From Nitrospira sp. (GTDB lineage Bacteria > Nitrospirota > Nitrospiria > Nitrospirales > Nitrospiraceae): a stretch of 64,000 bases of DNA. This document shows, piece by piece, positions 1-64,000 of the stretch (position 1 is its first letter; each line of letters starts with the position of its first letter). The notes beneath the pieces are model-generated. The model did no database searches, had not been told where the DNA came from, and worked only from the letters and a program-made list of their open reading frames with translations. The translations under genes and the position numbers were made by a program. The stretch is taken from positions 3,362,800 through 3,426,799 of the forward strand of contig CP126122.1 in the NCBI GenBank assembly GCA_030123565.1, written 5' to 3'.

Positions 1-276
1 CGAGGCGCCCCAATGGTGGAGCCCCCGCACGAACCATCCGAAGGTGATCTCGGTTTCAATGAAGCGGACGCTGTCGTACGCGTGGTCCGGCGTCGGGGCA
101 TAGTAGATCGCGAGGAACATGCCGCTGGCCGCTTGCAAGACGAACAGGAAGAGGGTCGCGGAGCCGAAGACGTAGATCCAGCTGGCCCCACCGGGGATCG
201 GTTCATCAAGCAACGTGCGCTGAACCGATTTAAGATTCAGGCGGCTGTCGAGCCAGGCATAAATTTGTGACGCCAT
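1..276 (-). CDS. Cytochrome b subunit of bc-type quinol:cytochrome c oxidoreductase, N-terminal part
   Basis: The first 92 codons of a cytochrome b lie here; the rest runs off the left edge. Read from the ATG at 276, the protein has a short amphipathic start, then a membrane segment around residues 32-60 (WIYVFGSATLFLF onward, ending FLAIYYAP). It ends in GWFVRGLHHWGAS, which matches the helix that supplies the first b-haem histidine in cytochrome b. The subunit oxidises quinol in the membrane and passes electrons to the Rieske protein encoded just upstream (366-917), so the two form one operon. This frame is open but is not the longest reading here; the opposite strand at 13-270 is also open but meaningless. 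Confidence 0.9.
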   Translation of the reverse strand, partial: MASQIYAWLDSRLNLKSVQRTLLDEPIPGGASWIYVFGSATLFLFVLQAASGMFLAIYYAPTPDHAYDSVRFIETEITFGWFVRGLHHWGAS

Positions 277-285
277 ATTCCTCGT

Positions 286-361
286 TAGGCGTGAGCCGTG
301 AAGCGTAAGGAGAAATTCTTTTCTCTTATTGCGCCTCACCCCTCACGCTTGACGCCTTACG
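286..361. repeat. CGTGAAGCG-family imperfect inverted repeat
   Basis: This spacer between the Rieske and cytochrome b genes holds GTGAGCCGTGAAGCGTAAGG on the left and CCTCACGCTTGACGCCTTACG-like sequence on the right, an imperfect inverted repeat. The same CGTGAAGCG / CGCTTCACG words recur at 28486-28500, 32546-32605, 33524-33540 and 40089-40181. It lies within an operon, so it would be transcribed. Confidence 0.6.
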
Positions 362-365
362 TGGA

Positions 366-917
366 TTATCGTTCCACACTCTGCGGCAGCCCCGACTTGA
401 ACTCCTTGTACAGGACGAGGAGCCGTCCGTTTTCCACCTTGGCGGGAAGCAGGTCGAGCGGGCGCGGAGCAGGGCCGCCCAATACCCGGCCATCTACGTC
501 GTAAGAACTGCCGTGACAGGGGCAGAGAAATTTCTTCTCTGCGTCGTCCCAGCGATATCCGCAACCGAGATGCGTGCAGATTGGAGAAAAGACCTTCACG
601 TCGTCCTGCGGTTGCTTGACCGCCCAGACCGCCTTTTGCGCTTTGGTTTCCATCCACCCGTCGCGAATGGTCGTCACATGGTCCAGTTGTGTGGGGTGCC
701 CCGGGGACAACTCGTCCACGGCACCGACATCCACCCAATCGCGGCGGCGACGGACGAAGGCAGGTGAAATCAGCGAACCGATCAAGGGAACGGCGAGCCC
801 GATCCCGACGAACGCTGCCGCCGCGGCAGTGACCCAATGGAAAAAGGTCCTGCGCGACCCCACCGGAGTCGAGAACCCGCCTGTCGGTTGCTGCTCAAAC
901 TGTTCCTGCCGGCTCAC
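366..917 (-). CDS. Rieske iron-sulfur protein of the bc complex
   Basis: This 183-residue protein is the 2Fe-2S subunit that takes electrons from quinol at the bc complex on the outer face of the inner membrane. Residues 24-50 form one membrane anchor preceded by an arginine pair, as in Tat-exported Rieske proteins. The two cluster boxes are intact: CTHLGC (C114, H116, C119) and CPCHGSSYD (C132, C134, H135), with C119 and C134 placed for the usual disulfide. The conserved GPAPRPL loop follows. The start is a GTG at 917. Cytochrome b follows 89 bp downstream, separated only by a repeat, so the genes are probably co-transcribed. Confidence 0.96.
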   Translation of the reverse strand: MSRQEQFEQQPTGGFSTPVGSRRTFFHWVTAAAAAFVGIGLAVPLIGSLISPAFVRRRRDWVDVGAVDELSPGHPTQLDHVTTIRDGWMETKAQKAVWAVKQPQDDVKVFSPICTHLGCGYRWDDAEKKFLCPCHGSSYDVDGRVLGGPAPRPLDLLPAKVENGRLLVLYKEFKSGLPQSVER

Positions 918-955
918 GAACGGTTCCCATCGGATATTCGGTCATACGTAACCAA

Positions 956-1174
956 CTAGGGTTTCTTCCCGGAACCGACGGGACAGGTATTGATGCCGAA
1001 CAGACTCCAGGCCGGGCAGAACCCAATGGCACCGGTGACCAGAGCGATGGTTCCGATAACCAGCGCGATCCCCGTTCCGATCGGTGGAAGTCCCGCAAAT
1101 GCGCCGATTCCGATCAATAGAATGCCGAGCACGATCCGGATCGGCCGCTCGATTCCACCTACGTTGCATGTCAT
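956..1174 (-). CDS. DUF2892 (YgaP-like) small inner-membrane protein
   Basis: This 72-residue protein begins with N-V-G-G-I-E-R-P-I-R, the signature start of the DUF2892 family, followed by two hydrophobic hairpin helices (about residues 14-30 and 35-55). It has three cysteines (near the start, in FCPAWSLFG, and in NTCPVG), also usual for the family. Related domains are fused to rhodanese in YgaP, but the role of the stand-alone protein is unknown. The start is well set by a strong AGGAGGTG 7-8 bp upstream. It ends 38 bp before the Rieske start and may be part of the same transcript. Confidence 0.9.
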   Translation of the reverse strand: MTCNVGGIERPIRIVLGILLIGIGAFAGLPPIGTGIALVIGTIALVTGAIGFCPAWSLFGINTCPVGSGKKP

Positions 1175-1194
1175 GACGGCACCTCCTTGTTGCG

Positions 1195-1240
1195 CTGAAG
1201 CTATCAGACATCAGCTTTCAGCCATCAGCATCCTCACTCC
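1195..1240. repeat. TCAGCTTTCAGC-family intergenic repeat
   Basis: AGCTATCAGACATCAGC followed by TTTCAGCCATCAGCATC lies between two minus-strand genes. The same words recur at 25270-25330, 33548-33625, 39048-39140, 41051-41100 and 42088-42165. The units are short, degenerate and partly self-complementary, typical of dispersed intergenic palindromes rather than of a CRISPR. Confidence 0.55.
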
Positions 1241-1299
1241 CTCCTCAATCCGTACGAGTCAGGGTCATGGAAAAGGATTCTTTCTAATTAGGCTGATCG

Positions 1300-1770
1300 C
1301 TATTTGCTCACTCCAAATCGATACAGATCGTGACAGGTCGTGCAGCGCGCCGTCATGCTCGACAGGCGATTGAGGATCTGAACCGAGGATTCACCCTGCG
1401 CGATTCCGTCGGCCAAATGGTCCATGTCCTTGTGGATCGACATCCCCATTTGCTTAAAGGCCAAGGGGAGTTTCATCATGATCGCGGGATTGACGTCCGC
1501 CGCCATCTGCATTCCGGCTGCGCGGGCCGCGCCTTCCGCCGTCTTGAGGTTGTGATCCGGACTCCCCAGCACCGTGACGACACCGTGCACTGCCTTGAGC
1601 AATTGGCGCATCTCCGCCAAGATCGCGTCCCGTTCTGCCGGCGCCAGGACGATCTCTGTGCGTCCATCAGTGCCGGGCCTGATGTTGCCTTGGACAAACA
1701 GACCGATGATGGCGGCCAGAGTGACCATCCAAAGCGCCAACGCCACTACACCAAGCACTCGCCAATTCAT
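1300..1770 (-). CDS. Membrane-anchored cytochrome c'-like mono-haem protein
   Basis: The 156-residue product has a single N-terminal membrane helix (residues 5-27). A helical periplasmic domain follows, with one haem c site, CTTCH (C143, C146, H147), only nine residues from the C-terminus. A helical domain with the haem motif at its very end is the layout of cytochrome c' (four-helix bundle, gas binding or electron transfer). A role in binding small ligands or feeding electrons near the bc complex is inference. The ATG at 1770 is chosen; an in-frame GTG at 1782 is equally possible. A longer reading from 1875 would run through the hairpin at 1829-1875 and is unlikely. Confidence 0.72.
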   Translation of the reverse strand: MNWRVLGVVALALWMVTLAAIIGLFVQGNIRPGTDGRTEIVLAPAERDAILAEMRQLLKAVHGVVTVLGSPDHNLKTAEGAARAAGMQMAADVNPAIMMKLPLAFKQMGMSIHKDMDHLADGIAQGESSVQILNRLSSMTARCTTCHDLYRFGVSK

Positions 1771-1828
1771 ATGACGATTCACTCCCACTCTCTTGATCGG
1801 GAAACTGCGCTGAGGGCGAAGCGGGGAA

Positions 1829-1875
1829 ATGGGCGCCGGCCCTGGAGGTTCACCCCCGCGACAGCCGGCGCCCAT
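1829..1875 (-). terminator. Perfect 12-bp inverted repeat, probable terminator
   Basis: ATGGGCGCCGGC (1829-1840) and GCCGGCGCCCAT (1864-1875) are perfect inverted copies with a 23-base loop, a few bases past the stop of the minus-strand gene at 1883. The U-tract is weak (ATTTCCCC), so it may be a stabilising 3' hairpin rather than a full intrinsic terminator. Confidence 0.55.
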
Positions 1876-1882
1876 TCAAACA

Positions 1883-2818
1883 CTAACCGGCCTTTCGGAT
1901 GTCGATGATTTTGCCTTCTTCGTTCAATTCCACCGTAATCCCCATACCCTCTTCGATGACCGACAACTTGCTCCGTCCGGTCTGCACGTCGAACGTCTTC
2001 TCACCTTCGGGCGTCCAGAGCTTGATTTCCTTCTTGTCGACGGACGCATAGGCGAGTTTTCCCGTGATAAATCGGTGTTGATGCTGTTTGTCGCCCTTGC
2101 GATGGTGATCGACCACGACATTGTTCTCATTCACCCAGAGGGACAATTCGTCGCCGACCTTGATGTCCGCCGGTGCAGTCTTCGCGTTCACCGTGTACTT
2201 GGCGCCCGGCGTCTGGACGATGACCAGGCCGGACCCGACCTTGGCGACCTTCCCGGTCAGTTGGATATGGTAACCAGGATTGGTCTTGGGATTGGCGTCG
2301 ATCTTCACATCGACACGCGCCTTGTGGATGTCGATGACCTTGCCCGCCTCGTTCAGCTCCACGCTGATCGGCGTCCCTTCTTTGATCCCGCTGAGCTGCG
2401 AGCGCCCCTTCTCCACGGCAAAGGTCTTGTCGCCGTCCGGCGTCCAAAGCGTGATTTCCTTTCTGTCCTTGGCCGCGTACATCAGTTTGCCGCTGATGTG
2501 CCGATGATGATGGGCCGGCTCGCCCTTCCGGTGCACGTCGATCACGACATTGTTTTCGCTGACCGTCATGTCGATTTCTTCACCGACCTTGATGTTCTTC
2601 GGAGCAGTCCCGGCCAAGAAGGTCACCTGTCCCCACGGCGTCTTCACAAACACCACGCCGGATTTGACCTTGGTGACGGTTCCGCTGACTTTCATGTGGG
2701 TGCCGACTTCCGGGTGAACGGCATCATCGGCCCACAGCGGCGCCGCCAGGCATACCGCAAGCCCCATGGCGCCCACGACGGATGTGACAGAACGAAACCC
2801 CCTTCGCACTCCTCGCAT
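1883..2818 (-). CDS. Secreted two-repeat beta-rich protein of unknown function
   Basis: This 311-residue protein has an N-terminal signal peptide (basic start, hydrophobic core, cleavage near LWADD). The rest is two tandem copies of about 130 residues (roughly 40-165 and 175-310). Each copy carries the same order of motifs: a V-x-K-V-x-S-G-x-V-x-V-x-T-P segment, V-G-x-E/D, an N-N-V-V-x-D-x-H-R-K-G box, a histidine run (HHHRHISGKL, HQHRFITGKL), ITLWTPDGDKTF or IKLWTPEGEKTF, and a closing V-E-L-N-E-x-G-K-x-I-D-I. The histidine clusters could bind metal, but that is inference; I do not recognise the family. A good AGGAGG precedes the ATG. Confidence 0.8.
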   Translation of the reverse strand: MRGVRRGFRSVTSVVGAMGLAVCLAAPLWADDAVHPEVGTHMKVSGTVTKVKSGVVFVKTPWGQVTFLAGTAPKNIKVGEEIDMTVSENNVVIDVHRKGEPAHHHRHISGKLMYAAKDRKEITLWTPDGDKTFAVEKGRSQLSGIKEGTPISVELNEAGKVIDIHKARVDVKIDANPKTNPGYHIQLTGKVAKVGSGLVIVQTPGAKYTVNAKTAPADIKVGDELSLWVNENNVVVDHHRKGDKQHQHRFITGKLAYASVDKKEIKLWTPEGEKTFDVQTGRSKLSVIEEGMGITVELNEEGKIIDIRKAG

Positions 2819-3301
2819 AATAGAGCCTCCTGGTTAAGATCTCTCCCCGCGACCGGTCCTCCGGACATGCAGGGAAGGCCATGTGCGTATCTTGCTGTCG
2901 GCTGTCTTGTCAAGATGAAACGCCGCCCCCGGCGACAGATGGTCACAAATGCGAGCCCCATGCCAGCAAGGCTTTCAAACCAGCGCCGGCAAATTCCCTC
3001 AGAATAAACGGCTGCAGCAGGAATGAAGCAAGGCACATCGTAAAGAGTGGAGAGAATAGCCCCAGCTCCAGGCGAATCATTGACGCAAGACGCCACAATG
3101 TTCCGTGCCGGACGGAGATCGCCGGCGAACAGCCATCGGCCGCCTCCTGTCAAGGGGTAAAAAGCCGCGCGGGCCGTTCCTTGGAACCGTGGCCCTCCAA
3201 GAGTGGTGGTATAGTCGGCCTTCATCAAGACCCCCGAAATCATCCGGAACTCACGACATAAACCTTCCCATCCACGGTCCGCTAAAGAAGGAGGTGCGGC
3301 A
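2819..3301. other. 483-bp divergent intergenic region
   Basis: This lies between the start of the minus-strand two-repeat protein and the plus-strand YbaK gene, so it should hold two outward promoters. I see no protein with coding character. A minus-strand open frame across it has no motif, no ribosome binding site and an unconvincing composition. The AGGAGGTG before 3302 belongs to YbaK. A TATAGT at 3210-3215 lacks a well-placed -35 partner. Confidence 0.5.
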
Positions 3302-3784
3302 ATGTCCATCTCGCAAACACTCAAAGAACATCTTGATCACGAGCATGTGCATTATGAGGTCTTGCCTCACCCGGAAGCCTTTCGTGCCGCCCTGGTCGCT
3401 CAGACCCTCCATACACCGGCGAAGGAAATCGCCAAGGTCGTGGTGGTGAAGGCGGATGACCGATTTGTGATGACGGTCCTGCCGGCCAGTTGGAACGTGG
3501 ACCTCCACCGCCTCCGCGACGTCTTCATGGCCCACCATGTGCGACTCGCGACCGAGGACGAGATCAAAAACCTGTTCCCTGATTGCGAGTTGGGCGCGAT
3601 GCCGCCCTTCGGCAACCTCTATGGGCTCCATGTCTATGTCGATCAGTCACTGACCGAGGATGAGGAAATTATCTTTCAAGCCGGCAGCCATTCCGAAGCG
3701 ATCCGCATGAGATACTGGGACTTCGCCGCACTCGTCTTTCCAGTGGTGGCGGAGTTTCACCGGCTGCCCTCAGAAGTCTGGTGA
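3302..3784 (+). CDS. YbaK/EbsC-type aminoacyl-tRNA deacylase domain protein
   Basis: The 160-residue protein is a single YbaK/ProX editing domain, which hydrolyses mischarged aminoacyl-tRNA in the cytoplasm. Supporting motifs are HVHYEVLPHPEAF near the N-terminus, the AKEIAKVVVVKADDRFVMTVLPAS strand pair around residues 40-65, and the glycine-rich GAMPPFGNLYGLHVYVD loop around 105. E-I-I-F-Q-A-G-S-H-S-E follows near 130. The gene is monocistronic and the only full-length plus-strand gene in the first 36 kb. AGGAGGTGCGGCA directly before the ATG fixes the start. The exact tRNA specificity (Cys, Pro or other) cannot be read from sequence. Confidence 0.9.
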   Translation: MSISQTLKEHLDHEHVHYEVLPHPEAFRAALVAQTLHTPAKEIAKVVVVKADDRFVMTVLPASWNVDLHRLRDVFMAHHVRLATEDEIKNLFPDCELGAMPPFGNLYGLHVYVDQSLTEDEEIIFQAGSHSEAIRMRYWDFAALVFPVVAEFHRLPSEVW

Positions 3785-3886
3785 CACCGGCGCCGGAGGC
3801 ATCGCATGGAACGAAATGAACGGCATTTCATTTGCCCACGATGTAGGAACGACGATCGCCGCGGAGGATGAACGTGAGAGGCGCCC

Positions 3887-4324
3887 CTATTGAGTGATGG
3901 TCGGTTCGAGCACCATACGGGTCTTCATCGAATTGGAGATCAGACAATTGGCTTCGGCCTTCTCGATCAATTCCTTGGCTTTTCCCTGGTCGCCCCCTGC
4001 TGCAAGCGTGAGATGGGGCCGTAACGTAATCGTCGTGATTTGAAACTTCCCCTCCACGAGTTCGAGACGACCTTCCGCCTCGCTCTGAAAGGCGGTGAAG
4101 GCCAAGCCGGCCCGTTCGGCGAACGCAAGGAATGTCGTCATCAAACAGATGTTGGCCGCCGCCACATACAAATCTTCGGGCGACCAGATCCCCTCATGCC
4201 CCTTGAACTCCGGAGGAGTGGCGACCTGAATCTGCGGCTTGCCGTCGCAGGTGATGACGCCCTTTTTCTGTTCGGTCCACTTCACCGCCGTGCGATACGT
4301 ATAGACCTTGCTGCGAACTTCCAT
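3887..4324 (-). CDS. OsmC-family peroxiredoxin-like protein
   Basis: This 145-residue OsmC-fold protein reduces organic hydroperoxides with a peroxidatic cysteine pair. Both expected cysteines are present, C60 in AANICLMTTFL and C127 in EANCLISNS, separated as in the family. The typical SPEDLYVAAAN motif precedes the first one. It starts 12 bp after a GAGGAGG ribosome binding site. The neighbours (YbaK, Rnk, Usp) are also stress or maintenance genes but are not clearly in one operon, because a repeat-filled spacer of about 110 bp separates it from the next gene upstream. Confidence 0.9.
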   Translation of the reverse strand: MEVRSKVYTYRTAVKWTEQKKGVITCDGKPQIQVATPPEFKGHEGIWSPEDLYVAAANICLMTTFLAFAERAGLAFTAFQSEAEGRLELVEGKFQITTITLRPHLTLAAGGDQGKAKELIEKAEANCLISNSMKTRMVLEPTITQ

Positions 4325-4341
4325 GGATCCCTCCTCCGAGC

Positions 4342-4454
4342 GTGCTGAGTGCTGAGTTCTGATTTCTGAATTTGGAATTTATGGAAAATCCATCCGGACT
4401 CCGTCATCTCCCAACTCAGAACTCATCACTCAGAACTCAGAATTCAGAATTCTG
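4342..4454. repeat. CTCAGAACTCA-type short repeat array reaching into a gene end
   Basis: GAGTGCTGAGTTCTGATTTC is followed, after about 50 bp, by AACTCAGAACTCATCACTC and AGAACTCAGAATTCAGAATTC, partly inverted copies of the first block. The right end overlaps the last codons of the acetolactate-synthase-like gene (stop at 4437), so its terminal N-S-E-F is made of repeat sequence. Confidence 0.6.
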
Positions 4455-6080
4455 TTTCAGTCGTTCCGACAGCCGCAGATTCTCGGAATAGTCCACCGGA
4501 CAGTCGATGACCGCCGGTTTGCCGCAGGCCAACGCTGCCTTCAGCACCGGCCCCAACTCCGACGGCCCCTCCACTCGATACCCCGCGGCGCCGAAGCTCT
4601 GGGCATAGGCGAGAAAATCGGGGTTCGTGAATTCGACTCCGGAAGTGCGGTGAAAACGGACCTGTTGTTTCCAACGAATCACTCCATAGCCGTCGTCCCT
4701 CCAGATCAGGATCACGATCGGCAGGTTGAGACGCACGGCGGTTTCAAGCTCCTGGGAATTCATCAGGAAACCCGCATCGCCCGTGACCGCCGCCACACGG
4801 CGGTCGGGAAAGAGGAGCTTGCCCACGATGGCTCCCGGCAGTCCGATGCCCATCGACGCAAAGCCGTTTGAGATGATGCAGGTGTTCGGCCGGTCGCAGG
4901 GGAACATCCTCGCCATCCAAAGCTTGTGGGCGCCGACGTCGCAGACCACCAGATCGTCCGGATCAAGCGCCGCGCGCAACTCCTGCACGAGATGTTGCGG
5001 TCGCATCGGCCAGCTCCGAGGCGCCGCATAGTCCTCCTCGAATGCACCTTGAATCGTCCGGCGGCAATGTCCGGCCCACTCCGCCGGACAGGGCTGCAGG
5101 GACTTTCCTATCGCCTCGATCGAGCGCGCAATATTCCCGACCACGCCCACCCCGACCACGTAATGCGCGTCCACTTCCGCCGGTGCCACATCGACGTGCA
5201 CGATCGGCTTCCCGCGGTCGGGATTCCAGAAACAGGGGGCATACTCAACAGGATCATACCCCGCGGCAATCACGAGGTCGCTTTGGGCGAGCAGACGCGC
5301 CGTGGCATCCTGCATCTGCAGGCCGATGGTATAGAGAGATAGGGGATCGGAATCCGGCATGACCCCCTTGGCCATGAAGGTATGCACGACGGGAATATTG
5401 AGCCGCCGTGCCCATTGCCGAATCGCCCCTTCCGCCGAGCCTCGCACGACTCCGTTTCCGGCGAGGAGGACCGGTCGCCTGGCCTTGCCGATCATCTCCA
5501 CCGCTCGCGCGACCTGGGCCGGAATCGGTTCGGGCAGGACCGGATGTTGAACCAACAACGGTTCGAACGTCCCGGCGTCCGTCAACTCCTGAGAGGCCAC
5601 ATCTTCCGGCAGCTCCAGGTGCGTCGCGCCGGGTTTTTCAGTCTCCGCCACCTTGAACGCTTTTCGCACGGCTTCCGGGATGATGTGCGGCCTGAAGATC
5701 TCCGTATTCCATTTCGTGACGGCCCGAAACATCGATCGGACATCGATGTATTGATGCGACTCCTTGTGCATCCGATCGAGTGAAACCTGTCCGGTAATCG
5801 CCACGAGCGGAGCACGGTCGAGGTAGGCATCCGCCACGCCCGTGAGCAGATTCGTCGCCCCCGGGCCTAACGTGGAGAGACAGACTCCGGCCTTGCCCGT
5901 CAGGCGTCCCTGCACATCGGCCATGAACGCGGCACCCTGCTCATGTCTCGTCGTCACGAATCGAATGGACGAATCGAGCAGTGCATCCATCACATCGAGG
6001 TTCTCTTCACCCGGCACACCGAAAACATGCCGGACCCCTTCATGTTCCAGACAGCGGACGAGCAACTCGGATGCCTTCAT
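4437..6080 (-). CDS. Thiamine-diphosphate enzyme, acetolactate synthase (large-subunit/AlsS) type
   Basis: The 547-residue protein has the three-domain layout of acetohydroxyacid synthase: pyrimidine-binding domain (1-170), central domain (190-320) and cofactor domain (360-540). Visible markers are FGVPGEEN near residue 20, the catalytic glutamate E47 in TTRHEQGAAFMAD, LSTLGPGATNL, and the diphosphate/Mg site GDAGFLMNSQELETA. The asparagine expected in the later N-x-x-Y-G position is an aspartate (RDDGYG). No regulatory small subunit lies nearby, which favours a catabolic or anabolic orphan enzyme making acetolactate from pyruvate; a related decarboxylase is possible. ATG at 6080 gives the family N-terminus MKASELL; a longer frame to 6230 has no support. 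The last four residues come from a repeat. Confidence 0.87.
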   Translation of the reverse strand: MKASELLVRCLEHEGVRHVFGVPGEENLDVMDALLDSSIRFVTTRHEQGAAFMADVQGRLTGKAGVCLSTLGPGATNLLTGVADAYLDRAPLVAITGQVSLDRMHKESHQYIDVRSMFRAVTKWNTEIFRPHIIPEAVRKAFKVAETEKPGATHLELPEDVASQELTDAGTFEPLLVQHPVLPEPIPAQVARAVEMIGKARRPVLLAGNGVVRGSAEGAIRQWARRLNIPVVHTFMAKGVMPDSDPLSLYTIGLQMQDATARLLAQSDLVIAAGYDPVEYAPCFWNPDRGKPIVHVDVAPAEVDAHYVVGVGVVGNIARSIEAIGKSLQPCPAEWAGHCRRTIQGAFEEDYAAPRSWPMRPQHLVQELRAALDPDDLVVCDVGAHKLWMARMFPCDRPNTCIISNGFASMGIGLPGAIVGKLLFPDRRVAAVTGDAGFLMNSQELETAVRLNLPIVILIWRDDGYGVIRWKQQVRFHRTSGVEFTNPDFLAYAQSFGAAGYRVEGPSELGPVLKAALACGKPAVIDCPVDYSENLRLSERLKQNSEF

Positions 6081-6296
6081 TGCGACCGTTCTATCTATAA
6101 GTTTGTGGATAAACTGTTTTCGCCCCTTGATATCGTTACAGACAGGCAGGCTGACCGCAACGACACGCCGCGCAGGATGTTCAAAATGGCCGTCCAGCGC
6201 GGCCGCAGCGAGCGAAGAGGCGAATCGCACTTTACATCGTACGGTGAGCCTCTGAGCGACGCGAGAACAACGCCGGCGGCCTTTTTCAGCATCCTG

Positions 6297-6713
6297 CTAT
6301 AGATGGTAATCGCCGGCGGCCTCCGGTTGGTACAACACGTCCCGGATGCGCACCGTCCTGCTGCCGGCCGGCACAGGCCAATCCACCGTCCCGCCGGCCC
6401 GACAGCCCAGCAGGGCGGTGCCGATCGGCGCGAGAACCGAAATTTTCTTCTCGGCAATGCTGGCCTCGGAGGGAAACACCAACGTGTAGATATTCTCCAT
6501 GCCGGTATCCACATCTTCGATCCGGACCTGAGAATTCATCGTGACCACATCGTGGGGAATTGCAGACGGATCCACGACATGGGCGCGATCAAGCTCATTT
6601 TCCAAACTATCCAGATGGTCTCGGTCCCGGACTTTGGCGTTGAGGCGCACCTTCAGCACATCCCTGAGGCGGGTCAAATCGAAGTCGGTAATATAAATAT
6701 CTCGAGTGGTCAT
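6297..6713 (-). CDS. Rnk/GreA-family nucleoside diphosphate kinase regulator-like protein
   Basis: This 138-residue protein matches Rnk: a short N-terminal coiled region (LTRLRDVL...DSLENELDRAHVVDP) followed by the GreA/GreB C-terminal fold. The fold markers are IPHDVVTMNSQVRIED, YTLVFPSEA, ISVLAPIGTALLG and a V-P-A-G-x-x-T-V-R-I box near 120. Rnk binds RNA polymerase at the secondary channel and affects nucleotide pools. Its ATG overlaps the stop of the upstream universal-stress gene by 4 bp (ATGA), so the two are translationally coupled. AAAGGAG lies 8 bp upstream. Confidence 0.9.
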   Translation of the reverse strand: MTTRDIYITDFDLTRLRDVLKVRLNAKVRDRDHLDSLENELDRAHVVDPSAIPHDVVTMNSQVRIEDVDTGMENIYTLVFPSEASIAEKKISVLAPIGTALLGCRAGGTVDWPVPAGSRTVRIRDVLYQPEAAGDYHL

Positions 6714-7687
6714 TGCTCTGCTCCTTTGGTTTCCATGGCTCCCATCTGGTGCGGAACCACCCGACGGTGTCCCGATGCGAATTTCGGCTGCTTCACGGTC
6801 AAGACCGGGCAGGTCGCCCGGCGCAACACCGCTTCCGCGACGCTTCCGAATCGTCGGTCGGAGACCCCGCGACGACCGTGCGTTCCCATCACGACGAGAT
6901 CGGATCGATGCCGTAACATGCCGGCCAGAATCGCGTCGGAAGGGAAACCTCCCGAGATTTCAACTTCCGCCGGCAGCCCGAAGGAGGTAATGAGATCCTT
7001 GAGTTCAGACAGTTGCCTGTTCCAATGGTCTCGCTTTCTTGTCTCCTGCTCGATCAGACCAAGGCCGCAATCCAGGTCGTAGCACAGCGGTTCCAACACA
7101 TGCATCAACGTGAGCTTACACCCAAGGCTGTTGGCCAATTGAATGGCGTATTCGGCCGCATTCAACGACGGGCTCGAAAAATCCACCGCCACCAGGATAT
7201 TCCGGACCGGAACATGGGGGTGCGCATCCATTGGCCTTCCCACCTCGTCGCGCATCCCGGGCACGGCAAGGACCGGACAGGGCCCATCCTTCACGACCCG
7301 TTCCACCGTACTGCCGATCAACCCATACAATAAATTGGTACGCCCCTGCATACCCAACACCAGCAGATCCGCCCCGTTGTCCCTGGCTGCGAGCGCAACC
7401 TGTTCGGCCGGATTTCCCACCACCTGCCGGACCGTCGCCGAGATGCCGCTGCGCACCATGTGGTCATAGACCTGCTCCAACCGCTGCGCCGCGTCTTTTC
7501 GCGCCTGCTCCACGACGGCGACGGTGGCGGCAGCGGCGTTCAACCAGGCCGGCGCTTCGATGACGTGCAGCACATCCACCTTGGCATCCCAGGCGGTGGC
7601 CAGATACATCGCATATTCTTGCGCGCGGACGGCATCATCCGAAAAGTCGGTCGCGAACAGGATCCTGGTCGTCAATGGGGTCGTCAT
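6710..7687 (-). CDS. Tandem universal stress protein (two Usp domains)
   Basis: The 325-residue protein contains two UspA domains, about residues 5-150 and 160-300. Each begins with a strand of the form R-I-L-F-A-T-D-F-S or N-I-L-V-A-V-D-F-S. Each has an ATP-loop: VLGMQGRTNLLYGLIGSTVE in the first and VMGTHGRRGVSDRRFGSVAE in the second. Both keep the G-x2-G-x9-G-S pattern, so nucleotide binding is likely in both. The ATG at 7687 follows an AGGAG by 6 bp; a longer frame to 7774 lacks a site. The 3' end overlaps rnk by 4 bp. The role is general stress survival, with no specific partner visible. Confidence 0.92.
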   Translation of the reverse strand: MTTPLTTRILFATDFSDDAVRAQEYAMYLATAWDAKVDVLHVIEAPAWLNAAAATVAVVEQARKDAAQRLEQVYDHMVRSGISATVRQVVGNPAEQVALAARDNGADLLVLGMQGRTNLLYGLIGSTVERVVKDGPCPVLAVPGMRDEVGRPMDAHPHVPVRNILVAVDFSSPSLNAAEYAIQLANSLGCKLTLMHVLEPLCYDLDCGLGLIEQETRKRDHWNRQLSELKDLITSFGLPAEVEISGGFPSDAILAGMLRHRSDLVVMGTHGRRGVSDRRFGSVAEAVLRRATCPVLTVKQPKFASGHRRVVPHQMGAMETKGAEQ

Positions 7688-8048
7688 AACGTGCTCCTGT
7701 AAGGACGGTTGGGCGGCTGACCCCGTGCGTGCGACCGGGCCCTCGACCAGTCGAGGGCCGCCACGTCGAGCCAAGAGCCGGCGATCATTTTTTGTGTCGA
7801 CAATGCGAAAGACCGGCGGTAATCACCTGACACAGGATGGAACGAGCAAGACGAATGCCAGCTTCCCACCTACTCACGACCGCCAGGAGTTTGAAACATT
7901 CTCTTGCCTTCGTCCCAAAGAAGAGAAGACCTCCACCGAACGACTGTTGCCATATGCAGCAGAGGCCTCTCTCACCGTGAGGCAATACACCCCGCCACCA
8001 CGACATCGGCTTTCGTGATCGCGCGGCACTTGCCTGTGCGATTTCGAT
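7688..8048. other. 361-bp gene-free spacer
   Basis: This lies between the 3' end of the nucleotidyltransferase gene (8049) and the universal stress gene, both on the minus strand. It should contain the promoter of the usp-rnk operon. I see short palindromes such as AGAGGCCTCT near 7961 but no convincing terminator, promoter or small gene. Open frames here have no motifs and no ribosome binding sites. Confidence 0.45.
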
Positions 8049-9068
8049 CTATACGACCTGTGCTTCATCCTCTTCATCGCGCTCCAGAACGATGTCCACC
8101 ATCCCCGCCGGCCGGTAGTCTGCCGCCGCAACCTTCAGATGTTCGACGACCGGAGCGTCACTGTTGCCCAACCTGGCGAGCGTTTCGATGATCCGCTCGG
8201 GACTCCCCCAGTCGCTCCACCACAGACCCTCCATCTCCATCACCGCCGTCTCACCCGGCACCTGTGCGAGGAGGTCGCGTGAAAAATTCAAGTGCGGCAT
8301 GCGCTCATAGATCGCGCGCAACACTTCGGCTTCCTTCGGTGTATCGATCGCCTCGCCGAGGCGTTCGAAGAGGGCCATCATCTTCGGCAATACCCTCCTG
8401 CCCAGGTTCCAGAACCGGTCCACCTTCCCCGCCATCAGGAACGTATTCCACAAGGCCCCTGAAGCATAGGCCAACTGTGCCAAGGCCGGCTCCGGTTTCT
8501 CTAAAAATGTCTTGACGGCCCGCACCGGGCGGGCGCCGAAACAGGCCAACTCATGATGCGGCTTGATCCACCCGTACTCCGGTTCCGGTCCCTCCGGCCG
8601 GGCCGCAAGCAACACCACCCTATCGGTCAATTCCTCCGCCGCCCGGACCGCATAGAGCACTTCCCTGAGAAACCGTTCCTCGGGAAACACAAAATGATCG
8701 GAGGGAGCAATCACGACCGTGCCCTCCGGATCACGCGCCCGGATGTAGGTCAAGGGGAGAAAAATCCCCGGCGCCGTGTCAACGTTGCGTGGCTGCACCA
8801 ACACCATCCCGGGATGCCGGTCACCGATCTGTCCCCAGGCCTCCTGGTGTCCACGCCCGACCACCACGACCGTGCGTGCAGGACTCGTGACCCGCATCAT
8901 GCGGTCGAGGGTATGTTGGAACATCGACCTCGTCCCGATGAACCGGCAATATTGTTTGGGGACCGTCCGGCCGAGCCAGCGCCTGATCGCCGGTTGCATC
9001 CGGACACCTTCTCCCCCTGCCAGCACGATCGACCAACGCCGTCCGCCCGGGTCCAACGATTCCCCCAT
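8049..9068 (-). CDS. Mannose-1-phosphate guanylyltransferase-like sugar nucleotidyltransferase
   Basis: The 339-residue protein opens with SIVLAGGEGVRMQP, the L-A-G-G-x-G-x-R-x-x-P loop of sugar-1-phosphate nucleotidyltransferases. It continues with R-x-x-P-K-Q-Y-C (VPKQYCRFIG) and later VIAPSDHFVFP, the metal-binding P-S-D-H segment near 120. FLEKPEP and a G-x-L-W-N-T-F-L-M segment near residue 200 match the GDP-mannose pyrophosphorylase family, which activates mannose 1-phosphate with GTP. It lacks the C-terminal isomerase domain of the bifunctional enzymes. ATG at 9068 is fixed by AAGGAGGTC. It is the last gene behind the regulated promoter at 9489-9543, after two mini-genes. Confidence 0.86.
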   Translation of the reverse strand: MGESLDPGGRRWSIVLAGGEGVRMQPAIRRWLGRTVPKQYCRFIGTRSMFQHTLDRMMRVTSPARTVVVVGRGHQEAWGQIGDRHPGMVLVQPRNVDTAPGIFLPLTYIRARDPEGTVVIAPSDHFVFPEERFLREVLYAVRAAEELTDRVVLLAARPEGPEPEYGWIKPHHELACFGARPVRAVKTFLEKPEPALAQLAYASGALWNTFLMAGKVDRFWNLGRRVLPKMMALFERLGEAIDTPKEAEVLRAIYERMPHLNFSRDLLAQVPGETAVMEMEGLWWSDWGSPERIIETLARLGNSDAPVVEHLKVAAADYRPAGMVDIVLERDEEDEAQVV

Positions 9069-9120
9069 GATATGACCTCCTTCCATCGAAAGAAAACGGT
9101 TCCTGTGACCATGAGGCCCT

Positions 9121-9267
9121 TCAGCAGCCGGTTTCCTGAACGATGTTGTTCTCACGCTTCACCGGCATCCCGATCAATCCGACCTGCTTTTCATCGAGGA
9201 AGGACAGCCACAATATCGCCCCCCATACCAAACATGTGATCCCTCCCAGCGCCAACAGCACCAGCAT
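9121..9267 (-). CDS. 48-residue single-helix membrane protein
   Basis: This small gene encodes one hydrophobic helix (residues 1-25, MLVLLALGGITCLVWG onward) and a charged tail with lysines and glutamates that ends in cysteine. An A-rich/G-rich ribosome site (GGAAAGGGGG) precedes the ATG. It lies 47 bp after another mini-gene and 52 bp before the nucleotidyltransferase, so the three form a likely operon. I do not recognise a family. Topology suggests the tail faces the cytoplasm or periplasm with no catalytic domain, so a regulator or assembly factor is more likely than an enzyme. Confidence 0.6.
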   Translation of the reverse strand: MLVLLALGGITCLVWGAILWLSFLDEKQVGLIGMPVKRENNIVQETGC

Positions 9268-9314
9268 GACATCCCCCTTTCCGCCGGCCTCCCCGCAAGG
9301 GCGAGAGAGGTCCC

Positions 9315-9425
9315 TTACTCGGAGAGATCCAGCAGGGACACGCCCCAGAAGACCATGACTCCCATCGCGGCAATGACCAACAACAGCAGCAGCGTGACCG
9401 GCGCTATGGTTTTCAGTTTGTTCAT
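9315..9425 (-). CDS. 36-residue single-helix membrane protein, first gene of a regulated operon
   Basis: The protein is a lysine-flanked start (MNKLK) followed by one long hydrophobic helix (residues 7-31) and a short acidic end (DLSE). AAAGGTG 7 bp before the ATG is a plausible ribosome site. It is about 64 bp downstream of the -10 box of the operator/promoter at 9489-9543, whose arrangement is duplicated upstream of another mini-gene at 11932. The two mini-proteins share size and design rather than sequence. This suggests membrane peptides that act on a larger partner such as the neighbouring sensor kinase; that is inference. Confidence 0.62.
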   Translation of the reverse strand: MNKLKTIAPVTLLLLLVIAAMGVMVFWGVSLLDLSE

Positions 9426-9488
9426 CTCGTTCACCTTTCAAGATCTGTCCGAGACGGGATCCTCCTCGCCCCGCCCTGCCATGGGGAC

Positions 9489-9543
9489 AATATAACCGCA
9501 CAACATGAACCGACGATGAACGGGGCATGAAGAATTCTTCATG
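9489..9543 (-). promoter_or_regulatory. Operator/promoter copy 2 of the OmpR-type regulator
   Basis: On the minus strand the order is CATGAAGAATTCTTCATG (9543-9526, a perfect 18-bp palindrome) followed by further TTCAT boxes. The three TTCAT boxes end at 9527, 9516 and 9505, exactly 11 bp apart. TATATT (9494-9489) begins 10 bp after the last box. The same architecture with identical spacing stands at 11830-11884. Direct repeats one helical turn apart overlapping the -35 position are typical of OmpR/PhoB-family activators. Confidence 0.75.
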
Positions 9544-9598
9544 GAGAGGGGGCGGATCCAAGGGCCTCGGGCGAAGCAGGAGAAAGGGGCGCGGAACC

Positions 9599-11023
9599 TC
9601 AGCCCTGCGCCGCCGGCAATGTCAGGGTGAAGACCGAGCCCTTGCCGACCTCACTCTCCACGGAAATGGTCCCGTGATGGGCCTCCGCGATTTCCTTCAC
9701 GATGGGAAGGCCGAGCCCGTGGCCGCCCGAATCCCTGGCGCGGGCGGGATCGGTCCGGTAGAAACGCTCGAACAGCAGCGGAAGGTGCTCCTGGGCGATG
9801 CCCTGCCCCGTGTCCCGCACGGCCACGCGCACGTCGCCCCGCAAACCGCCCAGATGCACCGTGACGGTACCGCCCGGATCGGTGTACCGCAAGGCATTGT
9901 CCAGGAGGTTGATGAACACCTGTTTCAAGCGCTCCGCGTCGCCGAGCACCGGACCAACCGGCTCCTGCTCCAGCACGAGCCGGATGCGCCGATCCTCCGC
10001 CACCGGTGTCAGGTCGTCGATCAGTTCTCGCAACAGCGGCTCCAGCGCGAGCGGCACCAATTCCACCGGCGGCCGATCGCCGGCGAAGCGGGCCAGGGTC
10101 AAGAGCGATCTTGTCAGCACGATCAGGCGCTGCACCTGCTCCAGGTTGGAGACGAGCACCTCCCGATATTCTTCGACCGATCGCGAACGTTGCAACGCCA
10201 CCTCCAGATTCCCCTGCATCACGGTCAACGGCGTCTTCATCTCATGGGCGGCATAGTCCGTGAATCGCCGTTGGCTCTCGGCAGCCTTCTGTAACCGATC
10301 GAGCATCCCGTTGAACGCCTGGGCCAGCCGTTCGAATTCTTCGAACGGCGCATTCAGGTTGACCCGGGAACGCAGGGCGGATTCGGAAATACTCTCGGCG
10401 GTGCGGCTCAAGACTTCGACCGGATCGAGCACCTTGCGGGCCAGCCATCCGCTGCCGAACCAGGAGGCGGTCAGGACCGCCACGGACCCCAGCATGAGCA
10501 GGCCCATGAGGCTTCGATGGGTTCTCCGGAAAAATACCAGAGACTCTTCGGCTTGCAGCAGATACCGCACCTCGTCCTGCTGCCGGATCGGGACGAAGAC
10601 TTGACGAACCGGCGCCCCGGACGAGGTCTCGATCGTCTCATAGACCACCTCTCCGTTCTTGCCCCGTTCCAACAGGGCCGCATCCACCGACGGCCTCGGC
10701 ACCACCGCGCTGCCTTCCCACACGACCGTCCCGTCAAGCGCCAGAATATGGACCGAATGCGAGACCTCCCGCAATTCCTTCATCCGTTCGTCGGTCACCT
10801 GTGCGCCGCGCGGCACGACGATCTCGTGGTCCGGCCGCTTCAACAACTCAGGCCGTTGCTCGATCAGTTCGGCCAGGGTGTCCGCGAACCCGAACAGGCG
10901 ACCGTCCACATACTGCTGCAACAGACTGTGGAATCCGGTGTAGACGAGCATATTGAAGACGGCGAGCAGCGCGGCGATGAGCGCCACCGTGTAGAGGCGG
11001 AACTGGGTGCGGAAGCTGCTCAC
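9599..11023 (-). CDS. Membrane sensor histidine kinase (CusS/heavy-metal-sensor type)
   Basis: The 474-residue kinase has one membrane helix at 8-28, a periplasmic sensing domain of about 145 residues, and a second helix at about 175-195. A HAMP linker (WLARKVLDPVEVL onward) follows, then a dimerisation domain with phospho-acceptor histidine in YAAHEMKTPL. The ATP domain has the N box NLLDNALRYT, G1 DTGQGIA, F box FERFYR and G2 GGHGLGLPIV. The start is GTG at 11023, overlapping the response-regulator stop by 4 bp (GTGA), so the pair is coupled. The signal sensed is unknown. The same frame stays open far upstream, but that part is only the shadow of the regulator gene. Confidence 0.93.
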   Translation of the reverse strand: MSSFRTQFRLYTVALIAALLAVFNMLVYTGFHSLLQQYVDGRLFGFADTLAELIEQRPELLKRPDHEIVVPRGAQVTDERMKELREVSHSVHILALDGTVVWEGSAVVPRPSVDAALLERGKNGEVVYETIETSSGAPVRQVFVPIRQQDEVRYLLQAEESLVFFRRTHRSLMGLLMLGSVAVLTASWFGSGWLARKVLDPVEVLSRTAESISESALRSRVNLNAPFEEFERLAQAFNGMLDRLQKAAESQRRFTDYAAHEMKTPLTVMQGNLEVALQRSRSVEEYREVLVSNLEQVQRLIVLTRSLLTLARFAGDRPPVELVPLALEPLLRELIDDLTPVAEDRRIRLVLEQEPVGPVLGDAERLKQVFINLLDNALRYTDPGGTVTVHLGGLRGDVRVAVRDTGQGIAQEHLPLLFERFYRTDPARARDSGGHGLGLPIVKEIAEAHHGTISVESEVGKGSVFTLTLPAAQG

Positions 11024-11694
11024 TCGCCCGTCTCCAGCTTGTAGCCCACGCCGCGCACAGTGGCGATCAACGGCGAGGTGAAGTCCCGGTCGATCTTGAC
11101 CCGCAACGAGCGGATATACACGTCCACGACATTCGTCATCGGGTCGTAGTTGAGGCCCCACACCCGTTCCAGAATCGCGGTCCTGGTCAGGACGATGTCG
11201 CGGTTCCTCAACAGATATTCCAGCAGGGCGAATTCCTTGCTGGTCAGGACGATCTCCTTTCCGCCTCGCCACACCCGGCGCGACGCGGGGTCCATCTCCA
11301 GGTCCTTCGCCTTCAGGCGGCTGCCGGCATGTGGCCCGCCTCGCCGGAGCAGGGCCCGGACCCGCGCCACCAATTCCGTGAACGCGAAGGGTTTCGTCAA
11401 ATAGTCGTCCGCGCCGGCATCCAGACCGGCCACCTTGTCCTCCACCGCGTCGCGGGCGGTCAAGAGGAGGATCGGCGTGCGTTTGCCCTTCTCCCGGAGG
11501 CGGCGGCACAGCGTCAGGCCGTCCAGTTTTGGCAACATCACATCCACGACCAACAGGTCGAAATTGTCGTCCGTGGCGAGGATCAGCCCCGTCTCGCCGT
11601 CGGCCGCCGTCTCGACCGTATGTTGCTCCTCTTCCAACCCCTTGCGGAGAAACTGCGCCAGATCGGCGTCGTCTTCGATGACTAGAATACGCAT
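11020..11694 (-). CDS. OmpR/PhoB-family response regulator
   Basis: This 224-residue regulator has a receiver domain (IEDDAD acidic pocket, phospho-acceptor D51 in VVDVMLP, T in LLLTARD, lysine in LTKPF). A winged-helix effector follows (VLTSKEFALLEYLLRN, MTNVVDVYIRSLRVKID, ATVRGVGYKL). It is the first gene of a two-gene operon with the kinase. OmpR-family proteins bind direct repeats about 11 bp apart, and such repeats occur in its own divergent upstream region (11830-11868) and at 9505-9543, making these the likely targets. ATG at 11694 gives the canonical MRILVIEDD start. Confidence 0.95.
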   Translation of the reverse strand: MRILVIEDDADLAQFLRKGLEEEQHTVETAADGETGLILATDDNFDLLVVDVMLPKLDGLTLCRRLREKGKRTPILLLTARDAVEDKVAGLDAGADDYLTKPFAFTELVARVRALLRRGGPHAGSRLKAKDLEMDPASRRVWRGGKEIVLTSKEFALLEYLLRNRDIVLTRTAILERVWGLNYDPMTNVVDVYIRSLRVKIDRDFTSPLIATVRGVGYKLETGE

Positions 11695-11829
11695 GGTGCT
11701 CCTCGCTTCGGTGACAACGGAGCGCGCCGGCACAATGCTCGTCGCAGTATGGGCGCGACTCGCTGTCGTTCAATCAGCGTTCCATCGGATGGAGCGATCA
11801 TAACAAGGCTCATCGGCCTTTTCTCTCTG

Positions 11830-11884
11830 CATGAAGGCTTCTTCATGGAGGTTTCATCCGCGCTTCATATTCGCCTGATATCAA
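11830..11884 (+). promoter_or_regulatory. Operator/promoter copy 1 of the OmpR-type regulator
   Basis: CATGAAGGCTTCTTCATG (11830-11847) is followed by TTCAT boxes at 11842, 11853 and 11864, exactly 11 bp apart. A TATCAA -10 box at 11879-11884 begins 10 bp after the last one. It points toward the 35-codon gene at 11932 and lies in the divergent region upstream of the regulator gene, so it could also serve autoregulation. Confidence 0.75.
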
Positions 11885-11931
11885 GAGGGTGAGCCGCTCG
11901 GCCGCCATGGCAGAAAAGGAGGTGACAGCCC

Positions 11932-12039
11932 ATGTTGCTGATGCCGTTTCTCCATCCCGCGCTGCTGGTGCTCACGGTGATGCTGCTGGTCACAGGCTTC
12001 GCGGTCCTGAAACTGACCGCAGAAGAATTCCTCGGTTGA
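11932..12039 (+). CDS. 35-residue single-helix membrane protein, divergent from the two-component genes
   Basis: This is a complete mini transcription unit: operator/promoter at 11830-11884, a perfect AGGAGGTGA 7 bp before the ATG, 35 codons, TGA, then a 9-bp hairpin at 12055-12087. The peptide has a short start (MLLMPFLHPALL), a hydrophobic helix to residue 24 and an acidic amphipathic end (TAEEFLG). It lies on the plus strand within an otherwise minus-strand region. It resembles the small membrane regulators found next to some two-component systems, but I recognise no family; interaction with the kinase is inference from the shared promoter. Confidence 0.68.
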   Translation: MLLMPFLHPALLVLTVMLLVTGFAVLKLTAEEFLG

Positions 12040-12054
12040 CGGCTGATGCCGCTT

Positions 12055-12087
12055 GCGAGGGGCTCGGAAGCCATGATCGCCCCTCGC
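12055..12087 (+). terminator. 9-bp perfect hairpin after the 35-codon gene
   Basis: GCGAGGGGC (12055-12063) and GCCCCTCGC (12079-12087) pair perfectly around a 15-base loop, 16 bp after the mini-gene's stop. There is no U-tract, so it may be a 3' protective hairpin rather than an intrinsic terminator. It also lies just past the 3' end of the minus-strand gene at 12123. Confidence 0.5.
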
Positions 12088-12122
12088 GGACCATGCAGAG
12101 CCTGCCCCGACAGCGAACAGGA

Positions 12123-12644
12123 TCACACCAACTGGACCAGCCCCCACAGCAGAAAGAGGCCGTAGACCGTACCGAAGAACCAGGGGAAACTGACGGCTCG
12201 ATGCGCCCACCATTGCCGGTGTTGCCGGAACGCCCAGGAGGGCTCGAAGACAGACGGCTCATTGGCCTCATCCACGATCGCTTCACGATGTTCGCGCAGT
12301 CGATAGAGACTGCTCACCGGCTTTCGCTCCCGCCAATCCGGCAGGGCTTCGATTCCTCGGAGTTGCCACTCCCACAGGGCATTTTGCCCTGAGAACCGAC
12401 CCAACACGATCGCCATCTGGACACTCATGAGAATCCCGATCACGCTCAACAGCACGATGACGATGGTAAAGGGAAGGGCCTGTGATTCCCGCGATACCAA
12501 CAACCCGATCACGGCGACGAAGATCGAATTGGCCGTCAGATAATCCGATAACATCGTGTGGTAGTCCCGGACGCCGGAGGTCCAGAGCGTCAGCAGGTGA
12601 TTATAGTCGGACTGCATGGTATCGCGGCCCCGCTCCTGTTCCAT
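12123..12644 (-). CDS. Three-helix membrane protein of unknown function
   Basis: The product of about 173 residues has two adjacent hydrophobic helices near the N-terminus (SIFVAVIGLLVS, then TIVIVLLSVIGILMSVQMAIVLG), an extended basic/acidic soluble stretch with many arginines and tryptophans, and a last helix at the C-terminus (FFGTVYGLFLLWGLVQL). The layout resembles small cytoplasm-facing membrane proteins annotated as RipA-like or hypothetical. It begins 4 bp after the glucan phosphorylase stop, within the same transcript. ATG at 12644 is preferred because GGAG lies 9 bp upstream; ATG at 12617 is an alternative. Confidence 0.65.
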   Translation of the reverse strand: MEQERGRDTMQSDYNHLLTLWTSGVRDYHTMLSDYLTANSIFVAVIGLLVSRESQALPFTIVIVLLSVIGILMSVQMAIVLGRFSGQNALWEWQLRGIEALPDWRERKPVSSLYRLREHREAIVDEANEPSVFEPSWAFRQHRQWWAHRAVSFPWFFGTVYGLFLLWGLVQLV

Positions 12645-12648
12645 CCAG

Positions 12649-14376
12649 CTAGACTCCATGACCGGGCTGTCCATTCAACCGATAGGCATTGCGAAGATAT
12701 TGTCCCACCATGCGTTGCGTATTGAAAAACGCGCCGTTGATCGCGATGGCATGTTTCATGATTTCCATGAACCCTTCCCGATTCCCATAAAAACAGGGCA
12801 GCACGTGATGCTCGAGTTTGTCGTAGAGCGCCGCTGCATGGCAGGTATCCATGTCCGATGCGGGCGTGAGACAGGTCTCGACCTTCTCGCCGATCGACCA
12901 GCCTGTGACTCCCTCGATGTGCCCCTCGACCCACCAGCCGTCCAACACGCTCAAACTGGGCACACCGTTGACGGCGGCCTTCATGCCGCTGGTGCCGGAG
13001 GCTTCCATGGGCGGCAGCGGCGTGTTCAGCCAGATATCCACCCCGGCACAGAGCAGGCGGGCCAGCGTCATGTCGTAATTGGCGAGGTACGCCACGGGCA
13101 ACAGCCCGCGCATGTCGTGAATGCGATGGATCATGTCCTTGCCGGCCTGGTCCTGCGGATGCGCCTTGCCGGCAAACACGAATTGAATCGGTCCCACCTC
13201 CTTGGCCAACCGCTGCAGCCGCTCGACATCGTGGAAAACCAGCGTTCCCCGTTTGTACGCGGTCGCGCGGCGAGCGAAGCCGATGGTGAGGACATCGTGA
13301 TCGAACCCCGCGTTGGTCTCCCGATTCACGGCATCCACCAACGCCAGCTTGGCCTCCCGATGGGCGGCCCAGATTTCCCGGCCGGGAATGCTGATGGCGT
13401 AACGGAGCGACAGTTGGTCGTACCGCCAATCCGGCAGGCGGCGGTCATACAGGTTCTGAAACGAGGGCGCGGCCCAGGAGACGGCATGTACGCCGTTCGT
13501 AATGGAATGGATCGGATAGCCCGGGTACAGGGAATGGGACACCTCTCCATGTCGCATGGCCACCCCGTTCACATAACGCGAGCCCCGCAGGGCCAACAGG
13601 GTCATGTTCAACCCCTCTTGATGTTGACAGGCTCGCACCAGGTCGCATCGCCGGCTCCCCAGGACCCGATGGGCAAGGTCCGCCGGAAACTGGTCATGTC
13701 CTGCCGGCACTGGGGTATGGGTCGTGAACACACATTGCTCCCGCACTTTCGCGATCACCTCCGGCGGCACCTCTCCGTTCTGCAGTCGCGCCCCCATGGC
13801 GTCTTCGATCAAGGCCAGGACCAGCAGCGCCGCATGCCCCTCGTTGAGGTGATAGCGAAAGATGTCCCCGTACCCCAAGGCGCGCAAGATCGCGAACCCG
13901 CCGAACCCCAGCACCGTTTCCTGACACAAACGATAATGAGCATCGCCGCCGTAGAGGGAATCGGTGATGGTCCGATCCCATGGGCTGTTGCCGGCCAGAT
14001 CCGTGTCGAGCAAATAGACCGGGACCGTATGGCCGGACATCCCTATGACGTGGTACCGCCAGGCGCGAACCGACACCCTTCGTCCGTCGATCTCGACGGA
14101 GACCTGCGGATCCAAGGGCTCGGCGAAGTCATCGATCGACCAGGCGACAGGTTCTTCCGACTGCCGACCCTTTTGATCGAGCCGTTGATAGAAATAGCCG
14201 CGCCGGTGCAGGAGCGTGACGCCGACCATCGGCACCTCCAGATCGGCGGCGGAACGCAACGTGTCGCCTGCCAGAACCCCAAGCCCTCCTGCATAGGTCG
14301 GCATCAGGGGATCCAGGCCGATTTCCATCGAGAAGTACGCCACCCGCGCGGGCGGTTTCACCGGCGGCTCATCCAT
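12649..14376 (-). CDS. Alpha-glucan phosphorylase (GT35, short bacterial form)
   Basis: The 575-residue enzyme releases glucose 1-phosphate from glycogen or maltodextrin in the cytoplasm. It starts with VAYFSMEIGLDPLMPTYAGG, the marker of the alpha-glucan family phosphorylases. It contains LNEGHAALL, the FTTHTPVPAGHD loop, RRATAYKRG, and the pyridoxal-phosphate lysine region EASGTSGMKAAVNG (lysine near residue 465) followed by LSVLDGWW. It is much shorter than E. coli GlgP (about 800 residues) but normal for this subfamily. AAGGGG precedes the ATG. It is followed closely by a small membrane protein and preceded by a VIT-like gene 10 bp upstream, so it belongs to a long minus-strand operon. 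Confidence 0.92.
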   Translation of the reverse strand: MDEPPVKPPARVAYFSMEIGLDPLMPTYAGGLGVLAGDTLRSAADLEVPMVGVTLLHRRGYFYQRLDQKGRQSEEPVAWSIDDFAEPLDPQVSVEIDGRRVSVRAWRYHVIGMSGHTVPVYLLDTDLAGNSPWDRTITDSLYGGDAHYRLCQETVLGFGGFAILRALGYGDIFRYHLNEGHAALLVLALIEDAMGARLQNGEVPPEVIAKVREQCVFTTHTPVPAGHDQFPADLAHRVLGSRRCDLVRACQHQEGLNMTLLALRGSRYVNGVAMRHGEVSHSLYPGYPIHSITNGVHAVSWAAPSFQNLYDRRLPDWRYDQLSLRYAISIPGREIWAAHREAKLALVDAVNRETNAGFDHDVLTIGFARRATAYKRGTLVFHDVERLQRLAKEVGPIQFVFAGKAHPQDQAGKDMIHRIHDMRGLLPVAYLANYDMTLARLLCAGVDIWLNTPLPPMEASGTSGMKAAVNGVPSLSVLDGWWVEGHIEGVTGWSIGEKVETCLTPASDMDTCHAAALYDKLEHHVLPCFYGNREGFMEIMKHAIAINGAFFNTQRMVGQYLRNAYRLNGQPGHGV

Positions 14377-14386
14377 GACGACCCCT

Positions 14387-14863
14387 TCAGATAAAACGGC
14401 CCCGTACCCACTCGCCCAGATAATGCGTGATCGCCACGACGCAGAGGCCGATCACGACATGTTCGCCGATGACCTTCCAGGGAGGGACCCGTTGCGCTCG
14501 TGCCAGGACATAACTCAACCCCGACAACAGCAACAGACCCCAGCCCAGGCTGGCGACCATCGCCAGATCCAGCGGCATGAACAGCACCGGGATCGCGAAG
14601 GTTCCGGCGATCACGAACTTGGCCAGGAACGTCGCCATGGTCGACTCCCAAATTTCAACGGCGTTCCCATGGTTTTTGGACTCTTCCGCGACGTGGATGC
14701 CCAACGCATCGGACATGGCATCGGCGACGGCGATGGTGAGGATCCCGCCCAGGACCGCGGGACGCGAATGGGTCCCGGCATGGAGCCCCACCATCAACCC
14801 CAGCGTGGTAATCACGCCGGAGGTGAGGCCGAAGCTGAGACCGATCTTCAGGGACGTGCGCAT
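14387..14863 (-). CDS. VIT1/CCC1-type metal transporter-like membrane protein
   Basis: The 158-residue protein begins with GLSFGLTSGVITTLGLMVGL, the first-helix signature of the VIT1/CCC1 iron and manganese transporter family. The family's acidic second-helix region IAVADAMSDALGIHVAEES follows. Three more hydrophobic helices lie in the C-terminal half. The family moves Fe2+ or Mn2+ across membranes, but this form is shorter than plant and yeast proteins and its substrate cannot be told. It sits between the lipid-transport lipoprotein gene (15 bp upstream) and glucan phosphorylase (10 bp downstream), so it is probably co-transcribed. Confidence 0.82.
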   Translation of the reverse strand: MRTSLKIGLSFGLTSGVITTLGLMVGLHAGTHSRPAVLGGILTIAVADAMSDALGIHVAEESKNHGNAVEIWESTMATFLAKFVIAGTFAIPVLFMPLDLAMVASLGWGLLLLSGLSYVLARAQRVPPWKVIGEHVVIGLCVVAITHYLGEWVRGRFI

Positions 14864-14878
14864 CGTCGATCCGGGCGA

Positions 14879-15526
14879 TCAGCAATCCCCTTTTTCCGTT
14901 CCGCGCAGACAGGAGGTGATCCAACCCTCCATCGCCTGCAGTACCTTGGCCGTCGCGCGATTCGCCGCCAGCACACCCCCATAGGCATCGTCGCTCGGGG
15001 CCGGCTCGAGTGCTTCGAAACTCCGGGCGCCCATCACATGCTGTTCCTTCATCTCCACCAACTGCGCGCGCAGCAGGACGCGGGTGCGACTGGGTCGCTG
15101 CAAAAACTCTTGCTGCAGGACCAGGCCGGAGGTGTCCAGCCGGTAATCGCCCTTGACCGCCGTCGGCATCGGCACCACCGCGTGCCAGAGCCCCGTGCTT
15201 TCCAGCGACCGGACCAGCAGGGGCACCAACATGCGGGCCGGAGCATCGGCCCATTGGTTGCTCGCATAGTAGTTCACTTCGTACGGCCGCTGCAGATAGG
15301 CCATGCGCGGCTGATCGAATCCCGCTTCCGCCTGCGGCAGGCCGACGAGCAAGACTCCATGGACCGCCGGCTGCGCGGCGCGGGCGACCGTGTCCCAGGC
15401 AGATTCGTCGAGCGTCAGCAAATAGGTATGGACCGGGCCTTCGGTCGAACGGGGCAGGACACAGGCCGCGACCATGCAGGACAGCAGCAGGGATCCCACC
15501 CATCTCATCGCATGACGGTTCGCCAC
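14879..15526 (-). CDS. ABC-type transport auxiliary lipoprotein (PqiC/DUF330-like)
   Basis: The 215-residue protein has a lipoprotein signal with lipobox MVAAC (C22). A single globular periplasmic domain follows with the pattern of ABC_trans_aux proteins: THTYLL-like strand, P-x-V-x-G-V-L-L-V-G-L-P near 58, R-P-Y-E-V-N-Y-Y-A-S-N-Q-W near 82, P-x-R-M-L-V-P-L-L. These lipoproteins work with MCE proteins to carry phospholipid between membranes. It is the last of four Mla-like genes (permease, ATPase, MCE protein, lipoprotein) in the same direction. The start is GTG at 15526 behind GGGAGC. Confidence 0.85.
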   Translation of the reverse strand: MANRHAMRWVGSLLLSCMVAACVLPRSTEGPVHTYLLTLDESAWDTVARAAQPAVHGVLLVGLPQAEAGFDQPRMAYLQRPYEVNYYASNQWADAPARMLVPLLVRSLESTGLWHAVVPMPTAVKGDYRLDTSGLVLQQEFLQRPSRTRVLLRAQLVEMKEQHVMGARSFEALEPAPSDDAYGGVLAANRATAKVLQAMEGWITSCLRGTEKGDC

Positions 15527-15541
15527 GGCGCTCCCTTCATT

Positions 15542-16504
15542 TCATTCACCCGGTCCCTTCGGCTGGGCGGAACGCCCGAGGACCAGGACATTGGGCTGTC
15601 GTTCGATCTGCTGCGCCACGCGATTCAACGTGGCGGTGAGTTGTCGCAGCTCGGCGATGAGCAGGCCGGTGTCGGCCAGGGTCTGGCGTGAGAAGCGTTC
15701 GATAGAGGGCTTGCCGGCCTCGATCACGTCCCCGACGGACCGGCTCGTTTTCGTCAACTCTTCGGTCATCTGCTGCAGCCCTACCGCGCTCTTGTTGACA
15801 CGTTCCAGCAACAGCGGCAACTGTTTGCCGAGCTGCTCCGTCAGACGCGCCGCCTGCTCTGCCGCCTGCGCCGCGCTCTGCACCCCGCGATCGACCTGGC
15901 CGCTGCGGGCCGCGAGGGTCCTTGTGATCTCCGACAGATCCTTGAGCATCTGCCTGAGGGCCTTGCGATTCTCCTCGTCCAGCGCCGAGGAAGCATTCTG
16001 GGCCAGACCGTTCAGATTTGTCACCAGATTCGCCAGGCCCTGCTCCGACAGCAATTGCGAGAGGGCTCCGTCCAGCCGACCGAACAGCGAGGGGGCGCTC
16101 TTGATGACCGGATAGGCTTGCCCGGCGCCCGCCGTCAAGGGAGGCGCATCCCGGCTCCCGCCCGTCAGGTTGAGCGTCACCAGCCCCGTGAGCCCCTGCG
16201 TCACCAACACGGCCTGCGTATCGATCTTGACCGGCGTCCCTCCGGCGATGTCCAGCGTCACCCGCACCTCTTCTGAGTTCTCAGGGTTCAAGACGACCTC
16301 TTTCACTCGCCCGACATCCACCCCCCGATACTTGACGGTCGAATCGACGCTGAGCCCGGAGACGGATTCCCGGGTATAGACATAATACCGATCGTAGACC
16401 CCGCGATAATCCGTCTTGCCCAGCCACAGAATGATGCCCAGCACCGTCGCGCCCAGCAGCAGGACGAACGCGCCGACCACGACATAGTTGACCTTCGGTT
16501 CCAT
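15542..16504 (-). CDS. MCE-family substrate-binding protein (MlaD-like)
   Basis: The 320-residue protein has one N-terminal membrane helix (residues 7-28, YVVVGAFVLLLGATVLGIILW). A single MCE domain follows (SGLSVDSTVKYRGVDVGRVKEV, then VLVTQGLTGLVTLNLTGG). Residues 150-300 form a long helical, coiled-coil tail. MCE proteins form hexameric rings or tubes that pass lipids through the periplasm. It sits 10 bp after the ATPase gene and 15 bp before the lipoprotein gene. The long tail suggests a tube or needle type closer to PqiB/YebT than to the short E. coli MlaD. Confidence 0.9.
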   Translation of the reverse strand: MEPKVNYVVVGAFVLLLGATVLGIILWLGKTDYRGVYDRYYVYTRESVSGLSVDSTVKYRGVDVGRVKEVVLNPENSEEVRVTLDIAGGTPVKIDTQAVLVTQGLTGLVTLNLTGGSRDAPPLTAGAGQAYPVIKSAPSLFGRLDGALSQLLSEQGLANLVTNLNGLAQNASSALDEENRKALRQMLKDLSEITRTLAARSGQVDRGVQSAAQAAEQAARLTEQLGKQLPLLLERVNKSAVGLQQMTEELTKTSRSVGDVIEAGKPSIERFSRQTLADTGLLIAELRQLTATLNRVAQQIERQPNVLVLGRSAQPKGPGE

Positions 16505-16514
16505 CAGTCACCTC

Positions 16515-17318
16515 TCAGTCCTGGTGCATGACCGATCCGGCATATTGCAATCGCGCCGCGCGCCCGCGCGGGCCGTGGAAATAGTCGTGAACGAGGGGAT
16601 CGTCGGAATGGGCCAGTTCTTCCATCGTTCCCAGTCCGACGACGCGACCGTTCCCCAATACCGCCACCCGATCGGCCAGCCGCCACAAGGTGTCCAAGTC
16701 GTGCGTCACCATCACCACCGTAAAACCGAGCAGCCGTTTCAGATTGAGCAACAGTTCGTCGAACCCGTCCGCGATGATCGGATCCAATCCGGCCGTCGGC
16801 TCGTCGAGAAACAACAGCTCCGGGTCCATGACGATGGCGCGGGCCAGCGCCGCGCGCTTCCTCATGCCGCCGCTGAGTTCGCTCGGGTACTTGCCAGCAC
16901 TGTCCTGCGGCAGGCCGACCAGCGCGATCTTCAACGCCACGATGTCTCGAATGACCTCGGCGTTCAAGCGCGTATGCTCGCGGAGAGGAACCGCCACGTT
17001 CTCCGCCAACGTCATGGAACTGAACAGCGCACCTTGCTGGAACATCACCCCGAAACGGCGATGCAGGGGACGTCCGTCGGATTCCTGAAGCTCGCGACTG
17101 TCCGTCCCGAACAGACGGATGACCCCATCCGTCGGCGTGAGCAACCCGATGATCTCACGCAGCAACGTGGTCTTCCCGCAGCCGTTGCCGCCGGCAATGG
17201 CGAACACTTCGCCGCGCACGACCATGAGGCTCACATCTTCGTGCACGACCGCCCGGCCGAATCGCGTCGAGACATGGCTAACTTCGATGACGGGACTATC
17301 GGCCTGCTCTTCGCTCAT
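16515..17318 (-). CDS. Lipid-transport ABC ATPase (MlaF-like)
   Basis: The 267-residue ATPase has Walker A GGNGCGKTT, the Q-loop FQQGALFS, signature LSGGMRKRAALARA, Walker B LLFLDEPTAGLDP and the H-loop VTHD. L-S-G-G-M-R-K-R and the D-P-I sequence after Walker B are typical of MlaF-type ATPases. It powers lipid movement by the adjacent MlaE-like permease. The ATG at 17318 overlaps the permease stop by 4 bp (ATGA) and gives MSEEQ; an in-frame GTG at 17327 is possible but less likely. Confidence 0.93.
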   Translation of the reverse strand: MSEEQADSPVIEVSHVSTRFGRAVVHEDVSLMVVRGEVFAIAGGNGCGKTTLLREIIGLLTPTDGVIRLFGTDSRELQESDGRPLHRRFGVMFQQGALFSSMTLAENVAVPLREHTRLNAEVIRDIVALKIALVGLPQDSAGKYPSELSGGMRKRAALARAIVMDPELLFLDEPTAGLDPIIADGFDELLLNLKRLLGFTVVMVTHDLDTLWRLADRVAVLGNGRVVGLGTMEELAHSDDPLVHDYFHGPRGRAARLQYAGSVMHQD

Positions 17319-18436
17319 AGATCCCACCAGTTCAACAGGATGCTGCAGATCGCGTCGAAAATGATCACGAGAAAGATGCTCTGCACGACGCTGATCGTCG
17401 TATGCCGCCCCACGTCGTCCACGCCGCCCCGAATCTGAAACCCCTGGTAACAGCCGACCAGCGCAATGATGACGGCGAAGAAGGGCGCCTTGCCGATCCC
17501 GATGAGAAAATGCCGCAGCGCGACGGCCTCCTCGAACCGCGCCAGAAACGCCGTGAAGCTCACGTTCAGTTGATTCGACGCGATCAACATGCCCCCGAAC
17601 ACGCCCAGGACATCGGCATAGACGGTCAGGAGCGGCAGCGTCACGACCAGGGCCAGCACCCTCGGCAACACCAACAACTCGATCGGCGACAGGCCGAGCG
17701 TTTTCAATGCATCCAGCTCTTCGGTCACCTTCATCGTGCCGATCTGTGCGGCATAGGCCGAGCCAGACCGTCCGGCGATCAGAATCGCCGCAATCAGCGG
17801 GGCGATTTCGCGCAGCAGGGAAATGCCCACCAGGTCCACGATGAAAATGTTGGTGCCGAACTTGCGCAGTTGTTCGGCGCCCTGATACGCGATCACCACC
17901 CCGATCAGAAATGTCAGGAGGCCGGTGATCGGCAAGGCGTTGACGCCGTCGAGCCGGAGACTGTGCAGGCTGGTGCGCCAGCGCATCCTGGCCGGCGCCG
18001 TGAACAGGCGAAACAGGGCGACGGCACTCTCACCCATGAACGCCAAGCCGCGAACGACCTGGACGCGCAGGTTGCAGATCGACGCATCGAGCCGTTCGAT
18101 CTCGTTCGGCCGCGGCGCCGCATCCGCCGCGATGGCGTTCCAGTTGGCCGTCACCAGGTTCATGAGCTGTTCGTACTCCGACCGCAGGCCTTCGATCGTG
18201 ACCTCGCACCCCTGCCCTCTGGCCTCCGTCAACGCACGATACAAGACGACCGCTCCGCCCGTATCGAACGCCTCGATCCCGCTCGTATCGAACCGCAACG
18301 AACCGTTGCGGGGCCAGGCCATGGTCTTGAGGACCCGTTCCGCCTGCGCCACACCCAGCAGGGTCCAGGCCCCCAGGCAACGCAGCGTCCTGCCCTCCAC
18401 CAGGCTCACGGCGGCCTGCCGGGTTCCATCATCCAT
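17315..18436 (-). CDS. Lipid-transport ABC permease with N-terminal STAS domain (MlaE-like)
   Basis: The 373-residue protein joins an N-terminal STAS domain (about residues 8-100, SLRFDTSGIEAFDTGGAVVLY) to a MlaE permease. The permease shows YQGAEQLRKFGTNIFIVDLVG, LLREIAPLIAAILIAGRSGSAYAAQIGTMK and TEELDALKTLG. In E. coli the STAS part is the separate MlaB protein; fused forms are common elsewhere. It is the first gene of the four-gene lipid-transport set, preceded by AGGGTGG. The direction of lipid flow cannot be read from the sequence. Confidence 0.93.
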   Translation of the reverse strand: MDDGTRQAAVSLVEGRTLRCLGAWTLLGVAQAERVLKTMAWPRNGSLRFDTSGIEAFDTGGAVVLYRALTEARGQGCEVTIEGLRSEYEQLMNLVTANWNAIAADAAPRPNEIERLDASICNLRVQVVRGLAFMGESAVALFRLFTAPARMRWRTSLHSLRLDGVNALPITGLLTFLIGVVIAYQGAEQLRKFGTNIFIVDLVGISLLREIAPLIAAILIAGRSGSAYAAQIGTMKVTEELDALKTLGLSPIELLVLPRVLALVVTLPLLTVYADVLGVFGGMLIASNQLNVSFTAFLARFEEAVALRHFLIGIGKAPFFAVIIALVGCYQGFQIRGGVDDVGRHTTISVVQSIFLVIIFDAICSILLNWWDL

Positions 18437-18531
18437 GATCCACCCTGCGGCTCATCGTCCGCGGCGCCTCCGCTTCTGAGGCCGGATCGAGCCGAGCCCT
18501 GGAGACAATGTCACCACCGGTCCACAGCACC

Positions 18532-19746
18532 TTACACCTGGTTCTGTTCCCGCAAGGCCGCAATGAGTTCCCGCTTGGTCATCAGCAACGCGCCCAGCCC
18601 GAATAGGATCGTCAACAACGTCAGCAATCCCCCGACGATCGGGATGAGCGAGAGCAGCGTATAGAGCACCAACCCTGCCGTGAAGGGGCCTGCGAGCGAC
18701 GACGAGTCGGGCTGTCGGCGGAACAGGAACTGTCCGAGGCAGGTGACGGCATAGATCCTCGCCAGATACACGGTCGCCACGTACAACGCGAGCAGGACGA
18801 CCCCGATCGGCAACGCGAACAGCGTCACGAGGAAACTGACTGCGACGATGGGAACGACCACCAACGCAACCGTCCCCCAACCGAGCGACAGGCCGGGCCG
18901 TTCACGCATCATCGCCGTGACGCGACCGGTGAAGACCGGATAGACCCGCAGCAGCACCAACCCCAGGATCAAGGTGGAGAAAAAATTGACGACCGCGGCC
19001 ATCACTCGGACCCCGACGATCCCCCGTCGGGCCCTTTCAAGGTTCCATCCCTCCGGCAGCGGGCGATGCGTCACCCCTCCACGGACCGTCGCCCCCTCAT
19101 CGATCGAAGGAGCCTCCTCGCTCCAATATCGGAGCTTTCCTCCGATCATCGCCTTGGAGGTGAGCCGTACCGACTCAGCCGCCACGGCTACGTCCCGTCC
19201 GATCTCATTCGCCACCGTCACGGTCCAAGCACCGAGCCTCGCATCCCGCCCGACATGTCCTGCCAGTTGCACGTGGCCGCCGCCCGCCAGAAGGTTCTCG
19301 TGCACCTGTGCGGAGTCCGTCAGTTGGATATCGCCGCCTCCGACCGTCGCGTTCCTGCCGATGGTCCCGCTGATCGTGACCTGCCCGCCCGCGAGGCGCG
19401 CGTCCTGAGAGACCGTGCCGGACAGGGTGATTGTTCCCCCGCTCGCAATCAGGTCTCCATTGACGGTGCCGTCCACCAAGACGGTGCCGCCTGCGGCATA
19501 GACGTCGCCGTTCACGGTCCCGGAGATTTCCACATGGCGGCCGAAGGCGAAGTAATCGCCCTGTACGACCTGTCCGGCACGCAAGACGGCCCGCTCGCGC
19601 AACGGCGTTCGTTGAGAAGGCTCGTCGGCAACCGCGAAGCTTGAGAATGCGCACCACCCCATGGACATGAAAAGTATGAATGGAGCCACAATCCTTGCCT
19701 CCCTTCTCTGCCGGTCTTCGGTTGAACTAGGGAAATCGTAGACCAT
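18532..19746 (-). CDS. Bactofilin-like polymer-forming repeat protein with C-terminal membrane helices
   Basis: The 404-residue protein has a long-n-region signal peptide ending near FAVADEP. A beta-helix of short repeats occupies residues 60-200 (EISGTVNGDVYAAGGTVLVDG, then TISGTIGRNATVGGG), as in bactofilins. The C-terminal half holds about four membrane helices (VVNFFSTLILGLVLLRV onward). The beta-helix may polymerise or act as a scaffold at the membrane. ATG at 19746 is chosen because it opens the signal peptide; a longer frame to 20256 is only the shadow of the upstream gene. Expression together with the Mla genes is possible but a 95-bp gap separates them. Confidence 0.78.
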   Translation of the reverse strand: MVYDFPSSTEDRQRREARIVAPFILFMSMGWCAFSSFAVADEPSQRTPLRERAVLRAGQVVQGDYFAFGRHVEISGTVNGDVYAAGGTVLVDGTVNGDLIASGGTITLSGTVSQDARLAGGQVTISGTIGRNATVGGGDIQLTDSAQVHENLLAGGGHVQLAGHVGRDARLGAWTVTVANEIGRDVAVAAESVRLTSKAMIGGKLRYWSEEAPSIDEGATVRGGVTHRPLPEGWNLERARRGIVGVRVMAAVVNFFSTLILGLVLLRVYPVFTGRVTAMMRERPGLSLGWGTVALVVVPIVAVSFLVTLFALPIGVVLLALYVATVYLARIYAVTCLGQFLFRRQPDSSSLAGPFTAGLVLYTLLSLIPIVGGLLTLLTILFGLGALLMTKRELIAALREQNQV

Positions 19747-19898
19747 ATCGACTTCTTTTCCCACCCCATCCCATTGCACGTCCCAGCGCCGGAATCGGCT
19801 CCGGAACATCTTGGTCCCTTTCCATCCGCAATTCCAACCGCCGGCGCCGCCGTCTGTTTCCGTTCCGATACCCATCGGCCCGACAATCGTGGCTCCCC

Positions 19899-20840
19899 TC
19901 ACAACGCCAGGTACAACCCGAACCCGATGGTTTCGATTTTCTGCGCGAAAAACTGCCCATAGGGATTGAAGCCGTGATAGTAATTCACCAGGAAGCGGAA
20001 GCGGCGACTCGATCCCTGTCTCGACCACTCGACCCCGCCGACGACATTGGCATTGATCACCCAGTTCAACTCCTCGAATGACTTGAAATCCGCCCCGAGC
20101 ACCGGCGTGACGAGCAACCCCGCCAGCGCCCGCCCAAGGATCGGCGATGGAACGGTGGGGCCGCGCAACTCGACTCCACACTGCGCGCGATTCCGGTCCA
20201 GCGAGGCCGGTTCGCGATGGACCAAATACCCTCCGCCCGCGTACAACCTCACCCACCGGTAGTCGTAGGAAACCAGCGCTTCCAGTTCTTCAAAACTCAG
20301 ATTCAACCGGTTGAACCCCGGCCGGCCCAGCAGGAACTCATCGCCGAGGTGACTGCTTTGGTGATAGAGACGGACTCTCGTCGACCAGCCCCCGGATCGC
20401 CAGGACAGGGGAACGCCCACGACATAGTCGGTGTTGATCAAATCGGAAGAGGGCGCATCCAGATTGAACTGGGAAAACACTCCCGCCAGAATGCCCACCT
20501 GCCAGCCGTTGCAGCCTTCCCGTCTCGTATAGAATCCGAAATTCTCGCCGAACCCGACCGACCCGATGTTGGCATGGGTGCCGTCGGTCCTCACCCGTGC
20601 CGCCTGCCAGCTGGCAAAAAATTGCGGCTGCTTGGGATCCGCCAGCAAGGGTCGGAACACATCGTCATGGGGGAACGGCTCCTCGTTGGCTCCTCCCTGA
20701 CCCTGTTCATATCGGCAATCGACCACGCCTTGCCTCGCCGGCGGTTCCTCCGCGAGAACCGGCCCAGCGGTCGAAACGATCACGGGCAGGAACCATACAA
20801 AGAATCGTCCCCGTCTCATGATTGAAGCAGCGTGAGCCAT
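19899..20840 (-). CDS. DUF1207-family secreted protein
   Basis: The 313-residue protein has a signal peptide (RRGRFFVWFLPVIVSTAGPVLA) and a body matching DUF1207. Visible parts are an N-terminal F-R-P-L-L-A-D-P-K-Q-P segment, VGFGENFGFYTRREG, and many amphipathic aromatic strands ending in GFGLYLAL. The terminal phenylalanine/leucine pattern and strand content suggest an outer-membrane or periplasmic beta barrel. Function is unknown. The ATG at 20840 begins five bases after the ABC permease stop (20846), so it is the tail gene of the efflux operon. Confidence 0.8.
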   Translation of the reverse strand: MAHAASIMRRGRFFVWFLPVIVSTAGPVLAEEPPARQGVVDCRYEQGQGGANEEPFPHDDVFRPLLADPKQPQFFASWQAARVRTDGTHANIGSVGFGENFGFYTRREGCNGWQVGILAGVFSQFNLDAPSSDLINTDYVVGVPLSWRSGGWSTRVRLYHQSSHLGDEFLLGRPGFNRLNLSFEELEALVSYDYRWVRLYAGGGYLVHREPASLDRNRAQCGVELRGPTVPSPILGRALAGLLVTPVLGADFKSFEELNWVINANVVGGVEWSRQGSSRRFRFLVNYYHGFNPYGQFFAQKIETIGFGLYLAL

Positions 20841-20845
20841 CCGTT

Positions 20846-22018
20846 TCACCGGAACTGTCGCCTGAACCGCCACATGCCGAAGCCGAACAACGAACCGCCG
20901 AGTACCGCCATGGACAGCACCGGCTCCCAGAGCATCTGAAGACCGGCACCTTTCAAGAGAATGCCGTGCGCCACTTCAATGAAATACCGGAGCGGTGAAA
21001 TCGCCATCAGATAACGCACCCAATCAGGCATTGCCTCCAACGGCGTCATGATCCCGGACAACAACAGCATGGGTGCAACCACCAGCAGCGTCAACATCCC
21101 CACCTGAGCCTGATTTCTCGCGAGGGTCGCGGCAAACAGCCCCATCCCGGCGGTGGTCACGACGAACAAGGCCGTCAAGGTGAACAGCAACGCGAGGCTC
21201 CCCCGAACCGGCACGCCGAACAACGGCTGCATGACGCCGAACAACGCGACCGCCATGGCGCAGAGAATCACCAAGGTCATCGCCAGCACCTTGGGCAACA
21301 TGATTTGTATCGGTGTCAACGGAGACACCAGAAGCTGTTCGACCGTGCCGCGCTCCTTTTCTCGCACCAATGCCGCCGCCGGCAGCAACATCGCAAAAAT
21401 GGTAATCATGCGCAGAAGGTGTGCGATCGATTCAAACCACTCTTCATTCTGATCCTGGTTGTACCAGACACGGTGATCGCTCACGATCATCGGCAACACC
21501 TGCGACGTTCCTCTTGGCAGACCAGCCCGCGAGAAGGCCGTCTCCTGGCTGAACTGCCCCACGATGCGAGTCGCGTAACCGGCGGCGGACAGTCCCTGCG
21601 GTGAATTCGTCGTATCGACCAACAGCTGCAGGGCCACCGGCTCCCCCGTCGCCAACGCCTCATGGAAACGGGCCGGAATATCCAACACGACCATCGACCC
21701 TCCTCGATCCAGTCGATGAAACCCTTCGTCCGCCCTTGTCAGCTCGCCGTCGAACCGGAAATAGGGCGGATGAAATCGATGGATCAACTCGCGGGACGAG
21801 AGGCTGTGATCGCCGTCGTGCACCAGCAAGCCGGCATTTCGCAACTGCGTCTGCATGCCGCTTCCGGTGACATAGACGGAGAGCGTGAACGAGTACACGA
21901 GAAACCCCATGAGCGGGATGTCCCGAAACAGCTGCCACAACTCTTTGCGTGTCATGACGGCCAGCCGCCGCCACCAGACGACCGTTCGCCGCATCGCACC
22001 CGCGTCGATCGCCGTCAT
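20846..22018 (-). CDS. ABC-2 type efflux permease (YbhR/YhhJ-like), second subunit
   Basis: The 390-residue permease has an N-terminal helix (PLMGFLVYSFTLSVYV), a large extracytoplasmic domain (about 55-180) and five C-terminal helices. It carries the ABC-2 signature FAMLLPAAALVREKERGTVEQLLVSPL. With the next gene upstream it should form a heterodimeric channel driven by the double ATPase at 23300. Its ATG at 22018 overlaps the upstream permease stop by 4 bp. The predicted substrate class is hydrophobic drug, dye or lipid by analogy with YbhFSR; this is not shown here. Confidence 0.9.
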   Translation of the reverse strand: MTAIDAGAMRRTVVWWRRLAVMTRKELWQLFRDIPLMGFLVYSFTLSVYVTGSGMQTQLRNAGLLVHDGDHSLSSRELIHRFHPPYFRFDGELTRADEGFHRLDRGGSMVVLDIPARFHEALATGEPVALQLLVDTTNSPQGLSAAGYATRIVGQFSQETAFSRAGLPRGTSQVLPMIVSDHRVWYNQDQNEEWFESIAHLLRMITIFAMLLPAAALVREKERGTVEQLLVSPLTPIQIMLPKVLAMTLVILCAMAVALFGVMQPLFGVPVRGSLALLFTLTALFVVTTAGMGLFAATLARNQAQVGMLTLLVVAPMLLLSGIMTPLEAMPDWVRYLMAISPLRYFIEVAHGILLKGAGLQMLWEPVLSMAVLGGSLFGFGMWRFRRQFR

Positions 22019-23169
22019 GAGCGTGGCCTCTTGCTGAACAACCGATAGCCGATCACCCCGAGAACCGCGGCATAGAGGCCGAGCGCCAGAACATCCGTCC
22101 ACAGCACCATGGGACCGACATTTTTCAGAAATGTGCCGCGGACAATGTTCGTATAGTACATCCCCGGGAACAGATGCGCTTGGAACTGCGCGGACCGGTT
22201 CAAGGACGACACAGGCACGATCAGGCCGGAAAACAGGATCGTGGGCACGGTGGCGACCACCACCGCGATGATCAGCGCGGCCTGCTGCGTATTGACCAGC
22301 AAGGACACGATCAAGCCGATGCCGGTGCTGGTCAGGACAAACAGAAACGAGGCCGCCAGAAAAAACAGCAGGCTCCCCTTGAAAGGCACGGCAAACAGCG
22401 AGACCGCAATCAGCCACAGCAGGACGATATTGCTCGCCGAGATCATCACATAGGGGGTGAGCTTGCCGACCAGAAATTCCAGCCGACTGACCGTGGCGCT
22501 ATAGATGTTGTAGATCGAGCCGGTTTCTTTTTCCCGAACCACACCGAGCGCGGTCAACAGGGGAGACGACACCATCAGCGCGAACATGACGAGTGCGGGC
22601 ACCGTCGACCAGGCACTGCGGACTTCCTCGTTATACAAGTACCGCACATCGAGCGTGATCCGCCGGCTCAGCCGTTGCGCCTCCTGCCGGGAGATGCCTC
22701 GGCTCCGCGCCAGATGGTCCACCAACAGATCCTCGTTGACGGCGCTGTTGATGGCGATGATGTAGCCCTTGATGATATCGGCACGGAGCGGGAACACGCC
22801 GTCGATGAGGGTTTGGACATCCACCGACCGTCCCGCCTGCAACCGCTCCTGGAACTGTTCCGGCACGATGATGACGGCTCGCGCCTTGCCGCGCAACAGC
22901 CAATCGTCCGCCTCAGCCTCACTCGACAGTGAACCCTGGACGCTGAAATAGCGTGACTGCAGAAAGCGATAGACATAGTCCCGGCTGAGTTCGCTGTGAT
23001 CCCGATCCAGCACCGCGAAGGGAATGTTCTCCACGTCCAGCACCAGCCCATATCCGAACACCACCATCCAGAGCGCCGGCATCAAGAACGCCAGCAACAG
23101 AAACAGCCGGTCGCGCGTCACCTCACGCCACTCCTTCGAGGCCACGGCGGCAATCCGTTTGAGATTCAT
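22015..23169 (-). CDS. ABC-2 type efflux permease (YbhS-like), first subunit
   Basis: The 384-residue permease has the same plan as its neighbour: N-terminal helix (FLLLAFLMPALWMVVFGYGL), large outer domain, then a bundle of five helices. The motif SPLLTALGVVREKETGSIYNIYSATV is the ABC-2 hallmark. Its ATG is overlapped by the stop codon of a 27-codon mini-gene (23166-23249), implying that translation of the mini-gene feeds ribosomes into this gene. The downstream permease also starts by overlap, so the two subunits are made in step. Confidence 0.92.
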   Translation of the reverse strand: MNLKRIAAVASKEWREVTRDRLFLLLAFLMPALWMVVFGYGLVLDVENIPFAVLDRDHSELSRDYVYRFLQSRYFSVQGSLSSEAEADDWLLRGKARAVIIVPEQFQERLQAGRSVDVQTLIDGVFPLRADIIKGYIIAINSAVNEDLLVDHLARSRGISRQEAQRLSRRITLDVRYLYNEEVRSAWSTVPALVMFALMVSSPLLTALGVVREKETGSIYNIYSATVSRLEFLVGKLTPYVMISASNIVLLWLIAVSLFAVPFKGSLLFFLAASFLFVLTSTGIGLIVSLLVNTQQAALIIAVVVATVPTILFSGLIVPVSSLNRSAQFQAHLFPGMYYTNIVRGTFLKNVGPMVLWTDVLALGLYAAVLGVIGYRLFSKRPRS

Positions 23170-23249
23170 CGGGGCAAGACTCCTGCGCCGAATCGATAGA
23201 CCAGATCTCCACCGAAATAACTCGCTGCCAGCAGCAGCACCGAACGCAT
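23166..23249 (-). CDS. 27-codon mini-gene translationally coupled to the ABC permease
   Basis: A perfect AAGGAGG stands 4-5 bp before the ATG at 23249. The 27 codons end in CGA TGA, whose ATGA overlaps the permease start at 23169. The peptide is a short hydrophobic start followed by Y-F-G-G-D-L-V-Y-R-F-G-A-G-V. That string resembles the C-terminal end of DUF2231-type membrane proteins, so it may be a remnant kept as a leader peptide. No ribosome site is visible inside it directly for the permease, so coupling is the likely role. Confidence 0.62.
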   Translation of the reverse strand: MRSVLLLAASYFGGDLVYRFGAGVLPR

Positions 23250-23299
23250 GGTTCCTCCTTGGCAGGGTGAAACAACGGCCTCATTTTTTCACCAGACAG

Positions 23300-25252
23300 T
23301 CAGTGCACCGCCGCCGCTTGCTCCTTCCGCTCCAACGCCGTCACGCGATAGACAAACACGTCTTCCAGACTCAGCGGACGTTTCGCCACGCTGAACACCT
23401 GAATGCCGCCCTGCGCCAACCGATCTCGCAGCCTGGCTTCGTCTCCGGATGGGTCCTGCGAGAGCAGGTGCAGCCTGGTCCCGAATAACGAGAGTCCCTG
23501 GAAGCCATGCGGAGCCAACTGCGTAAGCGCCACGCCGGGCCGATCGGTCGCCACGTCGAGCAGGTGACCGGCTTCGCGTTCGACAGCGCTCTTCATCTCA
23601 GCCGGAGCGCCCTCCGCCACGATGCGGCCAGCATACATCAAGGCCAGGTGGTCGCAATGTTCCGCTTCGCTCATGTAATGCGTGGTGACCAGAATCGCCA
23701 CCCCCTCTTCCCGCGACAAACGCGACAAGATATCCCAGAACCGACGGCGACCGATCGGGTCCACGCCCGATGTCGGCTCGTCCAGAAACAGCACGCGGGG
23801 CCGGTGAACCAATGCGCAACCTAGGGCAAGCCGCTGACGCACGCCCATCGGCAGGCGGCTCGTGAGGTCGGATTGGTAACCGGCCAACCCCGCCATGTGG
23901 ATGATCCAGTTGGACCGTTCCACGGTTTCCCTGCGCCCCAGCCCATAAATCCCGGCGAAGAGCCGGATGTTCTCCACGACCGTCAGGTCCAAGTAGAGCG
24001 AGAAGGCCTGGGACATATACCCGATGCGCTCCTTGATCGTACCGCCGGCCGTGCGCATGTCCGCGCCTGCCACCCAGCCTTCGCCGCTCGTCGGCGGCAG
24101 GATCCCCGTCAGCATCTTGATCACCGTAGTCTTGCCCGCCCCATTGGCCCCGAGCAGACCGAAGATCCCCCCCTGCCGGACACGAAAACTGACACGGTCC
24201 ACGGCGCGGAACGATCCGAAGTCTCGACTCAATTCCTTGGCTTCAATGGCGAGTCCATCATGCCGTGGGGCGTCGGGCGCGCCCCAGGACGATGCGACCA
24301 CCTCGTTGGCCGCCCCCTCACGGAGCAGCAAGGCGACGAACACATCCTCTAATTCCGGCTCATCGACCCGCACCTCCTCCGGCTTGATGTCCAGGAGGCT
24401 CGCCTCGATCTGCTCGACCGCTGCCGCCGGCTCACGGTCCGGAGTGAACACATGAAGGAGCGGCCCCAAGGCCTCGACCTGGGCAAAATCTTTCTGCAGG
24501 CGACCCAACGCGTCGAGTTGCGGCTCGGCCTTGAGCGTCACCACCGATCCCGGCACCAGCGCCTGCACCTCCATCGGAGTGCCTGCTGCCAGGATCCGCC
24601 CATCAGACACACAAGACAGGCGATGAAACCGCGACGCTTCGTCCATGTAGGCCGTGGACACCAGCGCCGTCATGCCCTGCTCCTGGAGCAGTTCGGCCAG
24701 GATCGTCCAAAAATCACGCCGAGACACCGGGTCTACTCCCGTAGTGGGTTCATCCAGGATCGCCAATTCCGGTTCATGGATGAGCGTGCAGATCAGCCCA
24801 AGTTTCTGCTTCATACCCCCGGACAGGTGCCGCATAGGGCGACTGCGGAATGGGTCAAGCCGCGTCATCGCCAGCAGACGCTGTTTGCGTTCGACCAGTG
24901 CGTCCTCCGGCACCAGCCGCAGCCGCGCAAAGAAGTCGATATTTTCTTCAACCGACAAATCAGGATACAGATTCAGCCCCAACCCTTGCGGGAGAAACCC
25001 GATCCGCTGTTTGACCTGCTCCGCTGCCCGCTCCGAATCAACCGTGAGGCCGAACACCTCCACCGTGCCTTCGTCATACGTCAAGACTCCGGCTATGGCC
25101 TTCATCAGGCTGCTCTTGCCGGCGCCGTCGGGACCGATCAAGCCGTAGATCTCGCTCCGGTGAATTTCCAGATCGACGCCTTGCACCGCGACGTGCCGGT
25201 TGTAGCGCTTCACGAATTGCGACAGGCGAACGATCGGCGCGTCTTGACTCAT
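23300..25252 (-). CDS. Double-domain ABC efflux ATPase (YbhF-like)
   Basis: The 650-residue protein carries two complete ABC domains. The first (residues 5-300) has Walker A GPDGAGKSS, signature LSGGMKQKLGL and Walker B LAILDEPTTGVDP. The second (residues 330-640) has GANGAGKTT, LPMGVRQRLAL in place of the usual LSGGxxQR, and VLFLDEPTSGVDP. The first helix of the second signature is thus degenerate. It powers the two ABC-2 permeases that follow. AAAGGGCC precedes the ATG. With the HlyD protein upstream and the two permeases downstream it makes a YbhGFSR-type efflux operon. Confidence 0.93.
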   Translation of the reverse strand: MSQDAPIVRLSQFVKRYNRHVAVQGVDLEIHRSEIYGLIGPDGAGKSSLMKAIAGVLTYDEGTVEVFGLTVDSERAAEQVKQRIGFLPQGLGLNLYPDLSVEENIDFFARLRLVPEDALVERKQRLLAMTRLDPFRSRPMRHLSGGMKQKLGLICTLIHEPELAILDEPTTGVDPVSRRDFWTILAELLQEQGMTALVSTAYMDEASRFHRLSCVSDGRILAAGTPMEVQALVPGSVVTLKAEPQLDALGRLQKDFAQVEALGPLLHVFTPDREPAAAVEQIEASLLDIKPEEVRVDEPELEDVFVALLLREGAANEVVASSWGAPDAPRHDGLAIEAKELSRDFGSFRAVDRVSFRVRQGGIFGLLGANGAGKTTVIKMLTGILPPTSGEGWVAGADMRTAGGTIKERIGYMSQAFSLYLDLTVVENIRLFAGIYGLGRRETVERSNWIIHMAGLAGYQSDLTSRLPMGVRQRLALGCALVHRPRVLFLDEPTSGVDPIGRRRFWDILSRLSREEGVAILVTTHYMSEAEHCDHLALMYAGRIVAEGAPAEMKSAVEREAGHLLDVATDRPGVALTQLAPHGFQGLSLFGTRLHLLSQDPSGDEARLRDRLAQGGIQVFSVAKRPLSLEDVFVYRVTALERKEQAAAVH

Positions 25253-25269
25253 GGCCCTTTGATTCCCCC

Positions 25270-25330
25270 GGCTATCGGCATTCAGCCGTCAGCTTTCAGC
25301 CTTTCGGATTGGCCGAGGGCTGAGAGATGA
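25270..25330. repeat. TCAGCTTTCAGC-family intergenic repeat
   Basis: ATTCAGCCGTCAGCTTTCAGCC followed by GGGCTGAGAGATGAAGGC stands in the 93-bp gap between the HlyD stop and the ATPase start. The left and right halves are partly complementary, so the transcript could fold here inside the operon. Confidence 0.5.
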
Positions 25331-25345
25331 AGGCTTGCCTGCTTC

Positions 25346-26458
25346 TCAACGCGGTTTCGCCCATACCACGTCTTCTCTCCAGCGAATGACAGCATCGGCC
25401 GGCAGGCCCGGCGTCAAACGATGATCGGGATTCGCCGTCAAGTACAGTTTTACCGCATAGATGAGTTTCACCCGCTCATCCGGCGTCTGCACTTCCTTGG
25501 GCGTGAACTCAGCCTTCGAGGCGATATAACGAACGACGGCATCAAAGGGCTGGTCGGGGAATACATCGGTATAGATGCGAGCGGGGAGATTCAATCGGAC
25601 CTTGCCGATCTGCACTTCCGGCACATAAACCTTGAGATAAAGGCGGTCAAGATCAACCAATTCCAGCAGCGGGGCCCCGGCGGAAACGACCTCACCCACA
25701 TCGACCATTCGTGTAGTGACGGTGCCGCTTGTAGGAGCCGTAATCGTCAAATCCTTCATGGTGCTTTCGGCTTCATCGAGGGCCGCATAGGCTTGGTCCC
25801 GCTGGCGCTCCAAGGCCGTCACTTCCGCTGCTTTGGCCTGAATCCGCTTCCATCCCAGTTCGGCCTGGGCCAGTTCCTTCGTGGCTTGCGTCAAGGCCGA
25901 ACGGGCGGAGGCAATGTCCTTCCGCGCGACCTCCCACCGCATCACCGCTTGATCCCGTTGTTGGATCGACGCTTCATCTTTCGCCGCCAAATCCCGGAAA
26001 CGTTGCGCATCGCTGCGCGCCTCCCGTTCCACCGACAACGCCTTGTCCACTGTGTCCTTGGCCTTGGCCACCTGCGCATCGGCTCGCTCGATCGCCAGCG
26101 GCACGTCGAGGTTGAGGATGGCGAGATCCATATGTGCGGCCTGCACCTGCGCTTCTTGCGCTTCGGCCGCGTGCCTCGCCTGATCGACTCGGGCGCTCGC
26201 CTGCTGATCATCCAACCGGATCAAGACTTGACCCACGGTCACCGTGGCGCCTTCCCGGACCGACAGTTCACGGATTCGCCCAGGGAACTTACTGGATACC
26301 GTGACCTGGTCACCTTCTATGCGGCCGTTGGCTTGAATCAGACCGTCGGGCAATCCGCCGCGCCGGACCCACCGATCCAGCACATAAAAGCCGGCGCCGG
26401 CCAGCGTCACGATCAGCAGCCCGAATATGAGACGTTGTCGCGAAAGTTGAACGGACAT
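25346..26458 (-). CDS. HlyD-family periplasmic adaptor (YbhG-like)
   Basis: The 370-residue adaptor has an N-terminal membrane anchor (FGLLIVTLAGAGFYVL), a split biotinyl-lipoyl domain (GRIEGDQVTVSSKFPGRI at about 45 and APTSGTVTTRMVDVGEVVSAG at about 245), a long coiled-coil hairpin between them (about 95-230), and a C-terminal beta-barrel. It bridges inner-membrane ABC permeases to an outer-membrane channel. GAAGGGGAAGGG just before the ATG supports the start at 26458. It opens the ABC efflux operon. The unusual element at 26491-26646 lies directly upstream. Confidence 0.9.
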   Translation of the reverse strand: MSVQLSRQRLIFGLLIVTLAGAGFYVLDRWVRRGGLPDGLIQANGRIEGDQVTVSSKFPGRIRELSVREGATVTVGQVLIRLDDQQASARVDQARHAAEAQEAQVQAAHMDLAILNLDVPLAIERADAQVAKAKDTVDKALSVEREARSDAQRFRDLAAKDEASIQQRDQAVMRWEVARKDIASARSALTQATKELAQAELGWKRIQAKAAEVTALERQRDQAYAALDEAESTMKDLTITAPTSGTVTTRMVDVGEVVSAGAPLLELVDLDRLYLKVYVPEVQIGKVRLNLPARIYTDVFPDQPFDAVVRYIASKAEFTPKEVQTPDERVKLIYAVKLYLTANPDHRLTPGLPADAVIRWREDVVWAKPR

Positions 26459-26490
26459 CCCTTCCCCTTCACCTCGCACGGCCGGAAAAA

Positions 26491-26646
26491 TGCAAGGATG
26501 GAGCCCTGTCCTGTAGTGCTGCAGGGAGAGGCGATCTGCCACGCCTTCATGGAGAAAGTGGCGGGAGAAGAAGAGAACAGAGAGCAGCCAAAGGGGAGGA
26601 CTGCGCCAGGGGAGCCAGTCTGATCTGTGGCAGAATGCAACAGACC
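26491..26646 (-). promoter_or_regulatory. Block A: two-part conserved element upstream of the HlyD gene
   Basis: Two short words here, TGCAAGGATGGAGCCCT (26491-26507) and a 25-bp word from 26622 to 26646 beginning GATCTGTGGCAGAATGC, recur at 29968-30124 with the same spacing (131 against 132 bp). The 25-mer matches at 24 positions and contains a short TCTGT/ACAGA inverted repeat. The sequence between them is not alike. On the minus strand the block precedes the adaptor gene by 33 bp. Confidence 0.5.
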
Positions 26647-26741
26647 CACTCAGGGAATTTTGGTCGCTACCTACGCGACAGGGTCGGACCCAAAAACACC
26701 GTCGTTTCTGCTCTCAGGTTATATCCAGCCGCAGGCCCTGC

Positions 26742-28469
26742 TCACGATCGATCCCGCAGGGACAGCAGGAGCAGGTGCTTGCGGCTCGGCTGCCGAAATT
26801 CGCGAATCCGCTCCGTCACGAGATCCGATCGGTTCTCCAGAGTGACCGCATGTTTTTCTTCAGTGATCACTCTGATCGTCCCGTTTCTGCGCACCGCTTC
26901 AACGACCGCCTCCTGGCTCGGCAGATCCGGCACCACCTGGTCCCGCTTGAAGTAATAGACGGCGTCCTCGTTCTTCGGCCATCCTGGGATATACATGAAC
27001 ATGGCCGGCTGAGTTTCCAAAGCCAGCGTTTTGATTTCCTCCACGGCCTTCCGCGGTGACGCGGCTTGATCGATCGCCGGGAACACATAATTCACCACTA
27101 ACACAACATAGGCAACGGCCAGGGCTCCGACTGTGCCAAGCGCGAGGCGCAATCGTGATCTGACCACGGCATAGAGGAGCAGGCCGGCTAAAGAGACGAT
27201 CATGACGATGAACGTCGGAGACACCACGGCAGACGCCACCAGCCACCGGCGACGAAGCGGTGCTTCGCCAAAGAACATTCCGGCGGCAAAGGTCACGGCC
27301 AACACACCAAGCAAGACTCTGAGCAGAGGAGCCATCGGGCCAGACCCTTCGGCTGAGGAAAACACCCGGTGATAGTAGTATCCGATCATCAACCCGATGC
27401 CGGGCACGATCGTCGTCAAATAGGGCTCCCGTTTGAGGGTGGCCAGGCTGAACGCAGTAAAGAGCCCCAGCACCCAGACGAGCAGCAGTAACTCAGTCGG
27501 ATGAGACCGGAACGGTCGTTGTGCCCACAGCAAGAGGAGCGCCGACGGAAGCAGCGCGCACCAAGGGAAGAAGTCAGCCCACATCATGCCCAGATACCAA
27601 TACAGAGGATGCCCATCCGTGGCCGCGCCGAAGCTACGAACCCATCCGGTATTCCAGACGGACTGGATCGCACTGCCGAGTCTGAAATGGTGCTGATACC
27701 CAGGGCCCAGCATCTGCGCATATCCGGCCATCATGGCAACGGCCAGCACCAACCCGGCCCAGAACAATCGATCCTTCAGCATCCGCGTATCACGCTGAAT
27801 AACGGCATAGAGCGCCATAACGAGCAGAGGCAGGAAAAACCCATGCATCTCCTTCAGCATCGCACCGAGAGCCATGCTGACGAAGGCGAGGAGATACCAG
27901 CGTGAGCTCCGGCCCAGCAGTTGAACCTGAACCCACGCGAACAGGGCGAGTGTCACGAGAAAGGTCAACGTCGAATCGAACAACACGCGGCGCCCGTACC
28001 AGAGGAACACATGGCTGGTCGCCACGACGAGGGCCGCCCAGAATCCCGCCGTCGAGGACATCAGTCTGGTCGCCAGTACGTAGGTCAGCATGATGGTGCC
28101 GACCGCGGCGAGGGAGCCAGGCAGGCGCAGGGCGATCTCGTTGTCGCCCCAGATCGACGTCGAGAAATTGAGCAGCCAGAAGAAAAAGGGCGGCTTGTTG
28201 AAATAGGGCTCGCCTTGATAGGTGAGGTCGAAGAATTCTTTCCTGCGACCCATCTCGCCCGCAATGCCGGCGTACAGGCCTTCGCTGCCTTCCAACAATG
28301 AAAAAGAAAGGTTGGTGAAAAACGCCCACACGCACACCAGTGCCAACAACAGCAGCTCACTAAGCCGGCGCTTGGCGGGGTCTTCCCACAAGGCGGTCCA
28401 GGCGGATCTCCACTCGCTCGGCATCGGTTCCATTTCCAATCGTGACGGACGTACGTTCATGTCTGCCAT
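26742..28469 (-). CDS. ArnT/PMT-like lipid-dependent glycosyltransferase (GT39/GT83 type)
   Basis: The 575-residue protein has about 11-12 membrane helices. It opens with the loop FSLLEGSEGLYAGIAGEM, where E-x-x-Y is the acidic site of the ArnT/protein-mannosyltransferase family, followed by YFNKPPFFFWL and IALRLPGSL. The family moves a sugar from a polyprenyl-phosphate donor to lipid A, a protein or another lipid in the periplasm. A soluble C-terminal domain of about 110 residues follows. It is 36 bp behind the TolC-like gene in the same direction, so it may be the last gene of the RND operon. Acceptor and sugar are unknown. Confidence 0.85.
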   Translation of the reverse strand: MADMNVRPSRLEMEPMPSEWRSAWTALWEDPAKRRLSELLLLALVCVWAFFTNLSFSLLEGSEGLYAGIAGEMGRRKEFFDLTYQGEPYFNKPPFFFWLLNFSTSIWGDNEIALRLPGSLAAVGTIMLTYVLATRLMSSTAGFWAALVVATSHVFLWYGRRVLFDSTLTFLVTLALFAWVQVQLLGRSSRWYLLAFVSMALGAMLKEMHGFFLPLLVMALYAVIQRDTRMLKDRLFWAGLVLAVAMMAGYAQMLGPGYQHHFRLGSAIQSVWNTGWVRSFGAATDGHPLYWYLGMMWADFFPWCALLPSALLLLWAQRPFRSHPTELLLLVWVLGLFTAFSLATLKREPYLTTIVPGIGLMIGYYYHRVFSSAEGSGPMAPLLRVLLGVLAVTFAAGMFFGEAPLRRRWLVASAVVSPTFIVMIVSLAGLLLYAVVRSRLRLALGTVGALAVAYVVLVVNYVFPAIDQAASPRKAVEEIKTLALETQPAMFMYIPGWPKNEDAVYYFKRDQVVPDLPSQEAVVEAVRRNGTIRVITEEKHAVTLENRSDLVTERIREFRQPSRKHLLLLSLRDRS

Positions 28470-28485
28470 TTACGGTCCTTGTCGG

Positions 28486-28500
28486 TCACGCTTCACGTCG
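28486..28500. repeat. CGCTTCACG half-repeat between two genes
   Basis: TCACGCTTCACGTCG fills the 36-bp gap between the TolC stop and the glycosyltransferase start. It is a half copy of the CGTGAAGCG family described at 286-361 and 40089-40181. Confidence 0.5.
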
Positions 28501-28505
28501 ACCGG

Positions 28506-29861
28506 TTAAAACACCTTCTCCAATTCTCCCTTCGCCCGTGCCAGATTGATCCGGGACGCGTTGAACCGGAACAGGGCCTCGATGACGTTATCCCTGGCCC
28601 GCGCCACCGACGTTTGGGCGTTCGTCACCTCGATGTTCGTCGTCAACCCCGCCGCAAACCGATCGCGCGCGAAGGCCAGTTCCTTGAGCGCCAGATCGAA
28701 TCCCTTCTGCGACACGCCCACCTGCTGCGTGGAGGATTCCAGCGTGAGCAAGGCATTGCGCACCTCCAACGACACCTGATCCGACACGTCTTTCATGCGG
28801 ATCGCTTCTTGACGGACCTTGCTGCGCGTTTCGGAAATACGCCCCTCCCGTTGCCCTCCGTCGAAGATCGGTACCGAGAGGGTGATCCCCAGGGTACGTG
28901 TCGCCGGCGTTTCGTCCGGCCTGATCCCGATCCACCCATAGTCGCCGTTGAGCGCCAACGAAGGTACCCTCTCGCTGGCGACCGAACTATGAGACAGCGA
29001 CGCCAGCCGCTGGCGATTGGCCTGGGCTTTCAACTCGGTCCGATTTTCCTGCGCGACGGCGAGCGCCTGCTCCGGTTTCTCATGGACCACCTCGACGAAG
29101 GTGAGGGTATCCGTCAAGACCATGCGCACATCGAAATCGATGCCCAACGCCCGAATCAAATTCAGCCGCGCGCTCTCCTGATCGTTCTGCGACACGAGCA
29201 ATCGCTGGCGGGTATTTTCCAGCTGCACCTCCTCGCGCGTCACGTCGAGGCCGGTCGCGACCCCGGCAGCCTTGCGATCCTGCGCCAGCTTGAGCAATTG
29301 CTGGCTCAGCTCCATGTCCGCCCGCCTCGCCTTGACGGCTTCATCGGCCCGCAAGGTCTCCATATATAACAAACCCACGGTCGCCATCACATCACGTTTC
29401 GCCACTTCGGCCTCCAAAGTCGCCACCTCCACGCCGGTCTTGGCGGCCCGCCAGCGTTGAATCAGACTGAGGCTGAAGAGGTTCTGCACGAGACTCGCCC
29501 TTGCGTCATAGACTTCGAAGGGGTCCGTGACGCTGCGGGAAAGGCCCAGACCGGACAAGCGATCCGGCGGAAGACCAAAAGCAGCGAGGTTGACGGTCTG
29601 GCTGCGACCGTTCAAGTAGCCCGACACGTTGGGCAGCATCGCACCAAGGCTGGTGTTGGCGGCGGATTGGGCCGCAGCGATGCGCTCCTTCAACAGACGC
29701 ACATTGACGTTGTTGTCGATGGAGGCCTGAATCGCCTCGTGCAGACTCAAGCGTAACTCAGGAATCCCCGACGACTCTGCTGCCGACCCAGGTAACGGCT
29801 GCATCAGGTTCACAACCGAAAGGGCCGGCACCACACACAGTATTCGCCATAAGCGCCTCAC
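28506..29861 (-). CDS. TolC-family outer-membrane efflux channel
   Basis: The 451-residue protein has a signal peptide and the two-repeat TolC plan of alternating long helices and strand pairs. Visible are L-S-L-H-E-A-I-Q-A-S-I-D-N-N-V near 35, LVQNLFS, a mid-protein L-R-A-D-E-A-V-K-A helix, then the second repeat LSVPIFDGGQREGRISETRSK and a final helix pair. It forms the outer-membrane exit duct for the RND pump encoded just upstream. The start is GTG at 29861 behind GGAGGACGAT. The adaptor and pump genes lie in the same direction, so this is a complete tripartite set. Confidence 0.92.
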   Translation of the reverse strand: MRRLWRILCVVPALSVVNLMQPLPGSAAESSGIPELRLSLHEAIQASIDNNVNVRLLKERIAAAQSAANTSLGAMLPNVSGYLNGRSQTVNLAAFGLPPDRLSGLGLSRSVTDPFEVYDARASLVQNLFSLSLIQRWRAAKTGVEVATLEAEVAKRDVMATVGLLYMETLRADEAVKARRADMELSQQLLKLAQDRKAAGVATGLDVTREEVQLENTRQRLLVSQNDQESARLNLIRALGIDFDVRMVLTDTLTFVEVVHEKPEQALAVAQENRTELKAQANRQRLASLSHSSVASERVPSLALNGDYGWIGIRPDETPATRTLGITLSVPIFDGGQREGRISETRSKVRQEAIRMKDVSDQVSLEVRNALLTLESSTQQVGVSQKGFDLALKELAFARDRFAAGLTTNIEVTNAQTSVARARDNVIEALFRFNASRINLARAKGELEKVF

Positions 29862-29967
29862 ATCGTCCTCCTTCCTGTATGGAACAGCAGGCGGTCTGCG
29901 CGCCGCCAGCCTGTCGTTCGTCGGCTCGATGAATCATTCCGGCACAATCGTCCCTCTTTCACGGAGG

Positions 29968-30124
29968 TGCAAGGATGAAACCCTACCGGTGCCATGCCAT
30001 TGGAGTCCGCCCTCTCCTCAACAGCACCGGCGCTCAGCCATCGAATCAGGAACATTGAGGGTTCTCCGACGTGGAGGTCTGCTACAGGAACAATCAAGGG
30101 ATCTGTGGCAGAAGGCAACAGACC
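29968..30124 (-). promoter_or_regulatory. Block B: second copy of the two-part conserved element
   Basis: TGCAAGGATGAAACCCT (29968-29984) and a 25-bp word at 30100-30124 beginning GATCTGTGGCAGAAGGC repeat Block A with 132-bp spacing. The block fills most of the 284-bp gap between the RND pump stop and the TolC start, about 107 bp upstream of the latter. No gene is seen in this gap. Confidence 0.5.
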
Positions 30125-30145
30125 GGTGGGCGGGTCGAATGACGG

Positions 30146-33100
30146 TCAACTGAGCTGGTCGCCTACGACGGATCGTGGCAATTCCGTTTGTTCTGCGTCC
30201 GGAATGGTATGGGCAACTGTATTCCGACGATCGCCGATCCACAGGTAGTAGAGCACCGGAATGACGACCAGCGTGAGGACCGTCGAGACGCCGACCCCGA
30301 ACAACAGGGAGACGGCCAAGCCCTGAAAGATCGGATCGAGGATGATGACGAAGGCGCCGACCATCAGCGCCGCCGCGGTCAACAGAATGGGCCTGGTCCT
30401 GATCGCGCCCGCCCGGATCACCGCCTCAAGTAGCGGAACCCCTTCGGTCTCCTGGTGCTGGATGAAATCGACGAGGAGAATCGAATTCCGCACGATGATG
30501 CCCGCCAGTGCGATGAACCCGATCATCGAGGTGGCGGTGAAATAGGAACCGGTGAGCCAATGCCCCGGTAAAATCCCAATCAGCGTCAGTGGAATGGGCG
30601 CCATGATGACGACCGGTGTCAGGAAGGATTGGAATTGCGCCACGATCAACAGATAGATCAACAACAGCGCCGCCGCAAACGCGAGGCCCATGTCCCGAAA
30701 CGTTTCATAAGTGATGTGCCACTCGCCGTCCCACTTCATTGCAAACCGCTGCTCCGACCAGGGCTGCATCGCATAGTGCTGCGCGAGCGCATAGCCCTCC
30801 GGCAAGACGAGCTGCTCCAGTTTCTTCCCGATGCCCATGACCCCGTACACCGGACTCTCGCCCCTGTCTGTTCCCCCGCCGCCGACATCCGCAACGACAT
30901 AGACCACCGGCTTTTGATTCTTGTGGTAGATCGCTTTCTCCCGAACGGTCTGCTCCATCCTGATGAGTTCGGATAACGGCACCATGTGTCCGGCAACCGT
31001 TCGCAACGAGATTTCGCCGAGTTGTTCCAAACCGGTCCGTCCGGTGAGCGGAAGGCGCAGCATCACCTGGACCGGCCGCTTCTCCTTGGGGATGTGGACC
31101 AGGCCGACGTTGGCGCCCTCCAACGCCACTCGCAGGGTCTTGACGATTTCCTCCGATGGAATCCCGGCCAACGCCGCCTTCGCGCGATCGACGGTGAACA
31201 CATACTTGACCTGCTCCGCTTCGAGATAGTCATCGACATCGACCACGCCGGCCGTCGTCTCGAACAGACGCCGCACGTCGCGCGCAATGGCTATCTGCCG
31301 GTCATAGTCCGGGCCGTAGATCTCCGCCACCAACACGGACTGCACGGGCGGACCGGGCGGCACCTCCACCACCTTCACGTTCGCCCCGTACTGTCGCCCG
31401 ATCTCCTGCACCGCGGGGCGGATCCGTTGCGCGATGTCATGGCTTTGCGCCTGCCTGTGCTTTTTGGAGACCAAGTTGATCTGAATATCGGCCTCGTGCG
31501 GCTGGTCGCGCAGATAATAGTGTCGCACCAACCCGTTGAAGTTGAACGGCGAGGCAGTGCCGACATAGGCCTGATAGTCGCGCAGCTCCGGAATCGTTCG
31601 CACGTACTCGGTCAACATCTTCGTCACCCGAGCCGTTTCCTCCAGCGTCGTCCCCTCCGGCATGTCGATGACGAGTTGCAGTTCGCTCTTGTTGTCGAAC
31701 GGCAACATCTTGACCACCACATCGCGTGTATAGAACAGAAACACCGAGCCGACCAGCAGCAGCGCAATGACGCAGAGAACGAGGGAGGCCATCAGGGGAT
31801 GGGACAATACCGGAGCCAGCAAACGCTGGTACAGGCGATAGGTGCGACTCCCTTCCAACGAGTCGTGTTCGACGCCGGCCATGTGCACGCCCGGCCTGTA
31901 ACAGACTTGGCAGAACCAGGGAATCACGATGAACGCGACCAGCAGGGAGACGAACATGGCGATCGACGCATTGACCGGGATCGGCCGCATGTAGGGCCCC
32001 ATCAAACCGGACACGAAGGCCATCGGCAGGAGAGCGGCAATCACGGTCAATGTGGCAAGGATGGTTGGGTTGCCGACTTCGTCCACCGCAAACAACGACG
32101 CTTCGCGATGCGGTCGAAGCCGCAGCGTGAGATGCCGATAGGTATTCTCCACCAGCACGATCGCATCGTCCACGAGGATGCCGATGGAAAAGATCAACGC
32201 AAACAAGGTCACGCGGTTGATGCTGTAGCCGATGAGCATGGAGATGAACAGCGTGAGCGCGAGCGTCAGAGGAATCGCGATGGAGACCACGAAGGCCGGG
32301 CGGAGGCCCAGCGTGAGCCCCAGAAACACCACGACCGCCGCCACCGCGATTAAAAGATGCCAGAGCAGTTCATTGGCCTTCTCATCGGCGGTTTCCCCGT
32401 AATCGCGTGTGACGGTCACCTGCACATCCGCAGGAATCAGGGTTCCTTTCATCTCCTCGACTTTTCTGATCACGCCCCGGGCGATGGTGACGGCGTTGGT
32501 GCCGGCCTGCTTGGCGACGGCGACGGTCACGGCGGGAGATTCCTGCGTGAAGCGCTCCTCGTGAAGTGTCTCTCGCGATCCTTCCTGCGCTTCACGTTTC
32601 ACGAGCGACGCACGACGGACGTCTTCCCCATGCCATACATAACTCGTCGCCTCGGTCGGTCCGTCGGTCACAGCCGCCACCTGGCGCAGGTAGACGGGGC
32701 GCTGGTCGTTCACGCCGACGACCAGTCCCTCGAGATCCTCCTTCGATCGGATGAACCGGCCCGTTTCGACGAGAAAACTCTCGTTGCGGCTTTCAAACCT
32801 GCCGGTCGGCAACGAGAGGTTTTCCCCCTGAATGACGCTCGCGACCCGCAACGGCGTCAGGCCGTAAGCCTTCAGGCGTGGCGGGTCGATCTGTACACGC
32901 AACTCGCGGCCACGACCTCCGACCACGAACCCTCCCGCAGTGCCGGTGACTTTCTTCGCATCTTCCAAGACCTGATCGCCCAGTTGCCGCAGCTGGAAAT
33001 CCGTGTACCGTTCGCTCGACAGGGTCAGTGTGACGATCGGCACGTCGTTCACGTCGCGCGGCTTCACTTGAAAGGGTGAAGCGCCCGGCGGCAGCAGATC

Positions 33101-33472
33101 CTGGTTCGACATCAACTTGTCGTAGAGGTCCACCAAACTCTGCTCCATCGGCTCGCCGACATAAAAACGCACGATGATCAGAGCCCCGCCCGGGCGGGAG
33201 ATCGAGTAGACATATTCCACGCTCCTGATCTCGGACAGTTTGCGTTCGATCGGTTTGGTGAGCTGCTCCTCGACCACCTTCGCGGAGGCACCGGGAAACG
33301 GCAGCCAGACATCGACCATGGGCACGACGATCTGCGGCTCTTCTTCGCGCGGGGTGAGCAGGACGGCGAACAGCCCCAACAGCAAGCAGGCGATGATGAT
33401 GAGCGGGGTGAGTTTGCTGCCGACGAAGAGCGCGGCGAGGCGGCCGCTGAGACCGAGGCGAGAATTCGTCAT
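30146..33472 (-). CDS. RND-family efflux pump (HAE/AcrB-like) carrying a repeat insertion
   Basis: The pump of about 1108 residues has 12 helices in two halves, each followed by a large periplasmic loop. The first loop starts PREEEPQIVVPMVDVWLPFPG. The proton-relay helix has GILVDDAIVLVENTYRHL with the expected paired aspartates. It drives export by proton influx with the adaptor (33650-34735) and TolC-like channel. Residues of about 288-309 (RREAQEGSRETLHEERF region) are coded by a CGTGAAGCG repeat at 32546-32605 and have no counterpart in ordinary pumps. The frame is kept through it, so the protein is probably made. ATG at 33472 is preferred to a GTG at 33490. Confidence 0.93.
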   Translation of the reverse strand: MTNSRLGLSGRLAALFVGSKLTPLIIIACLLLGLFAVLLTPREEEPQIVVPMVDVWLPFPGASAKVVEEQLTKPIERKLSEIRSVEYVYSISRPGGALIIVRFYVGEPMEQSLVDLYDKLMSNQDLLPPGASPFQVKPRDVNDVPIVTLTLSSERYTDFQLRQLGDQVLEDAKKVTGTAGGFVVGGRGRELRVQIDPPRLKAYGLTPLRVASVIQGENLSLPTGRFESRNESFLVETGRFIRSKEDLEGLVVGVNDQRPVYLRQVAAVTDGPTEATSYVWHGEDVRRASLVKREAQEGSRETLHEERFTQESPAVTVAVAKQAGTNAVTIARGVIRKVEEMKGTLIPADVQVTVTRDYGETADEKANELLWHLLIAVAAVVVFLGLTLGLRPAFVVSIAIPLTLALTLFISMLIGYSINRVTLFALIFSIGILVDDAIVLVENTYRHLTLRLRPHREASLFAVDEVGNPTILATLTVIAALLPMAFVSGLMGPYMRPIPVNASIAMFVSLLVAFIVIPWFCQVCYRPGVHMAGVEHDSLEGSRTYRLYQRLLAPVLSHPLMASLVLCVIALLLVGSVFLFYTRDVVVKMLPFDNKSELQLVIDMPEGTTLEETARVTKMLTEYVRTIPELRDYQAYVGTASPFNFNGLVRHYYLRDQPHEADIQINLVSKKHRQAQSHDIAQRIRPAVQEIGRQYGANVKVVEVPPGPPVQSVLVAEIYGPDYDRQIAIARDVRRLFETTAGVVDVDDYLEAEQVKYVFTVDRAKAALAGIPSEEIVKTLRVALEGANVGLVHIPKEKRPVQVMLRLPLTGRTGLEQLGEISLRTVAGHMVPLSELIRMEQTVREKAIYHKNQKPVVYVVADVGGGGTDRGESPVYGVMGIGKKLEQLVLPEGYALAQHYAMQPWSEQRFAMKWDGEWHITYETFRDMGLAFAAALLLIYLLIVAQFQSFLTPVVIMAPIPLTLIGILPGHWLTGSYFTATSMIGFIALAGIIVRNSILLVDFIQHQETEGVPLLEAVIRAGAIRTRPILLTAAALMVGAFVIILDPIFQGLAVSLLFGVGVSTVLTLVVIPVLYYLWIGDRRNTVAHTIPDAEQTELPRSVVGDQLS
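32546..32605. repeat. CGTGAAGCG repeat inserted in frame inside the RND pump gene
   Basis: CGTGAAGCGCTCCTCGTGAAG followed by TCTCTCGCGA and GCGCTTCACGTTTCACGAG matches the spacer repeat at 40089-40181 in order and wording (GTGAAGCGTCACTCGCGA...GCGCTTCACGTTTCACG). Here it is 60 bp, a multiple of three, and is translated on the minus strand as V-K-R-E-A ... S-R-E-T-L-H-E. Confidence 0.75.
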
Positions 33473-33523
33473 TGGTCTACCCCACCTCACCTCCCCTTAC
33501 AAAGGGGAGGAAGGAATGTATTT

Positions 33524-33640
33524 CGTGAAGCGTATCTCGCCACCAAAGCGATCAGCCGTCAGTCTACAGGGATCAGCCGGGGAATTTCTGAGAGCTGAAT
33601 GCTGACTGCTGTCGGCTGATAACTATGGCCGGATGACGCT
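33524..33640. repeat. Mixed repeat spacer upstream of the RND pump
   Basis: The 177-bp gap between adaptor and pump holds CGTGAAGCGTATCTCGCC (33524 on), then TCAGCCGTCAGTC, GATCAGCC, GAGCTGAATGCTGACTGC and GGCTGATA of the TCAGC family (33548-33625), and GACGCTTGACGGG. Both repeat families therefore meet in one spacer, inside an operon. Confidence 0.55.
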
Positions 33641-33649
33641 TGACGGGCC

Positions 33650-34735
33650 TTACCCGTTGTGCGGCAACGCCACCGCCGTCATGTCCTGCACGAGGGCGCC
33701 CTCTCTGCCCTTGGTACCGTCGACCATCACCCGCTCACCGACGTTCACCCCCGACAGAACTTCGACGCCCTGCTCCAAGGTGCGGCCGACTTTGACCCAC
33801 CGTAGGCGCGCAATCTGGTCGCTTCCGACCACGAACAGGCCGGCCAGTTCCCCCCGCTCGATGAACGCCGACTTCGGCAGGAACAACGTGTGACTCATGC
33901 CCTTTTCAAGCCGGAGGCGCCCGAACATGCCGGACTTCAATCCAGCCGTTTTGGGAAGATCCACCTTCATGGTGAAGGTATGGGTTTGCGGGTCGCCGGC
34001 GGGAAGAATTTGCGAGACCGTCCCCTTGAAAGGGACGGACCCCAGCGCATCGATGACAATGGGAATCGACGCCCCGACCGACACGGCGCGAATATCACCC
34101 TCCGCGACGGTGGCTTCGAGGCGAAGCTGATCGGGATTCTCTATTCGAAGAAGCGGTTGGCCGGGAGAAGCCAATTCCCCCCTTTCGACCTTCTTCTCGG
34201 TAATGACGCCGTCGAACGGCGCTTTCACTATCGTATAACTCAACTGGGCCAGGACGGCCCTGCGACCGGCTTCGGCCACTCTGAAGGAACGCATGGCATT
34301 CTCCAACTCTTGCTTGGACACGGCGTCCTTGCGGTAGAGCTCCTTCATGCGCGTCAGGTGTGCGTCGGCATTGTCGAGTTCCGCGGTCACCCGGGCCAAC
34401 TCCGCCCGCAGGTCCCGATTGTCGAGCACCAACAAGGTTTGACCTTTGCGCACTAGGCTTCCCTCGCGCACCAGGAGCTCGTCGATCGTTCCCTGGATAC
34501 GGCTTGCCAGGGTCGCCTGGTAAATGGCCGCTACCTGTCCCGTCACCTCGACCGTGACCGGAACCTGGCTGGGCTTCACCTCGATCACCACGGCCTGGAT
34601 AGCCGGCTGAACCGCCGTCGCCGGCGGGACCTCTCCAGGCCGGGACGGTTCCTGTCCCTGCCCACAGCCCGCCACCATAAGCAGGCTCAGCCCAATCCAT
34701 CCGATCTTCGTCACATGCTCGTTATGCTGGAACAC
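33650..34735 (-). CDS. RND periplasmic adaptor lipoprotein
   Basis: The 361-residue adaptor has a lipoprotein signal with lipobox LMVAGC (C24). The lipoyl halves are ASRIQGTIDELLVREGSLVRKG (about 78) and VKAPFDGVITEKKVERGELASPG (about 170), joined by a short coiled-coil hairpin (about 108-155). Beta-barrel and membrane-proximal domains follow (FTMKVDLPKTAGLKSGMFG, then GVNVGERVMVDG). It links the pump to the outer-membrane channel. The start is GTG at 34735 behind GGAGG. It is the first gene of the adaptor-pump-TolC operon. Confidence 0.92.
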   Translation of the reverse strand: MFQHNEHVTKIGWIGLSLLMVAGCGQGQEPSRPGEVPPATAVQPAIQAVVIEVKPSQVPVTVEVTGQVAAIYQATLASRIQGTIDELLVREGSLVRKGQTLLVLDNRDLRAELARVTAELDNADAHLTRMKELYRKDAVSKQELENAMRSFRVAEAGRRAVLAQLSYTIVKAPFDGVITEKKVERGELASPGQPLLRIENPDQLRLEATVAEGDIRAVSVGASIPIVIDALGSVPFKGTVSQILPAGDPQTHTFTMKVDLPKTAGLKSGMFGRLRLEKGMSHTLFLPKSAFIERGELAGLFVVGSDQIARLRWVKVGRTLEQGVEVLSGVNVGERVMVDGTKGREGALVQDMTAVALPHNG

Positions 34736-34864
34736 CCAACCTCCGCAACAAGGCCATCATCGGACACCAACCCGTAAAGGCAGACTGGATCAGATTCGCC
34801 TCCCCATTCCTTCACCCCGTATGAGCAGTCACGGGGGAAAAGGATTCAGCAGAGCAACCGAGGA

Positions 34865-35890
34865 TCAGAACCGATATTGCCCCCCCAGGGATATGATGGT
34901 GTCCTGAAAATCCCTGAGGACGTTGGTCGAGGTGCGTTTGTCGTATTGGAACGCCAACATCACCGTCGCTGCCGTCGAAATGTGATAGCGCAGCTCCGCG
35001 ATCCCCTGATGGGTGCCGTCGAATCGATCCACATGGGTATCGCCGGGGATCCCGCTGGTGAAGGTTTTCCGCCGGTGGATGTAGATGAGGCCGAGGTCGA
35101 TCTGCTGATTCAGACGGAACTCCGTCCCGGCCGATACCAGGTGGAGGTAATAGGACACATCGTCCGCGAACTGAGGTTCCTGCCGGCCCTCCGCCAAGCC
35201 GCGCTCGTAGAGATAGGACAGCGTCACCGTCATCCAGTCCGTGGCACGATAATCGACGCGTGGGCCGACCGTCCAGAAGGTCGTATCCCGTTCGGCAAAC
35301 GATTCGTTGTAGAGGCGGAGGCCATATCGGCCGATCAAGGCCGCCGTGACAGTTTCGTTTACACGCCGTTCGACCTCGACCCTCCAGGTATGGGAGCTGA
35401 CCCGCTCTTCTTGAATCGAACCGGTCCCGGTGCGACGTTCGAAATTCGGGCCCAAGAACAGATTGGGGACATAGCGATAGCGCAGGAGGACCGACGTATC
35501 GGAATTGAACGACCATCGATCCTGGATACGATAATCGCCATGGTTAAATATGGGATTGTTCGTAAAGATCGCCCCCTGGGCCTTGACCGACAGTTCATTG
35601 TTCCCCCGGGAAGTGGGCGTGGAGTGGATGACTTCGAGCGCCGGTTCCCAAACCACATCCTGTGGTTTCTCGGTCGACACCACGGTCGGCTGCGAGGGGT
35701 CTTCCGTCAAACGGAGCCGGCGGGCGGAAGAAAACTGAAAGGCGTCGGTGGTGTAACTGGTCTTTTGTTCGGCGATGGCCGACCATTCGGCCTGGACTGG
35801 CCGGACTGCCCCCCACAGAATGCCGCTCGCAGCAACCAAGGCGACCGCTCGACGGGAGAGTACCAGAACGGGAGTCCCTTGCCGCATCAT
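34865..35890 (-). CDS. Outer-membrane beta-barrel protein, unassigned family
   Basis: The product of about 341 residues has a signal peptide (VALVAASGILWGAVRPVQA) and an entire body of alternating amphipathic strands with aromatic girdles. It ends in SLGGQYRF, the C-terminal phenylalanine signal for outer-membrane insertion. Repeated strand motifs such as RYRYVPNLFLGPNFERR and LGLIYIHRR suggest a barrel of about 16-18 strands. It may be a porin or channel. The start is uncertain: paired ATGs at 35890 and 35887 without a clear ribosome site; a frame to 36013 lacks a signal peptide at its front. Confidence 0.75.
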   Translation of the reverse strand: MMRQGTPVLVLSRRAVALVAASGILWGAVRPVQAEWSAIAEQKTSYTTDAFQFSSARRLRLTEDPSQPTVVSTEKPQDVVWEPALEVIHSTPTSRGNNELSVKAQGAIFTNNPIFNHGDYRIQDRWSFNSDTSVLLRYRYVPNLFLGPNFERRTGTGSIQEERVSSHTWRVEVERRVNETVTAALIGRYGLRLYNESFAERDTTFWTVGPRVDYRATDWMTVTLSYLYERGLAEGRQEPQFADDVSYYLHLVSAGTEFRLNQQIDLGLIYIHRRKTFTSGIPGDTHVDRFDGTHQGIAELRYHISTAATVMLAFQYDKRTSTNVLRDFQDTIISLGGQYRF

Positions 35891-36019
35891 CCGTTGATAT
35901 GGCGAGAAGGAATGTGCAAACGGCCCCTCATCCCGGGATTTTTTCCGATCGGGCGCAAAACAAACGCTCTCACCCCGGTCCCCCTTGAAGGTCCACCAGA
36001 ACCAGCCCGCCAACAGGAC

Positions 36020-36676
36020 TCAGCCTTGCAACCGAAGCAGTTTGGCCGGGTTGACGACGATCAAACTGACGCCGATCGTCATCGTGATGGATGCGGTGAT
36101 CCGGCTCATGGCAGTCGGCGGCAGCCACGCCCCGAGCCTCACGCCCAGAAACATCCCTGCCACACTGCCCAGGAGCACGAAGCCCGTCAGCGGCCAATCG
36201 ACCTGTCCGAATTGCAGATGCCCCACCACCAGTCCCATACCACCGACCTTCAGCCAACAGGTCCGCGGGAAACGGGTCGCACAACGTTCTTCCCGCTCGG
36301 TGTCAGCCGACCACGTCCGTTGCCGCATGACCAGGGTCCTGGTGAGCAAGAGGAGGAAGCCGAACAACAGCAACAGGACTTCGTCCCGCACCAGGCGGTG
36401 GCCGAAGGCGCCGCCCCAAGACCCGATCATGCCGGTCCAACTGAACGCCGCGGCGGCCTTGGTTTTGACCAATCCCCGCCGACCATATTCCCAGGCTCCC
36501 AACAGCGAGGAGGCCGCCACGATCATCAGGGACATCGCCGTCGCCTGTTGCACAGGGATGCCGGCGATATATACCATCATCGGCACTCCCAGAATCGCGC
36601 CGCCGGTCCCGGTCGCCCCGAGTTGCAAGCCGATCGGCACTCCTGCCGAGATGGAACGTACCGCCTGTTCGATCAT
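36020..36676 (-). CDS. TauE/SafE-family anion exporter
   Basis: The protein has about seven or eight hydrophobic helices and the TauE/SafE first-repeat motif GLQLGATGTGGAILGVPMMVY. A second repeat appears at GSVAGMFLGVRLGAW. Members export sulfite, sulfoacetate or other organosulfur anions. It may belong with the thiol/sulfur genes elsewhere in the window, but no adjacent sulfur gene supports a substrate. ATG at 36676 is placed just before the first helix; in-frame GTG (36745) and TTG (36766) would add a charged N-terminal tail. The first gene on the other side (36873) is divergent. Confidence 0.82.
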   Translation of the reverse strand: MIEQAVRSISAGVPIGLQLGATGTGGAILGVPMMVYIAGIPVQQATAMSLMIVAASSLLGAWEYGRRGLVKTKAAAAFSWTGMIGSWGGAFGHRLVRDEVLLLLFGFLLLLTRTLVMRQRTWSADTEREERCATRFPRTCWLKVGGMGLVVGHLQFGQVDWPLTGFVLLGSVAGMFLGVRLGAWLPPTAMSRITASITMTIGVSLIVVNPAKLLRLQG

Positions 36677-36872
36677 ACGGGACTTTTCTGAACGGTCGTC
36701 ACGGAAAGCCTCGTTGGATTGGTTGGCGGCTCTTTCGTCGATCACGCGTCCAGTCTCACTGGACAACGATGAACCACTTAGACAACCGATCCACAGAAAC
36801 GGGGAAATTATCCAATGACACTGCGCGCAGACCGGTAGTCATAATGGTTGTATTATCTTTGAGGAGGGTCCC

Positions 36873-37583
36873 ATGTCGCTCCGTCGAATGTGGTCCGGTA
36901 GGGGTCTTTTTATCGGTCTCATCATCGGATTCGTCGCAGTCGAGTCCATCGTGGCGGCCAGCTTTCTCAGCCTGCTGCACTTCAAGACTTCCAACAATTC
37001 AGCCTTGCGGAGCCAACAGGTCTTGATCGAACTGGAGCGCATGATGGGTACCGTGACGGGAGCCGAGACCAGTCAGCGCGGATACATTATCACCGGGACC
37101 GATGACGATCTCGCCCCCTATCGCGGCGCGCTCGACACCCTCGAGACTCACATTCATCGTGTCGGCAACTTGACCAGACACAACCGCACCCAGCAGGACC
37201 TGGTGGCCTCTCTCGAAACACAGGTCACCCGGCGGGCGGATGAAATGAACCATGCCATCGTGGTAAGGCGCACGGAAGGGCTCCCCTTCGCCAAGTCAGC
37301 TGTGGTCGTCAATCGGAAGAACCGGACGATGGACCGGATTCACGAGATCGCCGGGCAGATTCGTGAAGAAGAAACACGAGCGTTGAAACACCACCGGGAA
37401 GACTCCGACGCCTGGGCCCTCACGTCCGGTTCCTTCGCAGTGGCCTTTTTCCTGCTCACCGCCGCCCTGTTTACGTTGTGCGGGATCGTGATGAAGATGG
37501 CCATGACCAGCCAGGCGCAAGCCGAACGTATCCTTCAAGCCCTCCCGCATCCCTCGCCGACCGCTGCGACAAGATCATTGTAG
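36873..37583 (+). CDS. CHASE3-domain membrane protein without an output domain
   Basis: The 236-residue protein has an N-terminal membrane helix (12-35), a helical periplasmic CHASE3 domain (about 40-180) and a second helix (about 190-215), then only about 20 residues of cytoplasmic tail. The CHASE3 hallmark ETSQRGYIITGTDDDLAPY is clear, and the later LVASLETQV helix fits. CHASE3 normally sits in front of a kinase, cyclase or chemotaxis domain; here nothing follows, and the next gene is on the opposite strand. It could pass a signal to a separate partner or be a truncated kinase. The start is well set by GAGGAGGG. Confidence 0.85.
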   Translation: MSLRRMWSGRGLFIGLIIGFVAVESIVAASFLSLLHFKTSNNSALRSQQVLIELERMMGTVTGAETSQRGYIITGTDDDLAPYRGALDTLETHIHRVGNLTRHNRTQQDLVASLETQVTRRADEMNHAIVVRRTEGLPFAKSAVVVNRKNRTMDRIHEIAGQIREEETRALKHHREDSDAWALTSGSFAVAFFLLTAALFTLCGIVMKMAMTSQAQAERILQALPHPSPTAATRSL

Positions 37584-37666
37584 TCGAAGGCGGCGCGAAG
37601 CTCAAAAGGCCTCCGGCTTGACGAACGTCGTTTCACGAGCGAGGAGGACGGCCCCTTTGGTCCTGG

Positions 37667-38140
37667 CTAGGTGCGGGCAAGGACCACCGCCGCCAGCAAC
37701 ACGAACAGCGCCAACAGCAGCGAGAGTCTCGGCAGGAGCGCCGAATAGCGCAGGAGGATCAGTTCACCAGCTGTTCTCTCCTTCTCTGCCGTTTTCATGA
37801 TCCGCCGCACCCGCGGTCCCACGACGAGGTCATGCAACAATGTCAGGCTGAACAGGAAGGCGGCGAGTCCCATCTTGACCGCAAAGATCGTCGGCCACCG
37901 CCAAGGTTCGCCCAGGGGGATGGCTCGACCTCCAGCCAGTACGACACCGGTGCCGACAAGCATCCCCATTGCGCCCCAGACCACGCTGCGAAACCGGTAG
38001 GCCACCTCGCGGAAGAGTGCCGCATGCTGAGCGAACCGGCCGTCGCGCCTCAACAGCGGCACGAGTACGACCGACAAAAACACCATCCCTCCGATCCAGG
38101 TGACGGCCGACAGCAGATGAATCCAGATCAACGCGAACAC
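37667..38140 (-). CDS. CopD-like four-helix membrane protein
   Basis: The 157-residue protein has four helices and begins FALIWIHLLSAVTWIGGMVFL, matching the first helix of CopD/DUF2269-type proteins with its conserved histidine and W-I-G-G. The second and third helices carry FRSVVWGAMGMLVGTGVV and a histidine in LTLLHDLVVGPRV. CopD members import or handle copper at the inner membrane. The presence of a copper oxidase in the neighbouring cluster makes a link plausible but unproven. The start is GTG at 38140 preceded by AAGGATG; a longer frame to 38320 has no hydrophobic start. Confidence 0.72.
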   Translation of the reverse strand: MFALIWIHLLSAVTWIGGMVFLSVVLVPLLRRDGRFAQHAALFREVAYRFRSVVWGAMGMLVGTGVVLAGGRAIPLGEPWRWPTIFAVKMGLAAFLFSLTLLHDLVVGPRVRRIMKTAEKERTAGELILLRYSALLPRLSLLLALFVLLAAVVLART

Positions 38141-38208
38141 AGGAGCATCCTTTCCGATCGGTGAATCGGAACAACATGACCGAATTGAGGGGGAGAGGCA
38201 AGTAGCGG

Positions 38209-38919
38209 CTAAAAGGCAATGCCGACATAGGGCCCTGCTTGTAAATAGCTGTTGGAGGTATTGGTCATGTTGGCCGTCAGGTGGTAACGGGCATCCATTC
38301 CCACTTTGAATGCCTTCCACACTTGATACTCAAAACCGGCGCCGAACTGGACGCCCACATCCAAATACTGTGTCTGGTTGGAGGGAGGGCTGATGACGTG
38401 GATGTCCAACCCTACAGGAATGAGCCAGGGCCGAAAGGCGCTGCCTTCCCTGAACTTCAGCTTGGGAGCGATGTCGATCGTCACCATCGTCAACTGTTGC
38501 AGCGACGGCGTGGTCGAGGTGACCTGCAGGCCTGCCGGCGGAGTCGTGCCGACGCCGATGTTTCCCGTATTGGTCACGACTTTGGAAGCAACGCGATTGA
38601 ACTGCAGTCCGATCTCCCCCACAGCCCAGGTCCCGTTCATCATGCCCCAGGCGTTCTTTGAAAGGGCCAGATCCAACCAGGCGCCGACATACCATCCGTT
38701 TTGACTGTTGTTCAGACCGGCGCCGAGCGGATTCCTGGCGTCGGTGAACAGAGCATTGGACCGGTCGCTGTCCAACCGCATGAACCCGCCCTTGAACGCG
38801 ATCATATTGCCGATCTCTTCAGCCGAAACCGGCCGCACACCAAAAGCAACGAGCACCGCGACGATCGCAACCGTCGCACGCACGACTCCACCGCTCCCAC
38901 CGCTCATCCGTTTCTGCAT
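38209..38919 (-). CDS. Small outer-membrane beta-barrel protein
   Basis: The 236-residue protein has a cleavable signal peptide (VVRATVAIVAVLVAFGVRPVSAEE). About 10-12 amphipathic strands follow, ending in GPYVGIAF, with the C-terminal phenylalanine typical of barrels. Strand signatures such as IAFKGGFMRL, VGVQFGAGFEYQVW and VGMDARYHL are like the OmpW/opacity-type 8-stranded barrels. Function is unknown. ATG at 38919 lies behind a GGGGGG tract. It follows the formylglycine-fold genes at the end of the copper-oxidase cluster. Confidence 0.76.
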   Translation of the reverse strand: MQKRMSGGSGGVVRATVAIVAVLVAFGVRPVSAEEIGNMIAFKGGFMRLDSDRSNALFTDARNPLGAGLNNSQNGWYVGAWLDLALSKNAWGMMNGTWAVGEIGLQFNRVASKVVTNTGNIGVGTTPPAGLQVTSTTPSLQQLTMVTIDIAPKLKFREGSAFRPWLIPVGLDIHVISPPSNQTQYLDVGVQFGAGFEYQVWKAFKVGMDARYHLTANMTNTSNSYLQAGPYVGIAF

Positions 38920-39047
38920 GATGCCCCCCCTGGGCTGTTGTTGAGGGAGAGCCCTCCGGACTCTCCCGTCCGCTTGGTGCATTGCGCTCGCCGGCCCGAG
39001 GCATCAGCATGTGAAGTAATCGATTCATAGAAACACCGAGACCATTA

Positions 39048-39140
39048 CTTTCAGCTAACAGCTGTCAGCTTCCGAGCTTCGAATCTGAGGGCTAATTGCT
39101 GATAGCAGATGACTGCTCGCTGATGGCGGACAGCTGATTG
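39048..39140. repeat. TCAGC-family repeat forming the 3' end of a gene
   Basis: TTTCAGCTAACAGCTGTCAGC, GCTAATTGCTGATAGCAGATG and GCTGATGGCGGACAGCTG are degenerate copies of the TCAGC unit. The right half is inside the coding region of the formylglycine-fold gene (stop at 39092), where it is read as N-Q-L-S-A-I-S-E-Q-S-S-A-I-S-N. Confidence 0.65.
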
Positions 39141-40069
39141 CTGCCGGCCACCGATTTCGCACATCGAAATCCCATCCAATTGATCTTGGTGTTGGGATCG
39201 GTCCCGTTCCGCATGGCCACACGCATGGTCGTGGTGCTGTCCATCCACCCGCCGCCTCGGAAGGCCTTCTGGGTGCCGGTCTCCGGCCCCTTCGGATTCC
39301 GATCGGGCGAGGACTTGTAATAGTCCAGGTCGTACCAATCCGCCACCCATTCCGCGACGTTGCCCATCGTTTGATGGAGACCATAGGGGCTGACCGCGTT
39401 GTCATACTTGTCCACCGAGATGAGCGGCGGATACATCAATAACCGTTCGGGACGGTCACGGACCGGACCGGACAGGCCGGTACGGCCGAAGTTGGCGCGG
39501 CTCAAGCCGGCCGACTGGTTGCCCCAGGGATTCAGGCGTCCATCCTCCCCTCGCGCGGCCTTTTCCCACTCCGCTTCGGTCGGCAAACGTTTGCCGGCCC
39601 AGCGGCAGTAGGCATCGGCGTCATACCACGACACGTGCATGATCGGATGGTTCGCCATGGACTCCTGGAAATTCCCGCCGTCGTACCGCCAATCCAACTG
39701 CGGCAATTTGCCGGTGGCGAGGATGTACTTCAGGTAGTGAAGGTTCGTCACTTCGTACTTGTCGATCTCATAGGCGTCCAGGTACACGCGGCGCTGCGGC
39801 AGTTCCGACCGATAGGCCAAGCGATCACTCTTTTTGTCGCTGCCCATCAGAAATTCTCCCGCCGGGATCAGCACCATTTCCTCCTTGGGCTTCATCGTGG
39901 CCACGCGTTTCTCCGCGAGGGCCTTCCCTTCCCCGGTCCATTCGACCACGATGTCCTGCGTGTCCAAGCCACGCGCGACCGGAACCAGCGCGAACAATGC
40001 CGCTCCGATCAGCAGAACCTGCCTGACTCGTTTTCCTCGATGCGAAATGCCCCTTCGTCGTTTCTCCAT
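39092..40069 (-). CDS. Secreted formylglycine-generating-enzyme-fold protein (SUMF1-like), copy 1
   Basis: The 325-residue protein has a signal peptide (LLIGAALFALVPVARG) and an FGE-sulfatase fold. Markers in order are VLIPAGEFLMGSDKK, the DAYEIDKYEVTNLHYLKY segment, HVSWYDADAYCRWAGKRLPTEAEWEKAARGEDGRLNPWGN, GLHQTMGNVAEWVADWY, AFRGGGW and GFRCA. The paired copper-binding cysteines that true formylglycine enzymes carry after R-G-G-S/G are absent (GGGWMDSTTTMRVAMRN), so oxidation of sulfatase cysteine is unlikely. A structural or maturation role outside the cytoplasm is inference. The last 15 residues are repeat-derived. Confidence 0.88.
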   Translation of the reverse strand: MEKRRRGISHRGKRVRQVLLIGAALFALVPVARGLDTQDIVVEWTGEGKALAEKRVATMKPKEEMVLIPAGEFLMGSDKKSDRLAYRSELPQRRVYLDAYEIDKYEVTNLHYLKYILATGKLPQLDWRYDGGNFQESMANHPIMHVSWYDADAYCRWAGKRLPTEAEWEKAARGEDGRLNPWGNQSAGLSRANFGRTGLSGPVRDRPERLLMYPPLISVDKYDNAVSPYGLHQTMGNVAEWVADWYDLDYYKSSPDRNPKGPETGTQKAFRGGGWMDSTTTMRVAMRNGTDPNTKINWMGFRCAKSVAGSNQLSAISEQSSAISN

Positions 40070-40088
40070 CTTCGGCCTCCTCTTGTTT

Positions 40089-40181
40089 CGTGAAACGTTA
40101 TTCGTGAAGCGTCACTCGCGAAAGACCAGATACAGTTCCAGGTTCCGTCGGCGCTTCACGTTTCACGCTTAACGCTTCACG
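40089..40181. repeat. Full-length CGTGAAGCG-family repeat spanning a gene end
   Basis: CGTGAAACGTTATTCGTGAAG, CGTCACTCGCGA and, after 28 bp, GCGCTTCACGTTTCACGC then TTAACGCTTCACG form an inverted repeat across the boundary between the two formylglycine-fold genes. The gene ending at 40098 runs into it. Confidence 0.7.
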
Positions 40182-41045
40182 TGCATCCTGCGCACATCGA
40201 AACCCAATCAAATAACTCCAATGGTCCAGGCCACCGGAGTTCCGCCCGGCGGAACGGGCGACTTCAGGATCTTCATTCCAAGACCCACCGCGAAACACCT
40301 TGTCCTGCCCCGATACCGGCCCGACCGGATTCCGGTTCACCTCACGCCGGTAATATTCCGGATCGAACCAATCCGACACCCACTCACTGACATTACCGGC
40401 CAATTGGTACACCCCATAGGGACTCACGCCGTTCTCGTACCGATCCACATTCGCCAACGGGGGGTACTTCGCTCCGCGCTTGGACCCCGGATGGGCGATG
40501 TTGCTCTTGATCCATCCGGCCGGTTCATTCCCCCAGGGGAACATGCGCCCATCCTCACCGCGCGCGGCCTTCTCCCATTCCGCCTCCGTCGGCAGACGGG
40601 CACCACGCCATCGACAATAGGCGTCGGCTTCCCGCCAAGAGACGCCGATCACCGGATGTTTTGCAATCTTTTCCGGAAACGGCTGTTCCCGCCAGTAATG
40701 CGGCCAAGCCGCCCCGGTCGCCAATACATACCGCAGATAATTCACATTACTGACCTCGAACCGGTCGATGCTGAATGCATCGACATAGACCTGCCGTTGC
40801 GGCTGCTCCTGCGGCCCGGCGGCACGATCAATCCGGGGGTCGCTCCCCATGAGGAACGGTCCGGCCGGAACATGGGCCATGCCCCCCGGGACCTCGATCA
40901 ACGCCAACCGCTCCGCCTCGTCGAGTGGAGACCACAGGGGCGGCGGCTTCGGAAGGTCGTGATCGGCGTGAACAAGCCCCAGAGGCGGGACGCCCATCAA
41001 CAGCAACGCTGCCACTATTATGCTGATACCCGCTGATCTGGTCAT
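40098..41045 (-). CDS. Secreted formylglycine-generating-enzyme-fold protein (SUMF1-like), copy 2
   Basis: The 315-residue protein is a paralogue of the next gene downstream, with the same domain: MAHVPAGPFLMGSDPRID, VYVDAFSIDRFEVSNVNYLRY, GVSWREADAYCRWRGARLPTEAEWEKAARGEDG, GVYQLAGNVSEWVSDWF, VFRGGSWNEDPEVARSAGRN and GFRCAQ. The catalytic cysteine pair is again missing. It has a hydrophobic signal (IIVAALLLMGVPPLGLVHA). The final 25 residues, from L-S-V-K-R-E-A to T-L-H-E, are written by the CGTGAAGCG repeat. It stands 28 bp before copy 1, so the pair is co-transcribed. Confidence 0.88.
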   Translation of the reverse strand: MTRSAGISIIVAALLLMGVPPLGLVHADHDLPKPPPLWSPLDEAERLALIEVPGGMAHVPAGPFLMGSDPRIDRAAGPQEQPQRQVYVDAFSIDRFEVSNVNYLRYVLATGAAWPHYWREQPFPEKIAKHPVIGVSWREADAYCRWRGARLPTEAEWEKAARGEDGRMFPWGNEPAGWIKSNIAHPGSKRGAKYPPLANVDRYENGVSPYGVYQLAGNVSEWVSDWFDPEYYRREVNRNPVGPVSGQDKVFRGGSWNEDPEVARSAGRNSGGLDHWSYLIGFRCAQDAREALSVKREAPTEPGTVSGLSRVTLHE

Positions 41046-41050
41046 GGCCG

Positions 41051-41100
41051 CTCAGCTTTCAGCCGTCAGCTTCTGAAATCAGAAGCTGAAAGCTGATCGC
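41051..41100. repeat. TCAGC-family palindrome
   Basis: CAGCTTCTGA (41067-41076) and TCAGAAGCTG (41079-41088) are a perfect 10-bp palindrome with a 2-base centre. An outer pair CAGCTTTCAG (41053-41062) / CTGAAAGCTG (41086-41095) offers a competing fold. It lies between the carboxypeptidase-regulatory-like gene and formylglycine-fold copy 2. Confidence 0.6.
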
Positions 41101-41126
41101 TCATGGTTGACTGCTTCACTCCGCGC

Positions 41127-42056
41127 TTACCGCTCCTGCTTTTGGACCATTGGATCGATTTCCTTCTGCGTATCCTCAGGCACGTTGTAGCGAACATAGG
41201 GATGGTCCATTACCTCGTTGGCGTAGAGCCGCCCGGTCGGGGCTGGAACTGCGATATCGGCCTCCACCGTCCCCTTCTGGCCGATGGTGACGCTGTGCTC
41301 GATCGCGGTCCGGATATAGGGGTGCCAGACGACCAACTTATAGGTGCCCGGCGGCACGTTGGTCATGGTGAACCGGCCCTGTTCGTCGGTCTTGGCAAAG
41401 TACGGATTGGTGACGGCCAGACCCCAGCTCTCCATATAGGCATGGAAGCCACACTGCATGACGAAGATCCGGCGGCCCTTGCTGAGATTGACCAGTTGCT
41501 TCATCGGCGGGCCGGCCATGTGCCTGTGGTACAACGCGGCATCGCTGCGATCCTTGAAGTTGCGCGGGTGCTGTTGGTTCATCGGCAGCGGCACGTTGAA
41601 CAGCACGCGCGGACCCAATTGCGATGTTTCATAGGCCTGAATGTCGTGCATGACCGGGTCCATGTTCACCACCGTCACCGACTGATCGTCCCGCACGACC
41701 GTCGTGAACGGAAGGAAAAGGCAGTCTTTCGCCTCGATCTGCGGCACGCCCATTTCGTCGAACGGTTTGCCCCTCTCAATCCCATCCAGATAGACCACCA
41801 CGTCGCGGAACTCACCCTCCGGCCCGACCTGGAACGGTTGCAGGATGCGCCAGCCCTGCCCATCGGAAATGCGCCCGCAATAGTATTGGTCCGGCAACGT
41901 CACGAGGTTGTACCCCTTCGGCTTTGGAACCTTCCCCTCCAGCTTCACGGTCCCCGTGAGGGTTCCGCCCTCCGTCACTGCGATTTCTTCATAGGCCCAC
42001 GCGGAAACGTTGAGGCTCAAAGCGATCAATCCCGCCGCCGCAATCTGCTTATACAT
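41127..42056 (-). CDS. Secreted carboxypeptidase-regulatory-like domain protein
   Basis: The 309-residue protein has a signal peptide (IAAAGLIALSLNVSAWAYE). An N-terminal cupredoxin-like or Ig-like sheet (TEGGTLTGTVKLEGKVPKPKG) is followed by a middle part with HDIQAYE, RHMAGPPMKQ and QCGFHAYMESWGLAVTNPYFA. The C-terminal carboxypeptidase-regulatory fold reads TDEQGRFTMTNVPPGTYKLVVWHP. The central histidine/methionine/cysteine stretch resembles a plastocyanin-type metal site (H...C...H...M), which could carry copper; that is inference. It is located between the giant multicopper oxidase and the formylglycine-fold pair, all in one direction, so a shared periplasmic role is likely. Confidence 0.75.
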   Translation of the reverse strand: MYKQIAAAGLIALSLNVSAWAYEEIAVTEGGTLTGTVKLEGKVPKPKGYNLVTLPDQYYCGRISDGQGWRILQPFQVGPEGEFRDVVVYLDGIERGKPFDEMGVPQIEAKDCLFLPFTTVVRDDQSVTVVNMDPVMHDIQAYETSQLGPRVLFNVPLPMNQQHPRNFKDRSDAALYHRHMAGPPMKQLVNLSKGRRIFVMQCGFHAYMESWGLAVTNPYFAKTDEQGRFTMTNVPPGTYKLVVWHPYIRTAIEHSVTIGQKGTVEADIAVPAPTGRLYANEVMDHPYVRYNVPEDTQKEIDPMVQKQER

Positions 42057-42087
42057 TGTCCTTCCTCCGGCCTTGTTCTTTTGAGCT

Positions 42088-42165
42088 ATCAGTCGTCAGC
42101 TTTCAGCCTTTGAGATTCAGCATCTGACTTCTGGCTGACCGCTGATAGCTGAATGCTAAACGCTG
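42088..42165. repeat. TCAGC-family intergenic repeat
   Basis: GCTATCAGTCGTCAGCTTTC and, 30 bp on, TGGCTGACCGCTGATAGCTG form a long imperfect inverted repeat in the spacer between the oxidase terminator and the next gene. Confidence 0.55.
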
Positions 42166-42167
42166 CT

Positions 42168-42213
42168 CCTAAAACACAAATGGGGGAGCCGCATGAATCA
42201 GGCAGCTCCCCCA
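42168..42213 (-). terminator. Intrinsic terminator of the multicopper oxidase gene
   Basis: On the minus strand TGGGGGAGC (42213-42205) pairs perfectly with GCTCCCCCA (42189-42181) around a 15-base loop and runs into TTTGTGTTTT. It begins 28 bp past the stop at 42241. This is the cleanest intrinsic terminator in the window, and it suggests the oxidase is mostly transcribed alone. Confidence 0.8.
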
Positions 42214-42240
42214 TCCGTTGTTATGCCATGACCAGCCCGC

Positions 42241-45200
42241 CTACTTCATGGCAGTCGGAATCGCCTGCACACCAGGCTGCACCTCGGCTTGACGTGCGCC
42301 TGATCCGCCGGCCCCGAGGGGCTGAATCCGCGAATCGCCGGTCGGCAACACGCGCAGGTAGCCCCACTGTCCCGACTGCGTGTAGGGCAGCCGTGCGTTC
42401 GACCACACGAAGTCTCCCACCTGACGATACGGTCCGCCCGCACCGCCACGAATGAAGATATCGAGGATCTCAGAGCCGGCATACTCCACCACGCTGATCA
42501 TGTCGGCGCCCGGCATGTAGGGTTCGATCGGCCACTCGTGGCCTTCGACCCCGAACATTCCGTTTTGCTCGCTGTTCGCCCCGATCACATGGATACGGAT
42601 CGGATCACCAGCATGCGCCTCGATCAGAGGCGTGACCGGATCTTCGGGCTTATCAACCGCGCAAGGCTGGAAGATTTTCCCGAGCGAGCAGCCTTGTTCT
42701 TCGCGGAACTTGTACGGTTCGGCGCGGTAGTTGACCGACGTCAAACCGGCCACGTTCTGCACGTACGGCATGAACGCGGTTCCGATGATGTTGTCCTCAT
42801 CTTGGAAGAAGAGGGCCACGTCACGATAGTTCCGCTTGCCGACGTTTTCCGGCAGGCTGGTGTCGACGATGACATCCGCCCGCCAGGTGTTCTTCTGAGA
42901 CACATCGGCACCGGTCACGGGGTCGCGATACTGCGATCCTTTCGGGCCGATCACGATCGCGCCGTACAATCCATTGCGCGGATTGACGACGATGTTGCCA
43001 CCGTCCCACACCAACGACGTCGTTTCCTTATTGGAAGGATGCGCGTAATAGGTGTAGGTGCGGCTTTCGCCCGGAGCCACGGTCTGATCGCCGGGGTTGT
43101 TCCCCACGTTCAAGCCCTGGCTGTCTCGCGGATCGAAGGCCAGGCCCGGCGCAAAGAACGACGCCCGGCTTTCCTTCATCTTGTTCTTCAATTGCACCTT
43201 GATACAGTCGCCCAGATTCGCGCGCAGCGTGAGCGGATTCGGCATCACGTTGCCCGCCACGGTCGCGGCTTCTTCCTCCAGCGCGAAGATCTTGCCTTCC
43301 GGCATGGTCATTTCGATCTTGCGCTCGAAGTCCACCTCGATCGCATCCGGCGCCTTCGGATTGAGCTTCATCGGGCGATCCAACGCCACGACATTGAAGC
43401 TCTTCACCGGGGCATCAGACGGACAGACGGAATTTGGAGTCGCTGGAATCCCGAGAGGATTGGTCCCCTTGGGCAGCGGCTTCAGGTCCGCCACTTCCTT
43501 ATCGAGCACGCGAACGATGCCCCATCCCCCTTCGGCAAAGTGTGACGTTCTGCCGTTGAAGTGGATGTAGTCACCAGGCATACCCTGGAATCCGCCCGCC
43601 TTGGAGACGAGGTCATACCGCTCGGCGATCCCGACGTGAATCGAGTTCTTCCGATTGGCATCCGCCGCATACCGCTCCGTGAGGAAGGTATGGCCGGAAA
43701 TCGTCCAGACGTGCGATTCGTTCATCAGCTGGTGCAACAGACGGAACACCATGGTGTCGCCCGTGTACGCCCGCAAGAGCGGCGTGCCCGGATCGCCATG
43801 GATCGCGCTGCTGAACAGTTTCGAGGTATCCGGATTGTTGGACAGGCGTTGCGCGAACGGGGCAGCGCGGAAATTGAAACCGCTGCCGGTCGTATGCGTC
43901 CCGCCGTTGATGTACTTGTTCGGCGCGTTCAAGATCTTCTCCGGCATCTGGAACGACACCGTCTTACCCGCTTCCAACGCCACTTCGATCGGCTGTCCGG
44001 GAGGATTACCGGCTTCGATGACATTGACGGTGTGCGGCACCGTGTCGTGGATGGAGACCATCAGCTCACGGAAGCTGCCGCTGACACCGACGCCGATCGG
44101 CTCGTTGGTGTGGATATCCGCGATCGGCCCGCTGTATACGAGCTTGCCGTTCTTCGGATCATGATAGGTGGATCCGTATGGTTCCACGATCGTCACGCCG
44201 AACCCGCCGTGAGGCCAAGTCGTCGCGCCGAACGCATGGTCATGCCAGAACACGGTTCCCATATCCACGTCCACCCACCACCTGTACCGCACGAACTCCG
44301 GCGAGACAAGATCACCCGCCGGATGGTTGTGCTTCAGTGGTTTAAAGAACGTGACCACATCGCCCTTGATGTCCTTGACACGGACGACTTCCTGACAGCT
44401 CTTGTCGCGAGGCAAGGAGGCCGTCGGATCGTTGCCCTTCTCCAAACAATCCATCCCCACCATCAACTCAGTGTTGACGTGGAACGCGGCGGCGCCGGGC
44501 GCCATCTGGATCTTCATGGAGGAAGCGCCGGCCTTCGCCTCGCCGACGAGCTTGGCAACCATCGGTGCCGGCAATCCATGCTTGGTCTTCTTGCCCCACA
44601 TGGTGAACGGCCGGACCGACATTTCATATTCGAACCCCGAGATCACACCATCCGAATTCCCAGTGTCGAACTGGAAGAAGTGAGGATGGATGTTGATCTT
44701 GGACGACTGGAAGTTCGTGTAATCGTCGTCGTCCCACTCGCTGGTCAACAACAAGTCCACGCAGTCATACACGTTGGCACGGATGACGGCGGGAAGTTTC
44801 AGATCGTCGTTGGCCCTGGTCAAACGCTCTTCCTCGTGAAGCACGTAGATCAGGCCGTCCTTGTCCACCATGGCTGGCTCCTTCCCCTGCTTCTTGGCAA
44901 GGGTGATCGGCATGCGGACAAAGTGAATGTTGTAATGCTTCCGATTGGCGTTGTCCGGACAGAGGCTCCAACGGCCCTGTTCGCCCGGCATCGCCGGCTC
45001 AGAGGTGCGATCGCCGTTTGCATCCTGGTGAATCGGCTCCAACCATGGCGCACCACTGTGATTCGCAGAGAACGGCACACGCTTACCGAAATGCGGCTTG
45101 AACAGCGGCCAGGCCATTTTTCCTGTCGTCGGATCGAACAGGATCGCCGGTCTGGTGCTGTCATCCCACTTCGCCGCAGCGGGATACTTCGGATTCAGGG

Positions 45201-47181
45201 CGGTGCTCTCACGCTCGCCGCGTGCGATGTTGCCGTCCCACTTCCAGTCCCACACCGTCGAATCGTAGGCCATGATCTGGCCCTTCTCATCGCCGGTGTG
45301 GCCCGGCTGGCCCTGGGCCGGTACGAACATCTCGACCCAATCCTTGATGTTCACGACCACAGGATCGGACTTCCAGTTGGTCTTCTGACCCTTGTCGACG
45401 ATCTTGAACGTCTTGCCGAACCAATCGACCGTGGTGCCGATCAACTTGTCGGACGACACACCCAGTTTCATCCGGCCCTTCCGATCCGGTAATTCTGCCA
45501 AGTCCGGCATCGTGTCGGTATGGGCCGCACCGACTTGCAGCGTGTTGTAGAACCGGCCGTAGCCCCACATGCCTGCGACATAGTGGTGCGCCACGTGGCA
45601 GTGGTACAGGAACTCACCGGCCAGATGCTGGCAGCCGCCGCCGCCGCATTCCGGCTCAAGGTCCAGCGCCTCTGACGGACCGATGACTTCCACATCGACG
45701 CGATCGGACTTGGTCCGCACCACCGGATACTTGACCGGCCCATCCTGGCCCATCGCCCAGAGATTGTTCGGCTCCGTGCCTGGGCTCCGCTGCCAACGAA
45801 TGCTGCCGCTGTGCGGATGGTGGGAATGGAACACTTCCGATCCGCCATGGACCAGCCGCCACTTAACCGGATCGCCCAAATAACCACGGGCAATCGTGGT
45901 AGGCGTATCGCCGAACGTATAGGCGCTATAGGCCAACGATTCGTCCTCGAACCCGAAATACTCGTGCTGCAGGTGCATCTGATCGATACCGAACGGCTCG
46001 CTGCGATAGTTGATCGCACGACCACCCGGACGATAGGCATCGGTCAACGGATCCCGCTGCGGCAAGAAGTCTCCCTTCTTGTTCAATGGGCGGAAGGCTT
46101 CATCGCCGATCTCGTGATAGAACAGCACGAACTCACGGAAGTCCGGTCCGGACCCGTTATCGATGTTCACTTGCCAGCCGCTCGTCACGTCCTTATCCGG
46201 GCCGGTCCCCAGCGAATCGACGTACTTTGATCCCTTCGGCTCGACGATGAAGGCTCCAAAGAGACCGAGTACGGTCAATTCGCGGTCATGGCTGTAGGAA
46301 TGGAACTGACGAACACCCTCCTGCATTTGCGGATGGATGTACCATTCAAACTCCTGCGCCTTGCCCGGAGCCACGATGGACTCAGGATTCGTCGTGGTGG
46401 CCGGCTTGCCGGTCGCACTCACGATCATGCTGGAGGCCTGGATGAACAGGCTGCCATCCTCGCCCTCCATTTGGTTGCGAAGGGTCATCTTGACACAATC
46501 GCCCTGGTTGGCACGGATAGCCAACGGCTGAATCATGTCACCCTGCTGTCCTGTCGTGACGGCGCCGGGATCGAACCCCTCTTTTTCACGCGCGGCCTTG
46601 TTCTTCTCCTCTTCCGCCCGCACCTTGGGGACATCCTGCGTCAGCACGTACATGTAACCGGGATAATAGTCCAGCCAACGGTTCAGCGTGATCTCGATGT
46701 TGATCATGGACACGTCGAACTGCTTGACCGGCGCATTGGCGGGACACTTCCCCCCCGACGTCATCACCGGCTCGCCTTTCCCGGAATCGGTCGCGAGCAA
46801 GAAACTACTCCCGTCCTGCCCCATGTACTGGTGCATCGTGGACATGGTGTTGAAGGCGCCGGAAGTGGCTTGGGCCTGCCCATCCTTCTGTGCCTGCTCT
46901 TCCAGCCGCTGCATCAGTCGATGGTGCTGCAGCTCCGACTGTTCCACGCTCCCCGCGCGACCCTCGATGGCGTTTTCCAACACCGTCTGACCCTTCAGGG
47001 TCTGGGTCCAACCGGGCATCGCGACCTGTGTCGCATGTCCACTATGCGACTGATCGCCCGGTCCTGCCGCAAACACCCACGGCGCCGCGAGCAAACTGCC
47101 CGACAGCAGCGCCGCCTGCAGACGCAACATCGCCTCGCGACGTTTGCGCCTGCGTTTTGGCACATGCAATGAAGACCTCAT
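42241..47181 (-). CDS. Giant multicopper oxidase (1646 residues, six cupredoxin-like domains)
   Basis: After a signal peptide (LQAALLSGSLLAAPWVFA) and a charged 120-residue linker, six cupredoxin-like domains can be traced. D1 is about 150-325 (HSYSHDRELTVLGLFGAFIVEP). D2 is about 340-545, with VFHSHHPHSG near 451 and HCHVAHHYVAGMW near 527, giving one type-1 copper and half the trinuclear site. D3 is about 790-1035, with IHPHFFQFD near 832 and FWHDHAFGATTWPHGG near 976, the other half. D4 (1040-1265), D5 (1280-1470) and D6 (1480-1620) keep the fold but lack ligand histidines. It should oxidise a metal ion or phenolic substrate with O2 outside the cytoplasm. Size and layout recall ceruloplasmin and the Mn oxidase MnxG, but the substrate is unknown. 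Confidence 0.9.
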   Translation of the reverse strand: MRSSLHVPKRRRKRREAMLRLQAALLSGSLLAAPWVFAAGPGDQSHSGHATQVAMPGWTQTLKGQTVLENAIEGRAGSVEQSELQHHRLMQRLEEQAQKDGQAQATSGAFNTMSTMHQYMGQDGSSFLLATDSGKGEPVMTSGGKCPANAPVKQFDVSMINIEITLNRWLDYYPGYMYVLTQDVPKVRAEEEKNKAAREKEGFDPGAVTTGQQGDMIQPLAIRANQGDCVKMTLRNQMEGEDGSLFIQASSMIVSATGKPATTTNPESIVAPGKAQEFEWYIHPQMQEGVRQFHSYSHDRELTVLGLFGAFIVEPKGSKYVDSLGTGPDKDVTSGWQVNIDNGSGPDFREFVLFYHEIGDEAFRPLNKKGDFLPQRDPLTDAYRPGGRAINYRSEPFGIDQMHLQHEYFGFEDESLAYSAYTFGDTPTTIARGYLGDPVKWRLVHGGSEVFHSHHPHSGSIRWQRSPGTEPNNLWAMGQDGPVKYPVVRTKSDRVDVEVIGPSEALDLEPECGGGGCQHLAGEFLYHCHVAHHYVAGMWGYGRFYNTLQVGAAHTDTMPDLAELPDRKGRMKLGVSSDKLIGTTVDWFGKTFKIVDKGQKTNWKSDPVVVNIKDWVEMFVPAQGQPGHTGDEKGQIMAYDSTVWDWKWDGNIARGERESTALNPKYPAAAKWDDSTRPAILFDPTTGKMAWPLFKPHFGKRVPFSANHSGAPWLEPIHQDANGDRTSEPAMPGEQGRWSLCPDNANRKHYNIHFVRMPITLAKKQGKEPAMVDKDGLIYVLHEEERLTRANDDLKLPAVIRANVYDCVDLLLTSEWDDDDYTNFQSSKINIHPHFFQFDTGNSDGVISGFEYEMSVRPFTMWGKKTKHGLPAPMVAKLVGEAKAGASSMKIQMAPGAAAFHVNTELMVGMDCLEKGNDPTASLPRDKSCQEVVRVKDIKGDVVTFFKPLKHNHPAGDLVSPEFVRYRWWVDVDMGTVFWHDHAFGATTWPHGGFGVTIVEPYGSTYHDPKNGKLVYSGPIADIHTNEPIGVGVSGSFRELMVSIHDTVPHTVNVIEAGNPPGQPIEVALEAGKTVSFQMPEKILNAPNKYINGGTHTTGSGFNFRAAPFAQRLSNNPDTSKLFSSAIHGDPGTPLLRAYTGDTMVFRLLHQLMNESHVWTISGHTFLTERYAADANRKNSIHVGIAERYDLVSKAGGFQGMPGDYIHFNGRTSHFAEGGWGIVRVLDKEVADLKPLPKGTNPLGIPATPNSVCPSDAPVKSFNVVALDRPMKLNPKAPDAIEVDFERKIEMTMPEGKIFALEEEAATVAGNVMPNPLTLRANLGDCIKVQLKNKMKESRASFFAPGLAFDPRDSQGLNVGNNPGDQTVAPGESRTYTYYAHPSNKETTSLVWDGGNIVVNPRNGLYGAIVIGPKGSQYRDPVTGADVSQKNTWRADVIVDTSLPENVGKRNYRDVALFFQDEDNIIGTAFMPYVQNVAGLTSVNYRAEPYKFREEQGCSLGKIFQPCAVDKPEDPVTPLIEAHAGDPIRIHVIGANSEQNGMFGVEGHEWPIEPYMPGADMISVVEYAGSEILDIFIRGGAGGPYRQVGDFVWSNARLPYTQSGQWGYLRVLPTGDSRIQPLGAGGSGARQAEVQPGVQAIPTAMK

Positions 47182-47729
47182 AGTGTCGGCCTCCTCCTTG
47201 TAAATTCCCGCGCCCTTCCGCGGGAGTGGTTAAAAAACGTGGTCGTGTGACCGGCCTCCGTCAGGTAGGACCCCGGCTGCTCCGGCCTCTCCTTCTTCCC
47301 TCCACGAAAATGCTTCAAAGGGAATAAGGGCTGGTGAAGGATGTCCTCTGAGTCGAGGGAGCAGGTCATTCGGAGGCCGGTCCTAATCACCCGCACCTTC
47401 ACCAGCGCCCGCCCATAGCGCAATCACCGTGCCGCTGTGATGGTGCAGGTGAAATAGATAATTTTATTTCGTGAAAACGAATGGTTAGAAGAGTCGGCGA
47501 GAAAAGATGGAGCGGTTACCGGAGGAGGGCAATTTCCAGGCGATTGGACAAGGCAGCCATGTCGAAAGTGCAACTCACAATATTCCAATACGTTAGACTG
47601 TCCAATTTATTGGACTGTTTTCTTGACGGATTGGTGCAAGAAAGGGCACAGACGCCCGTGACTCTCTTCTAATCATGCTCAGGATTCGCTACCATCATCC
47701 TGATGGTGCCACCTCATCCTAGGAAGCTG
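47182..47729. other. 548-bp divergent intergenic region between the oxidase and the NarX-like kinase
   Basis: No gene is convincing here; an open frame at 47481-47672 has no ribosome site and no motif. The centre is more AT-rich than its surroundings. Two small palindromes stand out: TTCGT-gaaa-ACGAA (47468-47481) and GTCCAA-ttta-TTGGAC (47600-47615). A TTGACG at 47623 could be a -35 box for the plus-strand kinase gene, but its -10 is unclear. Confidence 0.5.
47600..47615. promoter_or_regulatory. GTCCAA-N4-TTGGAC palindrome upstream of the NarX-like kinase
   Basis: GTCCAA (47600-47605) and TTGGAC (47610-47615) form a perfect 6-bp inverted repeat with an AT spacer in an AT-rich patch 115 bp before the kinase start. 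It has the size of a dimeric repressor or activator site. The factor is unknown. Confidence 0.35.
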
Positions 47730-49181
47730 ATGCCAGTCACCTCCTCACCCTTCTTCTCCCTGATGCCCATCGTCGGCATTGTCGGCGCATTCGTCATGAG
47801 CGAACTCCTGCAAGCCCAATGGCCCGATTGGCGGTGGCACGACATGCCGCTCCATTCGACCATGGAATCCATCGGTGGGATCGCATCGATCGCCATGGCC
47901 ATCGTGCTGCTTCAACGGCAGGGCGAATCCTCGAACGGCAAGTTTCAATCGTTGGGCCTCGGATTTTTGGGGATGGGCGTCCTGGAACTGTTCCACGCCA
48001 TGGCGCAACCGGGAAACAGCTTCGTGCTGTTGCGCAATGTCGCGAGTTTCGCCGGCGGGGTCGGTTTCGTGCTGGTGTGCGTGCCTCGACTCCGACGACA
48101 TCCCTCACCGGGGACCCGGCTGCCCTGGGGAGTGACGGCAACATCGTTGCTCTTCGGTTCCTGGACGCTCGCGTTTCCCGACCATCTTCCCGAGATGCTC
48201 CGCAACGGCCGATTGACCCCGACCGCAGTGGCGCCACAGAGCCTGGCCTGCCTGTTTTTTCTCGCGGCAACGGCCCGTTGCTTTCTGGACTACCGGCGGT
48301 CGAAGCGGCCGGACGATTTCGTCTTCGCCTCCCTCGCCCTCATGTTCGGTGTCGCCGAACTGGTGTTCATGTATTCGGTTCCTTGGGACGGTCGCTGGTG
48401 GTTCTGGCATCTGCTGCGGTTGACGGCCTATCTCCTGGTCTTGCGGGAAGTGAGTCGCGGGTATCTGCGCACCATCTCGGACCTGCAGGCATCCCTGGAG
48501 GAAACGACGCGCGTGGAGGGGGCCTTGCGGCAAAGCGAGCAGCACCTGCGACGGAGCCTCGATGACCGCGAGAAGATGGCGCAAGATCTCCACGACCACG
48601 TGATCCAGTCCATTTTTGCCGCGACACTCAACCTCGAACGTTGCCGGCGGCTCGTGGGCACCCATGCACAGGAGGTCGCCGTCCAACTCGGGACGACCCT
48701 CGCCGATCTCAGGCTGGTGATCCGCGACCTCCGCGGATACCTGGTGGGGTTGGAGCAGCCGATCTCGAACGGACGAGAACTCGAAACCGCGTTCTCCTCC
48801 TTGATAAAAAGCATGGCGGATCCTGAACAGCTCCCGTTCCGGTTGGAGATTGATCCCTTGGCAGCCGATCACGTCACGCCGGAACAGGGGGCTCAATTGT
48901 TGTCGATCGCCCGCGAAGCCTTGAGCAACAGCCTTCGTCATGCTGCGGCCAAGACGGGCACGATCTCCCTCCAATTTGAAGCGGACCACGTCCGCCTGAC
49001 CGTGGCGGACGACGGCATCGGATTCCATCCCACGACCTTGCAGGAGCAAGGACACGGGCTCAGAAACATGGCGGCCCGCGCGAAAAGGCTCAACGGACGC
49101 CTCGACGTCATCTCTGAACCGGGACAAGGCACCCGCATCCTGTTCGACCTGCCGAGGGAGTCATCACATGCGCCGGCCTGA
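47730..49181 (+). CDS. Sensor histidine kinase, NarX/HisKA_3 type with a MASE-like membrane sensor
   Basis: The 483-residue kinase starts with a seven- or eight-helix membrane domain (residues 5-230) rich in histidine and tryptophan (DWRWHDMPLHSTMES, ELFHAMAQ, DGRWWFWHLLR), similar to MASE3-type sensors. A coiled coil (235-280) follows, then a HisKA_3 domain with phospho-acceptor H288 in QDLHDHVIQSIFAATLNLE. The ATPase domain has EALSNSLRHA, DDGIGF and GHGLRNMAARA. The His-rich membrane part could sense a metal, haem or quinone. ATG at 47730 is chosen for the AGGAAG just upstream. The gene overlaps its response regulator by 14 bp. Confidence 0.92.
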   Translation: MPVTSSPFFSLMPIVGIVGAFVMSELLQAQWPDWRWHDMPLHSTMESIGGIASIAMAIVLLQRQGESSNGKFQSLGLGFLGMGVLELFHAMAQPGNSFVLLRNVASFAGGVGFVLVCVPRLRRHPSPGTRLPWGVTATSLLFGSWTLAFPDHLPEMLRNGRLTPTAVAPQSLACLFFLAATARCFLDYRRSKRPDDFVFASLALMFGVAELVFMYSVPWDGRWWFWHLLRLTAYLLVLREVSRGYLRTISDLQASLEETTRVEGALRQSEQHLRRSLDDREKMAQDLHDHVIQSIFAATLNLERCRRLVGTHAQEVAVQLGTTLADLRLVIRDLRGYLVGLEQPISNGRELETAFSSLIKSMADPEQLPFRLEIDPLAADHVTPEQGAQLLSIAREALSNSLRHAAAKTGTISLQFEADHVRLTVADDGIGFHPTTLQEQGHGLRNMAARAKRLNGRLDVISEPGQGTRILFDLPRESSHAPA

Positions 49182-49830
49182 GGGCAAGCCGATCCGGCTA
49201 TTGCTGGTAGACGACCATGAGGTCCTGCGCATCGGCCTGCGGACCCTGTTTACGGAAGCCGGGGGATTCGAAGTCGTCGGGGAGGCCGGCACGATGGCCG
49301 GCGCCGTGGCCGAGGCGTTGCGGCTCAAACCGGACGTCGTATTGATGGATGTGCGGCTCCCGGACGGCAGCGGGATCGAAGCTTGCCGGACGATTCGGAC
49401 GACACAACCCCAGACGGCCGTCCTGTTCCTCACCTCCTTTGCGGACGACCATGCCGTGCTCGCCACGATTCTCGCCGGAGCCGGCGGCTTTTTGTTGAAG
49501 GAGGTGAGCGGAGAACAGTTGGTCGGTGCGGTGAAGACCGTCGCCGGCGGGCAATCGATCCTGGATCGGGGCTTGACCCAGCGGGTCCTGACCAAAATGC
49601 ATTCGATGGCGAGCGGCACCGACGAAGGTAAGGGCGAGCCTCTGTCGCAGCAGGAGCAGCGGGTCTTGGCCTTGGTCGCAGAAGGCCTCACGAACAAGGA
49701 GATCGCCGCCTCGTTGAATTTGAGCGACAAGACGGTCGGCAACTACCTCAGCAACATCTTCCAAAAGCTGCACGTCACGCGCCGCACTCAAGCGGCGATG
49801 TATTACACCCAACGTCTCCCCAACCAATAG
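49168..49830 (+). CDS. NarL/FixJ-family response regulator
   Basis: The 220-residue regulator has a receiver (LLVDDHEVLRIGL, phospho-acceptor D61 in VVLMDVRLPDGSG, T/S in FLTSF, lysine in LLKEVSGEQL). A LuxR-type helix-turn-helix follows (LSQQEQRVLALVAEGLTNKEIAASLNLSDKTVGNYLSNIFQKL). It partners the overlapping kinase. NarL-type regulators bind 7-2-7 inverted repeats, and a perfect one lies seven bases past its stop codon (49837-49858), upstream of the thiol-redox operon. Confidence 0.95.
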   Translation: MRRPEGKPIRLLLVDDHEVLRIGLRTLFTEAGGFEVVGEAGTMAGAVAEALRLKPDVVLMDVRLPDGSGIEACRTIRTTQPQTAVLFLTSFADDHAVLATILAGAGGFLLKEVSGEQLVGAVKTVAGGQSILDRGLTQRVLTKMHSMASGTDEGKGEPLSQQEQRVLALVAEGLTNKEIAASLNLSDKTVGNYLSNIFQKLHVTRRTQAAMYYTQRLPNQ

Positions 49831-49836
49831 AGGCAT

Positions 49837-49858
49837 ATTCCCCTAGTGCTAGGGGAAT
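49837..49858. promoter_or_regulatory. Perfect 22-bp palindrome, candidate NarL-type operator
   Basis: ATTCCCCTAG-TG-CTAGGGGAAT is a perfect inverted repeat with a two-base centre. Its core CCCCTAG-TG-CTAGGGG has the 7-2-7 geometry of NarL-family sites. It lies between the regulator gene and the DsrE-like gene 106 bp downstream. There is no U-tract, so it is less likely to be a terminator. Confidence 0.55.
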
Positions 49859-49963
49859 AATCGTTCGCTGAGCGGGAGAATCGCCTCTGCCTTCCCGGCT
49901 ACCGCACCGGTACGATGTGGCCATGAGTCACGAGACTCACAGTTCATCACACAAGGAGGCATC

Positions 49964-50437
49964 ATGATGAAAAGAGCAACGAGCAAACCGGTGCTGGGAA
50001 TCACGTTGGCGGCGATCGCGATGACCCTGCTGTGGATGGCCCCCTCGGTCGAGGCGGCAGACGGAACCAAAAAGGAGAAGACTAAGGTGCTCTACCATGT
50101 GGATGGAAAGGATCCGGAGGTCGCGAAGTATGCGCTGGCCCTGATCAACAAACACATCGACGCGGAAGGAGGGCCGGACAACATCGACGTCGAGCTCGTC
50201 GTCCACGGTCCTGCGCTCGAACTGTTCGAAAAGGACAAGATGGATCCCGAGATGACGAAACGCTTCGACCAGATCATCGAAAAAGGGACGAAGGCGGAGA
50301 TGTGCCAGGTCTCGATGAAGTTCTTCGGCAAGACCATCGACAACCTGGCCAAGGGGTTCGTCGCCACGCTGCATCCGGTCGCGGTCAAACGGATCGCGGA
50401 TCTCCAGCAACAGGGTTACCTCTACATCAAGCCGTGA
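49964..50437 (+). CDS. Periplasmic DsrE-family protein
   Basis: The 157-residue protein has a signal peptide (VLGITLAAIAMTLLWMAPSVEAAD). The DsrE fold follows: KVLYHVDGKDPEVAKYALALINKHID, then VELVVHGPALELF, then QVSMKFFGKTIDNLAKG. There is a single mature-region cysteine (EMCQVSM), positioned like the reactive cysteine of DsrE/TusD-type sulfur carriers. DsrE proteins shuttle sulfur or act as thiol partners. Followed 14 bp later by a TlpA-like thioredoxin and then a CcdA-like protein, it forms a likely periplasmic thiol/sulfur operon. AAGGAGG precedes the ATG. Confidence 0.86.
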   Translation: MMKRATSKPVLGITLAAIAMTLLWMAPSVEAADGTKKEKTKVLYHVDGKDPEVAKYALALINKHIDAEGGPDNIDVELVVHGPALELFEKDKMDPEMTKRFDQIIEKGTKAEMCQVSMKFFGKTIDNLAKGFVATLHPVAVKRIADLQQQGYLYIKP

Positions 50438-50451
50438 CGAGGAGGATCACC

Positions 50452-50973
50452 ATGCGTGCGATCGGTGCCGGCATTCTAGGATTGTCGATCGTCGTCTCGG
50501 GCTTTACAGGATTCGGAAGAGCGACCGTGGCCTTGTCGGCGCAGCAGGCCGTCGCGACAACACCGGCCTTTGACCTGGTGACATTCGGGGGAGCCGGCTA
50601 CAGCAATACCTCGCTCAAGGGCAAACCGGCCTTGCTGGTGTTCTGGGCTCCCTGGTGCAATGTGTGCCGACGTGAACTGCCGGACATCAGCCGGTTTTAC
50701 ACCCATGAAAAACCGGCCGTACTCGAAATGCTCTCGATCGGATTCGCCGATACCAGAACCAATGTGGAGGCCTTTGTGAAGGAACGGGCCGGCTCCTTCG
50801 CCTTCCCTACGGCGTACGACGAGGACCGGTGGGTATCGCAAGCGTTCAAGGTCAACGCCACGCCCACCTATGTGTTGCTCGACGAGCAAGGCCATATCGC
50901 ATTGGTCCATCGCGGCGGCGGCATCCTTCAGAACGTTCAGTTTCGAGAGTTCCTGTCGATGCTCAATAGATGA
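50452..50973 (+). CDS. TlpA-like periplasmic thioredoxin
   Basis: The 173-residue protein has a signal anchor (AIGAGILGLSIVVSGFTGFG). A thioredoxin fold follows with active-site WCNVC (C69, C72), preceded by ALLVFWAPW and followed by RRELPDIS. The cis-proline segment VNATPTYVLLDEQG is at about 140. It should reduce or shuttle disulfides in the periplasm, for instance in cytochrome c or copper-site maturation. It sits between a DsrE-like gene and a CcdA-like gene, the usual electron source for such proteins. GAGGAGG precedes the ATG at 50452; a longer frame is a shadow. Confidence 0.92.
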   Translation: MRAIGAGILGLSIVVSGFTGFGRATVALSAQQAVATTPAFDLVTFGGAGYSNTSLKGKPALLVFWAPWCNVCRRELPDISRFYTHEKPAVLEMLSIGFADTRTNVEAFVKERAGSFAFPTAYDEDRWVSQAFKVNATPTYVLLDEQGHIALVHRGGGILQNVQFREFLSMLNR

Positions 50974-51025
50974 GGGGTTCTTCGAGGGCGGGAGACCCTT
51001 GTCCCGCCCTCTTGGAGCCGAGGCC

Positions 51026-51781
51026 ATGACGGAGTCATTTCCACATACCTCCCTGCTGACCGCGTTTCTCGCTGGGTTACTTTCGTTCGCCTCCCCCTTC
51101 GTGCTGCCGCTGGTTCCGTCTTACCTGATGTACATCACAGGGCTCTCGCTGGAACAACTCTCGGATTCCACCGAGCGGCAGCGACGCAGTCAGGCCATCG
51201 TCGCCAATTCCTGTCTCTTCATCGCGGGATTTTCAATCGTGTTCATCGCCTTCGGCGCATCGGCGAGTGCCGTCGGTCGCCTGTTGACTGACTATCAAGA
51301 TGTCATCCGAAAGGTCGGCGCCGGAACCATGGTCCTGTTCGGCCTCCATCTCATGGGTCTCGTCACGCTTTCCTGGTTCATGATGGAAAAACGTGTTCAC
51401 CTGCGCAGCCGTCCTGCCGGCTATCTGGGATCGATGGTGATCGGGGCCACGTTTGCCGCAGGCTGGACTCCCTGCGTGGGTCCCGTGCTCGGCAGCATGC
51501 TGCTGTTCGCGAGCACGAGCGACACCCTTGCGGACGGGGTGACATTGTTGGCCTTCTATTCCCTGGGTCTGGGACTGCCGTTCTTTGCCGCCGCGATGGG
51601 GCTGGATCGTTGTCTCACATATTTCAAGCAGGCCGGACCCTATATGGGGATCGTCTCAAAGGTGAGCGGAGTGGCCCTCATTCTCTTCGGGATCGTGCTG
51701 TATGAAAATTCGCTGGCGTTGGTCTCCGCCTTCTTCGAGCGATACGGCATCGGCGTCTATTGGGACCTAGGGGGAGAATGA
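51026..51781 (+). CDS. CcdA-like thiol transporter lacking the first catalytic cysteine
   Basis: The 251-residue protein has six membrane helices in two repeats, as in CcdA/DsbD, which carry reducing power from cytoplasmic thioredoxin to periplasmic partners. The first repeat should read S-P-C-V-L-P-L but here it is FASPFVLPLVPSYL, with F25 instead of cysteine (TTC for TGC, one base). The second repeat keeps C150 in GWTPCVGPVLG. Another cysteine, C63, lies in helix 2 and could substitute in principle. Without a cysteine pair normal electron transfer would fail, so the protein may be altered or inactive. It follows the TlpA-like gene by 52 bp. Confidence 0.85.
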   Translation: MTESFPHTSLLTAFLAGLLSFASPFVLPLVPSYLMYITGLSLEQLSDSTERQRRSQAIVANSCLFIAGFSIVFIAFGASASAVGRLLTDYQDVIRKVGAGTMVLFGLHLMGLVTLSWFMMEKRVHLRSRPAGYLGSMVIGATFAAGWTPCVGPVLGSMLLFASTSDTLADGVTLLAFYSLGLGLPFFAAAMGLDRCLTYFKQAGPYMGIVSKVSGVALILFGIVLYENSLALVSAFFERYGIGVYWDLGGE

Positions 51782-51811
51782 GGAGGGGCGACGGCAGGCC
51801 GTCGGCACTGG

Positions 51812-53215
51812 CTACTGAATGCCGAAATCGTGCAGTTTGTTATAGAGGCTGGCGCGGCTGATCTTGAGCAGGCGGGCGGCCTTCACCCGATTTCCGGACG
51901 CTTCTTGCAACGCCTGGAGGATGCGGGCCTTCTCCGCCTGCCGGGCGGCCCCCCGCGCGACCGTCCGGAGGTCTGCCCCCGCCGGCTGAGTCTCCACCGC
52001 CGTCAAGTCTCGACAGGTCAACTCCGTATCCGTGGTCGTGACGACCGCCCGTTCGATGTAGTGTTGCAGTTCGCGAACGTTACCGGGCCAGGGCGCGGCC
52101 GTCAATGTCCGCATGCCCTCGTCGCTCACACAGCGAAGCGATTGGCGGTGCCGCCGGCAGGAATCCTCGATAAACCGGGAGACCAGGAGAGGAATGTCCC
52201 CCCTCCGCTCGCGCAAGGGCGGCAAATACATCGGCAACACGGCCAATCGATAATAGAGATCCTGTCGAAACGCTTTCGCCTTCACCAGATCGACTAAATC
52301 TTTATTAGTGGCCGAGATGACACGCACATCGATCTTGACCGATTGCGTACCCCCGACCCGCTTGATCTCTCCCTCCTGGAGAACCCGCAGCAGCTTGGCC
52401 TGGAAGGTCGGAGAGGTGTCGGCGATTTCGTCCAAGAACACGGTTCCTCCGTCCGCTTCCTCGAACAGACCGGGCTTGGCCGTAGAAGCTCCCGTAAAGG
52501 CTCCCTTGACATGGCCGAACAATTCACTCTCCAACAGGGTCTCAGGGAGGGCTCCACAATCCACCACGACAAACGGTTTGTCTCGCCGGTAGCTGCTCTG
52601 ATGGATCGTCCTGGCCACCAGCTCCTTGCCCGTCCCGCTTTCGCCTTGAATCAACACCGTCGCCACGCTGTCGGCCACCAACCGGATCATGTCGAACAGC
52701 TGATGCATCGTCGGACTTGCGCCGACGAGGTCACCCAATCGCGAGTCGGTCCGTTCCGGTCGCAGCCGGCCGATTTTTCGAGCTGTGAGAACCTCCGTGA
52801 GGGCGGGCGTTTCCGCCCGTTTGTGAAACAACACCAGCACCGACCCGACTTCACCAGAAGCAGACATCAGCGGAAAGGCCTGGTGCATGCCGCAAGCGGT
52901 GCCTTCCCCGGGACTGGCGCAGGCGATCGTCCGGACCTCTCGCGTCTCGAACACTTTGGTGGCGGGACAGGCTCCACAGGGGTCGGTCAGGTGGACGAAG
53001 GCTTCGTAACACTTGGCAGGCCGGGATACCGCCGTCTGGTTTCCTTCACCTCCCCATGCCCTGTCGTTGGCATAGACCACGTTGAACTCTCGATCCATGA
53101 CGGCGACGCGGTCGGTCAATCCGTCAGCCAATTGTTTCAAGGCCTCCAGGCGAGCGGCGAGAATGGGATCGGCAAAGGGGGATAGGGGGGGTATCTGTGA
53201 GTGAGATCCGGCCAT
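51812..53215 (-). CDS. PAS-domain sigma-54-dependent transcriptional activator
   Basis: The 467-residue activator has an N-terminal PAS domain with cysteines C69, C80, C83, C99 and C108 ([16 protein letters not shown]), a possible iron-sulfur or metal site. The AAA+ domain has Walker A GESGTGKE, sigma-54 contact loop GAFTGA, Walker [12 protein letters not shown] and an R-finger segment VRVISATN. A Fis-type helix-turn-helix closes the protein ([20 protein letters not shown]). No receiver domain is present, so it senses directly through PAS. ATG at 53215 lies behind AGGAG; a GTG at 53248 is an alternative. It opposes the CcdA-like gene tail to tail. Confidence 0.93.
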
Positions 53216-53252
53216 CTCATCACTCCTCATAATATTTGTGGCGGTCACCCAA

Positions 53253-53275
53253 GGCCTTTCTGCATGCGAAAGGCC
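53253..53275. terminator. GGCCTTTC-N7-GAAAGGCC hairpin
   Basis: GGCCTTTC (53253-53260) and GAAAGGCC (53268-53275) form a perfect 8-bp stem with a 7-base loop, between the receiver-protein stop (53361, minus) and the activator start (53215, minus). No U-tract follows on the minus strand, so termination is only possible. Confidence 0.4.
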
Positions 53276-53360
53276 CTACTTTGTACTCTGCTGATCGGCT
53301 TAAAACAACCCTCCCTCGCGGGGGGAGACCGTCGCCTGGACGCCCGTCCGATACGGGCAT

Positions 53361-53765
53361 TCAGTGTAGGAGCCGACCGTCCGGCAACGTGTCCGAACTG
53401 CGCAACAGTTGTTTGACCGTCGCCTTCAACTCCGACAGCCGAACCGGCTTGTCGAAGTAGGCGGTCGCCCCGCTCCTCATCGCCTCCTGCTTGGTCTGCG
53501 CGTCGCCGAAGGCCGACATCACAATGATCGGACAACGGGGCGCGCAGATTCTCAGCCGATGCACATACTCAAACCCTCCGGCCGGCATCTTCAGATCGGT
53601 CACGATCAAATCCGGCGCCGCGCGCATGACCGCGGCCACCCCTTCCTCACCATTGGCAGCTTCCCGCAATTGGTACCCTTCACCCCACAACTCGTCGCAG
53701 AGTAAACTCCGCATGTCTTTATCGTCTTCCACAACCAGTAACACGGCTGGTTTTCTCCCTTCCAC
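53361..53765 (-). CDS. Stand-alone response-regulator receiver protein
   Basis: The 134-residue protein is a receiver domain only: acidic pocket VEDDKD, phospho-acceptor D57 in LIVTDLKMPAGG, serine in IIVMSAFGD and lysine in FDKPVRLSEL. It has no DNA-binding or enzyme domain. It could act as a phosphate sink or relay for the nearby four-PAS kinase. The GTG at 53765 is chosen because GAGGGAG lies 5 bp upstream; longer frames to 53795 (ATG) and 53936 have no ribosome site. Confidence 0.88.
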   Translation of the reverse strand: MEGRKPAVLLVVEDDKDMRSLLCDELWGEGYQLREAANGEEGVAAVMRAAPDLIVTDLKMPAGGFEYVHRLRICAPRCPIIVMSAFGDAQTKQEAMRSGATAYFDKPVRLSELKATVKQLLRSSDTLPDGRLLH

Positions 53766-54003
53766 ACCGACTCCCTCACAGGACAGGCCTCTCATCGAAA
53801 TAGCTGCAACGCAAAGCATGTGCCACTCGTACCCATAAAGACCGGCTATCAAGTCCTTGCGTTCCTTGGAGAAATCTGGGTGAAGGTTTTTGAACCCTGG
53901 TTGCGGACAATTACGCGCTGGCGAGAAAGACCCCATCTTCGGGGAAACCCCTGTCCCGAACCGCTACAGCTATGATGGAGAATCAACAGAACCTTCCTCA
54001 TTT

Positions 54004-56697
54004 CTAATTAGCTTGGTGGATCGGCAGGCACATGGTAAAGACAGTCCCTTTTCCCGGTTCGCTCTCCACATGAATCGTGCCGTTGTGCTCCTCGATGATG
54101 CCCTTCACGACCGTCAGCCCCAATCCGGTTCCCTTGCCGAACTCCTTGGTCGTAAAAAATGGGTCGAAGATCTTGGCGATCACCTCCCGCGGCATCCCGT
54201 GGCCGGTATCCGCAACCGTGAGCGTGACCATGTCCCGGTCGGGAGCCAAGGCCAGCCTCAAGGTCCCTCCGTCTGGCATCGCATGGATCGCGTTCATGAT
54301 CAGATTGATCAGCACCTGGCTCATCTGATCGGCATCGGCGTGAACCGATGGGCAGGCATCGGCAAAGGAGGTTTCGACAGTGATGCCGTTGTGAGCCAGA
54401 CGTTCCTGAAAGATCTCCAGGTTATCTTCGATCGTCTGGCGCAGATCCAGGGCTCGATGTTCGACCGGGCGGCGGCGGGCGAAGGCCAGCAACTGGTTCA
54501 TCACCCGTGTAATCCGCTCGACCTGACTGACGATGGTTTGGAGTCCCTTCCTGACCGGCTCCTCTTTGGTTCGCTCCATCAAATATTCGGCTCGACCCAG
54601 GATCACATTCATCGGTGTGCCGATCTCGTGCGCCATGCCGGAGGCCACCGTCCCGAGTTCCGCAACCCGCTCGGTTCGACGGAGCTGTGCTTGCAAGCGC
54701 TTTCGCTCCGTGATGTCGCTCACGATCCCGTCGATCCGCAACGATCGCCCCTGATCGTCTTCGATGACCCGCCTGCGGTCGTGCAACCAACGCATGTCGC
54801 CGTCGAGCCGGATGATGCGATACTCCACGTCGAACTCTCCGGTCGCCCGGAGATCCCGCAACGCCTGTTCGGCCAGCGGGCGATCGTCCGGATGGACCAC
54901 CTCCAGCCATAAGGCGGGGCGCGTCACAAAGTCCTCGGCCGGTCGCGCATAGATGGTAGACACGGAGGGGCTGACATAATAGATCGTGGATAAGTCCAGC
55001 GAAGACGACCAAATCACGTCTTCCATCGCGCCCAACAGGCTTTGAAGACGCTCTTCGCTTTCCCGCAACCGCTGTTCCGCCACCTTGCGCTGCGTCATGT
55101 CCCTCAACACCACCAGAATGCCGACTCCTTCCTCGTCCCTGAAGCGGGCGGCGCCGACCTCCACATCCACGATCGTTCCGTCCAACCGCACGATCTTCTG
55201 CTCGACCTCGGGAACCGTGCTGCCGGTTCCCAGGAGGTGCCGGATGCGGTCGCCGACCAGGGCGTGGTAATCGGGGTGGACCAAGTCATAGGGAGATTTT
55301 CCCAGAATATCTTCCACCTTTGCGGCCCCGAACAGCCGCAGCCCCTGTTCGTTGATGAAAATGATCCGGTTTTCACGATTGACCATTACGGCGTCCGGCA
55401 ACAACGACAAGAGCCGCCGGTACCGTTCTTCGCTTTGACGCAAGCGCTGTTCCGCCTTCTTCCGTTCAGTGACATCACGGGTCACTCCCAACACCGCGGT
55501 GATGGCCCCTTCGACTCCACGGAGCGGAACCATATGGGTCTCCAACGATCGATGGGTCCCCAGGAGGCCCTTCATTTCAAACTCCAATCGGCCTGCCTCT
55601 CCCTGTCCCGCCTTGCGGATCAGTTCACGGAAGGCCGGTTGCGATTCGGATGCGACCAAACCGCAGAGACCGGTTCCGACAACCTCCTGACTACTCCCCG
55701 CTTCGACCATGGCCAGCCCCGCCGCATTGATGGTCCGGACGGTTCCGTCGAGGGCCAGCACCTTCACACATTCCGGTTCCGTCTCGATGATCGCCCGCAG
55801 CAAGGCCTCGCGCTCCGCCAATTCATTCTCGAGCCGCCTCCGTTCGGTGATATCCCGGAGAATGACGGTGTAGTAACGCGTGCCTTCCACCTCGATTTGC
55901 GAGATGGCCGCCTCGATCGGAAATTCCTCCCCGCCCGCGCGAACTCCGGTAATCGTGCCCAGCGCACCCATTTGGCGAGTCGTGACGCCGGACCGGCCGA
56001 ATTGCCTGATGTGTTCGGCGTGGGTACCGCGGAACCGTTCCGGAATGAGTCGATCCAAGGGCCGGTCCAACAGATCGGCAGCCGTCCAGCCGAACATCCG
56101 TTCCGCCGCTTGATTGAAGAGGACGATCCTATGCCGTTCATCGATGGTGATGATGGCATCCATGGCAGACTGGACGATCCCTTCAAGCCGTAGCCTGTCC
56201 CCGAGCATTTCCTCTTCGGCGCGGCGTTGACCGGCCACCGCACCCAACACCGCCGCCTCGGCATGGCCCCGCGCCTCCACGGCGGCAACCCTCGCCGATT
56301 CGGCCTGCGTCAGCTCGACCTGGGCAACCGTGAGGGCCTGCGCCATCCGCGCGCGGGTCTCTTCCGCCTCCGTTCGAACCAACTGACGGCCGGTCAACGC
56401 AAGGGCAAACGCCCACATGAGCACGATTCCCAACAGGCGATTGATCACCGCATAGAGCGGCGGAACCGCAGGAGGTGACGCGACATACCCGATAACCAGC
56501 AGCAGCGTGACGACGCCGGTGTAGTAGAGCGGCGCATATGCCCGCGGGGACGAGAGGGTGAGGGCCAGGGGAACGGCATAGAGTAGCCATTCAACGACCC
56601 CGGACGGAGTCAGCAGGTCCAGGACGAAGATTCCGATGGTGAGCAGTCCCGCGACGCCGTATTCGAGGAGAAGAGATTTCTGGTGGGGGGGCTGCAC
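54004..56697 (-). CDS. Membrane histidine kinase with four PAS domains
   Basis: The 897-residue kinase has three or four N-terminal helices (10-100) and a helical linker (105-165). Four PAS domains follow (about 165-285, 290-410, 415-535, 540-660), several ending in the PAC motif ([62 protein letters not shown]). The HisKA histidine is near 690 ([15 protein letters not shown]). The ATPase has [17 protein letters not shown] and [13 protein letters not shown]. It starts at a GTG 37 bp after the NtrC-like gene and should phosphorylate that regulator. The ligand and sensed signal are unknown. Confidence 0.93.
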
Positions 56698-56733
56698 GCC
56701 GATGGCTCCCAGCGCGGTGGCGAGGCGGTCGCG

Positions 56734-58113
56734 TCACTCGTCCGAGTGCGGTTTGCCTTCGATTTCGGCCAGCTTCCGGTACAGGGTCTTGCGGTCGATC
56801 CCCAGTACATGGGCGGCCTGATACTTGTTGCCGCCGGTCTTCTCGAGGATCTTGACGATATATTCCTTTTCCACTTCATGCAGCGGCAACGTCCGCTCGG
56901 CCGCCTCATCCAAGATGCGCCGGTCCCCCCTCGCCCCCTGCACCGAGTGGGGCAAATCGTCGGCGACGATCTTTTCGCCATGGCTGAGGGTCACAGCCCG
57001 CTCGATCACATTTTCCAATTCCCGCACATTGCCGGGCCAGGCATACTCGACGAGCATGGCGAGGGCCGCCTCGCTGACCCCCTTCACCTGTTTGCCGCGA
57101 TTCTGGGCGCATTTTTTCAAGAATGCATCCACCAGGATCGGAATATCCTCCCGACGTTCACGCAACGGTGGAAGCCGCAACTCGATGACATTGAGCCGAT
57201 AGTAAAAATCCTCGCGAAACCGCTTGTTCTTGACCTCGTCACCGAGATTCAGGTTCGTGGCGGCGATGATCCGTACATCCACGGGAATCGACTTGGTCGC
57301 GCCCACACGACGGATTTCCTTTTCCTGGATGGCCCGCAGCAGCTTCGCTTGGAGCATCAGCGGGAGCTCGCTGATTTCATCCAGGAACAAGGTGCCCTTT
57401 TGAGCCTCTTCAAAAAGGCCGCGTTTGTCCATTTTGGCGTCGGTGAAGGCCCCGCGCATATGGCCGAACAGCTCGCTCTCCAACAATTGTTCGGGAATAG
57501 CGGCGCAATTCACCGGCACGAACGGAGCGTCGCGCCGATCGCTGTTGTAATGGATGGCCTTGGCGACCAACTCTTTTCCCGTCCCGCTCTCGCCGGTGAT
57601 CAGCACGTTGGTCGGACTGTCGGCCACCCGCCGGATCAGATCGAACAGGGCCTGCATCGGCTTACTTTTCCCCAGAATCTGATGGAAACTGTATTCCTTG
57701 TGCACCTCTTTCCTGAGGCGGCTGACTTCACGCCGGAGCGCGGCTTCACGAATCGCTCGTTCGACCACCCGGACCAATTCCTCGGTCTTCACCGGTTTGG
57801 TCATGTAATCACTGGCGCCATGGCGCATCGCCTCGACGGCGGTCTCGACCGATCCGAAGGCAGTCATCAAGATCACTCCGACATCAGGATACTTGTGTTT
57901 GATTTCAGCCAACAGTTCGGTCCCCAACATACCCTTCATCCGCAGATCGGTGAGTACCACGGCATAGTCTTCCTCCCCCAGGCGCTGAAGCGCCTCCTGC
58001 CCGCTGCCGACCGCCGTACATTGATGCCCCCGACCTTGCAGCACATCGCACACCAGACTGCGCATGTCTATATCGTCATCGACCACCAATACCGCGCCCC
58101 AATCCTCGGTCAT
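56734..58113 (-). CDS. NtrC-family sigma-54 response regulator with GAFTDA loop
   Basis: The 459-residue regulator has a receiver (VVDDDIDMRSL, phospho-acceptor D56 in VVLTDLRMKG). The AAA+ domain has Walker A GESGTGKE, Walker B GTLFLDEISELP and arginine region VRIIAATN. A Fis helix-turn-helix follows (NKYQAAHVLGIDRKTLYRKL). The sigma-54 loop reads GAFTDA in place of GAFTGA (HMRGAFTDAKMDKRG), whereas the other activator in this cluster keeps the consensus. It is the first gene of the operon with the four-PAS kinase. ATG at 58113 lies behind GGAGTGT. Confidence 0.94.
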   Translation of the reverse strand: MTEDWGAVLVVDDDIDMRSLVCDVLQGRGHQCTAVGSGQEALQRLGEEDYAVVLTDLRMKGMLGTELLAEIKHKYPDVGVILMTAFGSVETAVEAMRHGASDYMTKPVKTEELVRVVERAIREAALRREVSRLRKEVHKEYSFHQILGKSKPMQALFDLIRRVADSPTNVLITGESGTGKELVAKAIHYNSDRRDAPFVPVNCAAIPEQLLESELFGHMRGAFTDAKMDKRGLFEEAQKGTLFLDEISELPLMLQAKLLRAIQEKEIRRVGATKSIPVDVRIIAATNLNLGDEVKNKRFREDFYYRLNVIELRLPPLRERREDIPILVDAFLKKCAQNRGKQVKGVSEAALAMLVEYAWPGNVRELENVIERAVTLSHGEKIVADDLPHSVQGARGDRRILDEAAERTLPLHEVEKEYIVKILEKTGGNKYQAAHVLGIDRKTLYRKLAEIEGKPHSDE

Positions 58114-58370
58114 ACACTCCTCTTCATCGAATTCATCGCCCGCGCCGCACGCGCTCGAATGCGCGCTCAGCCTAATCGCGTTATTCCTCGGTGGTCAAGG
58201 GGCAGCATGCCGCACTGCTTTTCCGCCCTTTGTCGCCAAATGCCACAGCGGCTATTCGGCCGCCCTCCACAAACCAGGCGGAACCGGCACATGCTCAACG
58301 TTATCGGCCTACCGGCCCATCATAAAACGGCACCTCTCTTGCCTCTTCCTGGTGGAAAGAGAGGTGATTC

Positions 58371-59690
58371 ATGGATGCAGATCGCCCGGACCTCGAACCA
58401 AAACCGACCCCTCACCCGGCACCGGTCGTCCTGGCTCCCCTCTCGGTAGTGCAAGGTCAAGGCCATGGCGAGGTTCCCGTCAGAGCAGGCACGCGAGTCC
58501 TGGCGCCTCGAAGACGGAGGATATCGCTCGTGCTCGGGACTGTAGGCCTCCTCGCCTCCCTGGCCTTCGGTCTCTGGTACTGGTGGTCCAACAACAGGGT
58601 CGTCAGCCACTATAAGACCCTCCCCATCGAACGCGGTCCTATCACCTCGTTGATTACTGCCACCGGAGCCGTGAACCCGGTCGTGTCGGTCCAAGTGGGC
58701 AGCCAGGTCTCGGGCAAGATCGCAAAAATTTATGCCGACTACAACTCGGTTGTGAGGGAAGGCCAGGTCCTCGCCTCGATCGATCAGAAGCCCTATCAAG
58801 CCAAGGTGAATCAGGCCCAGGCCGCACTCAAGAGCGCCAGGGCCAATCTGGCCAAGGCGCGGAACATGCTCACGCAGCGAAAACTGGAGTTTGATCGCAT
58901 GGCCGCCCTGCGAAGCCAACAGTTCGTGGCTCAATCCGATCTGGACCTGGCCAGAACGAATGCTCACGACGCCGAGGCGCAGGTTGACCTCTCCCAAGCA
59001 CAGGTCGATCAAGCCAAGGCCACGCTCTCTTCGGCGGAGCTGGACCTGGGATACACCACCATCTATTCGCCGGTGAACGGAACGGTCGTCTCCCGCAATG
59101 TGGAGGAGGGACAAACCGTCGTCGCGAGTTTTCAAGCCCCCACCCTGTTCGTGATCGCACAGGATCTCACCCACATGCAGGTCATCGCCAATGTTAGCGA
59201 GTCCGATATCGGCGGCGTGACGGAGGGCAAATCGGCCGACTTTCGGGTGGATGCTTACCCACGCGAGTTCTTTCACGGCATCGTGACACAGGTCCGGAAT
59301 GCGCCGGTCAGCATTCAGAATGTCGTCACCTATGATGTCATCATCTCGGTCGAGAACCCTGAGCTCAAACTCAAACCCGGCATGACGGCCAACATCACGA
59401 TCGTGATCGCGCGAAACGAAAAGGCGCTCCGCGCGCCCAACGCCGCCTTGCGGTTCCGCATGCCCGGCCTGCCGGTGGATCGCAAGGCGCCCCAACTGTG
59501 GGTTCTTGAGACAACGGGACGCGTACGGGCGGTACCGGTCACCACCGCCATTGCGGATTCACTGTTCACGGAAATCGTGGAAGGCGAGGTACAGGAAGGG
59601 GACAGCGTCATCGTGGGGATCGCCACGCCTGAAGACAGCGCGCAGGAAAAGCTGCCGCCCGGCTTTGAGATCGGGCCGAAGCTGCGATGA
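58371..59690 (+). CDS. MacA-like periplasmic adaptor
   Basis: The 439-residue adaptor has a cytoplasmic N-terminal stretch, one membrane anchor (about 45-70, RRISLVLGTVGLLASLAFGLWYW) and lipoyl halves (VQVGSQVSGKIAKIYADYN and YTTIYSPVNGTVVSRNVEEGQTVV). A coiled-coil hairpin (about 140-200), beta-barrel and membrane-proximal domains follow. It belongs to the MacA/HlyD family that links ABC pumps to an outer-membrane channel. AGAGAGGTG lies upstream of the ATG. A MacB-like permease gene follows after 96 bp in the same direction. Confidence 0.92.
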   Translation: MDADRPDLEPKPTPHPAPVVLAPLSVVQGQGHGEVPVRAGTRVLAPRRRRISLVLGTVGLLASLAFGLWYWWSNNRVVSHYKTLPIERGPITSLITATGAVNPVVSVQVGSQVSGKIAKIYADYNSVVREGQVLASIDQKPYQAKVNQAQAALKSARANLAKARNMLTQRKLEFDRMAALRSQQFVAQSDLDLARTNAHDAEAQVDLSQAQVDQAKATLSSAELDLGYTTIYSPVNGTVVSRNVEEGQTVVASFQAPTLFVIAQDLTHMQVIANVSESDIGGVTEGKSADFRVDAYPREFFHGIVTQVRNAPVSIQNVVTYDVIISVENPELKLKPGMTANITIVIARNEKALRAPNAALRFRMPGLPVDRKAPQLWVLETTGRVRAVPVTTAIADSLFTEIVEGEVQEGDSVIVGIATPEDSAQEKLPPGFEIGPKLR

Positions 59691-59786
59691 CGGATACATT
59701 TGGAGAATGAGTCATTGCCGGGTGCATCATCGTTCGTTGAGAGCAATGATGCGGTGATCAAGCCGGCGCTGACCCGCTAACGCTCC

Positions 59787-61019
<1,233 letters not shown>

Positions 61020-61099
61020 GGAAATCGCATCGAAGGTGGCTCGGAGACCATCCGTCTGAACTTTCCCGATAACACTACGTTGACAGACCACGGAGCAAG

Positions 61100-61138
61100 T
61101 TGACGCGACGATCCTGATGTATTACAGTCAGTATACAT
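61100..61138 (+). promoter_or_regulatory. Promoter and operator of the VapBC pair
   Basis: TTGACG (61100-61105) and TACAGT (61123-61128) are spaced exactly 17 bp. ATGTAT (61117-61122) and ATACAT (61133-61138) form an inverted repeat overlapping the -10 box. A palindrome over the promoter fits autorepression by a ribbon-helix-helix antitoxin. Confidence 0.6.
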
Positions 61139-61158
61139 TTCAGACTGAAAGGATCTCC

Positions 61159-61419
61159 ATGGGGGTCCGAACTGTTCGACTGGACGCTGAAACCGAGAAA
61201 GTACTCCGGCAGGTGACACAGAAGACCGGCTGGTCCGTCTCTACCATATTGAAGCGCGGGGTGCTGGTCTTGCGCGACGAAGTCGGCCGCACTGCTCAAC
61301 GATCGCCCTTCGAGATATATCGCCGCCTCGACCTCGGGCCCGGCGGATATGCCATCGCGCCTTCAACGGACACAAGACGTGGAATGCAGATCGCGCTGCG
61401 ACGGAAACCCCGCCGATGA
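61159..61419 (+). CDS. Ribbon-helix-helix antitoxin of a VapBC-type pair
   Basis: The 86-residue protein starts with VRTVRLDAETEKVLRQV, a beta-strand plus helix typical of ribbon-helix-helix DNA-binding antitoxins. Its basic C-terminus (LRRKPRR) would bind and block the toxin. AAAGGATCTCC before the ATG at 61159 sets the start; a longer frame from 61117 would begin in the operator. The last codons overlap the toxin's ATG (ATGA), the usual coupled arrangement. Confidence 0.85.
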   Translation: MGVRTVRLDAETEKVLRQVTQKTGWSVSTILKRGVLVLRDEVGRTAQRSPFEIYRRLDLGPGGYAIAPSTDTRRGMQIALRRKPRR

Positions 61420-61829
61420 TCCTCATCGATACCGGACCATTCGTGGCCTTGTTCGATCCCCAGGACGCCGAGCACGAGCGCTGCAAGGGAATCCTAAGCA
61501 CCCTCCGGGGCCCGCTCTTTACCACGATTCCCGTCTTGACCGAAGTTTTCCATTTGTTGACACCGAACAGCATCGGGGCCGACCGGTTGCGCGACTTTAT
61601 CCTTGAGGGCGGCCTATCGTTATGGTTCATGGACGACCCTGCAACGACACGGGCATTCGAACTGATGGAGCAGTACGGCGACCACCCGATGGACCTTGCC
61701 GACGCCTCCCTCATAGTGGCAGCGGAATCGTTGCGCACGACCAAGATCTTCACACTTGATCTCGCCGACTTTCGGAGATACCGCATCAGACGTGGGCATC
61801 GGCACATCAAGGTCGATATTCTGGGTTGA
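61416..61829 (+). CDS. PIN-domain ribonuclease toxin (VapC type)
   Basis: The 137-residue PIN protein has the metal-binding acidic set: D5 in MILIDTGPFVALFD, glutamate in LTEVFHLL (about 44) and aspartates in DLADASLIVAAE (about 93-97) and FTLDLADFRRY. It should cleave RNA when freed from the antitoxin encoded just upstream. Four-base overlap with that gene keeps the two in balance. All key residues are present, so the toxin is probably active, unlike the broken pair near 63.2 kb. Confidence 0.92.
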   Translation: MILIDTGPFVALFDPQDAEHERCKGILSTLRGPLFTTIPVLTEVFHLLTPNSIGADRLRDFILEGGLSLWFMDDPATTRAFELMEQYGDHPMDLADASLIVAAESLRTTKIFTLDLADFRRYRIRRGHRHIKVDILG

Positions 61830-62127
61830 TAAGCAAGGATGAGTAAAACGATAGGCTTTACGCCGGAAGCCCGGAATTAATTAGGCGCTACTACCCCGCC
61901 ACTTCTCTTCTAAAACCACGTGTTGTGTGAGCCCAGGAGACTAATGGACCTCCCTCCGCAGTTGCTCAATGGACGCTCCACACAGGTGCGGCTTCCGGTG
62001 GCCCTCAACTGCGCGCGTCCAACGAGGGTCTTCCGAGACCGCGCGTTGTGCGAGCAAAGAGGATTACCGGAGGCCGCATCTGTGCGCCTTTCTGTCTGGT
62101 CAGAGAGCACGAAACCAAGGTGGGTAT
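61830..62127. repeat. Convergent intergenic region with nested direct and inverted repeats
   Basis: No gene is seen between the VapC-like and lipoyl-synthase stops. Two segments of about 46 bp (61907-61952 and 62030-62075), each with a GTTGTG-x-GAGC core, are imperfect direct repeats 123 bp apart. CACACAGGTGCGGCTTCCGG (61979-61998) and CCGGAGGCCGCATCTGTGCG (62067-62086) are inverted copies with 18 of 20 matches around a 68-base centre. The whole could fold into a long structured RNA or be the relic of a small mobile element. Confidence 0.55.
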
Positions 62128-63045
62128 TTAGCGAACCTGCTGTTCCGCGTGGTAGGAACTGCGCACCAGCGGCCCTGATTCGACATGGCGGAAGCCTAAG
62201 GCGAGGCCCTCTTCTTTCAGAGCGGTGAATTCGTCGGGGTGGTAGAAGCGCGCCACAGAAAGATGTTCTTTGGTCGGTTGCAAGTATTGGCCGATGGTCA
62301 TGATGTCACACTCGACCGACCGCAGATCACGCATGACCTCTCGGGCCTCATCCGTCGTTTCCCCCATGCCGACAATCAAGCCCGACTTGGTCGTCATGCC
62401 CATCTGCTTGGCCCGGCCCAGCAATTCAATCGAGCGCTGATACTTCCCCTGCGGCCTGATCGATGGAAATAACCGCCTCACTGTTTCGATATTGTGATTC
62501 AGGATGTCCGGTTTCTCCGCTGCGACCACTGCCAGCGCCGCTTCGTTTCCTTCAAAGTCCGGAATCAGCACTTCGATCGTGCAGGATGGAATCAATCGCC
62601 TGATATGCCGGATCGTGTCGGCGAAGATCGACGCGCCGCCGTCGTCCAGTTCATCCCGATTGACCGACGTGATGACGGCATGTCGCAGGCTGAGCGCCTG
62701 GATCGCTTCCGCCACCCGCAACGGCTCCTCGCGATCCACCTCCTGCGGCCGGCCGGTCGCGACAGAGCAATAATGGCAACGTCTCGTGCAAATGTCGCCG
62801 AGAATCAGGAATGTGGCAGTGCGCGCGTTCCAACATTCCCACACATTCGGACAACGGGCTTCTTCGCAGATCGTATGGAGATTGAGCCGATCCATGGTGT
62901 TGCGAATCTCTTGGTAATCCGGTCCGGTTTGAAGCTTCACCTTGAACCAGGGCGGCAGGCGGCGCGCGGCATGTGCCGACGGCTCACAGTTGTGAGCTGA
63001 TCCTGCATCACCCGACCGTAATTGATTTACCGGAATGAAACTCAT
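62128..63045 (-). CDS. lipA: Lipoyl synthase
   Basis: The 305-residue radical-SAM enzyme inserts two sulfurs into octanoyl groups on E2 and H proteins. The auxiliary cluster cysteines are C60, C65 and C71 in CEEARCPNVWEC. The radical-SAM triad is C86, C90, C93 in CTRRCHYC. The C-terminal RSSYHA supplies the serine ligand to the auxiliary cluster. ILNHNIETVRRLFPSIRP and KSGLIVGMGET are also typical. ATG at 63045 gives MSFIPVN; a longer frame to 63192 has no homologous look. A dihydrolipoamide acyltransferase, a lipoylated enzyme, ends at 63838 just upstream in the same direction, so the two genes are related in function. Confidence 0.96.
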   Translation of the reverse strand: MSFIPVNQLRSGDAGSAHNCEPSAHAARRLPPWFKVKLQTGPDYQEIRNTMDRLNLHTICEEARCPNVWECWNARTATFLILGDICTRRCHYCSVATGRPQEVDREEPLRVAEAIQALSLRHAVITSVNRDELDDGGASIFADTIRHIRRLIPSCTIEVLIPDFEGNEAALAVVAAEKPDILNHNIETVRRLFPSIRPQGKYQRSIELLGRAKQMGMTTKSGLIVGMGETTDEAREVMRDLRSVECDIMTIGQYLQPTKEHLSVARFYHPDEFTALKEEGLALGFRHVESGPLVRSSYHAEQQVR

Positions 63046-63212
63046 CGCAATCTCGACAGCTGGAACTCTCATTCGACTATGCCGAGGCCAATGCTCGGCA
63101 TCCCGATTCGACGCCGCTCTTTCAGGCTTTGCCTCGCAGACCTGAGCCAGGTTACGAACCGTTGCAGACTCAGTCGCTTGATCTTTCTTCATTCCGCGGC
63201 TAGGCTTTCCCC

Positions 63213-63447
63213 ATGGCCTACCAAGATCGTATCATCATTGATCCGGCCAAGCGAGGCGGGAAACCTTGCATCCGGGGACTACGGATCACCGTCTACGACG
63301 TCTTAGAATACCTCGCCTCCGGCATGACAGAGGGAGAGATCCTCAAGGACTTTCCCGATCTCACGTCTCACGCGAAAGGACATCCGCGCCCGCCTCGAAT
63401 TCGCTGCTGATCGTGAGCGGAAACTGGTCTCGCTCCCACCCCAGTGA
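63213..63447 (+). pseudogene. DUF433-family antitoxin, frameshifted by a 7-bp tandem duplication
   Basis: The frame from 63213 reads as a DUF433 antitoxin (IIIDPAKRGGKPCIRGLRITVYDVLEYLASGM, then EGEILKDFPDL) up to residue 50, then leaves the family. TCTCACG is present twice in tandem (63359-63365 and 63366-63372). Removing one copy restores T-R-K-D-I-R-A-R-L-E-F-A-A-D-R-E-R-K-L-V-S-L-P-P-Q and a stop at 63447, giving the expected 75 residues. As it stands the product would be 65 residues with a wrong tail. Its restored stop would overlap the partner gene's GTG by 4 bp. Confidence 0.85.
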
Positions 63448-63775
63448 AACGGCTCTTCGACCAGAACCTTTCGCACCGGCTCGTTCAGACCCTGCGTGAG
63501 GAGTATCCTCAGTCACAACACTGCGAGAGGTCGGCCTGAGTGAGGCCAGTGACGATGCCGTCTGGCAGTACGCCGCCCAGCATGGTTGTACCCTCATCAC
63601 AAAAGATGCGGACTTTCACCAACGCAGTTTCCTATTCGGCCACCCACCGAAAGTGGTGTGGATTCGGCGTGGCAATTGTTCGACCTCGTCCATCGAACAC
63701 CTCTTGCGAATCCATCACGCTCATCTCATCGAATTCGCCCACAATCCGGAAGGTGCATTTCTCGCTCTTCAATGA
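63444..63775 (+). pseudogene. DUF5615-family PIN-like toxin, frameshifted by loss of one base
   Basis: The GTG at 63444 opens KRLFDQNLSHRLVQTL, the usual DUF5615 start with its catalytic aspartate, but the frame stops at 63539 after 31 codons. From about 63521 another frame continues the family: LREVGLSEASDDAVWQYA, TLITKDADFHQRSFLFG, then VVWIRRGNCSTSSIEHLLR, to a stop at 63775. One base is missing near 63520 (CAACACTGCG). The pair therefore carries two independent lesions, one per gene, and would not give a working toxin or antitoxin. Confidence 0.85.
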
Positions 63776-63837
63776 ACCTTCGAATATGGCTCGATCACTG
63801 ACGACTTCGTTTTTCGCAGATGACGGCCGCGGCAAAG

Positions 63838-64000
63838 TTACCGTGATGTCGCGGATCCGTTCAGTTCCTGCGGATGTTCCAGGACCCGCTTGAACTCCTT
63901 CAGAAACTGCGCGCCCTGCAGCCCATCGACGGCACGATGGTCGCAGGACAACGTCACCTTCATCCTCCGCCCTACCGTCACGTTCCCCTTCGTCACCACC
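63838..64000 (-). CDS. Dihydrolipoamide acyltransferase (E2), C-terminal end
   Basis: The last 53 or so residues of an E2 acyltransferase enter from the right edge. Reading the minus strand gives [35 protein letters not shown] and a stop at 63838. DHRAVDG holds the catalytic histidine and aspartate that move acyl groups to CoA. The tail after L-E-H-P-Q-E-L is slightly longer than usual. It is either the pyruvate or a related 2-oxoacid dehydrogenase E2. Its neighbour lipA makes the lipoyl group this enzyme needs. Confidence 0.93.

Follow-up and report, generated by a model that had tools for sequence, protein, structure and literature searches.

Introduction

Short dispersed repeats of inverted-repeat character are well represented in bacteria by REP sequences and MITEs; REPs that accompany RAYT transposases are palindromes of 20-40 bp tagged by GTAG or CGTC, and occur together with a RAYT gene. 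The Rickettsia palindromic elements (RPEs; Ogata et al. 2000), as two accounts describe them, are dispersed repeats situated both between genes and in frame within unrelated genes, to which they add a peptide; these comprise several families with possible hot spots, are 100-150 bp long and clearly palindromic, and occur in Rickettsia and Wolbachia (PMC3767692, PMC10969869). Such in-frame spread into proteins has been described as unusually frequent in Rickettsia, an intracellular lineage whose genomes are reduced (PMC10969869). The TAACTGA heptads of Beggiatoaceae (MacGregor 2015) are mostly intergenic and mostly arranged as direct repeats just upstream of start codons; their forward units have stops in all frames and are consequently located at gene ends, and some reverse copies lie inside ORFs, one of them within a loop at the surface of a protein resembling RNA polymerase beta prime (PMC4679880). 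The intrastrand triplex motif (TM) is reported to be always intergenic in E. coli MG1655 (PMC4666352).

Here we analyze a stretch of 64,000 nucleotides from Nitrospira sp. (contig CP126122.1; hereinafter the window), in which an efflux pump gene contains 60 bases of repeat-like sequence. We show family identity with a dispersed repeat, restriction of the reading frame, a predicted disordered-loop position, empty sites in other genes and, from sequence comparisons, the replacement of loop cassettes. Accordingly, we regard it as quite probable that the 60 bases represent a heptad-built, mostly intergenic repeat that has been repeatedly captured in frame in Nitrospiraceae proteins, with recombination between repeats, or template switching, as the inferred means of entry and exchange. 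In the open-licence literature we found no description of such repeats in Nitrospira.

A dispersed heptad-built repeat family

The pump insert belongs to the dispersed CGTGAAGCG repeat family of this genome. This sequence occurs 10 times in the window (0.92 expected) and 210 times in the 4.6-Mb genome, as against 40 for a reversed control pattern; the longer 16-mer CGTGAARCGTGAARCG, with up to two mismatches, has 115 matches genome-wide (control: 4), and the pump copy matches it exactly (CGTGAAACGTGAAGCG). A family profile built from 19 intergenic copies, all from outside the window, recovered from the window a copy at 40083-40173 as the best match (E 1.3e-6), followed by the pump insert (32545-32617, E 7e-5) and then by the partial copy upstream of the pump gene (Table 1). 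Sequence and profile hence confirm the original prediction that the 60 bases match an intergenic repeat with the parts ordered as in the copy at 40089. Beyond this genome, the repeat was found in 27 of the 28 other genomes of the genus and in 7 of 8 from the rest of the family, with zero control matches across the 61 genomes. The most copies were seen in a member of another family of the order (L235, genome G044; 76 exact 16-mers), where a recent arrival of the repeat is possible; most of its relatives have none.

Table 1. Coordinates of the pump gene and of repeat-derived features, numbered from the first base of the window
Feature	Position	Strand	Remarks
RND-family efflux permease gene (ACR_tran), host of the insert	30146..33490	minus	open, 1114 codons
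Repeat-derived insert, L-V-K-R-E-A-Q-E-G-S-R-E-T-L-H-E-E-R-F-T	32546..32605	minus	between two beta strands
Left arm CTCGTGAAACGTGAAGCG on the coding strand, two GTGAARC heptads, codons LVKREA	32588..32605	minus	exact to the 16-mer family; sole stop-free frame
Nine-base spacer CAGGAAGGA (QEG)	32579..32587	minus	spacers of homologous copies differ in length and sequence
Inner right motif TCGCGAGAGACACTTCACGAG	32558..32578	minus	common to intergenic copies (TCGCGAG...GACGCTTCACGA)
Outer right arm CGCTTCACG, complementary in inverted orientation to the heptads of the left arm	32546..32554	minus	within the 10-bp perfect inverted repeat
Partial copy, intergenic, immediately upstream of the pump gene	33523..33545	plus	profile match E 0.028
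Second element copy	40086..40181	minus	extends over the tail (SVKREAPTEPGTVSGLSRVTLHE) at the C-terminus of a sulfatase-modifying-factor-like protein and over the space before the next gene

The element is built of GTGAARC units in one arm and ACGANNN and GCTTCAC units in the other, and matches no Rfam family. Its ends are not fixed: arms differ in their number of complete heptads, the longest array reaching 170 bp; a single strict pattern (GTGAARCGTGAARCG-N-TCGCGAGTGACG) was discarded since it matched the 40089 copy only, the element being too variable for it. One array of about 24 exact GTGAAGC units extends from the last codons of a gene (...TLREA-stop; L188 2981-3150, G000:C1:2916280-2916449), and the intergenic sites of L175, L177, L180 and L206 form a subfamily that is set apart from the generally variable element by a conserved middle, AACATGCCACAGCCGGTTCTGAAACGAGAGACGAACGACGCTTCACGAACGACGAA.

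On the coding strand the pump insert reads CTCGTGAAACGTGAAGCG-CAGGAAGGA-TCGCGAGAGACACTTCACGAG-GAGCGCTTCACG, specifying the peptide LVKREAQEGSRETLHEERFT at pump residues ~296-315; the loop had been correctly placed by the original prediction, with its residue range (288-309) requiring this correction. Variable loop length prevents the ends of the insert from being placed exactly. In the copy at 40086-40181 the parts follow the same order, the spacer being longer; the protein whose tail this copy supplies has 315 residues, with its FGE-sulfatase domain ending at 285. Other heptad families (AGCTGAT/TCAGCCA type and AACTCAG type) are also present in the window, at 39091-39143, 1199-1229, 4342-4452 and 41052-41104; the first of these lies at the end of the gene at 39092-40069 (minus strand), where it supplies NQLSAISEQSSAISN, the C-terminal tail of another sulfatase-modifying-factor-like protein.

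The description of the repeat as palindromic held in part. The pump insert has a 10-bp perfect inverted repeat, reached by 4 of 2000 shuffles, but its fold is barely above shuffles (z -0.5 as DNA, -1.6 as RNA), and the in-gene copies, which span ~50-72 bp, have DNA fold z of -0.5, 0.4, -1.1 and -0.4. The copy at 40086-40181 folds strongly (z -2.8 and -4.8 in two computations), and the 19 intergenic copies have a mean z of -1.2, with only some folding well. The term is fair for the family and weak for its in-gene copies.

Stop codons restrict the reading frame

The left arm, CTCGTGAARCGTGAARCG, has one stop-free frame, LVKREA, which runs into TGA if a third unit follows; a second frame yields REA-stop, and in the third a stop comes immediately. 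No stops occur in the complement arm (ASRFTLHE). Given the seven-base period, three or more joined forward units produce stops in all frames. In all four insert-bearing proteins of this genome the reading is (L)VKREA, with different residues elsewhere in the insert. The cause is the single open frame of the left arm: TGA interrupts the other two, so that interior copies that survive read VKREA. In general, two forward units are present in interior survivors, which are read as VKRE(A/T) if the forward arm is on the coding strand; copies read from the opposite strand yield SLHASR or TLHASR. A copy in the REA-stop frame provides a gene end, as in L176, L184, L188, L190, L353, L356 and L362, and RET-stop gene ends occur besides. 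The frame choice of captured copies is largely forced.

In-frame copies in other genes

We classified a large sample of sites among the matches listed, using gene calls from a Markov gene caller. For this genome, the 48 site clusters among the matches listed comprise 36 intergenic, 5 C-terminal, 1 N-terminal, 4 in-frame interior and 2 chance sites, which supplies the genic share that had been proposed as a check alongside the genome-wide count. About 82% of the DNA sampled for this classification is coding, yet most sites are intergenic, found near gene starts and near gene ends alike. The two chance sites, which resembled interior ones (L177 at 4724, and L191 at 2962 in an SNF2-type helicase motif), were rejected for being two-mismatch matches in ordinary conserved sequence with no sign of an insert.

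The four interior copies lie in the pump, an Lhr-type helicase (PPSLVKREASLARGQTNDERRETND) and two hybrid histidine kinases (GLVKREAFDPLTRDGSRATNDAPRPA and SLVKREASDERRDPNDEIRRT). Both kinase inserts sit in the alpha3-beta4 loop of a receiver domain: in the first, the loop has 36 residues versus 12, with a 24-residue insert that is absent in 22 of 22 orthologues; in the second it has 31 versus 14, with a 17-residue insert likewise absent in 22 of 22, including a species with 87% identity. These insertions are clean and private, with empty sites in the orthologues. The two have 22 identical flanking bases in common, and may represent one event copied between paralogous receivers. An AlphaFold2 model of the first receiver has an intact fold and a disordered insert (pLDDT <50 at residues 78-93). 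A receiver in L235, from another family, has its own copy of the repeat in the same loop. The claim that repeats spread into proteins is right, and is better shown by these copies elsewhere in the genome than by the pump.

The Lhr helicase displays two hot spots, one loop being of GTGAAGC type, of TCAGCCA type or empty depending on the species of the genus, and the second loop likewise. Lhr also displays a cassette swap between L274 and L280, in which the flanks are 93.5 and 94.8% identical and the loop 63%. In five other genomes, 42 sites among the matches listed divide into 30 intergenic, 6 interior and 6 C-terminal ones. The interior hosts are a nitroreductase-like protein, a HerA-like ATPase, an M28 peptidase, Lhr (twice) and an N-terminal extension of argininosuccinate lyase; the C-terminal hosts are NusB and others.

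The pump loop and the origin of its insert

The pump protein matches the Pfam family ACR_tran over its length (E 7e-164), and Foldseek searches with its model recovered AdeJ, CmeB, OqxB, AcrD and AcrB as best matches (TM-score ~0.8 with AdeJ, AcrB and CmeB). In the closest sampled species the pump gene is found only as a remnant with several stops (G006:C1:3372194-3372874). The intergenic gaps of the efflux region contain a 25-base sequence, GATCTGTGGCAGAA(T/G)GCAACAGACC, twice (26622-26646 and 30100-30124; 24 of 25 identical), which contains TCTGT...ACAGA as an inverted pair and is a possible operator.

We compared the pump loop across orthologues drawn from the genus, family and order in a search of 61 genomes, and found it to be hypervariable. 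A related insert (type A; e.g., SSLVKRESQEGLRETLHEERFTPE) is present in seven other genomes, and another heptad insert (type B; e.g., DTLDVKGETNTPASHLVPFTSHE) in four genomes of the genus and two outside it; type B-like inserts occur at the same loop in other genera (L055 and L062, ARETSDVKRE...SHLSPFTSHES). Other orthologues contain shorter remnants of heptads (SRLTPHE), and in many the loop is a short glycine/serine one. The loop of L056 (G030) has a triplex-type palindrome, PSPSPLPAGGERAGVRG, in frame (CCTCTCCCC...GGGGAGAGGG...GGGGTGAGGGG); the pump loop of L063 has a palindrome of this type as well. Contrary to what had been supposed, the insert is not private to this genome, since related or alternative inserts occupy the same loop across Nitrospiraceae. 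Its residues are absent from distant homologues, in keeping with the original prediction: 75 homologues from beyond the Nitrospiraceae, at ~45-55% identity, have loops of unrelated sequence and varying length.

This distribution bears on the best-surviving alternative, namely that a single ancient insertion in the Nitrospiraceae ancestor descended vertically and diverged or shortened in each species, with the insert types as its decay products. The occurrence of type B-like inserts in the genus and in other genera, all at one loop, agrees with this, as does the pair L031 and L033, whose loops (81% identical) have diverged like their flanks (83-85%). However, pumps whose flanks are 95% identical alternate between types A and B: the flanks of L032 and L036 are 95.5% identical and their loops, at ~60%, are different cassettes. 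Comparison of these near-identical genes shows that one loop cassette has been replaced by another. Further, a tree of the rest of the protein requires a minimum of 15 loop-type changes and of 8 between repeat and no repeat, and a different palindrome family occupies the L056 loop. We accordingly hold a single ancient insertion to be unlikely as the full account; nevertheless, the pump insert is old and its entry unseen, and part of what is observed is explained by divergence, in place, of an insert inherited from an ancestor, which counts against the preferred reading of repeated capture.

Less likely still is a classic MITE moved by the transposase of an insertion sequence, with terminal inverted repeats and target-site duplications. 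The element resembles one in being dispersed, partly inverted-repeat in character and under 100 bp, and in lying both in genes and between them, but no target-site duplication was seen at the two empty sites examined, and its ends are unfixed, given the variation by whole heptads described above.

A selected functional segment of the pump (e.g., in partner contacts or substrate entry), with the repeat likeness incidental or co-opted, strikes us as decidedly improbable. In its favor are the location of the loop in the periplasmic part of the pump, the maintenance of the frame over the divergence of several species and a pN/pS below 1. The AlphaFold2 model has pLDDT <50 at residues 294-314, flanked by well-modelled strands at 284-289 and 318-327, and thus the insert is predicted to be a disordered loop on an intact fold. 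As originally proposed, the repeat lies in frame where the first periplasmic domain of an RND pump has a loop that tolerates it. Within type A inserts pN/pS is 0.60, a value from 23 codons that is also compatible with weak selection keeping the insert sequence, versus 0.10 in the downstream flank (the left flank, misaligned by a two-codon indel, was unused); judged by this ratio, the insert appears to be under relaxed selection. A function is unlikely because the segment is exchangeable, predicted to be disordered and under relaxed constraint; moreover, close relatives of the pump have unrelated inserts or none, and the same segment is found in unrelated cytoplasmic proteins. The pump insert is probably an old, nearly neutral passenger of the loop rather than a functional part. 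Finally, although loop length varies in all homologues, an arginine/glutamate-rich loop that resembles the repeat by chance or local slippage can be practically dismissed, as the exact 16-mer is followed by further motifs in the same order and the profile match, with the absence of control matches, already contradicts it.

Under repeated capture, then, copies would enter and be exchanged via recombination or template switching between repeats, without a transposase; they would persist where a permissive loop tolerates them, and a copy in another frame would end its host gene at the REA-stop. We identified no enzyme or spread intermediate for the repeat. More tentatively, we propose as a possibility falling short of the above that the process is ongoing in Nitrospiraceae, with several heptad families being written into or swapped at permissive loops by repeat-mediated recombination, again without a transposase, steadily creating disordered segments and C-terminal tails. 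Because a comparable process is seen in free-living, nitrite-oxidizing nitrifiers with 4-5 Mb genomes, genome decay is not required for it, and free-living bacteria, too, can gain new protein segments from repeats resembling junk. These genes offer natural experiments, in which the same loop is empty, has one repeat or has another between flanks that are ~95% identical; and as the stop codons of such a repeat fix the reading frame, the peptide it adds is predictable.

Comparison with known systems

Like REP sequences and MITEs, the Nitrospiraceae element is short, dispersed and of inverted-repeat character; unlike them, it lacks fixed ends or a visible target-site duplication, and its arms vary by heptads. 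The L056 pump-loop insert resembles the TM but belongs to a family different from the repeat of the window.

The likeness to RPEs drawn by the original prediction stands insofar as the element is found both between genes and in frame inside unrelated ORFs, with empty sites. It does not extend to the element itself: its in-gene copies are ~50-72 bp long, heptad-built and weakly palindromic, as opposed to stem-loop palindromes of 100-150 bp; its host is a free-living member of the Nitrospirota (Nitrospiraceae) rather than of the Rickettsiales; and cassettes from different families take one another's place in loops. By analogy, the process would be RPE-like, with heptad-built elements as its substrate. 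The Nitrospiraceae element works like an RPE but, differing in length, palindromy and host, is not one.

Nor is Rickettsia the sole precedent it had been taken for, since TAACTGA heptads lie inside ORFs of Beggiatoaceae (PMC4679880). The element shares with these seven-base units, a mostly intergenic distribution and forward units that stop all frames when at least three are joined. In contrast to TAACTGA units upstream of starts, its unit is GTGAARC and it is found near both gene starts and ends; it is also two-armed, with a two-unit forward arm open in one frame, and sits in conserved domains with demonstrated empty sites. In build, the element is closest to the Beggiatoaceae heptads.

Follow-up and report, generated by a model that had tools for sequence, protein, structure and literature searches.

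Why do two unrelated genes of a Nitrospira genome contain the same repeat, read in the same frame? The two genes lie in the 64,000-nucleotide stretch of DNA that is analysed here (the window). The original prediction placed one peptide at the end of the first gene and the other inside the second, and both are found there: the open reading frame at 40098-41045 (minus strand) terminates in LSVKREAPTEPGTVSGLSRVTLHE followed by a stop, and SLVKREAQEGSRETLHEERFT is encoded within the gene at 30146-33490 (minus strand). Since both read VKREA...TLHE from related DNA, the observation of one repeat in one frame in two unrelated genes stands. What was drawn from it, selection for a tolerated, stop-free frame, holds in part: genic copies do use a stop-free frame, but no preferred peptide is seen.

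The repeat is composed of heptads of the form CGTNNNN (common ones are CGTGAAR, CGTATCT, CGTCTCT and CGTCGTT), which are the building blocks of a palindrome. An inverted repeat with arms of 7-nt units, CGTGAAR and its relatives, underlies both peptides, and the element is about 65 to 95 nt long. The copy at the 3' end of the first gene extends over 40089-40182 on the minus strand (inverted repeats I1, I2 and I4; DNA fold; frame analysis) and folds back better than its shuffles (DNA fold z of -2.28). The copy within the second gene occupies 32544-32608 on the minus strand (frame analysis, repeat match) and has the blocks GTGAAACGTGAAGCG and TCGCGAG.GAC.CTTCACGA in common with the first. This relatedness is not due to chance. 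With up to three mismatches, GCGTGAAACGTGAAGC has 6 matches in the window against 0.74 expected; CGTGAARCGTNANNCGTGAARCG has 34 matches in the genome against none for its reversed control, and with two mismatches allowed the unit array has 120 against 9. Unit arrays are present in 28 of the 29 genomes of the same genus, where the reversed control gives 0 matches overall. That the genus is Nitrospira follows from a contig of one of these genomes (G011), which has 163 of 219 sampled exact 40-mers in common with Nitrospira sp. CR1.2, by our own arithmetic all that the two stretches overlap. The element is thus a palindromic, hairpin-forming, multi-copy unit of the same kind as the RPEs, and it has terminal inverted repeats as MITEs do. 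Copies of about 90 nt at four sites of the genome are alike and have a common core beyond the heptads, which is consistent with dispersal of an element. The CGTGAAR unit also extends beyond Nitrospira: the exact triple occurs in at least 120 stretches against about 0.06 expected under uniform composition, and by our own grouping the 80 titles among the matches listed include Chloroflexi, Nitrospirae, Desulfobacterota, Verrucomicrobia, Acidobacteria, Omnitrophota, Bacteroidetes and Proteobacteria. A known RNA family as the identity of the repeat is ruled out for positions 32000-42500 of the window, in which Rfam gives no match above the gathering score.

The two host genes are of different families. 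The first encodes a protein of 315 residues with an FGE-sulfatase domain (Pfam PF03781, 2.7e-53, residues 55-285). The domain ends at residue 285, and the remainder is a tail derived from the repeat; matches to orthologues mostly stop at residues 287-291. This copy is not read through. The frame of the gene meets its stop near the far end of the repeat, and this TAA (40098-40100, minus strand, from frame analysis) is the stop codon of the gene, so that 9 nt at the end of the palindrome fall outside it. A reading of the opposite strand (ORF at 39834-40172) was considered and is a mechanical ORF only. The second gene encodes an RND efflux pump of 1114 residues (ACR_tran, PF00873, 6.7e-164, with RND relatives in the PDB).

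The answer to the question of the frame is found in the unit itself. CGTGAAR carries TGA, and in two consecutive units the frames that start from C and from T run into it. The sole open sense frame of a two-unit arm is GTG AAR CGT GAA RCG, which encodes VKREA or VKRET, and an arm of three or more units has no open sense frame; on the antisense side (TTCACG) all three frames are open at all lengths tried (1 to 4 units). The VKREA agreement between the first arms of the two copies is therefore forced, and uninformative, because the stops leave one sense frame. The agreement of the second arms follows from the spacers between the arms, which are 42 and 21 nt and hence both multiples of three; by our own arithmetic this has a probability of about one third, and the match is even less surprising because the second arm of the FGE copy has a stop in one frame. 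Over the full length, each strand of the pump copy has one of its three frames stop-free, and that of the coding strand is the frame in use; in the FGE copy all six frames contain a stop. The original prediction reasoned from six possible frames, and these counts, with VKREA as the only sense reading of a two-unit arm, remove that null. It also named a case that would speak against it, that only one frame is free of stops, and for the sense arm this is what the stop rule gives. The frame agreement is what a stop filter leaves behind, and nothing indicates that one peptide is preferred; frame selection need not be invoked where the stops within the arm already shut its remaining frames. The rule accounts for the apparent frame preference, and it can be calculated beforehand.

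Does the rule also hold for the other copies of the repeat? For this census we use the places of the 16-mer CGTGAARCGTGAARCG in the source genome and its relatives (29 genomes of the same genus), and genes are called with a home-made codon-usage caller trained on the long ORFs of the analysed loci. The sample consists of 16-mer places among the matches listed (genomes up to G020), with one to two loci of other genomes and the places in the own genome (100 of the 120 two-mismatch matches). Among these matches there are 143 unique clusters, of which 98 are intergenic, 17 internal to genes, 17 N-terminal (for the most part probably wrong starts) and 11 C-terminal. The 45 clusters that overlap genes are to be compared with the window, for which a closely similar caller gives 0.85 as the coding fraction; for these 143 listed clusters the depletion in genes has a binomial probability of 4e-47, as a rough yardstick. 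All 8 internal sense rows among the matches listed, both window genes included, read VKREA, and the 9 internal antisense rows are distributed over A0/A1 (1 gene), A1 (2) and A2 (6). In the 11 C-terminal copies, again among the matches listed, the stop lies in or adjoins the units, as in NusB (SVKRET, then stop) and a UvrA-like protein (PREA, then stop).

A stricter rule, which demands coding support on both sides, keeps 18 of 192 unique sites in 439 sequences (the window and all loci except L320-L439). All 11 sense copies again read VKREA, in 6 host families, two of them weak as genes (L196, L199), and the 7 antisense rows use the frames A0, A1 and A2. The genome-wide frame test that the original prediction called for, carried out here over 29 genomes, thus gives a divided outcome: sense copies are in the only open frame in 11 of 11 cases and antisense arms are in all three open frames, a combination that points to a stop filter. 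A mild preference for A2 may exist, in an antisense sample that is small and includes orthologues. The probe CGTGAARCGTMTCTCG is open in more than one sense frame; of its 142 unique sites, 6 lie inside supported genes, and these come from 3 host families.

We turn to the genes that contain the repeat. By Pfam and sequence, the hosts are the RND pump, the FGE-sulfatase protein, an Lhr-type helicase, two hybrid histidine kinases, NusB and a UvrA-like protein; further hosts are a protein of the pyruvate:ferredoxin oxidoreductase family, a protein with a weak nitroreductase match and an unnamed protein of 446 residues. C-terminal copies are carried by the NusB, UvrA-like and ferredoxin-oxidoreductase proteins. 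In the pump, the Lhr helicase and the two kinases the reading is open on both sides of the copy, and orthologues without the insert exist, so the repeat is in-frame in unrelated conserved genes that it has not destroyed. The kinase copies interrupt the match of the receiver domain to its family at profile positions 68-70, the same place in two different kinases, and the position of the Lhr copy is an alignment gap in the nearest solved relative. NusB and its apparent orthologues in five genomes (L096, L164, L232, L251, L266) have heptad-derived tails, SVKRET, NVNREA and DVTRET among them, each with the stop within a unit.

The orthologous sites are occupied in different ways. In the Lhr loop (27 aligned loci, with one of 28, L305, dropped), 6 loci have the CGTGAA type, 10 have another heptad family (SHQPSAIS-like, TCAGCC), 3 are empty and 8 have a loop with no clearly recognisable unit. 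The Lhr types alternate between close relatives (G025/G001 and G005/G003, on a pump and Lhr protein tree from one FastTree run with midpoint root), which fits repeated replacement or an exchange of gene segments between species. The kinase insert is present in 2 of 28 covering loci (L468 falls short of the site) and is missing from the nearest relative, G021. The residues before this insert (LEATRLIR, in L440 and L443) are closer to those of L119, a different hybrid kinase, than to those of the nearest orthologue, and because of this likeness to a paralogue the kinase copy may stem from gene conversion between kinase paralogues. Empty and filled sites of Lhr and the kinases are too diverged to define boundaries, and no target-site duplication is definable at them. 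At the FGE C-terminus, the CGTGAA repeat is found in the source genome only (1 of 22 examined); the tail differs in all 21 relatives whose C-terminus is covered (L152 gave none, and L153-L159 were left out) and resembles the other heptad family, most clearly in L134, which ends in QLSAVSQELLLKADR and a stop. The second family therefore occupies the same Lhr loop and the same FGE C-terminus in relatives, as these counts state.

For the pump, 25 loci are aligned (5 of 30, L085-L089, gave no match to the search pattern and were dropped): 8 have an insert of the LVKRE type, 4 a second type, 1 a short form of the second type, and 12 have no insert or a short remnant. Across the 8 species, pN/pS is 0.65 in the insert vs 0.087 in the flanks, and the differences by codon position are 107/114/147 in the insert (66 nt) vs 238/122/1630 in the flanks (135 third positions). 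The insert is under little codon-level constraint. Its overall divergence is nevertheless lower than that of the third positions of its flanks, so the insert does not change with complete freedom; a degree of constraint, a recent spread or gene conversion may be the reason. A conserved hairpin at this site is ruled out: the hairpin is strong in 1 of the 8 inserts (L062, z of -3.8), and the other 7 have z from -1.6 to +0.15. From the pN/pS, the spread of the differences and the weak hairpins, it looks as if the peptide is tolerated, the structure of the DNA decays and the open frame is kept. In another locus (L063) the pump loop GASRLTPHEA is encoded by the units CCTCACG TCTCACG CCTCACG, and is perhaps the remnant of a deleted repeat.

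With a probability of about 0.86, we explain the locus by a short, hairpin-forming heptad repeat whose reading frame is fixed by its own stops and which is tolerated in permissive places of genes. The locations, the stop rule, the frame census, the scarcity in genes, the empty sites and the decay are direct observations. According to this model, the repeat resides mostly between Nitrospira genes and at times landed in the loops and C-termini of proteins, its arrival probably being the insertion of a non-autonomous element. Copies in other frames would truncate the gene and be purged, or be tolerated only at a C-terminus, where the gene then takes its stop from the repeat, the FGE gene being an example; such purging would account for the scarcity of copies within genes. 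After insertion the peptide would be tolerated, with no evident use, and the hairpin decays as the frame stays open. No mobilising enzyme was found in a search for Y1 transposases (PF01797), the only type searched: the genome has three such genes, none with adjoining heptad palindromes. Mobilisation by the genome's own Y1/RAYT transposases is accordingly unsupported, and the REP/RAYT arrangement, palindromes beside a Y1 gene, is absent at all three loci.

Two other explanations are to be weighed against the stop-filtered repeat. The peptide VKREA...TLHE might itself be selected as a useful charged, flexible loop or tail, with its frame favoured over other open ones. We regard this as improbable: the charged pattern VKRE..RET..HEER is kept by the pump insert in 8 species, and the slower change relative to flanking third positions would also fit, but the differences in the insert are nearly even over the codon positions and pN/pS is 0.65, and in relatives the Lhr loop and the FGE tail hold unrelated peptides. 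Likewise A2 (LHAS/TLHE) is the commonest internal antisense frame among the matches listed (6 of 9), yet A0 and A1 are in use as well. More improbable still is a single event, in which recombination inside this gene cluster carried a piece of the repeat from the pump gene to the FGE gene, or in the opposite direction, the frame match being common descent. Against the proximity of the two copies (same strand, a distance of about 7.5 kb, with a 15-nt block and others in common) stand their unequal ages and structure, as the pump insert is old (8 species) and the FGE copy is in 1 of 22 genomes, and their spacers are unlike (42 vs 21 nt). Equal similarity is also seen with many further copies, and the genome's next best matches to the FGE copy are located elsewhere.

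An extension of the stop-filtered reading can be offered tentatively, and we think it somewhat less probable than its opposite: loops and C-termini of Nitrospira proteins may be landing sites at which families of heptad palindromes are swapped as cassettes, with a repeat broadly shared across phyla rewriting them. The data that bear on it are the Lhr loop, with the CGTGAA element in 6 species, TCAGCC in 10 and nothing in 3, and types that differ between close relatives, the FGE C-terminus, where CGTGAA is present here and 21 relatives have a tail that looks like a domesticated TCAGCT element, and the occurrence of the exact CGTGAAR triple in genomes of many phyla. If the two families do reuse the same loops, the old question of hotspot versus diverged single insertion becomes testable.

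How does the element compare with known systems? In the available parts of the descriptions, Rickettsia and Wolbachia palindromes occur between genes and in-frame inside unrelated conserved genes, and in Rickettsia orthologues may carry different palindrome families at the same place, the choice between a hotspot and divergence being left undecided (PMC3767692; PMC10969869; PMC2229807). The likeness to these elements that the original prediction had drawn is a fair one as to kind: the Nitrospira palindromes, too, are between genes and in-frame inside genes, with two families at the same orthologous sites. The likeness is drawn from descriptions, and by its host the element is not a member of the RPE family (Rickettsiales). 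RPEs are 100-150 bp and heptad arrays go unmentioned in those parts, whereas the Nitrospira element has 7-nt units, about 65-95 nt and a free-living host genus. The TAACTGA heptamers of Beggiatoaceae, Cyanobacteria and Bacteroidetes are, in the part of the report available, patchy over phyla, with horizontal transfer suggested (PMC4679880). They are similar in having 7-nt units with TGA, a stop in one orientation and open in the other, but the same part describes another unit, direct rather than palindromic, with the Maribeggiatoa copies mostly just upstream of start codons. The heptanucleotide elements of Geobacter metallireducens are dispersed tandem 7-nt units within and between genes, and the likeness is in this arrangement; their units are GGGACCG and others, interpreted as regulatory in the accessible text, in which reading frames go unmentioned (PMC2700814). 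Among bacterial MITEs, an available portion of one paper (PMC2229807) describes those without stops (ERIC, the 107-bp form of Correia) as occurring fused in genes, and RUP and the 155-bp Correia, with stops in all frames, as confined or nearly confined to intergenic places. MITEs with ORFs are thus subject to the same stop filter as the Nitrospira repeat; several have known terminal repeats and target-site duplications in that portion, and no duplication is established here.

Judged by titles and the beginnings of abstracts, we find no description of a CGTGAAR repeat or of coding palindromes in Nitrospira, and in the accessible part of a Nitrospira genome paper (PMC5767232) "palindromic" is used only for CRISPR. 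In-frame palindromes are known as a kind, to which Nitrospira adds a coding palindrome that is built from heptads and recurs in particular loops and tails. A free-living genus joins those with palindromic repeats inside working genes, and its filled and empty orthologues allow direct tests. A repeat that carries TGA has just two ways into a gene, in a single frame of one of its arms or as the terminator.

Some further features of the two heptad families are observed in and around the window. A paralogous FGE gene (39092-40069) is adjacent to the one at 40098-41045, and its tail (39091-39143, minus strand; TRF period 21 and tail comparison) is of the other heptad family and reads NQLSAISEQSSAISN. 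A palindrome of that family (TCAGCTT/AAGCTGA; inverted repeats I4 and I6) is located at 41054-41105, in the gap that separates the FGE gene from the one that follows. The tails of the two paralogues look partly swapped relative to other genomes: the FGE1 tail here begins with QDARE, as does FGE2 of relatives, and FGE2 here and in G021 has the QLSA-type tail that is usual for FGE1. An exchange of C-terminal tails between the neighbouring paralogues was considered. At another locus (L008, C1:2916280-2916449), more than 20 perfect tandem GTGAAGC units begin directly at the 3' end of a gene of 396 residues, and these units provide its stop (LREA, then stop). A third palindrome of 7-nt units, CTGAGTN/AACTCAG, is present at 4342-4452 of the window.
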